The notes beneath the pieces were generated by a model that saw only the letters and a list, made by a program, of their open reading frames with translations, searched no databases and had not been told where the DNA came from. Below are positions 1-37,574 of a DNA stretch of 37,574 bases, piece after piece; position 1 is the stretch's first letter; the number at the start of each line of letters is the position of its first letter. This DNA comes from Nitrososphaerota archaeon (GTDB taxonomy: Archaea; Thermoproteota; Nitrososphaeria; Nitrososphaerales; Nitrosopumilaceae): the NCBI GenBank assembly GCA_021325615.1, contig JAJPGU010000018.1, forward strand, positions 1 through 37,574. The letters run 5' to 3'. Made by a program: the position numbers and the translations under genes.

Positions 1-11
1 AAAGATTCGAG

Positions 12-1316
12 ATGATGAATAAACGATACAGTATACTGTCCATTGCTGCAGTTGTAGCAGTGGCGGGAATTCTGTTCGGTAGCACATATTCAAACACACA
101 GGTAGTAGCTGGTAGCGCATTGAGCGTGACACCAGAGACAATTGACAAAGTGACACCACAGACAATAGATTCTGCAACTGCAGAAGATGTCGCGAGCGTC
201 GGCGGTCTTGTGTTCAACATGGTAGGAGCGGATGCAATTCCACTAAACCAGGTAGCGGCCGAAAAGGCAGCTGGTCGAACCGTCCATGAGATAACACTTA
301 CCCCGCAGAGCGTCGATCTGCCAATTCCAGGTGGAAAGATGTATCATGCAATGACCTTTAACGGTCAGGTTCCTGGTCCAACAATTAGGGTAACACAAGG
401 TGACGTCATCGAGGTTACACTAAATGTACCGGCAAGCGAACCAACAGGCCACAGCCTTGATATGCACGCTGGCAGGATCTCAGCAGTTCCGAACTTTGGT
501 CCTGTGATGCCAGGCAAGTCAAACACATATGCATACATTGCAAACACTCCGGGAGCCTTCAAGTATCACTGTGAAGGTGTGGGTGTTATAGGGATGGATC
601 AGCATGTTCTTTCCGGCATGTACGGAATGACCATCGTTGACCCACTCAATGGATACCACAAGCTCCTGATCCAGAGGACTGCAACACAGAACGGCCAAGT
701 GGTTCTAAACGACACACTTGTTAGCCCAGCTGCATACGAGTTTACCTTGCAATACAGCCAACTCTACATCGATGACAACGGATCCTACAACCAGGATGCA
801 ATGTTCAAACACCAAACAACTTGGACTGTTGTGAACGGCAAGCCATTTGGTTATGATCCAGTTGTAACAAAGGTGTGGAAGGGTGCTGGTGGTCATGACG
901 AAGCTGCTCCATTAATTGTACCAGTTGGTCAACACATACGATACTTCGTATTGAACCAAGGTAACATGCCAGTGTTCTTCCACATTGTGGGAGGACAAAT
1001 GGACAGAGTTACACAAGGCAACGTGGTACAAGCAATGGGAACTCAGACATGGAACATCGGCGGTTCGCAAGATGCAATCGTTGATGTCGTGTATGACGAA
1101 CCAGGAGCATATGTGGCAGTCAACCATGACTATGCCGCAATCTTCTCTGGCGCAGCCACAGTACAGCTAGCTCAGGCAAGCCCAGCTCCGAACCCATCGG
1201 ATGCTGTTCCGCCAGTCTCAAGCGTACCTGGTACAAGCATTCCACAGCAGACATTCGTCCACTGTGAGTGCACCAACGATCGTGCTGCCCAACTCGGAAA
1301 CATGACTGGACAATAG
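12..1316 (+). CDS. nirK: Secreted copper nitrite reductase-type multicopper oxidase (NirK)
   Basis: A 434-residue two-cupredoxin-domain protein with an N-terminal signal peptide or anchor (hydrophobic residues about 8-23), so it should act outside the membrane. The copper ligands of the NirK family are visible: H147 and H152 with catalytic Asp D150 between them (HSLDMH), the H186-C187 pair, H198, M203, and H324 in the second domain; H295 may match the second catalytic His. The family reduces nitrite to NO; in ammonia-oxidizing archaea NirK is abundant and is thought to take part in NO metabolism. The C187-to-H198 spacing is 11 residues against 9 in classical bacterial NirK, and the tail has an unusual HCEC motif (417-420). 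Start is ATG 12 or 15. The promoter lies outside the window. Confidence 0.9.
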   Translation: MMNKRYSILSIAAVVAVAGILFGSTYSNTQVVAGSALSVTPETIDKVTPQTIDSATAEDVASVGGLVFNMVGADAIPLNQVAAEKAAGRTVHEITLTPQSVDLPIPGGKMYHAMTFNGQVPGPTIRVTQGDVIEVTLNVPASEPTGHSLDMHAGRISAVPNFGPVMPGKSNTYAYIANTPGAFKYHCEGVGVIGMDQHVLSGMYGMTIVDPLNGYHKLLIQRTATQNGQVVLNDTLVSPAAYEFTLQYSQLYIDDNGSYNQDAMFKHQTTWTVVNGKPFGYDPVVTKVWKGAGGHDEAAPLIVPVGQHIRYFVLNQGNMPVFFHIVGGQMDRVTQGNVVQAMGTQTWNIGGSQDAIVDVVYDEPGAYVAVNHDYAAIFSGAATVQLAQASPAPNPSDAVPPVSSVPGTSIPQQTFVHCECTNDRAAQLGNMTGQ

Positions 1317-1330
1317 GTCCAATAATTCCA

Positions 1331-1347
1331 TTTTTTCCTTTTTTATT
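1331..1347 (+). terminator. T-rich terminator after nirK
   Basis: Two T-runs (six and seven or more Ts) lie 15-31 bases after the nirK stop codon, the form of an archaeal intrinsic termination signal. There is no clear hairpin, as is usual in archaea. Confidence 0.6.
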
Positions 1348-1362
1348 CAAAAACCACAAATG

Positions 1363-1370
1363 ATTATATT
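1363..1370 (+). promoter_or_regulatory. TATA box for the SerA-like gene
   Basis: The sequence attatatt is centred about 26 bases before ATG 1393, implying a leaderless transcript. Confidence 0.5.
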
Positions 1371-1392
1371 CTGTCCATATCGGTCATGATGC

Positions 1393-2325
1393 ATGAGCAT
1401 GGACAAGTCAGTTTTGATTTGTGATCAGGTTGACAAGATATTGAATGAGATACTCCAGAAAAACGGATTAAAAATTACATACGAGCCTGAAATATCCCCA
1501 GACCAGATCAGGGAAAAGATTGGCTCCTTTGACATAGTAATAGTACGTAGCAGGACTAAACTTACCAAAGACATGATAGACAGGGCGTCGCAATGCAAGA
1601 TAATCGCAAGGGTAGGTGTGGGCCTTGACAACATTGACCTGGAGGCTGCAAAGGCAAAGGGGATACGAGTTATCAATGCTGTAGAGGGGGCAATGAACGC
1701 CGTTGCCGAACTTGTCTTGGGCCTCATGCTTTCGCTAGCAAGGGAGATTCCACGCGCTGACCGGGAAATTAGGAACGGCAAGTGGCTGAAGAAAGAGTTG
1801 ATGGGAAGTGAGCTTTCTGGGAAATATCTTGGGATTGTAGGACTTGGTAATATCGGCAAGAAACTTGCAAGACACGCAAGGGCACTCAATATGAATATCA
1901 TTGGATACGACGTAGTTCCGATACAGGACGAGTTCTCACGGGAGGTAGGCCTGGTAAAGGCGGACCTTGACACGCTGCTTTCAAGTGCAGATTTCATCTC
2001 ATTCCATGTACCGTTCACTCCACAGACGCATCACCTTGTAAACGCGGAAAGGCTTTCCAAGATGAAAAAGACTGCATACATAATCAACACCTCGAGAGGG
2101 GAAATTATAGATGAGGAGGCCCTTTACGGGGCTCTAAAGGAGGGCAGGATAGCCGGCGCAGCACTGGACGTCTTTGAGAAGGAGCCCGCAGTGGGCCAGA
2201 AACTGACTACCCTTCAAAACGTTATATGCACACCGCACATGGGCGCTCAGACAAGAGAAGCTCAGGCTTTAGCTGCAAATGTTATAGCAGAAAAGATAAT
2301 AATGATTCTTCGTGGCGTAATCTAG
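1393..2325 (+). CDS. serA: D-isomer-specific 2-hydroxyacid dehydrogenase, phosphoglycerate dehydrogenase-like
   Basis: 310 residues with the full 2-hydroxyacid dehydrogenase fold: an N-terminal substrate domain with ARVGVGLDNID, a Rossmann motif GLGNIG (about 152-157), the NTSRGEIIDEEAL segment with the substrate-binding Arg, and a C-terminal catalytic His in TPHMG. It should oxidize a 2-hydroxyacid with NAD, most likely 3-phosphoglycerate in the first step of serine synthesis. It lacks the C-terminal ACT regulatory domain of many SerA proteins, so glyoxylate or hydroxypyruvate reductase cannot be excluded. A TATA-like box 26 bases upstream supports ATG 1393. Its stop lies 2 bases before the start of the next gene, so the two may be co-transcribed. 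Confidence 0.85.
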   Translation: MSMDKSVLICDQVDKILNEILQKNGLKITYEPEISPDQIREKIGSFDIVIVRSRTKLTKDMIDRASQCKIIARVGVGLDNIDLEAAKAKGIRVINAVEGAMNAVAELVLGLMLSLAREIPRADREIRNGKWLKKELMGSELSGKYLGIVGLGNIGKKLARHARALNMNIIGYDVVPIQDEFSREVGLVKADLDTLLSSADFISFHVPFTPQTHHLVNAERLSKMKKTAYIINTSRGEIIDEEALYGALKEGRIAGAALDVFEKEPAVGQKLTTLQNVICTPHMGAQTREAQALAANVIAEKIIMILRGVI

Positions 2326-2327
2326 TC

Positions 2328-3089
2328 GTGGTACGCCCAGTCCTTGCACTCTCCTTGCTGATCCTTGTAGTTTTCTCTATCCTGCCAGCTTTTGCAGATA
2401 CGGGAATAATGTCGGTGGTTGCAGGGAAAACATACCAAGTAGGCTACACTGCAAGTGGTCTAACGGTTCAGGGTATCCAGACTAATCCAACCTATGAGGA
2501 ACTTACCGCATCCGTTCAGGTTTCAAGCCCTAATGCCTCGCTTGAACTTACCATTCCCCGTGCATTGCTTGACTCCAAACAGGGGAGCAGCGACATTCCC
2601 TTCATTGTGGTAATAGACGGGACATTGGGAAACGCTGAGGAAAAAAACCCGACTGCTGATACACGAACAATAGTTATCCCGCTCTCGCCTGACAACAAAC
2701 AGATTGAGATAATCGGGACGTATGTGGCCATATCAGGACCCGGGGGATCTGCCCCTCCTCCTGCGACTCCATCTGGAACCCAAGGGGGTCCGGCTCCAGC
2801 AGTTAACCATACATCGCCTTCTCAGTCCCCCAGTCCTGTAACATCCGGCTTGGAAAACAACCAGACAACAACAGCCGTACAACCAACCACCCAAGTTGCC
2901 GCAGCTAAAAACTATGCCGTCCCTAACATGACGCAAAACATTCTCTTCAGGGTTCCTTATTTGCAAAATGTAACATTAAGCCTCAGCTATATCGACATGG
3001 GCGTGATAGGCGCAATAGTCATCGTTATAATAATCGTAATTGCAAGTGTGGCAAGAAAGAACAACCAGGTATTGCAGAAACGGCGCTAG
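2328..3089 (+). CDS. Surface-anchored secreted protein, function unknown
   Basis: I place the start at GTG 2328, two bases after the serA stop, because this gives a clean signal peptide (MVRPVLALSLLILVVFSILP, then an ADT cleavage region) and a 253-residue product; the longer open frame only reads through serA. After the signal come about 115 residues of beta-rich sequence, a Pro/Ser/Thr/Gln-rich linker with several N-glycosylation sequons, a second short domain, and a C-terminal membrane helix followed by a basic tail. It is therefore probably anchored at the C-terminus facing outward. No enzyme motif is visible. Its stop interlocks with that of the convergent gene in a shared CTAG. Confidence 0.7.
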   Translation: MVRPVLALSLLILVVFSILPAFADTGIMSVVAGKTYQVGYTASGLTVQGIQTNPTYEELTASVQVSSPNASLELTIPRALLDSKQGSSDIPFIVVIDGTLGNAEEKNPTADTRTIVIPLSPDNKQIEIIGTYVAISGPGGSAPPPATPSGTQGGPAPAVNHTSPSQSPSPVTSGLENNQTTTAVQPTTQVAAAKNYAVPNMTQNILFRVPYLQNVTLSLSYIDMGVIGAIVIVIIIVIASVARKNNQVLQKRR

Positions 3090-3712
3090 ACCTTCATTAT
3101 GTTGGACTCGATGAGGAATTCTACAACATGGCCAAAATCATCATCCGAAATTTCGCCCTCTGACCACCACTTGGCGTCATTTTTGAACCAATATGGGATG
3201 ATTGTCATGTTCTGATCCTTGTAGTTTTCGACTTTTATCACGCCCGTGTTCAGAAGCTCTGCAATATGCTCGCCAAACAACCTGCTGGAAGTCTGGTTCT
3301 GCACCCATGAGATTGCTACAACCTTGAATTGCGGAGGAATTGCTATGTTTTGGGTGTCAACAAGCCTGAAACTTGCCACGGCGTTTGAGCCTGCGTATTG
3401 GAGCTTGATAAGGTAGGGGCCTGGTGGAAAGGTGGTCTTGTAGAATGGAACGGGCGCAGTGATGTTAGAAACTGGCTTTGTTATCAGGATGTTTACTGGC
3501 GATGACGACTGGTTTGACTGGTCGACGATTTCTAGGACGGCCATGCCTCCTGTAACGTTTGACACCGAGATCGAAAGTGAGAGGCTGTCACCATACTGAT
3601 AGATCTGCTTGCTAGTGGAGACCTGGACTTCCGGTGACGCAGACGCTGCCCCAAAAAGGGTGAGCAGTGATACTGCCAAAACCAGACTCAGCGGAACAAG
3701 CAAGCCTTCCAT
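3086..3712 (-). CDS. Secreted thaumarchaeal protein with C-terminal WWSEGEISD-type domain
   Basis: The best start is ATG 3712: it is 24 bases from a TATA-like box (tattatgaa at 3732-3740) and begins a signal peptide (MEGLLVPLSLVLAVSLLTLF). The 208-residue product has an immunoglobulin-like region with conserved NVTGG and FPPGPYLIKLQYAG segments. Its C-terminal domain contains IPYWFKNDAKWWSEGEISDD, a pattern I know from many secreted thaumarchaeal proteins, where it recurs as IPxWxKNxAxWWxxGxISDxDF. Its function is unknown; an extracellular structural or sensing role is a guess. Confidence 0.7.
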   Translation of the reverse strand: MEGLLVPLSLVLAVSLLTLFGAASASPEVQVSTSKQIYQYGDSLSLSISVSNVTGGMAVLEIVDQSNQSSSPVNILITKPVSNITAPVPFYKTTFPPGPYLIKLQYAGSNAVASFRLVDTQNIAIPPQFKVVAISWVQNQTSSRLFGEHIAELLNTGVIKVENYKDQNMTIIPYWFKNDAKWWSEGEISDDDFGHVVEFLIESNIMKV

Positions 3713-3859
3713 GTCGGTGGAACAAGCTGATTTCATAATAGCGTTTTGATGTTGGGACAAACCAGGTCTGGCCTTTGGATCCACCGCGAATGATTCGCAA
3801 GGGGCGGACTCGGTCACCATGCTTGACCAAAATCCGCAAGAGGGTGAAACTTGGGCATG

Positions 3860-3873
3860 TCTGTTCTAACAGA
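3860..3873. repeat. Perfect 6-bp inverted repeat upstream of L15e
   Basis: TCTGTT-CT-AACAGA overlaps the edge of the TATA-like aatattaag (3872-3880) that precedes the L15e start by 30 bases. Its position at the BRE/TATA would suit a regulator, but this is inference. Confidence 0.35.
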
Positions 3874-3905
3874 ATATTAAGGGGTAATTTGGTATTGCGG
3901 GGTAT

Positions 3906-4364
3906 ATGAACAGCCACCAAGAGCAAGTATGGCTTAGAATGTGGAAAGAAAACTCTACCGAGCTTAGGGCAAAGGCTGTGGAATGGAGAAAACAGCATGC
4001 TCTGGAAAGGATAGAGAGGCCTAGCAGGCTGCAGAAGGCAAGGCAGCTGGGCTACAAGGCAAAACAAGGCGTTGTGGTGGTAAGAATGAGGGTCGGAAGA
4101 GGTAACATGCGCAAAAAGAGGCCTGTCGCAGGACGAAGACCAAAACATCTCGGTGTATTGAGGATAAAGCCAGACCTAAGCATGCAAAGGGTTGCTGAGC
4201 GCAGGGTGCTTGAAAGGTTCCCTAACTTGAAACTTCTCGGCTCGTACTATCTTTATCAGGATGGAGTTTATTTGTGGTATGAGGTAATCTTGGCTGACCC
4301 GTCACATCCAAGGATATCAAAAGACAAGGAAATGCGTGGAAAGATAGCCGGTCTGAGGAATTGA
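3906..4364 (+). CDS. rpl15e: Ribosomal protein L15e (eL15)
   Basis: 152 residues, strongly basic, with the features of archaeal/eukaryotic eL15: an N-terminal WKEN...R..EWRKQ helix, RLQKARQLGYKAKQG, VRVGRGN-like VVVVRMRVGRGNMRKKRP, and the C-terminal LGSYYLYQDGVYLWYEVILADPSHP block. It is a large-subunit protein found in archaea and eukaryotes. It is slightly shorter than eukaryotic homologues, as usual in archaea. The following gene starts on its stop codon (TTGA), so the two are probably on one mRNA. Confidence 0.95.
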   Translation: MNSHQEQVWLRMWKENSTELRAKAVEWRKQHALERIERPSRLQKARQLGYKAKQGVVVVRMRVGRGNMRKKRPVAGRRPKHLGVLRIKPDLSMQRVAERRVLERFPNLKLLGSYYLYQDGVYLWYEVILADPSHPRISKDKEMRGKIAGLRN

Positions 4365-4867
4365 AAACTTCCACAATACTGGCGTTAGTAATGGTCGTTG
4401 TAGCGTCATCGATGGTGTTCTCATCGCAGGCTCTTGGACAATTCCAGTTCCATGGTCTTAACCATCCTGGCATCAAGTGGATGTGGCCGGTAAAGGCTGA
4501 CCAGTATACGTTTAATGTCAACACGACCACAAACTATGACATGCAAAACGTCACCTTCAACAAGGATGCGAAGACACTTACCTTCCTTGGAAATAGCTCG
4601 CACACAGAAAACATCGCAGAAATTGAAATCCCGTCAAATCTGATTGGCGGCAACTACACGATTTACCAGGATGGAAAGCAGATCACGCCAATCGTGCTAA
4701 GGAATGGCAACCTCACGACCGTCATACTCAAGTCCAATGATACTGGAAGCCTACGGACCGACATTTCAGGAACGACATACCTGCCTGAGTTCTCAGGCAT
4801 TGCGCCGGCAATAATGGCCGCATCATTTGGGCTGCTGTTCCTTACATTGAGACACAGGCAGATCTAA
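4361..4867 (+). CDS. Secreted protein with PEF-type C-terminal sorting tail
   Basis: 168 residues read from a TTG that overlaps the L15e stop. An N-terminal signal peptide (about 1-27) is followed by a beta-rich domain with several N-glycosylation sequons, and the protein ends in LPEFSGIAPAI plus a hydrophobic helix and a RHR basic tail. This is the layout of the thaumarchaeal PEFG-CTERM sorting signal recognised by archaeosortases, with Ser in place of Gly. It is thus probably processed and fixed to the cell surface. The body of the protein resembles nothing I can name. Translation is probably coupled to L15e, an odd partner for a surface protein. Confidence 0.7.
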   Translation: MKTSTILALVMVVVASSMVFSSQALGQFQFHGLNHPGIKWMWPVKADQYTFNVNTTTNYDMQNVTFNKDAKTLTFLGNSSHTENIAEIEIPSNLIGGNYTIYQDGKQITPIVLRNGNLTTVILKSNDTGSLRTDISGTTYLPEFSGIAPAIMAASFGLLFLTLRHRQI

Positions 4868-5556
4868 TAATATCCGTTCATGTAGTCTTCCCACATGTTT
4901 GAACGCGTGGTAAACTTGTTTATCTGATAGAAAATCCCGCCGATTATTCCTGCCTGATACGCGGCATAAAGGTAGACTTGGGAGTGCGTAGGATCACTGT
5001 GAGTAAGGCTTAGTGAGATCATTGTGAAGAAGATGTATGTTCCGACAAAGGTAAAGATCTTGCTGAAAAAACCATCCATGCCGACTATCCGCTTGGTGGC
5101 CGCTGCCATCATTGTTATGCTTGACACTATCAGGAATGTCAGGCCTCCGTTTGCCTTGACAAAGTCATTAATCCACTGTATCGGACCTTCCTTGAAGATG
5201 GATTCTGAAGGAGGATGAGCGCCGCCGTGTAGGGCAAATGAGACTGAGGTAAATATGGATCCCATCATGAAGATGAAGAGAAATATCTTGATTACCCCTC
5301 GCCGAAGCGGACTCCTTGGAGCTGTCGGGGACATGACCCTTTCAGCCATCTTTACGCCGTAAAGCAGGCCGACAAGGAATGAAGGAATGAACATCGCATC
5401 AATGATTATGGGCGATTGTTTTATCGCGTTGTTTATTTCCTGTCCGAGAAGGAAGGAAACGGCAAGGGCTAGGGCTGCGGCACCCACAAAGATGCTTATG
5501 TCAAGCCAGCTTCGATTATGCCTTATTTCAAATAGGTCTGGTCCCCACTCGTCCAA
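4864..5556 (-). CDS. Conserved multi-pass membrane protein, function unknown
   Basis: 230 residues from TTG 5556, which lies about 28 bases from a TATA-like tttaattcc. There are five or six hydrophobic helices (about 20-38, 52-68, 88-108, 138-152, 165-182, 193-208), a soluble N-terminus and a polar C-terminus. Between helices 3 and 4 is a loop with HGGAHPPSESIF. No transport or catalytic signature is recognisable. The stop interlocks with that of the convergent PEF-tail gene at CTAA 4864-4867. Confidence 0.65.
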   Translation of the reverse strand: MDEWGPDLFEIRHNRSWLDISIFVGAAALALAVSFLLGQEINNAIKQSPIIIDAMFIPSFLVGLLYGVKMAERVMSPTAPRSPLRRGVIKIFLFIFMMGSIFTSVSFALHGGAHPPSESIFKEGPIQWINDFVKANGGLTFLIVSSITMMAAATKRIVGMDGFFSKIFTFVGTYIFFTMISLSLTHSDPTHSQVYLYAAYQAGIIGGIFYQINKFTTRSNMWEDYMNGYY

Positions 5557-5633
5557 TTCTGGTGGTTGTTTTTGGAAAGGGAATTAAAGAAAGAAATCCA
5601 AATGATTTTGCCTAATTAATCAACTAAATCTGC

Positions 5634-5642
5634 CTTTATCTT
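5634..5642 (+). promoter_or_regulatory. TATA box for the small membrane protein gene
   Basis: The sequence ctttatctt is centred 26 bases before ATG 5664. Confidence 0.45.
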
Positions 5643-5663
5643 GATGGGGGCTGTAATACAGCC

Positions 5664-5876
5664 ATGCGAATATGGAAGGGGATAACCGCTGTGGGCGCAG
5701 CAGTAATTGGATTTGGGATCCTTTTCTTCCTTCAGGGGAACTCGATAGTGGGGCCATCCTCCTCCTTCATGTATTCCAACCCTAGGTGGATACAATACGG
5801 CATGTATGTCGCCGCCACGGGAGGGATTATTGTTGTTGCAGGGATTGTGGTTAGCTTACGACGCCCAAAGTCATAG
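5664..5876 (+). CDS. Small two-helix membrane protein
   Basis: 70 residues with two predicted membrane helices (about 8-24 and 46-64), separated by a short loop with SMYSNPRW-like sequence, and a basic C-terminus (RRPKS). Length and topology are all that can be seen. Its 3' end overlaps the convergent Lrp-like gene by 26 bases. Confidence 0.6.
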   Translation: MRIWKGITAVGAAVIGFGILFFLQGNSIVGPSSSFMYSNPRWIQYGMYVAATGGIIVVAGIVVSLRRPKS

Positions 5877-6081
5877 TGGACCTTACTTTTTCCATCTTCC
5901 TAATTTTCTTTGTAATCAGGTTGTCAAGCTGCGTGTCGGTACTTGCTTCTGCCTCGACCACGATGTCGTAATCGCCGTAGACCACCCTGGCGTCTTTTAC
6001 CTTGTCCATCATCTTTATTTTCTCTACGATCTCTCCCTCTGCGCCAAGCTCGCATCCTATCAGAATGTATGCCTTTTCCAT
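5851..6081 (-). CDS. Stand-alone Lrp/AsnC ligand-binding (RAM) domain protein
   Basis: 76 residues forming only the alpha/beta sandwich of the Lrp/AsnC family: AYILIGCELGAEGEIVEKI, then KVKDARVVYGDYDIVVEAEA with the conserved G-YD, and a C-terminal strand. The usual N-terminal helix-turn-helix is absent, so it cannot bind DNA alone; such domains in archaea are thought to sense amino acids or to assemble with full-length Lrp proteins. A TATA-like box (6102-6109) lies 24 bases before ATG 6081. Confidence 0.85.
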   Translation of the reverse strand: MEKAYILIGCELGAEGEIVEKIKMMDKVKDARVVYGDYDIVVEAEASTDTQLDNLITKKIRKMEKVRSTMTLGVVS

Positions 6082-6101
6082 GTCCTAATTAGTTGACACA
6101 G

Positions 6102-6109
6102 CTTTAAAT
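6102..6109 (-). promoter_or_regulatory. TATA box for the Lrp-domain gene
   Basis: Read on the minus strand as atttaaag, centred 24-25 bases before ATG 6081. Confidence 0.5.
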
Positions 6110-6171
6110 CCTTACTTGAATGCCCCCTTCCAGACAGGCGGGGAAGAATCAGAAGGGAACAAGTAACTGCG

Positions 6172-6180
6172 TTTTTAAAT
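6172..6180 (+). promoter_or_regulatory. TATA box for the 6202 gene
   Basis: The sequence tttttaaat is centred 26 bases before ATG 6202. Confidence 0.5.
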
Positions 6181-6201
6181 GCCCTGATTTTAGAAACAGG
6201 C

Positions 6202-6468
6202 ATGGGACTCTTTGGCAGGGCAAAACAGAAGGACGAAAACTTGGAAAAGCTCAAGATCCTCTTTGACAGGTTCGAGTACCCGCACCTTGAGAAACTCTGC
6301 ACTGACGTGATAAAGCAGACACCGCAGGTACCACAAAATGAAAGGTTGGAAAGGGTGGAATATCTGGAGTTTGTCTGGGATCAATACAAGAAGGGAGCCT
6401 TTACTTTCCAGCAGGCAATGGACTTTGCGGTGTCCCAAGGAATAATACAAAAAGACTTCTTCGAATAA
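6202..6468 (+). CDS. Small soluble protein, function unknown
   Basis: 88 residues, charged and mostly helical, starting MGLFGRAKQKDENLEKLK. Aromatic residues cluster near YLEFVWDQYKKGAFTFQQAMDF. It has no signal peptide or membrane segment and ends 10 bases before the convergent thioredoxin-NHL gene. I do not recognise the family. Confidence 0.6.
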   Translation: MGLFGRAKQKDENLEKLKILFDRFEYPHLEKLCTDVIKQTPQVPQNERLERVEYLEFVWDQYKKGAFTFQQAMDFAVSQGIIQKDFFE

Positions 6469-6478
6469 CTTGCAAAAA

Positions 6479-8068
6479 TCAGGGTCTGATACCAAGGGTC
6501 TTCAGGATGTTTGTTTTCTGGTCGTAGATGCGTATGAGGTGGTTGTTGGTGTCTGCGATGTACAGTTTTTCCTTGTAGGCTTTGACATCGCCTGGCTCGT
6601 ACAGCCCTAGGGAATCGCAGCCGCCTTGGCCTACCTTGCAAATTCCCGGCATCCCTTGATTCCCGATCAACGTTGAGGCAGTACCCATCTCCAGGGCTAT
6701 CTCTCTTATAGCGGAGTTGTATGTGTCGGCGACTAAAATTCTACCGTGTAACGCACACAGGCCCATTGGGTGCTGAAACAAAGACTCGGAAAGCGGTCCG
6801 TCCTTGTGGCCGAAGACGAAAAGACCGTGTCCGGCAAGGGTGTTGACCATTCCGGAACTTAGGTCGACATAGCGGATGGAGGAGGTTTCACTGTCAGCGA
6901 AGAATGCCCTGTCGTCATGGACTGAAAGCCCGCTTGGCTGGGCAAGCCTTGCCCTCGTCCTGCTGCCATCCACAATGTCTTCATGCCCCGAGCCTGCAAA
7001 CGGGCTCACAAGACCGGTGTCGGTGTCAAGGACCCACAACTGGTGGTTCCCAGCCATTGCAATGAAAACCAAGTTATCCTTTACCGCTACATCCCATGGC
7101 GAGGAGAGCGAAGTCTCAGGGCCCTTTCCTCCTGGTGACATCCACGGACCTTGCTTTCCAGTCCCGGCGACAGTGGAAACGGTTTGGGTGGAAATGTCCA
7201 CCTTCCGTACCGCATGGTTCTCCGTATCTGCCACATAAAGCATGCCGTCCTTCCACACTATGCCTTGGGGCCTGAAGAACATCGCGGTTTTAAAATTGCC
7301 ATCGCAAAACCCTCTCCTGCCCATGCCGATTGTGTGCATGATTTTTCCAGACATGTCTGTTACAAGTACCCTGTTGTGGTTCGAGTCTGAGATTGCTATC
7401 ATGTCTTCGGATATGGAAAGTTTGCCCGGAAACGAAAGGATGGACACGTCCTTGGAGGGTTTCATTGAAATCTTCAAAGGCTCCGGAGATAGGGTGTTGT
7501 TTTTTGCATGCTTTTCAAGCAGCACCTCTATTGTATCCTCGACCATTTCCTTCTGGCCCTCACCGGACTGCTTGTACACTACGGTTCCCCTGGGATCTAT
7601 AATCACAATAGTGGGCCACCCTGATACGTCATATCGCTGCCAGACTGTCATGTTTCTGTCCACGAGGACCGGGTGGGAAATCTCGTATCTCCTCACTGCA
7701 TGCTCTATGTTCCTCCGGTCTTGTTCGTTGGAAAACTTGGCAGAGTGTATTCCTATGAACACCACAGGCATGTCGGAAAATTTTTCTTCAAGCTCTGCAA
7801 GAACGGGGAGGGTATGCATGCAGTTTATGCAACAATATGTCCAAAAGTCTAATACGACCACATGCCCCCTCAACTTTTCAAGGGAGAGGGGCTCCTTCGA
7901 GTTTATCCAGTCAAAGCCGGCAGGAAAATCTGGCGCTTTTGTGATATTTGAATAAAAGCCGTCAAACACGAATCCATTTGGGCGGCTTCGCAATAAAAGC
8001 CCTCCACTGGTAGGAATCGCTTTACTGCGCTGTTGGCATGCGCTAGAAGCCCGCTGCGACGGGATCAT
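6479..8068 (-). CDS. Thioredoxin-like / NHL beta-propeller fusion (NHLRC2-like)
   Basis: 529 residues. Residues about 45-185 form a TlpA-type thioredoxin-like domain with a redox motif CCINC (C79, C80, C83), followed by GIHSAKF and the cis-proline loop VSGWPTIVIIDP. The remaining 300 or more residues are NHL-type propeller blades (PQGIVWKDGMLYVADTENH, PWDVAVKD, PSGLSVHDDRAFFADSE, PMGLCALHGRILVADTYNS, PGDVKAYKEKLYIADTNNH). This order and the CCINC motif match NHLRC2, found in animals and many prokaryotes; a thiol redox or scaffold role is likely but the substrate is unknown. No signal peptide is evident, so it is probably cytoplasmic. Its ATG lies inside the last 26 bases of truD. A start nearer residue 33 is possible. 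Confidence 0.85.
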   Translation of the reverse strand: MIPSQRASSACQQRSKAIPTSGGLLLRSRPNGFVFDGFYSNITKAPDFPAGFDWINSKEPLSLEKLRGHVVVLDFWTYCCINCMHTLPVLAELEEKFSDMPVVFIGIHSAKFSNEQDRRNIEHAVRRYEISHPVLVDRNMTVWQRYDVSGWPTIVIIDPRGTVVYKQSGEGQKEMVEDTIEVLLEKHAKNNTLSPEPLKISMKPSKDVSILSFPGKLSISEDMIAISDSNHNRVLVTDMSGKIMHTIGMGRRGFCDGNFKTAMFFRPQGIVWKDGMLYVADTENHAVRKVDISTQTVSTVAGTGKQGPWMSPGGKGPETSLSSPWDVAVKDNLVFIAMAGNHQLWVLDTDTGLVSPFAGSGHEDIVDGSRTRARLAQPSGLSVHDDRAFFADSETSSIRYVDLSSGMVNTLAGHGLFVFGHKDGPLSESLFQHPMGLCALHGRILVADTYNSAIREIALEMGTASTLIGNQGMPGICKVGQGGCDSLGLYEPGDVKAYKEKLYIADTNNHLIRIYDQKTNILKTLGIRP

Positions 8069-9242
8069 CAGGTTTCATTATTTCCCTGAGCATGATTGTG
8101 GCATATGAGCCGCGGGACAGCGTGAAACTGAGATAGGGTTCTTCCGCGGCAAACTCGCTGCACTTGATGATTGATTGCCTGAACCCTCCCTCAGAGCTCA
8201 CCTCCTGCATTTCCTTGATAAAAAAATCCTTGGCCGTGGTTTGCTCTTCCTCGAGCACCTTTGCTATCTGGTATTCGAACCTGTTCTTTTTTGAATAGGA
8301 ATACCCGACTAGGGGGACTGCGAGCCTCTGCTCCGGGTCATTCTGGTATCTTCCAAGGCTGTCGTCCCTGTCGTAACATACGTCATTTGCCTGGGGCCTG
8401 GTGAGATCCTCGCCCATCTCGTATGCCATGCTTACCGTGCGGTTGAAGATGTACGATTGGTAAGCCTCCACAAAAAACCTCCGCAGTGAGATGGGTATGG
8501 AATGCAGGGCCCGAAGGGGACTGCCGTGTTCAACCATTTCCTTAAGGACAAGTCTCTCCAGGTCCATCCTGGGCGGGACTTGGGGCAGGACCTTGGCATA
8601 TTTGGCTCTGTCCTTGAGTTCTTCCCTGATCATGTTGTTCTCAGGAAGATCGTATTCCGAGGTCTCGGAAAGCAGGGCGCCTACGGCCTGCTCAAAGTCT
8701 CTCTTTACGATTGACCTTCCGACGAGGTGGGACACGGGCCTCCTGCTGCCAAACCTCTGGTATCCGTAGAAATTGAGCACACTGTTGTACCCGTCAAAAG
8801 CCGACACGCGTGTAAAGTCTGCCCCCTCTATCTTTATCCTAAAGTGGTTTCCAACCATGTCTTTTTTCGTAAGGGGCTTCTTGAGGAAGCCTATCCTCTG
8901 TATTGAGTAGCGATTTGTTTTAATGTCCTCATGGCGGTTGGACGTGCTCATGTCACAAACAAACTGTTCTGTAGTAGCGTTTGCATCCTTGAGACCAAGG
9001 GCTTTCAGCCTTATTCCGTGTCTTTTGAGCAGATCTGCAAGGGCATGATTTGTATCTATTCCTGATTTCTTTAGCTTGTATACTGCATAACCTCCAGAAT
9101 CAGAAATCTTTTCAAGCGCAGTTTTGCGCAAAACCTCTGAAACAAAGAACTGGTCGTCTGATACACGAATGGTTCCGCCGGCTCCGATACCTTTGGTGCA
9201 GTAGGCCGAGATTCCTATTATCTTGTCTATCTTTGGAACCAC
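8043..9242 (-). CDS. truD: tRNA pseudouridine synthase D (TruD/Pus7 family)
   Basis: 399 residues. The TruD signature GLKDANATTEQ is present with catalytic nucleophile D86, followed by NFYGYQRFGSRRP (the family's NYFGxQRFG) and the insertion domain characteristic of TruD/Pus7. The C-terminus has LPLVGY-like VPLVGYSYS and a final FTLSRGSYATIMLREIMKP. It should convert a uridine in tRNA (position 13 in the E. coli and archaeal enzymes) to pseudouridine. The start is GTG, three bases after the stop of the upstream propeller gene, and the end overlaps the NHLRC2-like gene, so the three look like one operon. Confidence 0.93.
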   Translation of the reverse strand: MVPKIDKIIGISAYCTKGIGAGGTIRVSDDQFFVSEVLRKTALEKISDSGGYAVYKLKKSGIDTNHALADLLKRHGIRLKALGLKDANATTEQFVCDMSTSNRHEDIKTNRYSIQRIGFLKKPLTKKDMVGNHFRIKIEGADFTRVSAFDGYNSVLNFYGYQRFGSRRPVSHLVGRSIVKRDFEQAVGALLSETSEYDLPENNMIREELKDRAKYAKVLPQVPPRMDLERLVLKEMVEHGSPLRALHSIPISLRRFFVEAYQSYIFNRTVSMAYEMGEDLTRPQANDVCYDRDDSLGRYQNDPEQRLAVPLVGYSYSKKNRFEYQIAKVLEEEQTTAKDFFIKEMQEVSSEGGFRQSIIKCSEFAAEEPYLSFTLSRGSYATIMLREIMKPDDPVAAGF

Positions 9243-9245
9243 TTC

Positions 9246-10790
9246 TTACTGTATGGTGACAGTGATGAACTGGGAGATGGTGATGTCTTGGTACCTTCCG
9301 CTGACCAGCACCTTGTATGTCCCTGAAAGTGCAAAGTCGTCGGCTGCAAGGTTCAATGAAATAGTTTTCGGCTTGTCAAGGGTGACTGCCTTGTCTGAAA
9401 GTACTGCTCTGAGGTCCTGGGTGCTTGCGGTCTGTTGGGTTATGATGTCAACGGGCGCGGTTAGCTGATCATTTGGATTCAGGGTGACGTTGACTGTTTC
9501 ATTCTGGCCTCTGTGGAGAGTAACGTCCGTAGTGGATGTCGCAAGGGATAATGGTAGAGGCGCGTTGGCGTCTAGCTCGCCTATGTTGTTTTCCACCCAT
9601 TCTGGGAACCATACCTTGTCATGGGCAACAGTAAAGTCCAAGACTTGGGCAACGCCGCAATCCGTAAGGTTTCCGCAGTCGGACCAATTGGGGTTCTTTG
9701 ACGGTACGAGATATTCCACAAGTGTGCCTTTTGCGGGGTCAAAAACTGCCAAGGAGTTTGCCACCTGCTCGTTAAACCAAAGCCTTCCGTGGTCGTCAAA
9801 CTGGTTCCAATAAGGCCTTGTAATTGGGGTCTTTATGAGTCCTGACGCGTTGCCATACGTCGAAACTTGTGGGGGCGAGGTGATGTACTTGGTAAACTGC
9901 TGGGTCTGGGGATCGAAACTGATGAACATGCTGCTTGCGGTATCAGTTATCCACAGCTTGCCACCTGAGCTAACGGAAATTCCATTTGGCGCCAAGATCC
10001 CTTGCGGGAGTGTGTAATTTGAAAACTGGGAAGTCTGCGGGTCGTACTTTATGAGTGAGCCTCCAAGCTGATAGGTCCACACGGTATACCAAATGTCTCC
10101 TGTCGGATCAACCGTCACATCGCTTGTGAAGTTATAACTCCCAGGTGAGTTGATGTTGATTGCCTTCAGGTCTGGGCCCGTTTGGTTTGTGCTAAAGACT
10201 GCTATCTTTCTACCTTCAAAGTCATTAATTACAAGGTCAGATCCGTCCGGCCTTATCATCTGGGGGAAGGCATCTGACTGCCCTGGGGTTTTTGGAAAGA
10301 CGAAACTGGAATAGGTTTTGGTCTTCGTGTCAAATTCCCAGATGAGGTTGTGCTGGGAGTCACTGAACCATATGTTTCCGTCCGGTTCGTAGTAGATTCC
10401 CCATGTCATTGATTTCTCACCCTTCTGCCAGAGGGGATTGTCAAATTCTTGGAAGGCATGTGTCTGTGGATCGAACATGGCCAAATTTCCAGTATTGGTT
10501 TCCGTAAACCAGACGTTGCCTGAGGGGTCCGTTGTAATCGAAAGTGGCTGAGTGCAAAGCGTTGGGATCTTATACTCTGTGATGTACTTTGTGGATTTGG
10601 TGTCATTTTCGCTCTGACAGAATGTCGTCCTCTTGTCGGGAGCATAGTTGTCTTCTGGGGTGTTTGTAAGGGGGACTTGGTTTGACTGCTGGTTAGGCCT
10701 GAAAAAACCAGCCCCGACTGCTGCTACAGTTGAAATTACGAAAACGGCCATAAAACCGATAGCTAAAAGCTTTCTTACGCTTTTTCTCAC
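9246..10790 (-). CDS. Secreted Vgb-like (streptogramin lyase-type) beta-propeller protein
   Basis: 514 residues from GTG 10790, with a signal peptide (about 8-28). Repeated blades follow the virginiamycin B lyase pattern: PSGNVWFTETNTGNLAMFDP, PDGNIWFSDSQHNLIWEFD, PTGDIWYTVWTYQLGGSLIK, SGGKLWITDTASSMFISFDP and HGRLWFNEQVANSLAVFDP. A C-terminal Ig-like domain of about 100 residues follows. True antibiotic lyase activity should not be assumed; most archaeal relatives are uncharacterised secreted propellers. A TATA-like box (10814-10822) sits 28 bases upstream, at the end of the DUF167 gene. It is the first gene of the likely operon with truD and the NHLRC2-like gene. Confidence 0.8.
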   Translation of the reverse strand: MRKSVRKLLAIGFMAVFVISTVAAVGAGFFRPNQQSNQVPLTNTPEDNYAPDKRTTFCQSENDTKSTKYITEYKIPTLCTQPLSITTDPSGNVWFTETNTGNLAMFDPQTHAFQEFDNPLWQKGEKSMTWGIYYEPDGNIWFSDSQHNLIWEFDTKTKTYSSFVFPKTPGQSDAFPQMIRPDGSDLVINDFEGRKIAVFSTNQTGPDLKAININSPGSYNFTSDVTVDPTGDIWYTVWTYQLGGSLIKYDPQTSQFSNYTLPQGILAPNGISVSSGGKLWITDTASSMFISFDPQTQQFTKYITSPPQVSTYGNASGLIKTPITRPYWNQFDDHGRLWFNEQVANSLAVFDPAKGTLVEYLVPSKNPNWSDCGNLTDCGVAQVLDFTVAHDKVWFPEWVENNIGELDANAPLPLSLATSTTDVTLHRGQNETVNVTLNPNDQLTAPVDIITQQTASTQDLRAVLSDKAVTLDKPKTISLNLAADDFALSGTYKVLVSGRYQDITISQFITVTIQ

Positions 10791-10814
10791 ACAAAAAGTG
10801 CAGTTTTTACCATG

Positions 10815-11048
10815 TTATATCTTATTCTCGTCAGACGGTTCTGCCACGTGAATGATCTTGCTTGTTGATTTTCCGCCCGAGACCAGACTGACGCTGGACT
10901 TGGGCACTTTGAAGTATTTGGCAATTTTTCTAATTATCTCGGCATTTGCCTCGCCCTTGCGGGGCCTCGAGACAACCCCAATCTCAATCCTGTCGCCCGT
11001 CACCTCGATATAGTCTCTATGGAATGTCACCGAAACCTTGTAGAGCAA
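10815..11048 (-). CDS. DUF167/UPF0235 (YggU-like) protein
   Basis: The core KVSVTFHRDYIEVTGDRIEI, VVSRPRKGEANAEIIRKIAK, YFKVPKSSVSLVSGGKSTSK is the DUF167 pattern, with the conserved KGxAN motif and the GxxSxxK element. I place the start at TTG 11048 (77 residues) because it lies 26 bases from a TATA-like box at 11070-11079. The open frame continues upstream to 11138, but that would overlap the divergent gene. The function of the family is unknown. Confidence 0.8.
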   Translation of the reverse strand: MLYKVSVTFHRDYIEVTGDRIEIGVVSRPRKGEANAEIIRKIAKYFKVPKSSVSLVSGGKSTSKIIHVAEPSDENKI

Positions 11049-11069
11049 TGATGCATGAATTTGCAAGGC

Positions 11070-11079
11070 AAATATTAAA
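11070..11079. promoter_or_regulatory. Shared bidirectional TATA box
   Basis: The near-symmetric AT-rich aaatattaaa lies about 24 bases before ATG 11098 on the plus strand and 26 bases before TTG 11048 on the minus strand. One box may therefore serve two divergent leaderless genes only 49 bases apart. Confidence 0.5.
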
Positions 11080-11097
11080 CTTCGATGTGGCACTAGC

Positions 11098-11325
11098 ATG
11101 TCAAACGATGATCTTGAGCGGGTCAGTCTGCTTGACACGGTAATGTCAAGGGGGATACACGCGCTTTCAAAGGCCCAACTAGAACGTCTTCACTACCTTC
11201 TAGAACAAAAAGACTACAGTCACGACGCGAAGGCACAAAGATCAAAAAGAAAACTTCTCAAAAAGATTTCAGTCGCAATTTTTGACTACGACGAAAAATT
11301 CTCCAATTCATTTAAAACAAGCTAG
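11098..11325 (+). CDS. Small soluble protein, function unknown
   Basis: 75 residues, charged and helical (LSKAQLERLHYLLEQKDYSH, then a very basic AKAQRSKRKLLKKI). Possible nucleic-acid binding is only a guess from the charge. The start is supported by the shared TATA box. It is followed 15 bases later by the VTT-domain gene on the same strand. Confidence 0.6.
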   Translation: MSNDDLERVSLLDTVMSRGIHALSKAQLERLHYLLEQKDYSHDAKAQRSKRKLLKKISVAIFDYDEKFSNSFKTS

Positions 11326-11340
11326 GGGCAAGGTCAGGCG

Positions 11341-11835
11341 ATGCTGGCGCAGACAATCCATGAAATATTTCATGATGCACTCTTCATCAAATATGGCCTT
11401 CTGGGACTTTTTTTCAACGGGATGTTCTCGTCATTCATACCGATTCCAACGGAACTGACCACCTCCACTCTGCTTCTGGGGGGCGCAAACCCGTATGACG
11501 TTTTTCTCGCACTGACGACGGGTTCCATAATAGGCGGATACATCGCTTACTACCTTGGCTACAACGGGAGACTGATTGGAAAATTTCGAAAATCAACCCC
11601 GAAATACGAAAAAAAAAGCGTAAGCATAATGTCAAAATACGGCTGGAGCACTGTAATTTTCTTCTCGCCCTGGATTCCGATAATAGGAGACATTGTATCA
11701 GTAATCGCCGGTACCAAAAGGTATAACATTCTAAAATATTCGATCGCAATGGTAACGGGCAAGGTTGTCAAGGCCATGGCAATTGTATTCTTTAGCGTCC
11801 ATTTTCTGCACTGGATCCTCCGGCTCTTGCACTAG
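11341..11835 (+). CDS. VTT/DedA-family membrane protein (YqaA-like)
   Basis: 164 residues with four or five hydrophobic segments and the VTT (SNARE-associated/DedA) pattern: an N-terminal re-entrant region FFNGMFSSFIPIPTELTTST, then GGYIAYYLGYNGR, and the hallmark second half FFSPWIPIIGDIVSVIAGTKR. Members act as lipid scramblase-like or flippase-like envelope proteins in bacteria; in archaea the role is uncharacterised. It probably shares a transcript with the 75-residue gene upstream. Confidence 0.8.
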   Translation: MLAQTIHEIFHDALFIKYGLLGLFFNGMFSSFIPIPTELTTSTLLLGGANPYDVFLALTTGSIIGGYIAYYLGYNGRLIGKFRKSTPKYEKKSVSIMSKYGWSTVIFFSPWIPIIGDIVSVIAGTKRYNILKYSIAMVTGKVVKAMAIVFFSVHFLHWILRLLH

Positions 11836-11842
11836 ACCAAAG

Positions 11843-11850
11843 TTATATTA
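11843..11850 (+). promoter_or_regulatory. TATA box for the aminopeptidase gene
   Basis: The sequence ttatatta is centred 27 bases before GTG 11874. Confidence 0.5.
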
Positions 11851-11873
11851 CTCGTCCCTTAGAACCAAAATCT

Positions 11874-14363
11874 GTGAAAGAGGCCATACCAATTAACTAT
11901 GCTCTGGAGTTTGAGCCCGATTTTGCCAAGTTCAAGTTCAAGGGGAGGGCGGAGATTGCGGTCAAAATCGCGAGCCCTACAAGGCAGATCATACTAAATG
12001 CGGCGGAGCTTGAAATCAGGGACTGTGCGCTAGTTTCAAACGCAAAAACCATGAAGGCCAGGGTGCGTCTTGACGAGAAAAGAGAGGAAATGGTGATCAG
12101 CCTGCCCGAGAAGGTCTCAGGCAAGGCGTCGATTTTGATAAACTTTGTTGGCACGCTAAATGACAAGCTCGTCGGATTTTACAGGAGCAGGTACGAGCAT
12201 AATGGGAAAGAGAGGTTTCTGGCAACTACCCAGTTTGAGGCTGCTGATGCGAGAAGGGCCTTCCCCTGCTGGGACGAGCCCGAGGCAAAGGCGACCTTTG
12301 ATGTTTCCCTGCTTGTCGACCGCCAAATGACGGCCGTTTCAAACATGCCGGTAGTCGGAAAAACAAGGAAGGGCAACAAGGTGCTTTACAAGTTTGGTAA
12401 GACTCCGGTGATGTCAACGTACCTTCTTTATCTCGGAGTGGGGGATTTTGAATTCCTCCAAAGCAGGTCGGGAAGGACACTCGTAAGGATCGTCACCACG
12501 AGGGGCAAGAAAGAACTTGGAAAAAAGGCGATGGTTTTCACCAAGCAGTTCTTGTCATACTTTGAAAAGTACTTCAAGATTGCATATCCCTTGCCGAAGC
12601 TTGACATGATTGCAATACCAGACTTTGCCTCTGGGGCAATGGAGAACTGGGGGGCAATTACGTTCCGTGAGACCGTACTCCTTTATGACCCAAAGACTTC
12701 GTCCACCGATACACTGCAGCACATAGCGGAAGTCGTGGCCCACGAGCTGGCGCATCAGTGGTTTGGCAACCTGGTAACAATGAAGTGGTGGAACGACCTG
12801 TGGCTCAACGAGAGTTTCGCGACCTTTATGGCCACAAAGGCGGTGGACACGGTATACCCTGAATGGGACTTTTGGGACCAGTTTCTTATCTCTGAAATGA
12901 CCGGTGGCCTTAGCTTGGACTCGTTGAAATCATCCCACCCGATAGATGTGGACGTGAAAAGTCCTGCCGAAGTCAGACAGATATTTGACGAGATAAGCTA
13001 CAACAAGGGTGGAAGCGTCCTTCTGATGCTGGAAAACTTTATCGGGGAAGAAAACTTCAGAAAAGGACTTCATAGCTATCTGAAAAAACACGAATACTCG
13101 AACGCTACGACCGAAGATCTTTGGAATTCTTTAGGTTCCGCATCAAGAAAGCCGGTGAGGGTAATGATGAACAGCTGGGTAAAGCAAGTCGGTTTTCCGG
13201 TGGTGGAAGCATCTGGTATGGGAAAGAAAATCAGGCTGTCCCAGAAAAGATTCCTGTTGGAGGAAAAGGGGGCGCAACGGCGCGCAACCTGGATGATTCC
13301 GGTATCCGTGCGTATGGAAGGAGGGCAGGTGACAACGATGTTGCAAGGTCCCACCACCATCCCGCTGAAGGGAAACTGGTTTAAGGTAAACGATGGTCAG
13401 AAGGGCTTCTATAGGGTCATGTATGATGAGGCCTCGCTAGACCGCATCGGCAACTTGGTGGCAGAGAAAAGGATTTCTAACCTTGACCGATGGTCCATCC
13501 ACAACGATCTGTCCGCCATGGTGCTTGCCGGAAAGTACCCGTTGAAATACTATCTTGATTTTGTCAGGCATTACGAGGAAGAGGATGACTATGTAGTCCT
13601 GTCAGATATAATCGGATTCCTAAATTTCCTCCATTTCCAGTTTGCAGGGGAGGAATTCGGCGCCGAGATAAAGGAATTCAGCCAATTCTTCTTCAATGTC
13701 ATATTCCAAAGGATTGGATGGGATCCGGTAAAAGGCGAAAGACCGACCAAGGCTCTGCTGCGAAATATGCTTATCGGGTCGCTTGGAAGGCTCGACGATA
13801 AGCAGGTTTCTGAAGAGGCACGCTATAGGTTTTCTGGGCTGTCAGGACGCAGGACCCTGAACGCGGACCTTAGAAGCGCGGTGTATTCAACCGTGGCATG
13901 GAACGGGGATGCAGGGACGTACCGGAAGCTTTTGACAATGTATCGCAAGGCAGAAACGCAAGAAGAGAAGGTGCGCCTTCTTGGATCACTCGCAGCATTC
14001 AAGGACAAGAGACTGCTTGTCAAGACCCTTGCGTTTGCGCTATCAAAGGAGGTAAGGACACAGAACCTCTTTGTACCTGTGGCAAGAATGGTTGCAAATC
14101 CCCATGGGAAGGAACTGGTATGGCCATGGATACGGGCGAACTGGAAGGTTCTAGTGAAGAAATTCGGGGTTGGAAATCCGCTGTTAAATAGAATAGTGGG
14201 AAGTGTTTCTGTCATGGCAGACCTCGAAAAGGAAAGGGAGGTACGGGCCTTTTTTGCAAGGCATGGTGTCCCGGGAATCGAGATGAAGCTTGCCCAGAGC
14301 CTTGAAAGAATAAGGATCCATGCTAGATTCCTTGAAAACGCAAGGAAAGAATTTGGACAGTAG
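11874..14363 (+). CDS. M1-family zinc aminopeptidase (tricorn factor F2/F3-like)
   Basis: 829 residues. The GAMENWG exopeptidase motif (about 254-260) is followed by the zinc site HELAHQW (H290, H294) and E313 in WLNESF, the HEXXH-x18-E arrangement of gluzincins. The N-terminal beta domain, the thermolysin-like catalytic domain and the long helical C-terminal (ERAP1-C-like) domain are all present, so it is full length. It should trim N-terminal residues from peptides, probably downstream of the proteasome as the tricorn interacting factors do. No signal peptide, hence cytoplasmic. GTG 11874 is supported by a TATA box 27 bases upstream. Confidence 0.93.
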   Translation: MKEAIPINYALEFEPDFAKFKFKGRAEIAVKIASPTRQIILNAAELEIRDCALVSNAKTMKARVRLDEKREEMVISLPEKVSGKASILINFVGTLNDKLVGFYRSRYEHNGKERFLATTQFEAADARRAFPCWDEPEAKATFDVSLLVDRQMTAVSNMPVVGKTRKGNKVLYKFGKTPVMSTYLLYLGVGDFEFLQSRSGRTLVRIVTTRGKKELGKKAMVFTKQFLSYFEKYFKIAYPLPKLDMIAIPDFASGAMENWGAITFRETVLLYDPKTSSTDTLQHIAEVVAHELAHQWFGNLVTMKWWNDLWLNESFATFMATKAVDTVYPEWDFWDQFLISEMTGGLSLDSLKSSHPIDVDVKSPAEVRQIFDEISYNKGGSVLLMLENFIGEENFRKGLHSYLKKHEYSNATTEDLWNSLGSASRKPVRVMMNSWVKQVGFPVVEASGMGKKIRLSQKRFLLEEKGAQRRATWMIPVSVRMEGGQVTTMLQGPTTIPLKGNWFKVNDGQKGFYRVMYDEASLDRIGNLVAEKRISNLDRWSIHNDLSAMVLAGKYPLKYYLDFVRHYEEEDDYVVLSDIIGFLNFLHFQFAGEEFGAEIKEFSQFFFNVIFQRIGWDPVKGERPTKALLRNMLIGSLGRLDDKQVSEEARYRFSGLSGRRTLNADLRSAVYSTVAWNGDAGTYRKLLTMYRKAETQEEKVRLLGSLAAFKDKRLLVKTLAFALSKEVRTQNLFVPVARMVANPHGKELVWPWIRANWKVLVKKFGVGNPLLNRIVGSVSVMADLEKEREVRAFFARHGVPGIEMKLAQSLERIRIHARFLENARKEFGQ

Positions 14364-14416
14364 CATCCCAAAAAAATTTCTCAATGTTTAATAGTGTCAT
14401 AAAATCAGCAACGCTG

Positions 14417-14629
14417 ATGAAAAACCCATCCCCGCAAAAACTTAGGGTGATAACTATAATGTTCTTTGTGGCCGGGGCATGGGGGCTTTCCATAGGGTTG
14501 TTTTATTTTGCAAACCCGAGCTTTCCTCTCACCGCCCTTGGGATTGTCAACCTGGTGCTGGGCATTTTCCTTGGATTCAAGCAGTTGAGAAAAAACAATC
14601 CTGATAACCTCAGAAGGAAAGAAAAATAG
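14417..14629 (+). CDS. Small two-helix membrane protein
   Basis: 70 residues from ATG 14417, chosen because a TTTAATA element lies about 27 bases upstream; an upstream in-frame ATG at 14384 would give 81 residues but overlaps that element. Two membrane helices (about 10-30 and 36-54) precede a very basic tail rich in Lys and Arg. Function unknown. Confidence 0.6.
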   Translation: MKNPSPQKLRVITIMFFVAGAWGLSIGLFYFANPSFPLTALGIVNLVLGIFLGFKQLRKNNPDNLRRKEK

Positions 14630-14654
14630 CAAGACCGGCAACAATTTGGAACTC

Positions 14655-14666
14655 TTTTTATAATTA
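14655..14666 (+). promoter_or_regulatory. TATA box for the antiporter gene
   Basis: The sequence tttttataatta is centred 27 bases before ATG 14687; another ATG at 14673 is out of frame. Confidence 0.5.
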
Positions 14667-14686
14667 TCTACCATGAAGGTTACGGG

Positions 14687-15964
14687 ATGGTCGACATAAG
14701 CATTGGCTCCCTCCTCAGGACCGAGTGGGTTATTCCAATTTTCCTCGGAATGATTTTTCTTGCCTCGCTGCTGGCAAACAAGATAAGGATACCATATACG
14801 ATGGTGCTTGTGGGGGTGGGGATAGCCGTTTCACTCGCACACGTGTCGGGCGTAGGATCAATCGACCAGTCCAGGTTTCAGGTGGATCCGAAACTGATCC
14901 TATACTTCATAGTGCCTCCGCTCATCTTTGAGGCGATGATGAAGATAGACAGGGAACAGTTCAAGACAATAAGGATTTCATCGTTGCTTCTTTCAACACT
15001 GGGGGTAGTTCTTGCCACGTTAGTGGGAGGTTTTCTGCTGTCTTATGTGGCGGGGCTTCCGACCATCGTGGCATTTGCCTTTGCTGCCTTGATTGCACCA
15101 ACTGACGCTGCCATAGTCATTGAGGTATTCAAAAGGATCAAGGCGCCTCAGGCATTAACAGCACTGATGCAGTCTGAGGCTAGCTTCAATGACGCCACGG
15201 GAATTGTCGTATTCTCATCCATAATGGCAATTGCACTTGCGCAAGGATCCGCCCTTAGTGCACCAGCTGGGCTTGAACAGATACACCTTGACATTCTGGG
15301 CCAGTTGGGTCACTTTGCCTTGGTCTTTTTCGGCGGGATAGCGGTAGGACTTGGGTTCGCAATGGCTGCAAGGCTGCTCATAAAGCTAATGGACGAGCCG
15401 CTGCCTGAAACGGCCCTTTCAGTTGCCGTCCTATTTGGCTCCGTCGTTGTGGCAAACGCATTGCAGCTGTCGGGGCTTGTCGCCGCGGCGGCATCTGGGC
15501 TATATTTTGGTAACTTGGTCATGAAAGGAAAGGGGATAATGAGCGAGAAGGCTCGGATGTACAGCTCGCATTTTTGGGACATGATTGCATTTTTTGCAAA
15601 CTCGGTGGCATTCCTGTACCTTGGGCTCAGTATGGACATTCAAAGTATGGGGAGGAACCTGCCGTTGATCGCAATGGCCTTTGGCGCAGTACTTGCAGCA
15701 AGAGCGGCCTCGACATATCCAATCCTTGCCGCAACCCACAGGTTCACAAAGGAAAAATGGCCCAACACATGGAGGCATGTCGTTATGATAGGGGGAATGC
15801 GCGGGGCGCTTTCTGTGGCACTTGTGGCAACCCTCCCTGAGAGCACCTTCAAGGAGATACTGGAGCCAATAACGTTTGGCGTAGTACTCTCGTCGCTTCT
15901 AGTGCAGTACCCGGTGCTTTCAAGATACATGCGAAGGACTTTTCCTGAGGCAGTGTCCCCCTGA
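14687..15964 (+). CDS. CPA1-type Na+/H+ antiporter (NhaP-like)
   Basis: 425 residues with about 12-13 membrane helices. The CPA1 ion-site motifs are visible: IVPPLIFEAMMKID in the third or fourth helix, AALIAPTDAAIV with D140, and SEASFNDATGIVVF with N168-D169, the Asn-Asp pair typical of electroneutral CPA1 exchangers. A later GGMRGALSVAL matches the conserved G-RG block. It lacks the long cytoplasmic TrkA-C tail of some relatives. It should exchange cytoplasmic Na+ (or K+) for protons, serving pH and salt balance. Confidence 0.92.
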   Translation: MVDISIGSLLRTEWVIPIFLGMIFLASLLANKIRIPYTMVLVGVGIAVSLAHVSGVGSIDQSRFQVDPKLILYFIVPPLIFEAMMKIDREQFKTIRISSLLLSTLGVVLATLVGGFLLSYVAGLPTIVAFAFAALIAPTDAAIVIEVFKRIKAPQALTALMQSEASFNDATGIVVFSSIMAIALAQGSALSAPAGLEQIHLDILGQLGHFALVFFGGIAVGLGFAMAARLLIKLMDEPLPETALSVAVLFGSVVVANALQLSGLVAAAASGLYFGNLVMKGKGIMSEKARMYSSHFWDMIAFFANSVAFLYLGLSMDIQSMGRNLPLIAMAFGAVLAARAASTYPILAATHRFTKEKWPNTWRHVVMIGGMRGALSVALVATLPESTFKEILEPITFGVVLSSLLVQYPVLSRYMRRTFPEAVSP

Positions 15965-16411
15965 GGATCAACTCCTGTGCCTTGGGGGTTCAAATTTGCG
16001 GCACCTATCCCACACAGGGCAGTGGTCTTTTTCCATAAGACGGCCATCTTGGTCGCAGTTTTGTCATATCCGATGCTAGGCAGGAAGGTTACTGGGGATT
16101 CCTACGCAATTTTTAATATGTATAAGACGATCGTTTTCTAAAATGCCAATCTCGCAAAAAAATGCCGGGGGAAAGGAGTCAAGCATAAATTCAGGAATGA
16201 AATTATGTATTGTAAATCCGGTTTTCCGAAATAAAATGACGCAGGTTGACGCAGGTAGACGCAGCCTGACACAGGCTGGCACGGTAAGATTTTCAATTAC
16301 CAATGATAAATGTCCTGATTGGATGGAAGGGGTTGGAATGTGTACCGTAAGTATAACAAATGCGTTAACAATTTTAAGACCTGCACATATCAATATGGAA
16401 GGGAATGAATA
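15965..16411. other. 447-bp intergenic region with tandem repeats
   Basis: This stretch separates the antiporter gene from the RHH gene. It holds an AT-rich TATA-like stretch near 16110-16120, the 10-bp tandem repeat array (16237-16286), a second AT element near 16373 and a short inverted repeat CATAT-CA-ATATG (16387-16398) before the RHH start. A frame from ATG 16143 to 16412 is open but looks non-coding in composition. No RNA gene is convincing. Confidence 0.5.
16237..16286. repeat. 10-bp tandem repeat, about four to five copies
   Basis: Units read tgacgcaggt, tgacgcaggt, agacgcagcc, tgacacaggc, then a decayed tggcacggta. The period of 10 bp is about one helical turn. It lies about 125-175 bases upstream of the RHH gene start. 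Confidence 0.75.
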
Positions 16412-16966
16412 GTGGAGATATTGGACAGGACTTCAACTAACAGGGTAACACTCCGGCTGCAAAACGACCTGCTGGAAGTATTGAAGCGAGAGGCGACAAA
16501 GACAGACCTTACCCTCAACGCGTTCATCAATAAGGTGCTGAACAAGAACGTCACCTACGAGGAAAATGTCAATGCCATACTCAACGTGGTCTTTCCGCAC
16601 GACTTCTTCCTTCTAATCGTGGACAAACTCAAAGAGTCAGACATCAAGGAACTTGCAGACAGGGGGCCTGGTGTAGTCAAAAAGCTCTTCAATGTTATAG
16701 GAATGCAATATGACGTTGACCATGTCATCCACAACTACTTTGCAGTGATTGGCAAGTACTGCAAGTGGTTCGAGTTCACACACAAGGTAACACATAACAA
16801 GTACAGGCTGGTCTTCTGCGCAGACGCAAACTCGCCAAAATGGGTGCAATTCCTCAAGCTTTACATCAAGTCCATACTGGAATCTGCAAAGGTTGTCATA
16901 ACCAACGAGTCCCAGCATGACGGCATTATAGTGTTTGAGTTTACCTACAAGGGATACGGCAACTAG
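16412..16966 (+). CDS. RHH-type regulator with C-terminal thaumarchaeal domain, paralogue 1
   Basis: 184 residues from GTG 16412, preceded by a purine-rich ggaaggga. The first 45 residues (TNRVTLRLQNDLLEVLKREA, then LNAFINKVLNKNVTYEE) have the strand-helix-helix pattern of a ribbon-helix-helix DNA-binding domain. The remaining 135 residues form an alpha/beta domain with HNYFAVIGKYCKWFEFTHKV and a C-terminal AKVVITNESQHDGIIVFEF. The protein at 35373-35939 is a clear paralogue over its full length. I infer a transcription regulator in which the C-terminal domain senses a ligand or mediates assembly; this is not proven. It is alone, without an operon partner. Confidence 0.7.
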   Translation: MEILDRTSTNRVTLRLQNDLLEVLKREATKTDLTLNAFINKVLNKNVTYEENVNAILNVVFPHDFFLLIVDKLKESDIKELADRGPGVVKKLFNVIGMQYDVDHVIHNYFAVIGKYCKWFEFTHKVTHNKYRLVFCADANSPKWVQFLKLYIKSILESAKVVITNESQHDGIIVFEFTYKGYGN

Positions 16967-17287
16967 CTGCACCTTCTTGTCGCGCCGCAAAGACAGGACG
17001 CGGAAGGCCGGGAAGATGGCAAATGTTTTCGCAGGATTCTGACACCTTGGAGACTTTATGGGGGGTTTACATCCTGAGGCCGCCTATCGGCCCTTCTCTT
17101 GGATCGTAGACAATCTGGTCAGGAAAACCGTGTTATTCCTATCCTTTTTCAAAATTAAGGTGGATCAAGGGGCCTTTAATGGGATGGATATCATGCCACA
17201 CAAGAAACCGAGTCCGATTGAACAAGGAATTTGCCTTAAACTTAAATCCTGTAAAATAATATTTTGCATTAATAGAAATCGAAAAAA
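16967..17287. other. 321-bp intergenic region
   Basis: Apart from the promoter of the TPR gene at its right end (aataatatttt at 17255-17265, 28 bases before TTG 17288) I see no feature. A weak plus-strand frame (17058-17324) overlaps the promoter and the start of the TPR gene and has no protein-like character. Confidence 0.5.
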
Positions 17288-18100
17288 TTGGCGCAAAATA
17301 GAAATGAATCCATTGAAAGGGTGACGGAGGGAATGAGCTATGCAAGACTTGGCAAGCACAAGGAGGCGATTTCTTTCTTTGACAAGGCACTCAAGGCAGA
17401 TCCACAAAGTTCCGACGCGCTTTACAACAAGGGCCTGTCACTGGTCCAGATGAAGAAATCAAAGGATGCAATGACATGCTTTGAAAAAATACTTGAAAAG
17501 GATCCCAGTCATGTTCTGGCGCTAAACAACCTGGGGAACCTTCATGCTGAACAGCAGCAGTTCGAGGTTGCAATTGGCTTTTACGAGAAGGCTCTAAAGG
17601 CAGATCCCGGTAATGTTGCTGCCATGTACAACAAGGGTATTGCAGAAATAGGAATAGGAAAATACGACGAGGCCCTGAAATGCTTCAGCCATGCCGTTTC
17701 AATCGAGCCTGAAAACATGGCAGCCGTCTACTTTGAGGGCCTTGTGCTTGGAAAGCAGAAAAAGCACCGTGAGGCGTTAGACTGCTTTGACAAGGTTATT
17801 GAGAAGGAGCCTGAAAACTTCGAGGCGATGTTCTACAAGGCTACGAGCCTTGCTGAACTCGGCAGGCACGAGGATGCAATAATGCTCTTTGACAGGGTGT
17901 TAAAGAATAGCCCAAAGAACGGAACCGTTATCTACTCAAAGGCAAGGAGCAAGGCAGAACTTGGGCAAGACGGGGAGGCCCTAGAGCTTCTTGCCCAGGC
18001 GATCCTATACTACGGAAAAACGATCAAGGGATGGGCAATAAAGGACTCTGCGTTTATTAGGTTAAAAGATGACCTACGATTCAAAGCAGTTGTGAAATAA
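17288..18100 (+). CDS. TPR-repeat protein
   Basis: 270 residues from TTG 17288, supported by a TATA-like box 28 bases upstream. From about residue 12 to 245 it is made of six or seven 34-residue tetratricopeptide repeats (e.g. YNKGLSLVQMKKSKDAMTCF, LNNLGNLHAEQQQFEVAIGF, YNKGIAEIGIGKYDEALKCF). It has no signal peptide or membrane helix, so it should be a cytoplasmic protein-binding scaffold. Its stop overlaps the ATG of the next gene by one base (TAATG), so the two form an operon, which lies directly upstream of the artubulin gene on the same strand. Confidence 0.88.
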   Translation: MAQNRNESIERVTEGMSYARLGKHKEAISFFDKALKADPQSSDALYNKGLSLVQMKKSKDAMTCFEKILEKDPSHVLALNNLGNLHAEQQQFEVAIGFYEKALKADPGNVAAMYNKGIAEIGIGKYDEALKCFSHAVSIEPENMAAVYFEGLVLGKQKKHREALDCFDKVIEKEPENFEAMFYKATSLAELGRHEDAIMLFDRVLKNSPKNGTVIYSKARSKAELGQDGEALELLAQAILYYGKTIKGWAIKDSAFIRLKDDLRFKAVVK

Positions 18101-18399
18101 TGTCAGAGGATTTTGTAAAAAGCGTAAAAAATCTACTTGCCTCCGGCAAGGGGGATCCGTCAAGGTTTAGGGAGATCCTTGAATCAGTAAGGCAGGGAAA
18201 TCCAGTATACATGTCTGACTACAAGTATGTACAAAGCATGCTGTCGGTGGAATCTGGTACCACTGCCAAAGAAACCGGTGACTTGGCAAGGGAGGCAAAA
18301 TTGGAAGACCCAATTGGCATACTAAGGATAAGGCTTGCCGAGGGCAGGATAACGGTTGACCAATTCAGGGACCTCAAGAAAACGATTTTGGAATTCTGA
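18100..18399 (+). CDS. Small protein with C-terminal SHOCT domain
   Basis: 99 residues. The C-terminal 30 (DPIGILRIRLAEGRITVDQF, then RDLKKTIL) match the SHOCT oligomerization domain. The N-terminal 45 (SEDFVKSVKNLLASGKGDPS, RFREILE) match the N-terminal domain of the membrane protein at 24660-25445. It is translationally coupled to the TPR gene. A role as an oligomeric adaptor is inference. Confidence 0.75.
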   Translation: MSEDFVKSVKNLLASGKGDPSRFREILESVRQGNPVYMSDYKYVQSMLSVESGTTAKETGDLAREAKLEDPIGILRIRLAEGRITVDQFRDLKKTILEF

Positions 18400-18544
18400 T
18401 AATCCTCTAATTGAGGATGATTTCTTCCCAAATCTTAAATCCAGACTGCACATTTTATATGTGATGAAGCCTGCAGGCGTTGTTTCCTTTTCATGTCTAC
18501 AACAATCAAGCATGCGCTTTACAATCTTACACTCTCCGATTAAA

Positions 18545-18556
18545 GTGACAAGTCAC
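18545..18556. repeat. Inverted repeat upstream of the artubulin gene
   Basis: GTGAC-AA-GTCAC, a perfect 5-bp inverted repeat, ends 21 bases before the predicted TTG start. It lies where a TATA box would be expected, and no good TATA box fits the usual spacing here, so it could be an operator. Confidence 0.35.
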
Positions 18557-18577
18557 ACGATATAGTGGTGGATATAT

Positions 18578-19972
18578 TTGTCTACCATAAACGCTCCTCT
18601 TCCTCCTGCACCCGTCTTGATGACATGCTTTGGTCACTGCGGAATAGGGCTTGGCGCGGAGGCATACCGTAGGCTTCTCATAGACGTGGGGGCAGACCCG
18701 CTCAAGCCGACATTAAAGGGAGAAAAGGAAGAGTCACGCGTTTTGAAAAGGTATGGAAGTACAATCCTGCGATTTCCAAATTCATATGGGGGAAGCGAGA
18801 TTCCGCTTATACCGCGGGCGCTCCTAGTTGATCTTGATCCAAGGGCGGCAAACCTCATTCTCCAATCTTATCCTGATCTTTTCGCACTCCGTGACAAGCA
18901 CGTCATCCATGGGGCAGGAGGTGCCGCAAGAAACTGGGCGGAGGGACGCAGCAGGTTCCTAAATGAGGTTACCAAAAAGTTTGACATGCAAAAACAGCTT
19001 GCGGGACTCTCGCCTGAACCAGTAAGAGGGTTTACCATTCCTTTTGCGATGGGGGGCGGAACTGGAAGCTCGTTTGCAAGCGCCTTCATGCAATACATAA
19101 AGAAGGATACCAAGGAACATGCCACAATTGCGTCATTTGGCCTGTTGCCTGAGTTTGGATGGGACCCGGTAATCTTTGAGGCTGCTGCTATCAATATTGT
19201 TATGAACCTTGAGCACCAGATAAAATACAGCGACTGCTCTATCCTGTTTTCAAACAAGAGACTGAGGGAGCTTGCACACAAGCACGAAAAAAAGACCGAA
19301 AAACTCCAATCTATAATAGACGATCTTCCAAAGGAACACGAGATTGGCTGGAAAGACTACAAGGGGATGAACCTCATTGCCGCAAACGCAATCTCAATGT
19401 TCATAGCATCCTTTGCAAGGGAGACCGAATGGGACATGTCAAACTACAGGACCTGGCTAGCAACCAAGAAGCCGCGGTTTGCCATCCCGTGGGTTATACC
19501 GGTAGTCCCTGAGGAAAAACAATGGGGAACGGACCTCATGTCGGGAGGCAAGGGAAACACCATGGACTCCATCGTAGAGCACATTAACAAGAGGAATGAT
19601 GCGGTCCTTTTTGACATTGACGAGAACGACATAAGGGACAAGGGAGGCCAGCGTGACTCCTGTGTTGCGCTTGTGAAGATTAAAGGGGAGTTTGACGAAA
19701 AGGAAAGGGCCGTCCTTAAGAACATGATAAAGGACAGATTCCACATAGAAGAATCCAGGATGATATTTGTCAAGATTCCTATCTTGGACACGGAGCAGGC
19801 CAACGTTACCATACTCGTTAACACCAAAGCCATAGGGCCCAAGATTCTAGAGATTGCAAGCGAGGCCGAGGCATCTTGGGACGGTTACAAGGAGGAGTAC
19901 GGCAAGTGGGGCCTTACCACCGAGGAGTTCAAGCAGAGCCTAATGGACGTCGTCCACCAGTTCAGTGCATAG
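18578..19972 (+). CDS. Archaeal tubulin homologue (artubulin)
   Basis: 464 residues, the length of a tubulin. Matches to eukaryotic tubulin run along the whole chain: GHCGIGLGAEAYRRL (19-33; tubulin GQCGNQIG), IPRALLVDLDP (78-88; tubulin VPRAILVDLEP), GAGGAARNWAEG (112-123; tubulin SGAGNNWAKG), the GTP-binding GGGTGSS (159-165), EHQIKYSDCSILFSNKRL (212-229; tubulin ENSDC...DNEAL) and KKPRFAIP (297-304; tubulin YPRIHFP). FtsZ lacks most of these. The last residue of the signature is Ser rather than Gly, and there are extra residues around 232-258. In the T7 region (ETEWDMSNY) no acidic residue falls at the place of alpha-tubulin Glu254, so GTPase chemistry is uncertain. The acidic C-terminal tail is absent. 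TTG 18578 is the only start upstream of the first strand. A tubulin-like filament is the likely product. Confidence 0.9.
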   Translation: MSTINAPLPPAPVLMTCFGHCGIGLGAEAYRRLLIDVGADPLKPTLKGEKEESRVLKRYGSTILRFPNSYGGSEIPLIPRALLVDLDPRAANLILQSYPDLFALRDKHVIHGAGGAARNWAEGRSRFLNEVTKKFDMQKQLAGLSPEPVRGFTIPFAMGGGTGSSFASAFMQYIKKDTKEHATIASFGLLPEFGWDPVIFEAAAINIVMNLEHQIKYSDCSILFSNKRLRELAHKHEKKTEKLQSIIDDLPKEHEIGWKDYKGMNLIAANAISMFIASFARETEWDMSNYRTWLATKKPRFAIPWVIPVVPEEKQWGTDLMSGGKGNTMDSIVEHINKRNDAVLFDIDENDIRDKGGQRDSCVALVKIKGEFDEKERAVLKNMIKDRFHIEESRMIFVKIPILDTEQANVTILVNTKAIGPKILEIASEAEASWDGYKEEYGKWGLTTEEFKQSLMDVVHQFSA

Positions 19973-19974
19973 GC

Positions 19975-20526
19975 ATGGCTGACTTTAACTTTCTAGAACA
20001 GGTCGCGATCCAGATTAAGCGCAACAGGGAACAGCTTACCGACGTCGAGGACGAGCTGTCCACAATAAATTTCAGGATTCATGAAATCCCACTTAAGATA
20101 TCGACCGAGTCAAACTTTGCAAAAATGATAGGGGAGCAGTATGTTGATGCCACGCAGGAACTTGAGGCTGCAAAGGAAAGGCTGCTCAAGGAAAAGGAGA
20201 CACTTGCCTCAAAGATAAACGATGACATGTCTACCTTCATAACGGAATTCACATCCACTGACCTTGTAATACCAATCGAGCCAAACCCACTAGTTGTGGA
20301 CGGCAACACGCGCTTTACCTACAAAAACGGTAGCACGTTCAAGAGCGTTTTTGACATCCTAAGCGAACTGCTGGGCCTAAGCTCGCCAATCCTTGTAAAG
20401 GACGTGATGTTCTCCGCTTCTGAGATTGTCATCAAGGTTACAGACGAGTACGAGGCAAAGCAAAAATTCCTGAGCAGCATAAACGAGGTTCAGAAAACCC
20501 TCTCAATCAAGCGCAGAAAGAGCTAG
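19975..20526 (+). CDS. Coiled-coil protein coupled to artubulin
   Basis: 183 residues from ATG 19975, two bases after the artubulin stop. Residues about 8-90 are heptad-like and highly charged (QIKRNREQLTDVEDELSTIN; ATQELEAAKERLLKEKETLA), predicting a long coiled coil. The C-terminal 90 residues form a compact alpha/beta domain (FTYKNGSTFKSVFDILSELL; VMFSASEIVIKVTDEYEAKQ). It is soluble with a basic end (KRRKS). Its function is unknown; tight linkage suggests an artubulin-binding or regulatory partner. Confidence 0.8.
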   Translation: MADFNFLEQVAIQIKRNREQLTDVEDELSTINFRIHEIPLKISTESNFAKMIGEQYVDATQELEAAKERLLKEKETLASKINDDMSTFITEFTSTDLVIPIEPNPLVVDGNTRFTYKNGSTFKSVFDILSELLGLSSPILVKDVMFSASEIVIKVTDEYEAKQKFLSSINEVQKTLSIKRRKS

Positions 20527-20570
20527 ATGGCTAAAAACCCTAAAAAGCAGGTAGGGGAGAGGAATAACGG

Positions 20571-20969
20571 ATGAGGAAAGTTCTATCGGTTCTTGCTATG
20601 ATTGCGGTACTTTTACTGGCGGTGCCTTCCGCCCACGCCCAGAGCTACGGACAGGTGGCCTCCACATTGAAGGATGACACGTGGCAGGTTCATGTGAACA
20701 AGCTGGTTCAGATTGCCGCCGACCTGACAAGCGGCCTTGGCAGGGACCAGCCCTTTGCTTATATCGTGCAGGTGCTTGATCAGAACGGCGTAGTAATCCA
20801 GCTTTCGTGGCTCACGGGAACACTCACTGCGGGCCAGTCCCTGAGCCCATCCCAGTCATGGACCCCGGCTGCGCCAGGGAATTACACGGCACAGATATTT
20901 GTCTGGTCGGGAATAGACAATCCGAATGCCCTTTCCCCACCACTGACAATGAAGATATCGGTTACCTAG
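20571..20969 (+). CDS. Secreted Ig-like domain protein
   Basis: 132 residues with a typical signal peptide (MRKVLSVLAMIAVLLLAVPS, cleavage near AHA-QS). The mature part is a single beta-sandwich: VQVLDQNGVVIQLSWLTGTL, SPSQSWTPAAPGNYTAQIFV. This pattern recurs in secreted thaumarchaeal proteins. There is no membrane anchor. An aggggaga-like Shine-Dalgarno sequence lies just upstream, 45 bases after the coiled-coil gene, so it could be the last gene of the artubulin transcript. Confidence 0.7.
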   Translation: MRKVLSVLAMIAVLLLAVPSAHAQSYGQVASTLKDDTWQVHVNKLVQIAADLTSGLGRDQPFAYIVQVLDQNGVVIQLSWLTGTLTAGQSLSPSQSWTPAAPGNYTAQIFVWSGIDNPNALSPPLTMKISVT

Positions 20970-21074
20970 CGGCTTGCCACGTACCATTATGTCGGCACCT
21001 TGCATTTCGGATGGTATCTGTGGAAAAGAGCCGCCGTGCACAAAGGCAAGTTTGGAAGGCCCCAATCCTGACAT
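20961..21074 (-). other. Possible gene remnant or short ORF
   Basis: From ATG 21074 the minus strand reads MSGLGPSKLAFVHGGSFPQI, PSEMQGADIMVRGKPLGN, protein-like sequence, before continuing into the antisense of the convergent secreted-protein gene, where the composition turns shadow-like (stop at 20856). The bidirectional-looking ttataattt (21101-21109) lies 31 bases upstream. It could be a truncated gene, an unknown small protein or chance. Confidence 0.25.
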
Positions 21075-21100
21075 GTTGGCAGAACTTAGTTCCACAGATG

Positions 21101-21109
21101 TTATAATTT
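21101..21109 (+). promoter_or_regulatory. TATA box for the 21129 gene
   Basis: The sequence ttataattt is centred 24 bases before ATG 21129, which is why I prefer that start to the in-frame TTG at 21108. Confidence 0.5.
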
Positions 21110-21128
21110 GGGAAGTGACCATCTTATC

Positions 21129-21485
21129 ATGAACAGGCGTAGCGGACTGATAACGGGCATTGCCCTTGCGGTATCATCCGTCTTCTTCTTCATCTTTATC
21201 GGCTTTCCACTTTTCAGTCAGCAGCCGGGGGACGGCGTAAACTCGCCCATCTCAGGCAGTGACCAGTCGCCTGACACGATAAGCGCCATAGCAAGCGACA
21301 TTGACTCGTGCATAACCACGCCGACGTCAGACTGTGATCAGGAAATGCTGCAGGTCTCGAAATTCTGCAGCCAGAACAAGGGGCAGGAGCAGAACTATCC
21401 CTTCTGCGCCGACTCGAGGGTGCAGATTTACCTTGAACACAGGGATATGGCGCGGAATGCCGTGAATGGTGGCGGGGGGAGCTGA
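21129..21485 (+). CDS. Membrane-anchored extracytoplasmic protein, function unknown
   Basis: 118 residues. An N-terminal hydrophobic helix (about 7-29; LITGIALAVSSVFFFIFIGF) anchors or exports the protein. The outer part has four cysteines (DSCITTPTSDCDQE; SKFCSQNKGQEQNYPFCADS) that could form two disulfides. The Gly-rich end (NGGGGS) stops 6 bases before the convergent MscS gene. I do not recognise the family. Confidence 0.65.
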   Translation: MNRRSGLITGIALAVSSVFFFIFIGFPLFSQQPGDGVNSPISGSDQSPDTISAIASDIDSCITTPTSDCDQEMLQVSKFCSQNKGQEQNYPFCADSRVQIYLEHRDMARNAVNGGGGS

Positions 21486-21491
21486 GCCTCG

Positions 21492-22346
21492 TTACGTTGG
21501 CCTGTGCTTTATTATTGTAAACTCGCCCTGTAAGACTGTCTGATTTGCAATCACAACCTCCTTCGTACGCTCTTTGTTTAACACTGTGGTAAAACGCGGG
21601 GTGATCCTTATGACCATCCCTGAATACGTGTCAGTGGAGCCTACAAGTTCTATCTCATCGCCCTCTGCATAGGGTAACAGCTCTCCTGACGGGATGTCCT
21701 TTAGCAGTCGGATGTTGCCCTGTATTATTGCGTTGTTTGGCACGATGTACTCCTTTCCCTCGTTTGTCTGTATGGTGGTGTACATTAGGTTGATCTCCTG
21801 AATCTTACCATGTACGTTGTCGTTTACGACATGGATTAGGTCTCCAATCTTTGCGGGATATGTGGTGAGTATCAGGCCGCTTGAAAGTATGTTGCCTACT
21901 ATTGTCGAGACCCCGATGCCTACAATGATTGCGGCGACACCGCCGCTAATCAGGATCTCCTGGGCGTTGACGTTAAGCTGGTGCAAAATCAGGAGCGCGG
22001 CCGTCAGGGAAATCAGAATTATGGCAAAAAAGGAAAGGCTTGCAGAAAACTGGGGGTGGATCCTTCCCTCAAACCTCTTGAGGAGGCGCCTCGTGGCAGT
22101 AATTATCAACAACGATATGATAATAGTCATCAAGATTCCAACAATCTCGATGTGGAGATGTGTGATTCCAACTAGGGGCGCCACGAACGTTTCAAACAGG
22201 TGGAGTCCGGCCCATGTGGACGCAATGGCAACTATGACCTTGATTGAGAAGCGGTAAAATTCCCGCTGCAGTGTCCGGTGTTGGTGCATTGGGGCAGGTT
22301 CGGCCCTGGCCAAATCCTTTGCAGGACCGTCCTTGGTTGAATCCAC
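21492..22346 (-). CDS. MscS-family mechanosensitive ion channel
   Basis: 284 residues. Three membrane segments (about 30-50, 65-85, 105-125) lead into the pore helix ISGGVAAIIVGIGVSTIVGN, then the MscS beta domain IGDLIHVVNDNVHGKIQEIN, TIQTNEGKEYIVPNNAIIQG. This is a minimal MscS channel that would release solutes on hypo-osmotic shock. The C-terminal domain is short. GTG 22346 gives an acidic N-terminus; ATG at residue 20 is an alternative start. Confidence 0.88.
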   Translation of the reverse strand: MDSTKDGPAKDLARAEPAPMHQHRTLQREFYRFSIKVIVAIASTWAGLHLFETFVAPLVGITHLHIEIVGILMTIIISLLIITATRRLLKRFEGRIHPQFSASLSFFAIILISLTAALLILHQLNVNAQEILISGGVAAIIVGIGVSTIVGNILSSGLILTTYPAKIGDLIHVVNDNVHGKIQEINLMYTTIQTNEGKEYIVPNNAIIQGNIRLLKDIPSGELLPYAEGDEIELVGSTDTYSGMVIRITPRFTTVLNKERTKEVVIANQTVLQGEFTIIKHRPT

Positions 22347-22477
22347 TAGCGTGTTAGGGCGTTAATTGGTAATTATTGGTTCTGGTCATTATGCGCTCAC
22401 TGGCAAACTTTGGGGAAGATATGGCAGGATGCTTGCATGCCCACAGTTGGTTTTCCATTAAATTGGATGGGCGGCGC

Positions 22478-22642
22478 CTAGCCATTTTTGCGGGGGATGA
22501 TGCTGTCAGCAGAACTCTTCCTAAACCTGCAGCCATCATTTGCCGCCTTGCGGTAGGCCGCAAGTAGGGAGAACCTAACCAGAATATCCTCGCACCTGTC
22601 GAGCCAATCGGCAGGCAGTCCTTCTTCCAGCCTTTCTTTCAT
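22478..22642 (-). CDS. Small 54-residue protein, function unknown
   Basis: Reads MKERLEEGLPADWLDRCEDI, LVRFSLLAAYRKAANDGCRF, RKSSADSIIPRKNG and stops at 22478. An amphipathic helix (LDRCEDILVRFSLLAAYRKA) and two Cys are seen. An AT-rich stretch on the minus strand (aataatatc, about 22659-22667) lies roughly 20-25 bases upstream of the ATG. A different frame on the same strand is open but has no protein character. Coding is plausible but unproven. Confidence 0.4.
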   Translation of the reverse strand: MKERLEEGLPADWLDRCEDILVRFSLLAAYRKAANDGCRFRKSSADSIIPRKNG

Positions 22643-22738
22643 GGTACATGCCACCGAGATATTATTGCATTTTAACTATTAAGCCGCGCTTATCACGGGG
22701 GTGAGTTAGATTGCTAGCTAAAAATTTTCTAGGAACAA

Positions 22739-22763
22739 ATGCCAGGTTTTGCCATACTGGCAT
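22739..22763. repeat. Inverted repeat between small genes
   Basis: ATGCCAG (22739-22745) and CTGGCAT (22757-22763) form a 7-bp stem with an 11-base loop, 26 bases downstream of the 22789 gene. It may be a terminator hairpin or a binding site. Confidence 0.35.
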
Positions 22764-22788
22764 GCATAACCAAATCGGAACTGTCAGG

Positions 22789-23199
22789 CTATTTTTCAGT
22801 GGCCTTGAGAAAACTTGTCATGCTCTTTGCAACAAGAGGTATTATCTTCTTTGTGATGATGTGGTGAAAGTTGTCGGCATCCGCGTCAAAGGAGAGCAAG
22901 AGCACATGTGCAAGCCTGCTGTTTTCGTCGGCTATCGGGAGTGTGGCCCTTATCAGCTTCGTATAATGGGAGCTTGCATACAGTATCTTGCCAAGCCTGT
23001 ACTCCCATCTCAGCCTGGTGTACTGCCGTGTAGCCGCAGTGATGGCATACTGCGCCCTCTCCTCTGCATTCAGGAGAGGTGTGAGGCCATTCCTGTCTGC
23101 CGTTGCCTCTAGCTTTCCATCGCCATCTGCGATTCCTGCAAACCTTATCTTGGGATCAAGGTTGACGACATTCTTGCAAAATTCCTCAAAGACATTCAT
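22789..23199 (-). CDS. Thaumarchaeal conserved protein of roadblock-like appearance
   Basis: 136 residues. The pattern KIRFAGIADGDGKLEATADR then GLTPLLNAEERAQYAI and LIRATLPIADENSRLAHVLL, LLSFDADADNFHHII is that of a large thaumarchaeal family with a small PAS/roadblock-like fold (IRFAGIxD..G.L and a final strand before a helix). I believe it corresponds to a DUF6659-type family but cannot confirm. The role is unknown. A TATA-like gctatatttg (23221-23230) is 27 bases before ATG 23199. Confidence 0.65.
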   Translation of the reverse strand: MNVFEEFCKNVVNLDPKIRFAGIADGDGKLEATADRNGLTPLLNAEERAQYAITAATRQYTRLRWEYRLGKILYASSHYTKLIRATLPIADENSRLAHVLLLSFDADADNFHHIITKKIIPLVAKSMTSFLKATEK

Positions 23200-23241
23200 T
23201 GAATATTGGTATTGTCCGTAGCTATATTTGCTTTCTGAAAG

Positions 23242-23598
23242 TCACTTGAGCCTCTGATATAGTATCTTAAAGTCTTCCGCAATGCGGTAGGCCGCATTTT
23301 GGAGCTTTGTAAGCTCCGTCATGTTCGGCTTGCCAACGGCAAGCTGCCTCATCATGGTCATGCACTTGTGGACCTTGTTGTGGTCCGAGCCCTCCTCCCT
23401 GTCTGACCACATCTTGAAGCAGTCGTCAAACTCTAGGCAGAACCTGAGAATGAATTCCTCCCAGCGGGGCTGGGTAATGGGGTAGCCTATGGAATATGCA
23501 AGCTCGCGGAACTCATTGCTTCTGTTTATCAGCAGCCTGTCTAAGGCATAGCGTACCTTGAAGGGGTCGTAACTGCCTATGACAAGCTTTGCCTTCAT
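23242..23598 (-). CDS. Small helical soluble protein, function unknown
   Basis: 118 residues from ATG 23598, chosen because the TATA-like aatgataaag (23620-23629) is 27 bases upstream; the frame stays open to 23646. It is all-helical, with KAKLVIGSYDPFKVRYALDR, WEEFILRFCLEFDDCFKMWS and a C-terminal LTKLQNAAYRIAEDFKILYQ. No signal or membrane segment. The family is not recognised. Confidence 0.6.
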   Translation of the reverse strand: MKAKLVIGSYDPFKVRYALDRLLINRSNEFRELAYSIGYPITQPRWEEFILRFCLEFDDCFKMWSDREEGSDHNKVHKCMTMMRQLAVGKPNMTELTKLQNAAYRIAEDFKILYQRLK

Positions 23599-23662
23599 GA
23601 CATAATATGCGTGGTGAAAATGATAAAGACTAGGAATATACTGCACTACACTGCAAACTATG

Positions 23663-23866
23663 CTAGCTTGTCACCGTGCTTGGCTTGAGCCTCTGGAACA
23701 TGAAATTCACGAGTAACATGAAAGCAACCCATAATGCAAGGAAGAGGATGGTGGTGTACTGGCCAAGGCACCTGTTGCATAGGAACTTGGAGATTAGGAA
23801 TACGACGGCCCCTCCGACAAAAACCCCCGTGGCGTAGTCTGCCAGTCTCCACCAGAAATACCTCAT
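23663..23866 (-). CDS. Small two-helix membrane protein
   Basis: 67 residues from ATG 23866 (MRYFWWRLADYATGVFVGGA), with membrane helices at about 11-27 and 38-56 and the cysteine pair CNRC between them. The TATA-like caatataag (23888-23896) is 26 bases upstream and rules out the earlier in-frame ATG at 23890. Function unknown; the CNRC pair could bind metal or be redox active. Confidence 0.6.
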   Translation of the reverse strand: MRYFWWRLADYATGVFVGGAVVFLISKFLCNRCLGQYTTILFLALWVAFMLLVNFMFQRLKPSTVTS

Positions 23867-23887
23867 GAAACCAATTTTGCATGTCTG

Positions 23888-23896
23888 CAATATAAG
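23888..23896 (-). promoter_or_regulatory. TATA box for the 23663-23866 gene
   Basis: Minus-strand cttatattg centred 26 bases before ATG 23866. Confidence 0.5.
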
Positions 23897-23925
23897 ACTG
23901 ATTTTGGCCCAAAAGTGGCAATTAA

Positions 23926-23934
23926 GATATTTAT
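23926..23934 (+). promoter_or_regulatory. TATA box for the 23957 gene
   Basis: The sequence gatatttat is centred 27 bases before ATG 23957. Confidence 0.5.
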
Positions 23935-23956
23935 GGTTGGCGGCATATGGAAGGGC

Positions 23957-24160
23957 ATGTTCATTGACTGGACTGTTCCGCTCCTAATTGGGATAGTAGG
24001 AGGCCCGCTTGCAGTGATAGTCAAGTTTTGGTACAAAAAGAACGGCGGCGCTAAAAGCAAGTTTGCAGACAACGGGACATACGTCAGGGATGACTCGCTT
24101 TACTCATATGATGAGCCCGACGAAAAGCCTCCTGAGGAGCCGGGCAAGAACAACTCATAA
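23957..24160 (+). CDS. Small single-helix membrane protein
   Basis: 67 residues from ATG 23957. One membrane helix (about 5-23; WTVPLLIGIVGGPLAVIVKF) is followed by a basic stop-transfer segment (YKKNGGAKSK) and an acidic, Pro-rich tail (DEPDEKPPEEPGKNNS). Upstream in-frame GTG 23915 would place the TATA box inside the gene. Function unknown. Confidence 0.6.
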   Translation: MFIDWTVPLLIGIVGGPLAVIVKFWYKKNGGAKSKFADNGTYVRDDSLYSYDEPDEKPPEEPGKNNS

Positions 24161-24186
24161 ATTCACGTGCAGATCTCTGACAACCA

Positions 24187-24663
24187 ATGGTTCTTCCGCC
24201 AAAGAGTGCTAGCGAATCTCGGGCAGAGATGACTGTCAGGATGTTTCCATCTGACGCCAACCCCGCCGGAAATGTCTTTGGAGGCGAGATTCTCAAGCAG
24301 ATAGACCTGATAGCAGGCCTAGTGTCACAAAGACACGCAAGGACCAATACGGTAACCGCAAGCATAGACAGAGTGAACTTTCTAAAACCTGTCTACGTTG
24401 GCAACGCCCTGATTCTAAATGCTAGGATAAACTATGTTCACCGCTCCTCAATGGAGGTTGAGATAACAGTGGAGGCAGAAGACCTGATGACAGGTATCAG
24501 GACACTTACCAACACGGCCTTTGTGACTGTAGTGGCGCTTGGCGCAAACGGCAAGACAACCGAGGTTCCCGCACTCCTGCTGGAAACAGATGACGACAAG
24601 CGGAGGTTTGCAGAGGGCGAGAAGAGAATGCTGCAAAGGCTAAAGGAAAGAGGAAAGGCCTAG
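24187..24663 (+). CDS. Acyl-CoA thioesterase, hotdog fold (YciA/BFIT type)
   Basis: 158 residues with the hotdog thioesterase signature PSDANPAGNVFGGEILKQID, where the family's catalytic Asn/Asp and Gly lie, then NTVTASIDRVNFLKPVYVGN and VEITVEAEDLMTG. It should hydrolyse acyl-CoA to free acid and CoA. It is cytoplasmic. Its stop interlocks with that of the convergent LEA14-like gene at CTAG 24660-24663. Confidence 0.9.
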   Translation: MVLPPKSASESRAEMTVRMFPSDANPAGNVFGGEILKQIDLIAGLVSQRHARTNTVTASIDRVNFLKPVYVGNALILNARINYVHRSSMEVEITVEAEDLMTGIRTLTNTAFVTVVALGANGKTTEVPALLLETDDDKRRFAEGEKRMLQRLKERGKA

Positions 24664-25445
24664 GCGCCCTGGCAGCTGAAGGATCCGGGGGGGCCGTTTT
24701 TTAGCACGTCTTGGAATTGCTCTGCGGTGTATTCCTTTACCACGGAAAACGGGATCGTCCCAAAGATTGGGGCATCTACGGAAGTGGTAATCTTGGCGCG
24801 AGATGGATCAAACGTTGCATTCTCGTACCTGAGTTTGTTTATGGCATCTGGGTTTAGAGCAAATATGCCATTGAGGGTTGAAAGCCCCTTTGGGGAGACC
24901 GTTGCCCCGTCAATCTCGGCCTTTTCTATAAGGTTTGAGTTGTAAAACGCACTTATCTCATACTTGTTAAACGTGGCTGGGAAGAAGGAGGGATTGCAAA
25001 CGTCTGCCTGGATGTATATTTCCGTTGGGGAGATCTGGAATTGGTTTCCCGAATGCGGCCTGAACTGCAGCTGGCCTACGGCATATGTGTCTAGTCCGAC
25101 ATAGGCTACGACGACGGCAGCAATAATAGCCGCTATCGTTATCACCCGCTTCCTTGACGGCATGTTTCGTGTCTCGGTAATCGCCTCTCCCTCTGGCTCC
25201 TCTTGATTTTCAGCAGGCGCCTGCGCCAAACCCTCGCTATCCTGATCATTCTCAACAGGCCCGGCAGGGCTTGGGGGCATATCTGTCTGAGAGTCCGTTT
25301 CTGATAAAGTCTTGATATAAATCTGGTCTGCCTCGTCGAGGACCTTGCTGTCCTCCAAGTCCCCAAGTATCCTTTGCAGCCTTGGCACGTCCCCCTTGTT
25401 TGAATCAATCAGGGACCTGACAAGTTTTATGGCGTCTTCTTGCAA
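24660..25445 (-). CDS. Membrane protein with SHOCT-gene-like N-domain and LEA14-like outer domain
   Basis: I place the start at TTG 25445 (261 residues): the TATA-like aatttaaag (25468-25476) is 27 bases upstream, and the resulting MQEDAIKLVRSLIDSNKGDV lines up from residue 1 with MSEDFVKSVKNLLASGKGDP of the protein at 18100-18399. Order: this 45-residue domain, an acidic Pro/Glu-rich linker, one membrane helix (about 103-120), and an outer beta domain (ISPTEIYIQADVCNPSFFPA; YEISAFYNSNLIEKAEIDGA) resembling LEA14/WHy domains with the NP-FP motif. The N-domain is thus cytoplasmic and the LEA-like part outside. Function unknown. Confidence 0.7.
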   Translation of the reverse strand: MQEDAIKLVRSLIDSNKGDVPRLQRILGDLEDSKVLDEADQIYIKTLSETDSQTDMPPSPAGPVENDQDSEGLAQAPAENQEEPEGEAITETRNMPSRKRVITIAAIIAAVVVAYVGLDTYAVGQLQFRPHSGNQFQISPTEIYIQADVCNPSFFPATFNKYEISAFYNSNLIEKAEIDGATVSPKGLSTLNGIFALNPDAINKLRYENATFDPSRAKITTSVDAPIFGTIPFSVVKEYTAEQFQDVLKNGPPGSFSCQGA

Positions 25446-25467
25446 CGCGTTGAAGGAAGGGGGACTC

Positions 25468-25476
25468 AATTTAAAG
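25468..25476 (-). promoter_or_regulatory. TATA box for the LEA14-like gene
   Basis: Minus-strand ctttaaatt centred 27 bases before TTG 25445. Confidence 0.5.
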
Positions 25477-25525
25477 CAAGTGTCAAAAGGTACAATTTTT
25501 AATCTTGGAGGACCCTTACAGAGGC

Positions 25526-25960
25526 ATGCCAAAAATAAAGGTTGAAAAAACGATCAAGGCAGACAGGGAAAAAATCTTCAAACTTGTGACAGATTTTGAA
25601 AACCTTCCAAGCAGGTTTCCACAGTTCTTCAAGTCGGTAAAGGTTACATCAAGAGATGGAAACACTGTGACGACCGAGGATCATGCCGTAATGGCAGGAA
25701 GGGAGGTCCACCAGAACACCAAGCACATACTTACCCCTCCGGAGGCCGACGAGGTGTATCTTCTCTCGGGCGATGCGAAGGACAGCCACATTGTTACAAC
25801 TTATTCATCGGTACCTGAGGGTACCAAGGTCACGGTCGAAGGCGACTTTAAGCTTGCCGGCAAGCTCAAGCTCGTGGGGTTCATGGCAAAGGGCAAGATT
25901 GAAAAGAGTGTAGAGGAAGTAATTGGAGAGTTTGGCAAGGTTGCCGAAGGTTCCGGCTGA
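25526..25960 (+). CDS. SRPBCC-fold (polyketide cyclase/START-like) protein
   Basis: 144 residues from ATG 25526; atttttaatc (25495-25504) lies 27 bases upstream. The pattern IKVEKTIKADREKIFKLVTD, FENLPSRFPQFFKSVKVTSR and a C-terminal long helix (AKGKIEKSVEEVIGEFGKVA) is that of the SRPBCC fold, which has a hydrophobic ligand cavity. The substrate cannot be read from sequence. Confidence 0.8.
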   Translation: MPKIKVEKTIKADREKIFKLVTDFENLPSRFPQFFKSVKVTSRDGNTVTTEDHAVMAGREVHQNTKHILTPPEADEVYLLSGDAKDSHIVTTYSSVPEGTKVTVEGDFKLAGKLKLVGFMAKGKIEKSVEEVIGEFGKVAEGSG

Positions 25961-26002
25961 ACCGCTGTAACCGCCGCCTGATTTCTTTTCCCAACCAATC
26001 CG

Positions 26003-26010
26003 TATTTAAC
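26003..26010 (+). promoter_or_regulatory. TATA box for the 53-residue gene
   Basis: The sequence tatttaac is centred 25-26 bases before ATG 26032. Confidence 0.45.
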
Positions 26011-26031
26011 GGGACTTGTAGTAGTTATTGC

Positions 26032-26193
26032 ATGGTATCCCTCAAGTCCTTCGTAAAGGCGGCCATCCTGATAGTGAGCGGAATTGCTATCGTAGTCGTA
26101 GGGGGCTTCATGATGGGGGCTGTGGCGAGGCTTTGGCTCCCAAAGGACGCAAAAAAGCAAAAGCGACAAGACGGGGAAGAAAAAACAAGTTAA
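26032..26193 (+). CDS. Small single-helix membrane protein (53 residues)
   Basis: Reads MVSLKSFVKAAILIVSGIAI, VVVGGFMMGAVARLWLPKDA then KKQKRQDGEEKTS. A strong membrane helix (about 7-31) is followed by a highly charged cytoplasmic-type tail. A TATA-like box sits 25 bases upstream, and the stop falls within the AT-rich box of the next gene. Function unknown. Confidence 0.65.
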   Translation: MVSLKSFVKAAILIVSGIAIVVVGGFMMGAVARLWLPKDAKKQKRQDGEEKTS

Positions 26194-26200
26194 TATTAAA
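26190..26200 (+). promoter_or_regulatory. TATA box for the 26219 gene
   Basis: The sequence ttaatattaaa is centred 24 bases before TTG 26219. Confidence 0.5.
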
Positions 26201-26218
26201 CTCACAGGGGCTTGAAAG

Positions 26219-26890
26219 TTGAATTTGTCCCAGCCAAGCGAGCCCCTTTCGGTAAATGACCAGGTCTCAAAGATCAAGTCGTTGCGATTTTTTACGCCAG
26301 CCAGAACAATTGAGGAGGCAAACCTGATAATCCCAAAAGTCGAGGAGATCGTTTCAGGATATGCCAAGGCGCTCGAGCCGTGGAGGAGGGAGGGGGCGTC
26401 CCTTCAGGATGCAAGCGACTCCTTGTGGGACCTTGCAAGGATAGCGGCGACAAAGGCTGGAATTGGCAATGTTTGGGACTCGGTGTGGGACTACGTATGG
26501 AAGGAATCAAGTCAGAGTGCCAGAAACAATTACGGATGGTACGGGGGAGGATATGTTTCAGGAGAAACCGCAAGAGATGCCGCACGCGATGCCGCAAAAT
26601 ATGCGGCCCGGTACATTGCATTTGAATCGGCAAAGGACAGGATGCAGCACCAAAACCCGTTTGGATTTGTAATAGAACTATACTCGATGGGGCTCAAGCC
26701 GACATATCATAGAAAGATCAACGAGCAGGAAAGGTTTGTAGTTGACATCCCCATAAAGAGCGGTGACAAGTCAGTTCTCGGATGCTACGTGCAGGGCGAC
26801 AGGGAGGTTCTCTTTACGCATCAATGGAAGGAGTATTGCTCAGGCCTTCGTGCCGTAAAAGAGGATGGATCTTCTAGAAACATAGCGTGA
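26219..26890 (+). CDS. Trp- and Ala-rich soluble protein, function unknown
   Basis: 223 residues from TTG 26219. The middle has a helical, Trp-rich, repetitive stretch (WDLARIAATKAGIGNVWDSV, then WDYVWKESSQSARNNYGW) followed by ETARDAARDAAKYAARYIAF, a strongly amphipathic Ala-rich helix. The C-terminal third is compact (SMGLKPTYHRKINEQERFVV; KSVLGCYVQGDREVLFTHQW). No signal, membrane helix or enzyme motif is seen. Confidence 0.6.
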   Translation: MNLSQPSEPLSVNDQVSKIKSLRFFTPARTIEEANLIIPKVEEIVSGYAKALEPWRREGASLQDASDSLWDLARIAATKAGIGNVWDSVWDYVWKESSQSARNNYGWYGGGYVSGETARDAARDAAKYAARYIAFESAKDRMQHQNPFGFVIELYSMGLKPTYHRKINEQERFVVDIPIKSGDKSVLGCYVQGDREVLFTHQWKEYCSGLRAVKEDGSSRNIA

Positions 26891-26902
26891 AATTTCAGAG
26901 CC

Positions 26903-26911
26903 CTTAAGTAT
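26903..26911 (+). promoter_or_regulatory. TATA box for the 39-residue gene
   Basis: The sequence cttaagtat is centred 26 bases before ATG 26933. Confidence 0.4.
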
Positions 26912-26932
26912 CTGCGCGTGATAATGAACATC

Positions 26933-27052
26933 ATGTGTGAAATGATGGACGAGATTGAGATCGAACATCTAAGGATGGCCCTTGCCAAGGCGCGAAAAGA
27001 GATGCGCCAAGAACCGGCGGAAGAAGAGCCCTTGGTAGTTTCAGCCCGCTAG
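26933..27052 (+). CDS. Very small acidic helical protein (39 residues)
   Basis: Reads MCEMMDEIEIEHLRMALAKA, RKEMRQEPAEEEPLVVSAR. A charged helix with many Met and Glu. ATG 26933 is favoured by a TATA-like box 26 bases upstream, though ATG 26924 is also in frame. The stop interlocks with the convergent gene at CTAG 27049-27052, as in three other gene pairs here, which supports a real gene. Confidence 0.55.
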   Translation: MCEMMDEIEIEHLRMALAKARKEMRQEPAEEEPLVVSAR

Positions 27053-27312
27053 TATGACCATTCGTCCGTGATTCCGTTCCACCACGAGCGGTAGGGATTT
27101 GGATCTTTCTGGTATTCTTCCTTTATCCTGTTTTGTATTGAAAAATACATGTTTATCATCGCGTCCACGCCGCCGTCATTGAAGAGCTCGCGGCCAATCT
27201 CCTGCACCCTCTCCTTCTTGGATTTGATTTCGGGGTCGGCGGGATTCTGCACGCTTGCTGCAATGAGATCGAATAACTCCTCCTCAAGATATGCATCCAA
27301 TGTAACCACCAC
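27049..27312 (-). CDS. Small soluble protein, function unknown
   Basis: 87 residues from GTG 27312, with a minus-strand TTTTTATAG-like box about 22-25 bases upstream. Helical and acidic (LDAYLEEELFDLIAASVQNP; KKERVQEIGRELFNDGGVDA; MINMYFSIQNRIKEEYQKDP), ending PYRSWWNGITDEWSY. This looks like a conserved thaumarchaeal protein of unknown role. Confidence 0.6.
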   Translation of the reverse strand: MVVTLDAYLEEELFDLIAASVQNPADPEIKSKKERVQEIGRELFNDGGVDAMINMYFSIQNRIKEEYQKDPNPYRSWWNGITDEWSY

Positions 27313-27438
27313 GCAGCATGGAACCTATAAAAATTTTCATGACAGCGGCAGCCCGTGCCTATTTCAGAGGGCGGGTTTGCAATGTTAACTAGTGGGATTG
27401 CGTTTCCTGTGGGTATTTGGTTACCCCTTGCTCCAGTA

Positions 27439-28770
27439 TTAAGAGGCCACTACTGCCATGAAGGGAATTGCCTGCGCATACATGCCGCCGGAACCAGTTG
27501 AACTAGTGGAAAACTTTCCATAAATTAACACAAAGCCAAAGTAGGTTCCGGGGTAAAGATTGGTGGTAGCTTGTTGTGTACTGGTGCCAGGGGAAACTGC
27601 ACCAAAATATAGCGTGGTTGTACCTCCTTGGTTAGGTACTCCCTGTGAATAGTCACTGTAGCCAGATAGGGTTGGAGGTGTGGATGGATTGGCTGGCATT
27701 GGGCTTACTAGATAATATGGAGTTGCCTCGAGTTTTCCCTGTGGCGGGAAATATGTATTAAACAAATAAAGCTGGGTGTTTTGTGATAGCCAGAGCTTGT
27801 ATCCTCCTCCAGTCTGGTTATTATTTGAAATTGTTAATGAAAAGTCAGTTGTGGTGCCATGGGGGAATGACCAGTCGGTATTCCAGGTTCCTCCCTGAGT
27901 CCAACGAAACGACGTATAGGTGTCTGATATGACCCCTGCATTCTGAGCATAGTTGCTGTCGCTTAGCTGGACTACCGTCACCGTCGCTGTTGCCTGCAAA
28001 GTCTGTAAATACCCATTCTGAAGTGGCTGTGTAATTGTGTATGTGCAGGTATCAGAGCCATAGCCAGAAACAGTTACATCCCATGTGAATATGGCGGTAC
28101 TTCCTGGTGATAGAGTGCTATATTCTGCAGGGGAAACAGAGTCAGCCGAGCAAGATGTTGTCCCCGAGCCCGTATAGGTTGGTGATGAGAGGGGAGAAGG
28201 GTATACATTCGTGAGAGTCCCAGTGCTGTTGTTAGTTACTATCATTATGAGTTTCGTCTTGAATCCGCTGGCAACAGTGTCGGGAAGGAACATTAACTGA
28301 ATATTGAGGGGGGAGGAGCCGGGCGAATTCATGGTGAATCCCTGACTTGTGCCCCTAGATGTGACAAGCTTTACGCTGTAGGAGTTGGCAGGGTTTATGC
28401 TGACTGGGATATTTTGACCAAGATTCTTCAAAACACCCCCTACTGGAACAAAATCTGTTGGTGGGGTAGGAGTGTATCCTTCCATCCAGTTGGTTGCAGA
28501 TGTGTTTTGGATCCAAATTTTAGTAAAGTTGATGGGTACCCCGCCCGTGTTTTCGACTGTTATGTTGAGCTTGTTGTTGGTAACGCCTATGTTCTCAAAC
28601 TGGAATCTCTCGCTTGCGGTGTTTCCCAGCTCTTGATTCTGTGTTAGTACTGTGTTATTGTATTGGTTCAACGTGTTCATGCTGTAAGAGATGTAGGCCA
28701 CCGTTGTTGTGAGGGCAATTATTGAAAATACCGTTCCAACTACGGTGCTAAGACCCCTGCGGCTTTTCAT
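27439..28770 (-). CDS. Large type IV pilin-like surface protein
   Basis: 443 residues from ATG 28770. The N-terminus MKSRRGLSTVVGTVFSIIAL is a class III signal peptide of archaeal pilins and archaellins: basic residues, then a Gly-Leu cleavage site and a hydrophobic helix. The long outer part is beta-rich with many N-glycosylation sequons and Thr/Ser/Gly, like an adhesin or minor pilin. Pilins are usually 120-200 residues, so this is large. Its ATG overlaps the stop of the upstream pilin gene (ATGA), showing an operon. Reading further upstream adds 26 residues that destroy the signal peptide. Confidence 0.75.
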   Translation of the reverse strand: MKSRRGLSTVVGTVFSIIALTTTVAYISYSMNTLNQYNNTVLTQNQELGNTASERFQFENIGVTNNKLNITVENTGGVPINFTKIWIQNTSATNWMEGYTPTPPTDFVPVGGVLKNLGQNIPVSINPANSYSVKLVTSRGTSQGFTMNSPGSSPLNIQLMFLPDTVASGFKTKLIMIVTNNSTGTLTNVYPSPLSSPTYTGSGTTSCSADSVSPAEYSTLSPGSTAIFTWDVTVSGYGSDTCTYTITQPLQNGYLQTLQATATVTVVQLSDSNYAQNAGVISDTYTSFRWTQGGTWNTDWSFPHGTTTDFSLTISNNNQTGGGYKLWLSQNTQLYLFNTYFPPQGKLEATPYYLVSPMPANPSTPPTLSGYSDYSQGVPNQGGTTTLYFGAVSPGTSTQQATTNLYPGTYFGFVLIYGKFSTSSTGSGGMYAQAIPFMAVVAS

Positions 28771-29270
28771 GGCGGCGCCACCTGTGTAGTAAAAATCGAA
28801 CCCCTTGCCGTGGTTACTGTTATAGTGCTGACGCTTTTGCTGTGCCATGCAAGGGGCGAAATGTCAAGCAGTATGGACTGTTTTGGTGGGATGTCGGCTG
28901 GCAGGCTCACCGAGGGGAAACTTCCCGAGGTGCTTATGGCCTTTGAGGTATAGTCGGTACTGTTGAATTGTATCTTTGTTATCATTACGTGAAGGGCGCC
29001 TGTGTTTGTCAGGGTTACATTGACGCCGGGGTTTGACTGGCCATTGTCGCAGGATGGGCTTGTCGAACAGAACGCAACATTTTCTATGTTCAAATTCTCG
29101 CTTATCTTATTGCTATAGGTAGCCGTCGTGTTCTGAAGGGTTATCTCGTACGCCTTCAGGTTGCTGTTTGACCATGTTACCATGCTTGTACCAAGTACCC
29201 CTACCGCGGTTAGCAGTAGTGCGGAGGTAATGACAGAACTTAATCCTCTGCGTTTTCCCACAGTAGGCAT
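28767..29270 (-). CDS. Type IV pilin-like protein
   Basis: 167 residues from ATG 29270 (GTG 29285 is in frame and also possible). MPTVGKRRGLSSVITSALLL is a class III signal peptide with cleavage before the GL-type hydrophobic helix. The mature part is beta-rich with a Cys pair (FCSTSPSCDNGQ) and ends in TVTTARGSIFTTQVAPP, similar to the KLVTSRGTSQ stretch of the next gene, which hints that the two pilins are related. Probable first gene of a two-gene pilus operon; no secretion ATPase is in the window. Confidence 0.75.
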   Translation of the reverse strand: MPTVGKRRGLSSVITSALLLTAVGVLGTSMVTWSNSNLKAYEITLQNTTATYSNKISENLNIENVAFCSTSPSCDNGQSNPGVNVTLTNTGALHVMITKIQFNSTDYTSKAISTSGSFPSVSLPADIPPKQSILLDISPLAWHSKSVSTITVTTARGSIFTTQVAPP

Positions 29271-29403
29271 GAAATAATCTGTCACCCGAGTCTTCTTATC
29301 GCTATGTATGTACCAAAAAGAACGGACTCGGAGTTTAATTCCATTTGGACAAAAAATGTACCTGATCTAGGAGAAGTGGATTTGCAATCCGGATGTAATT
29401 TGT

Positions 29404-29437
29404 ATTAAAATAAAAATTAGGGGGTGTGAAAAAAATC
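29404..29437 (-). terminator. T-rich terminator for the 29461 gene
   Basis: On the minus strand, two T-runs (gatttttttc and taatttttattttaat) follow the stop of the 29461-30165 gene within 60 bases, next to a small inverted repeat (CACC-G-GGTG). Confidence 0.5.
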
Positions 29438-29460
29438 ACCGGGTGTCTTTTGCTGGATTT

Positions 29461-30165
29461 CTAGCTGTGATCTTGGTCATTGTCATCATCGCCGCCATAG
29501 TGTGATGATGTACCGCTGCTACAGCTCGAAGTGCCAAAGTTAACAGCTATCATTTGGTAGTTTGTACCTGCCGCATTCATTGCCTTGGACGTTGATGCTT
29601 GCCCAGTGATCAAGTTGTAGAGCTGCCCAACATCAATTGAGGTCGAATTGACAATGTTGTGGTTTGGCATTGAAACCGGCGCATAGGCATCGTTTCCACT
29701 TTCCACATATACTATTTGTGGAGTGCTTACGACAGTTGTAATCCCGTCAACATTTGAAGCGGGAGAATCTGTCACGTCAAGAATGTAAATCACTCTAGGC
29801 ATGGCACCCAAGTTGTGGTTTACAAGGGTGGAACTTGTCGAACCGGTTCCGGTGTAGTTGATGATTGCTTCGCCTCCTCCGCAACTGGCTCCTGTCGATG
29901 ACGTGCCTGTCTTATTTTTGTCATCGCCCCAGCCTTGGTCGTCCTTTGAACCATATGTCATGTTGTATTCATGTGGGTAAGGATATCCTTCCTTCTGGGT
30001 TTGGCCGTTTGTCATGTTGAAGCGGTGGTCGTCTCCAGTCTGGTTGGTGCCGTTTGACTCGTCTGCGTATGCGTTAAAGGCAACCAAGCTGACTGAGGCT
30101 ATCACAACTGATGCAATGATTGCTGTCAACCAATGCGAAACCTTGGTATTGTTTCTCAGGTTCAT
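29461..30165 (-). CDS. Secreted Asp/Asn/Gly-rich protein, function unknown
   Basis: 234 residues from ATG 30165, giving a basic n-region and hydrophobic stretch (HWLTAIIASVVIASVSLVAF, cleavage near NAYA). The first 60 mature residues are polar, rich in Asn/Gly/Asp and Tyr (DDHRFNMTNGQTQKEGYPYP). A compact domain follows (GEAIINYTGTGSTSSTLVNH; MPRVIYILDVTDSPASNVDG), and the end is acidic and His-containing (HYGGDDDNDQDHS), which could bind metal. It is unanchored. A longer frame to 30246 lacks a signal at its start. Confidence 0.65.
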   Translation of the reverse strand: MNLRNNTKVSHWLTAIIASVVIASVSLVAFNAYADESNGTNQTGDDHRFNMTNGQTQKEGYPYPHEYNMTYGSKDDQGWGDDKNKTGTSSTGASCGGGEAIINYTGTGSTSSTLVNHNLGAMPRVIYILDVTDSPASNVDGITTVVSTPQIVYVESGNDAYAPVSMPNHNIVNSTSIDVGQLYNLITGQASTSKAMNAAGTNYQMIAVNFGTSSCSSGTSSHYGGDDDNDQDHS

Positions 30166-30258
30166 TGTCAGAATGAGGATCCCAAACGCTATTCTGAATT
30201 TGTATGTCTTTTTTGTTACAGACAATCGAATGCTGCGAAGGGGCACGCGTGGGGCGGC

Positions 30259-31320
30259 CTATCTGTGAAACAGTTTTCGGCAAGCGAGTATCCCAAAGAT
30301 GCCTGAGGCGATGGCAGGCCCAGTGACTAGCGGAAAAAATCTACCAAGATCGATAAAGTAAGTGGGTATGATAGCGCTTGGCCAAACGGGGGCTGTTGTC
30401 AGGACCTCGTTGTATGCGTGGGTTATCAGGGGGAAGTATAGCGTAAAGAAGCTCAATCCCAAGATGGCCCCTGCAATGAGGGAAAATATCCTTCCCTTGG
30501 CACTTGAAAGTATCGCATCAGCAACAACTATTGGGATCAGGTTTATCAGGAAAAACGGAATCGAGATCCTGATTTTCTCGTCAGGGATTATGGTAGTCAG
30601 TATGGCCACTACAACAAAGCTCGCACCAAGTGCGGAAAGGTAGCCAAATCTCCTCTCAGACATGACTGACATCGATTTTAGCATGATTGCGGTAAGAAAC
30701 GGGAAGGCTATAGTGACAAGGATTGCGGCAAGTGTGGGGTCGGGGTTGAACTTGAAGTGGGCAGTGTTGGAAAAGGGGAGAGACAACATGTGCAAAAGGC
30801 CTGCTGATGCAAGCCAGAACGGCAGCATGGCAAGGACGGTTGTAAAAAGCGGCTTTGGGTTTGAACCGTACGAGGCCGAGAGCCTGATTCCCAGCAGGCC
30901 GCCAAGGCTGGAAAGTATCATTCCGCTCACAAGCATCAGGTGCGTGGGGCTTAAAAGGCCGTCAAGCCCGAATGCCTGATGCCATGCAAAATCTGCAGGG
31001 CCGGCGCCTACTAGTATGAGGCTGCCAAATACCGCAACCTTTGTGGGCAGCGACCTTCTAGGATCCTGCTTCGTACCTGCGCGGAGCATTGTCAACGAGC
31101 CAGCAATGGCAACGGCTGCGCCGGAATACAGGACGGTATGGGGTACTGAAAAGAACGTCTCGGGCTTGTTGATGAGGTGATTTGTAATATCCCAGCTCCC
31201 GCCAGTCGTGGTGAGCAAAATTCCTATTGAAACAAGAAGGGATCCAACAAAGAATCTTTCAAGACCATGTCTCTGAACATCCTTTGTGCTGAGGGTGGCC
31301 AATACTTTTTTTTGCCCCAT
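30259..31320 (-). CDS. Multi-pass membrane protein with conserved-looking His residues
   Basis: 353 residues, about nine membrane helices. Early segments contain GGSWDITNHLINKPETFFSV then PHTVLYSG, and GPADFAWHQAFGLDGLLSPT then HLMLVSG, so several His and Asp/Trp fall at helix ends, as in membrane metalloproteins or haem proteins. I recall related bacterial proteins with WDxxxH...PHxxLY but no known activity. It starts 7 bases after the stop of the gene at 31328-31939, in an operon with superoxide dismutase. Confidence 0.7.
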   Translation of the reverse strand: MGQKKVLATLSTKDVQRHGLERFFVGSLLVSIGILLTTTGGSWDITNHLINKPETFFSVPHTVLYSGAAVAIAGSLTMLRAGTKQDPRRSLPTKVAVFGSLILVGAGPADFAWHQAFGLDGLLSPTHLMLVSGMILSSLGGLLGIRLSASYGSNPKPLFTTVLAMLPFWLASAGLLHMLSLPFSNTAHFKFNPDPTLAAILVTIAFPFLTAIMLKSMSVMSERRFGYLSALGASFVVVAILTTIIPDEKIRISIPFFLINLIPIVVADAILSSAKGRIFSLIAGAILGLSFFTLYFPLITHAYNEVLTTAPVWPSAIIPTYFIDLGRFFPLVTGPAIASGIFGILACRKLFHR

Positions 31321-31327
31321 TTCCTAC

Positions 31328-31939
31328 TTAATGTTTTGTCACGTTTACAAAGTAGGGGATGGCATATTCGCCCTGCTGGTCAATGACTCCGGTCCTTGGA
31401 AAGTGAACCGTGTCGGAATTCGGCAGGACGACACTCTTGACAAATATGGCAAATTTTCCTGGAACATCTGGGGTTACATCCAAGGTGATTGCATGCGATG
31501 TGCCGCCATCCCACGGCCTGTTGTAGGCCTCAACGAGGGGGTATTGGGAATAGATGGGGAACTGGGTTCCCTGGTAGTGGGAGCCTATTTCCTGTCCCTT
31601 GTTTATGACTAGTGGCCGCTGTGTAAAGTTCTCATCCGTTATCCTAATGCTGCCAGAATCGGTCATGTTGGGAAATGAGATCGAAAGGGTCTGCATGTCG
31701 GACGTGACTCCTGTGTTCGTACCAACAACGGTTACCTCAAATGACTGGCCTAATGGTATCGAGGGGTTTGAAATTTTTACGCTTGAAACCTCGGGGACTG
31801 GATACCTTTGTTCTAATGCGAGGTAAAAATGTGGGAAGTAAAATACTGCCGCTAGCAAGTAGATTGCAAGCAACAAGGAAGCCGCGACTGCGATTATGAC
31901 CGTCCTTCTCCTTATCTGTAGGGTTCTAAATGACATCAT
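31328..31939 (-). CDS. Membrane-anchored extracytoplasmic Ig-like protein
   Basis: 203 residues from ATG 31939, which overlaps the superoxide dismutase stop (ATGA). A membrane helix (about 12-33; TVIIAVAASLLLAIYLLAAV) is followed by a beta-sandwich outer domain (VSSVKISNPSIPLGQSFEVT; AITLDVTPDVPGKFAIFVKS) with N-glycosylation sequons. It has few Cys or His. Coupling with sod and the multi-pass protein suggests they work together at the membrane. Function unknown. Confidence 0.7.
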   Translation of the reverse strand: MMSFRTLQIRRRTVIIAVAASLLLAIYLLAAVFYFPHFYLALEQRYPVPEVSSVKISNPSIPLGQSFEVTVVGTNTGVTSDMQTLSISFPNMTDSGSIRITDENFTQRPLVINKGQEIGSHYQGTQFPIYSQYPLVEAYNRPWDGGTSHAITLDVTPDVPGKFAIFVKSVVLPNSDTVHFPRTGVIDQQGEYAIPYFVNVTKH

Positions 31940-32559
31940 GAAGCAACCCTGAGGAACCTCTCCTCTACCTCGGCCCAATTTACCACATTCCACCATGCAT
32001 CGATATAGTCGGACCTCCTGTTCTGGTACTTGAGATAGTATGCATGCTCCCAGACATCAAGTCCAAGCAGTGGTACCTTCTTCATGGTCCACGGGCTTGT
32101 CTGGTTTTGGGTTGGCAGGAACTCCAGCCTTGAATACGTTGGGTTGTAGACAAGCCAGCCCCACCCGCTGCCCTGTATTGCAGCGGCGCCTTCTGAAAAC
32201 ATTCTCTTGAACTGGTCAAAATTGCCAAAGTAGACATCAATCTCGTCGGCAAGCCTTCCACCCGGGGAACCCCCTCCTGCAGGCATCATGCTTTCCCAAA
32301 ACATCCGGTGGTTCTCATATCCGCCTCCGTGGAAATTTATCGCATCCCTTCCATCTGCCGGGACTCCGCCAAGGTCTGACAGGATCCCGATGATGTAGTT
32401 TTTGTGCGACAAGGCATTGATCTTTGCCAGTGCATCATTGAGGCCGTCAGCATACGCCTTGTGGTGCGCCATGTGGTGTATGCGCATTGTTTCCTCGTCT
32501 ATGAATGGCTCGAGGGCATCATATTTGTAAGGAAGCGGCGGGACTTCATATCTCCCCAT
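31936..32559 (-). CDS. sod: Fe/Mn superoxide dismutase
   Basis: 207 residues with all four metal ligands: H28 (MRIHHMAHH), H84 (ENHRMFW), D168 and H172 (LDVWEHAYYL). The Gly run before H84 and the Gln in NQTSP (Q153) match Mn-type rather than Fe-type enzymes, so Mn or cambialistic use is likely. It removes superoxide in the cytoplasm, relevant to an aerobic ammonia oxidizer. A TATA-like cttatatcc (32581-32589) lies 26 bases before ATG 32559. It is the first gene of a three-gene overlapping operon. Confidence 0.95.
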   Translation of the reverse strand: MGRYEVPPLPYKYDALEPFIDEETMRIHHMAHHKAYADGLNDALAKINALSHKNYIIGILSDLGGVPADGRDAINFHGGGYENHRMFWESMMPAGGGSPGGRLADEIDVYFGNFDQFKRMFSEGAAAIQGSGWGWLVYNPTYSRLEFLPTQNQTSPWTMKKVPLLGLDVWEHAYYLKYQNRRSDYIDAWWNVVNWAEVEERFLRVAS

Positions 32560-32580
32560 GGTGAGTTTTTCAAAATTCCT

Positions 32581-32589
32581 CTTATATCC
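32581..32589 (-). promoter_or_regulatory. TATA box for sod
   Basis: Minus-strand ggatataag, centred 26 bases before ATG 32559. Confidence 0.5.
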
Positions 32590-32608
32590 TAATAGGATTC
32601 AATGCAAG

Positions 32609-32618
32609 GTATTAATGA
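32609..32618 (+). promoter_or_regulatory. TATA box for the PAC2 gene
   Basis: The sequence gtattaatga is centred about 27 bases before GTG 32640, divergent from the sod promoter. Confidence 0.45.
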
Positions 32619-32639
32619 TAAACGGGAGAAGGTATCCCT

Positions 32640-33332
32640 GTGAAATTCTCGCAGCTGAGGGAGCCGGACCTGCAAAAACCACTCATGATTGCGGCAATGC
32701 AGGACATGGGAGATGTGGGCAGCATAGTGATAGATTTCATCAATACCAATCTGAACACGAGAGCCTTCCGCGAGGTACTGCCGTCATACCCTGCATATGT
32801 GATAGACAACGGCGGGTATATCGACATCCCGGAGGAGAAATGGGAATACAGGTTTGGGAAGGACACGATTGTCTTTGGCGGTGGCTCGGGGCAACCGTCC
32901 TCGACTGAGGAGCTCAACATACTATGCCAGGACGTCATAAATATAGCAAAGAAATACTCCACTAGGTTCATCTACACTTTGGGCGGGTTTCACACCACAA
33001 AGCCAATTGGGAAGGAGCCAATAACCTATGTGACCACCACATCGCTTGAGATGACCGACCAGGTAAGGAAGCTAGGCATTGCTACAACGCCAGAGGCTTC
33101 CATCATTACCGGATTCAACGGCCTCATACTGGGATTTGCAAAGATGAACGGCATACAGGGAATCGGCCTATACGCAGAACTGAACGAGCCCAAACTGCCG
33201 CAGTACCGCTCAGCAAAAAGCATAATCAAGACGCTCGAAAAACTCACGTACAAGAAGCTCGGGGATACGTCGGAACTTGACGCCATGGCAGACGAGGTAG
33301 AATCCAAGACGCGCGGTGGATCTACGAAATAG
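32640..33332 (+). CDS. PAC2-family protein (proteasome assembly chaperone-like)
   Basis: 230 residues from GTG 32640. The PAC2 pattern is seen: LMIAAMQDMGDVGSIVIDFI, YPAYVIDNGGYIDIPEEKWE, FIYTLGGFHTTKPIGKEPIT, TGFNGLILGFAKMNGIQGIG and a C-terminal LPQYRSAKSIIKTLEKL. Eukaryotic PAC2 helps assemble the proteasome alpha ring; archaeal members (COG2047) are thought to have a related role but this is not settled. Cytoplasmic, divergent from sod. Confidence 0.88.
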   Translation: MKFSQLREPDLQKPLMIAAMQDMGDVGSIVIDFINTNLNTRAFREVLPSYPAYVIDNGGYIDIPEEKWEYRFGKDTIVFGGGSGQPSSTEELNILCQDVINIAKKYSTRFIYTLGGFHTTKPIGKEPITYVTTTSLEMTDQVRKLGIATTPEASIITGFNGLILGFAKMNGIQGIGLYAELNEPKLPQYRSAKSIIKTLEKLTYKKLGDTSELDAMADEVESKTRGGSTK

Positions 33333-33334
33333 GA

Positions 33335-33688
33335 CTATTCCTGTCTCCACATTTTCTGCCAGGTTTCAGCAAACTTGTTCATCATCTCGCCGTAAGTTCT
33401 GAGCTGGCCAAGGCCGGATTCGCTGATTGACCTCTGCCAGTTCTCTCCAAACTGCTTGAAAGCGGCTGCACCTGCCTGGGTCATTGTCTTCTGCCAGTTT
33501 TCCTGAAACTCCTTCATGGTCTTCTGGCTTGACTCGCTTATCGCCTTTGACATGACCTCCTTGTATCTTTCCTGCACCTCGGTGCTCGTCTTCTGAATTG
33601 CCTCGAAATTCTCCATCCATTTCTTCATGGCCTTTGTGTATTCCGTCCAAAGTGTGTCCCAGTCGTCTGGTTTGTTAGTCTTTGACAT
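33335..33688 (-). CDS. Phasin/PhaE-like helical protein
   Basis: 117 residues from ATG 33688; a minus-strand TATA-like box (33711-33720) lies 27 bases upstream. It is entirely helical and amphipathic with repeated Trp/Phe/Gln segments: TKAMKKWMENFEAIQKTSTE, KEFQENWQKTMTQAGAAAFK, QFGENWQRSISESGLG, NKFAETWQKMWRQE. This resembles polyhydroxyalkanoate granule phasins or class III synthase subunit PhaE; Nitrososphaera genomes are known to carry PHA synthase genes. The divergent SDR fits an acetoacetyl-CoA reductase-like role in PHA synthesis, but no phaC is in the window. Confidence 0.6.
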   Translation of the reverse strand: MSKTNKPDDWDTLWTEYTKAMKKWMENFEAIQKTSTEVQERYKEVMSKAISESSQKTMKEFQENWQKTMTQAGAAAFKQFGENWQRSISESGLGQLRTYGEMMNKFAETWQKMWRQE

Positions 33689-33772
33689 GATTATCCTAGG
33701 GAGCGTTGTCTGATAAACTTGATCACTGTCAAAAAGATTCTTTTTTAATCGGCTTTGTACTCGGTTTAACAT

Positions 33773-34492
33773 ATGAAGGAGTCTGGATTCTCAGGCAAGG
33801 TTGTCCTTGTAACGGGAAGCAGTGGGGGCCTGGGAGTGGACGTGGGAAAGGCGTTCCTAAAATCAGGGGCCTCGCTTGTCCTAACGTATTATTCCGACAA
33901 CTCGCTACCCCTGCTGCAGAAGGTCTGCGAGGGGTCAAGAAACATCTTCCTGTTGCGGGGCGACTTTAAGAAGGAGGAGGACGCCAAGACTCTCGTCTCC
34001 GAGGTGGTCCGGAGATTTGGAAAGATAGACGTTCTGGCAAACGTAATTGGAGGATACATTGCAGGCAAGCCCGTCACGGAGACTGATGAAAAGGAATGGG
34101 ACGAGATGATGGAGCTCAACCTAAAGACTGCATTCCTGCTGAGCAAGCACGTTGTTTCCCAGATGGAGAAGCAGTCGGGAGGAAAGATCATCCACGTTGC
34201 GGCAAGACCGGGGTTGAAGGGCACCGGGTTTGATGCAGCATACGTCGCATCAAAAGCAGGCGTCATAAGGCTTGTCGAGTCCCTGTCCGAAGAGGTAAAG
34301 GGGAAGGGCATAAACGTGAACTGCATACTGCCGAGCATAATCGACACCCAAGAAAACAGAATAGCGATGCCCGGCGCGGACTATTCCAAATGGGTAAAGC
34401 CGTCGGACATTGCAAAGGTGATAATGTTCCTTGCCTCTGATGATGCAAGGCCGATAACGGGAGCGGCTATACCTGTCTATGGCCTGGCATGA
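33773..34492 (+). CDS. Short-chain dehydrogenase/reductase, atypical active site
   Basis: 239 residues with the SDR Rossmann motif TGSSGGLG (14-21), a structural N116 in ELNLKTAF, and Y157-K161 in AAYVASKAG. The position of the catalytic Ser, 13 residues before the Tyr, is Ala (A144, in HVAARPGLKG). The usual NNAG is NVIGG. The family reduces or oxidizes alcohols and ketones with NAD(P)H; 3-oxoacyl-type reductases (FabG/PhaB) are the nearest in appearance. TTTTTTAATC lies 26 bases before ATG 33773. It is divergent from the phasin-like gene. Confidence 0.8.
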   Translation: MKESGFSGKVVLVTGSSGGLGVDVGKAFLKSGASLVLTYYSDNSLPLLQKVCEGSRNIFLLRGDFKKEEDAKTLVSEVVRRFGKIDVLANVIGGYIAGKPVTETDEKEWDEMMELNLKTAFLLSKHVVSQMEKQSGGKIIHVAARPGLKGTGFDAAYVASKAGVIRLVESLSEEVKGKGINVNCILPSIIDTQENRIAMPGADYSKWVKPSDIAKVIMFLASDDARPITGAAIPVYGLA

Positions 34493-35270
34493 TTCTTGTG
34501 CAGGCAACGATTGCAACTATTGATATCGCAAGCACCATGGCGGCAACCGGTCCGAACTCGGGGACCACCTGGGTTCCTACGATGCTCACCTGCTCGGTCA
34601 CCGGTGTAATTGGAATTGTGAGAACCTCTATCCCCTGCTCGTCTGTTACCGTAAAGTTCTTTGTGAACTGGCCGTCCAGCTGAACGCCAAAGAACGGCGG
34701 GGTTATGAGTCCCGTGGGCAGGCGAAGGACAAGGTTGCTGTTTTGGTCAGTCTGGCCGACTAGGACGAGGTTGAGCGACTTGTCCTTGGCCCCGATGCTG
34801 GTGGATATGATGTTTTTTACTGACTGGTACTGAACGTCAAAGGTGGTCTTGCCGTCTCCGGCATCTGCACCCACATTATGGACAACCTTGAATCCGCCTG
34901 GGGTCTCTTGGACTAGGACGGTTCCCGTCATCCAGGGATATGTCTTGTCATAGAAACTAAAAGTGCCGACGTCATACTCGGTAAGCTTGTAGGAATAGTA
35001 TTGTCCGGGGTTGAGCATCCCGCTGTCGAACTTTCCGCTGGGTCCGGAGTCGGGAGCTCCTGAAACTATATCATGCGGCACGGTATCGGCGTTTCCAAAC
35101 TCAAGCGTATCGCCTACATATGCCGAGGACGATGGCGGGTAAAACGTAAGGTGCTGGTTAGGGTCTGCAGACCCGGTGTGTATGTCTATCTCAATATTTG
35201 AGGCAAATGAATTTGAGGCAAATGGTATGAGGAAAATTATTGCTGCCGCCGCTATGGCTATCTTGTACAC
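34467..35270 (-). CDS. Secreted cupredoxin-like protein with degenerate copper site and PEFG tail
   Basis: 267 residues from GTG 35270 with a signal peptide (about 1-23). Residues about 27-122 are a plastocyanin-like domain (YVGDTLEFGNADTVPHDIVS), keeping the first His (H66) and Met (M114). The loop that normally reads YxCxxHPxM is FYDKTYPWM, so Cys has become D108 and the second His Y111; type 1 copper binding is thus doubtful. A second beta domain follows, then VPEFGPVAAMVLAISIVAIV plus a basic end, a PEFG-CTERM sorting signal for surface attachment. The 3' end overlaps the convergent SDR gene by 26 bases. Confidence 0.8.
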   Translation of the reverse strand: MYKIAIAAAAIIFLIPFASNSFASNIEIDIHTGSADPNQHLTFYPPSSSAYVGDTLEFGNADTVPHDIVSGAPDSGPSGKFDSGMLNPGQYYSYKLTEYDVGTFSFYDKTYPWMTGTVLVQETPGGFKVVHNVGADAGDGKTTFDVQYQSVKNIISTSIGAKDKSLNLVLVGQTDQNSNLVLRLPTGLITPPFFGVQLDGQFTKNFTVTDEQGIEVLTIPITPVTEQVSIVGTQVVPEFGPVAAMVLAISIVAIVACTRIMPGHRQV

Positions 35271-35372
35271 GAAGAAAAACTTGGGAAAATTGGTTAATAA
35301 GTTTGGGTATTGCTAAAAATTACTCTCTTGTCAAACACTTGACTTTTCAAAGCACTTGGGCCGTGGCTTCCC

Positions 35373-35939
35373 CTAATCCGTCTGTGGCTGCCAGACTATC
35401 AACTTTACAAACCTGACTATGGCAATCTCATCGTCAACGGACTCTTCGGTGATGTGGACCTTAAGGGACTCCAGGATGGCGGTGACATATTTGAGGACGA
35501 ACCTTGCCCACTTGCGGCCCATGCCCGTCTCAAAAATCAAGGTGTAATTTGCCCGGTCTACCTTGTGCCTGAACTGGTACCAGCCGCAGTATCGTCCGAC
35601 CAAGGAAAAATAATGTTCTATCAGGTTGTCGACATTGTACTCCCATCCTCCAAGGGCTGCGAACTTTTTGGCCATCCTTGGGGCAATCTTTGATATGTCA
35701 TTTATGGATGCCTCATCCATGGTGCCTATTATCGCAGAGAACAGGATCTGGGAGGTGATTACCGTTGGCAGCATCTCGAGACGGCTGTCAAATGTTACAT
35801 GCTTGCTGAGAATCTTTGTGACGTAGGAATTGAGAGGCAGGTCCTTGGAATCTGCCTCCTTTCTAAGCTCCTCAAACAGTGTGTTTGGCAGCCTGACAGT
35901 TATTCGATTGGTGTGAAATGTTGTCTTGAGCGATTCCAT
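35373..35939 (-). CDS. RHH-type regulator with C-terminal thaumarchaeal domain, paralogue 2
   Basis: 188 residues from ATG 35939. The N-terminal TNRITVRLPNTLFEELRKEA, LPLNSYVTKILSKHVT is a ribbon-helix-helix domain. The C-terminal domain (IEHYFSLVGRYCGWYQFRHK; WARFVLKYVTAILESLKVHI) matches the protein at 16412-16966 throughout. The start is fixed by this match; the frame is open far upstream but across the promoter. One base before the ATG lies a perfect palindrome (35941-35957), and the TATA box tataaaat (35972-35979) is about 37 bases upstream, so the palindrome spans the predicted transcription start. This suggests autorepression. Confidence 0.75.
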   Translation of the reverse strand: MESLKTTFHTNRITVRLPNTLFEELRKEADSKDLPLNSYVTKILSKHVTFDSRLEMLPTVITSQILFSAIIGTMDEASINDISKIAPRMAKKFAALGGWEYNVDNLIEHYFSLVGRYCGWYQFRHKVDRANYTLIFETGMGRKWARFVLKYVTAILESLKVHITEESVDDEIAIVRFVKLIVWQPQTD

Positions 35940-35940
35940 C

Positions 35941-35957
35941 TTGAGTACCGTACTCAA
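35941..35957. promoter_or_regulatory. Palindromic operator candidate at the RHH gene start
   Basis: TTGAGTAC-C-GTACTCAA is a perfect 8-bp inverted repeat with a single central base, located between the TATA box and the ATG, over the expected transcription start. RHH proteins bind such short palindromes, often next to their own gene. Confidence 0.65.
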
Positions 35958-35971
35958 TATGCGGAATCTTC

Positions 35972-35979
35972 TATAAAAT
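35972..35979 (-). promoter_or_regulatory. TATA box for RHH paralogue 2
   Basis: Minus-strand attttata, centred about 37 bases before ATG 35939, leaving a short leader that holds the palindrome. Confidence 0.55.
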
Positions 35980-36063
35980 GGTGTGTTTGTTTGGTTCTGA
36001 CACATAACCCGTGATTTTAAATAGAATGAAAAAAGAGCTCGGATACATATTTTGCGTCTTGTT

Positions 36064-37395
36064 TTATTGGATAGTCTGGGAGAATTTTTCAGAGGCATGG
36101 ATGAGGCGACTGATGTCCTTATCGCCGTGGGCATTTGATATTGCACCAAGCTTTCCTGGGAGGAAGAAAATTCCATCCTTTGCAATCATTTCAAAGTGAT
36201 ATCGCTGCAAGAGTTCCACGTTACACCTTGAGGCGTCTGCCGCGCTTCTGATCTCTGTCACGCCATCTGACAAGAAATGTGTCATGAACAGGGAGCCCAT
36301 CCCGGTGATTGCGACCTTGCCGTCGAACACCTTTGCCAGTTCCTTCCTTGCGACGTTTCCAAGCCTTCCAATTTTTTTGTAAATGCCTGGATTTTTTTTG
36401 AGGTGGGAAAGCATTGCCCTGCCGGAGGTCATCGTAATCGGGTTTGCAGAAAAGGTTCCGCCTCCAATATACGCCCTGTCAATTTTAGAGCGGGTGCTGG
36501 TGTCCGAGATTCTCATTATGTCTTCTTTTCCGCAGATCACTCCGATTGGAAACCCGCCGCCCACAATTTTTCCAAGGGTGACAATGTCCGGGTCGAGGCC
36601 CATAGAGCGGTAGAGGCATCCAAACGAAAACCTAAAACCCGTGACAATCTCGTCAAGCATGAAGAGCGCGCCGCTGCGGTGGACAAACTCCTGGATTCCG
36701 GAGAGGTAATCGCGCGTTGCCGGGATGCATCCTCCGCCGCCAAGTACAGGCTCAATTATTACGCCGGCAAGATCCTCCCTTACTGACTCGAGTATCCTCA
36801 GGGACTCTTCCAAATTGTTGTACGGGATGGATATGATGTGGGATTCGTCCGTCAAACCTAGGCTTTCTGACTTGTCAAAGGGGTAGTTGACCGACTTGAG
36901 CAGGTCAGTGGTGTACCCGTGCCATCCGCCGTCGATTTTTGCGATTATCTTTTTTCCTGTAAATGCCCTGGCAGTCCTCACTGCATACATGGTAGCTTCG
37001 GTGCCGGTGGATACATATCGTATCTTTTCGGCAACGGGGACCGCCTTCTGGACCACCTCTGAGAATTGGACGGTCATCTCGTTTACCGTGCCATGCATCC
37101 AGCATGAGGGCAGCTGTTTTTCGACCAGCCTTGCAACAGGCGGGGCGGCATGGCCAAGGATGAGGCTCCAGTGGCCCATCCAGTAATCGGTATACCGGTT
37201 TCCGTCGACATCGTAAATGGAACTACCCTTGGCAGACTTGGTCACAAATGGGTATGGCTTGAAAAACCGGATATTGTGGCTTACGCCGTTTACATGGTAT
37301 TTCTTTGACCTTTCAAAAATCCTAGCCGATCGGCGGGTTTTCTTCCTGTATGTGTCGATGGCAGATGACAATGGTAGGGTGGTATATAGGGGCAC
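36064..37395 (-). CDS. Class III aminotransferase, glutamate-1-semialdehyde aminomutase-like
   Basis: 443 residues with the fold type I PLP-enzyme landmarks: [20 protein letters not shown] (phosphate site), [19 protein letters not shown] with D248, and the Schiff-base lysine K276 in [13 protein letters not shown]. These most resemble HemL, which makes 5-aminolevulinate for haem and cobamides. However, the protein has an extended N-terminus and could be a relative acting on another amino compound; there are no haem-pathway neighbours. The start is uncertain: GTG 37395, or TTG 37371, about 28 bases from an AT-rich box at about 37395-37403. Confidence 0.75.
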
Positions 37396-37574
37396 ATATT
37401 ATCGATCGCAAAAATTCCAGTTTTGCAGGGCGTTTTCTGCATGATTTATATTGTTTCACTTTGATCCCCTGTTTGCATACGTAACAGCAAGGCGGCGCTT
37501 GTGATGACACTTGGTGTTGTACCATCGCATGATTCACAGGCCTCCAGTTACGCATACAAGATGTGGGTATGACC
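37396..37574. other. Window end, no gene called
   Basis: 179 bases with a plus-strand TATA-like tttatattg near 37445-37453 and only a 22-codon open frame starting with ATG at about 37503. It may hold an upstream region for a gene beyond the window; I see no RNA signature. Confidence 0.3.

Follow-up and report, generated by a model that had tools for sequence, protein, structure and literature searches.

An artubulin and its constantly associated coiled-coil partner gene in ammonia-oxidising archaea of the Nitrosotalea type and their relatives

In this study, we have analysed a stretch of 37,574 nucleotides (the window) from an ammonia-oxidising soil archaeon that carries a full-length relative of microtubule tubulin. 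The protein is an artubulin and, within the FtsZ/tubulin superfamily, belongs with the tubulins. Its gene is directly followed by a gene for a coiled-coil protein, and we propose that the two probably constitute an obligate two-protein system, in which the artubulin and an unnamed coiled-coil family have been kept together while several thaumarchaeal families diverged. The initial annotation of this DNA correctly identified the artubulin, but missed the constant partner gene downstream of it.

The artubulin gene runs from 18578 to 19972 on the plus strand, from a TTG start to a TAG stop, and encodes 464 amino acids; the frame call thus agrees with the coordinates and length given initially. 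An APLPPAPV stretch upstream of the first internal ATG is kept, supporting a start before that ATG, and the G+C content of the gene is unremarkable within the window. Full-length homologues with 53-98% identity occur across dozens of genomes. Compared to four relatives, the non-synonymous differences amount to 2-9% at saturated synonymous sites, raw proportions being used here because saturation makes dS inestimable. These homologues, the low non-synonymous difference and a Pfam match show that the artubulin is not a chance open reading frame. The Pfam match, to Tubulin PF00091 (62.3 bits, E 9.9e-17, exceeding the GTPase-domain cut-off of 33), is the only significant family in that search, and the NCBIfam search gave no FtsZ-type match. 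The initial annotation had pointed to two tubulin profiles; the second, PF03953 (Tubulin_C), has no match by sequence in the Pfam search, though the corresponding C-terminal domain is present in the structure model described below.

The best PDB sequence matches of the artubulin are Asgard tubulins (E 9e-18), followed by OdinTubulin, gamma-tubulin and alpha/beta-tubulins. An artubulin profile was compared with five tubulins (two of them partial), two CetZ and five FtsZ; the letters of alpha-tubulin, gamma-tubulin and CetZ were taken from PDB alignments and the Asgard stretches from PDB sequence matches. With this profile, the partial Asgard sequences score 82 and 70 bits, gamma-tubulin 57, alpha- and beta-tubulin 47 and CetZ1 9, while CetZ2 and the five archaeal FtsZ are not reported. 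The 47 bits of beta-tubulin refer to a provisional reference sequence. In a tree of 24 rows, artubulins and tubulins are separated from CetZ and FtsZ with 100/100. The same tree places the artubulins outside the five tubulins (85/87) on a branch of 1.94, a placement that comes with a long-branch warning; PMC13394414 likewise reports the position of artubulins among the tubulins as unresolved. The AlphaFold2 model, built with 49 sequences (pTM 0.82; moderate pLDDT of 76), displays the full tubulin layout, including a predicted C-terminal domain with strands at residues 361-415 and helices at 417-443 and 448-463. All 50 Foldseek matches listed are to tubulins, whether eukaryotic, Asgard or Odin, and the alignments span about 465 columns, with TM scores among these matches of 0.69-0.73 by query length and 0.74-0.80 by target length.

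Profile scores, the tree and the predicted fold thus all put the protein closer to tubulins than to CetZ and FtsZ, as initially proposed. The initial annotation had named two outcomes that would weigh against its proposal: the comparison with FtsZ, CetZ and PF13809 came out in favour of tubulin, and the tubulin C-terminal domain is present in the predicted structure. Although kinship with TubZ has been argued by Findeisen 2014 (as cited in PMC9871819), the preference of all three lines of evidence for tubulin, in a comparison that covered CetZ and FtsZ, makes it highly improbable that a divergent FtsZ, CetZ or TubZ has converged on tubulin motifs. CetZ and FtsZ share the GTPase fold of the superfamily and the G-box with the artubulin, but lack its IPRA.LVDL.P, NWA.G and C-terminal H11-H12 segments and have profile scores near zero.

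The tubulin motifs quoted in the initial annotation are all found in the translation. The T1 loop GHCGIGLGAE (residues 19-28; 18632..18661, plus strand, as for all following motifs) is the counterpart of tubulin GQCGNQIGA, and its residues G19, H20, G22, G24 and G26 are invariant. The tubulin-type segment IPRALLVDLDP (residues 78-88; 18809..18841) is not conserved in FtsZ/CetZ. It is followed by the T3 loop GAGGAARNWAEG (residues 112-123; 18911..18946) and the T4 G-box GGGTGSS (residues 159-165; 19052..19072). Apart from the last G-box residues and small changes, the T1, T3 and T4 motifs are kept in the 49 sequences. The deviations from tubulin that were pointed out initially are genuine as well: the final residue of GGGTGSS is Ser in 46 of the 49 homologues and Ala in the other 3, the acidic tail is absent, and the extra residues, first placed at 232-258, correspond to about 17 residues inserted between helices H6 and H7 in comparison with alpha/beta-tubulin, located by alignment around residues 237-256 (19286..19345). 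To these features we add the C-terminal H11-H12 segment WDGYKEEYGKWGLTTEEFKQSLMDVV / YKEEYGKWGLTTEEFKQSLMDVV (residues 434-459; 19877..19954), which aligns with tubulin and was not among the motifs noted before.

The T7/H8 region RETEWDMSNYR (residues 281-291; RETEWDMSNYRTWL; 19418..19450) is nearly invariant. Within it, Asp286 aligns by sequence with Asp251 of alpha-tubulin, and Asn289 would tentatively take the position of alpha-tubulin Glu254, likewise by sequence alignment and next to a part of the model with pLDDT below 50 (residues 282-286). Across the alignment this position, where model confidence is low, is Asn in 48 of 49 sequences and Ser in one. An acidic residue that triggers hydrolysis for the neighbouring subunit is found in alpha-tubulin (Glu254) and FtsZ (Asp212), and the alpha Glu254-type residue is absent in beta- and gamma-tubulin. 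As to other members of the superfamily, the genome's own FtsZ (a 331-codon frame) lacks GGGTG, and the artubulin is the only PF00091 protein with an intact G-box found in the genome. The genome's FtsZ-family protein, on contig C9, reads AGKSGA in place of FtsZ GGGTGTG, and a genome of family f13 carries GGNIGSG at the same position.

The partner gene (19975..20526, plus strand) starts 2 bases after the artubulin stop codon and encodes 183 amino acids. Its predicted structure (pLDDT 92.8) comprises a coiled-coil hairpin with helices at residues 4-51 and 60-92, followed by an alpha/beta domain at about 95-182. No significant match was obtained in Pfam, NCBIfam, the PDB or viral structures, and the best PDB sequence matches are designed coiled coils. 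Three candidate identities were rejected. In the case of Snf7/ESCRT-III, a search with 24 partner proteins at E values up to 1 listed 25 families without PF03357, and Snf7 is equally absent from the matches of the window's own partner. A resemblance of the C-terminal domain to Pcc1/KEOPS, suspected by eye, gave an hhalign probability below 1%. Tubulin cofactor A was brought up by a Foldseek match to Arabidopsis TBCA (probability 0.94), but the E value is 1.1, and helical bundles that have no relation to it obtain similar scores.

Practically all intact loci, including those whose artubulin identity is as low as 53%, have the partner directly downstream of the artubulin, with a gap of 2-22 bases; in two loci (L103 and L115) the gap appears slightly negative through start-codon choice, and in a third (L124) tblastn missed the partner, yet the same start sequence is visible. 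Among 33 representative loci, artubulin (32 loci) and partner (29 loci) are shared by the lineages; no other family is, the most frequent of the rest covering 12. Every one of the 68 genomes with artubulin in the order sample also has the partner. In the genus-level group of genome G237, of Nitrosopumilus type by its named relatives, 4 of 95 genomes carry artubulin, and these 4 and no others carry the partner; such co-occurrence can be inflated when neighbouring genes are lost together. A genome of family f3 (G002) has two artubulin genes, and a separate partner gene accompanies each of them (loci L042 and L043). This genome additionally encodes a canonical and a divergent FtsZ, and two artubulin-partner pairs are also seen in the MAG JAEMQG01 (L097 and L100). 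In families f2 and f8 the partner has homologues in the absence of artubulin, at full length in the former and over about the last 120 residues in the latter; the partner family is therefore not exclusive to artubulin. In three f8 loci (L164, L166 and L167) these C-terminal homologues of 138-158 amino acids are situated between Rpp21-like and Nep1-like genes, as judged by eye.

In a sample of 300 genomes from the order of the window genome, 68 contain an artubulin homologue, and all 23 artubulin matches in a phylum-wide sample of 398 genomes fall within the same family; the matches in families f3, f10 and f13 come from the order sample. The closest cultured relative found is Nitrosotalea devanaterra, with 86% artubulin identity, followed by Nitrosotenuis (about 80%), Nitrosarchaeum (77-79%) and a few Nitrosopumilus (76-79%), while MAGs labelled Thaumarchaeota, Nitrososphaeria or archaeon range from 51 to 59%. 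Since genome G087, from the same genus as the window genome, has its artubulin at 1373149-1374522, matching the coordinates in N. devanaterra LN890280, we assign the window genome to the Nitrosotalea type. The Nitrososphaera-like lineage suggested initially thus has to be replaced by a genus-level group shared with N. devanaterra. The large-genome family f8, which we take to be Nitrososphaeraceae, yielded no artubulin, and most Nitrosopumilus-type genomes are devoid of it. Because whole clades are without artubulin, it would be accessory rather than essential. The phage and plasmid collections yielded no artubulin, and two IMG/VR matches were discarded because they lie within structural genes of phages and appear to be fortuitous pattern matches. 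Thaumarchaeal artubulin loci are also present in BMAH01000059.1, labelled Gammaproteobacteria bacterium BBSC-SA02, and in DAIDAO010000036.1, labelled 'bacterium'; both records are probably mislabelled or mixed assemblies.

Beyond the partner, the gene context varies: Nitrosotalea-type loci have a TPR gene and a gene for 99 amino acids, and Nitrosarchaeum has Snf7 upstream. In two f10 loci (L116 and L120), artubulin and partner are located, by eye, in a core translation block between L7Ae/S28e-like and NDK/aIF2-like genes. The Snf7/CdvB-like gene just upstream of artubulin was seen only in Nitrosarchaeum, where the artubulins of three loci (L096, L098 and L099) are 77-79% identical to that of the window and the order Snf7-artubulin of L098 matches that described in PMC3349469. 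This arrangement speaks for a rival reading, in which artubulin works with ESCRT-III (CdvB/Snf7) in division, as proposed in 2012, and the coiled-coil neighbour is incidental. We consider this rather improbable, as no Snf7 neighbour was seen beside artubulin in the Nitrosotalea, Nitrosotenuis, Nitrosopumilus, f10 and f13 loci, whereas the coiled-coil gene is present in all of them, and as artubulin is missing from most Nitrosopumilus-type genomes. In the genome of the window a Snf7-like gene was found on another contig (C24), not adjacent to artubulin, and according to PMC3835317 Snf7/CdvB is also absent beside the artubulin of N. uzonensis. Snf7 adjacency is thus not general and is not counted as defining artubulin. 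Its restricted occurrence weakens, without excluding, a role in division.

Traces of decay are found in three genomes. In two Nitrosopumilus-type genomes artubulin is reduced to its C-terminal 234 or 168 residues, beside an intact partner, and in G183, from the genus group of the window, the partner is present as a degenerate piece only. The two C-terminal remnants (L044, 8421-9206, minus strand; L045, 3810-4325, plus strand) are open and 67-73% identical; upstream of the former are unrelated genes that appear permease-like, ArsR-like and arsenate-reductase-like by eye. The decay fits a loss of the pair in progress, and the C-terminal domain kept in two cases may hint at, but does not establish, joint action of this domain and the partner.

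We lean towards a model in which artubulin is a GTP-binding protofilament former and the coiled-coil protein its dedicated partner in a two-gene unit, which tethers, bundles or regulates it. From the computed fold, motifs, linkage and co-occurrence we infer that artubulin would bind GTP and stack head to tail into protofilaments, and that the partner would bind the filament or the subunit in order to tether, bundle or regulate it. As Asn occupies the acidic trigger position by sequence alignment, hydrolysis may be slow or absent, which would give long-lived filaments, or the trigger may be provided by another residue or by the partner. The likely role would be in the shape or spatial organisation of cells whose division relies on Cdv/ESCRT-III. 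There is a minor but appreciable chance that artubulin is instead a GTP-binding tubulin that does not form dynamic filaments, acting as a cap, nucleator or switch in complex with the coiled-coil protein. Most genomes have a single gene with Asn where a homopolymer would need the acidic trigger, gamma-tubulin lacks this trigger too, and the branch in the tree is long (1.94). Yet the Asn position was assigned by sequence alignment where the model is of low confidence, no other tubulin to be capped is encoded here, and the genome's own FtsZ is divergent.

Artubulins were described in Nitrosarchaeum (2012, PMC3349469) and Nitrosotenuis (PMC3835317) and have been analysed since in PMC9871819 and PMC13394414. 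The kind of protein is already known, and the novelty assigned to it initially was overstated. The Nitrosarchaeum and Nitrosotenuis artubulins are full-length orthologues (about 77-81%) with the same T-loop motifs and the same downstream coiled-coil gene. The upstream side differs: Snf7/CdvB in Nitrosarchaeum, a TPR protein and the 99-aa gene in the window. Asgard AtubA/AtubB and OdinTubulin (PMC13394414) are the top PDB sequence matches and have the same fold, but they are only about 18% identical over a whole-length structural alignment and the artubulins form their own long branch. AtubA/AtubB are a tandem tubulin pair, whereas artubulin is paired with a coiled-coil protein. In the published passages the neighbour discussed for artubulin is Snf7 and not the coiled-coil gene, and PMC9871819 speaks in general terms of uncharacterised coiled-coil genes in the surroundings of archaeal tubulin-like genes. 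A description of the partner beside artubulin was not found in the main-text passages, and figures or supplements could hold prior notice.

The constant partner gene provides a concrete handle on the poorly understood artubulins, through which both binding and polymerisation can be asked. The wider range presented here extends past the genera known so far to families with 51-59% identity; it may help to divide the long branch and thereby to place artubulins in the tubulin tree. If our model is true, ammonia-oxidising archaea would possess a prokaryotic pair of a tubulin and its binding protein that is open to reconstitution.
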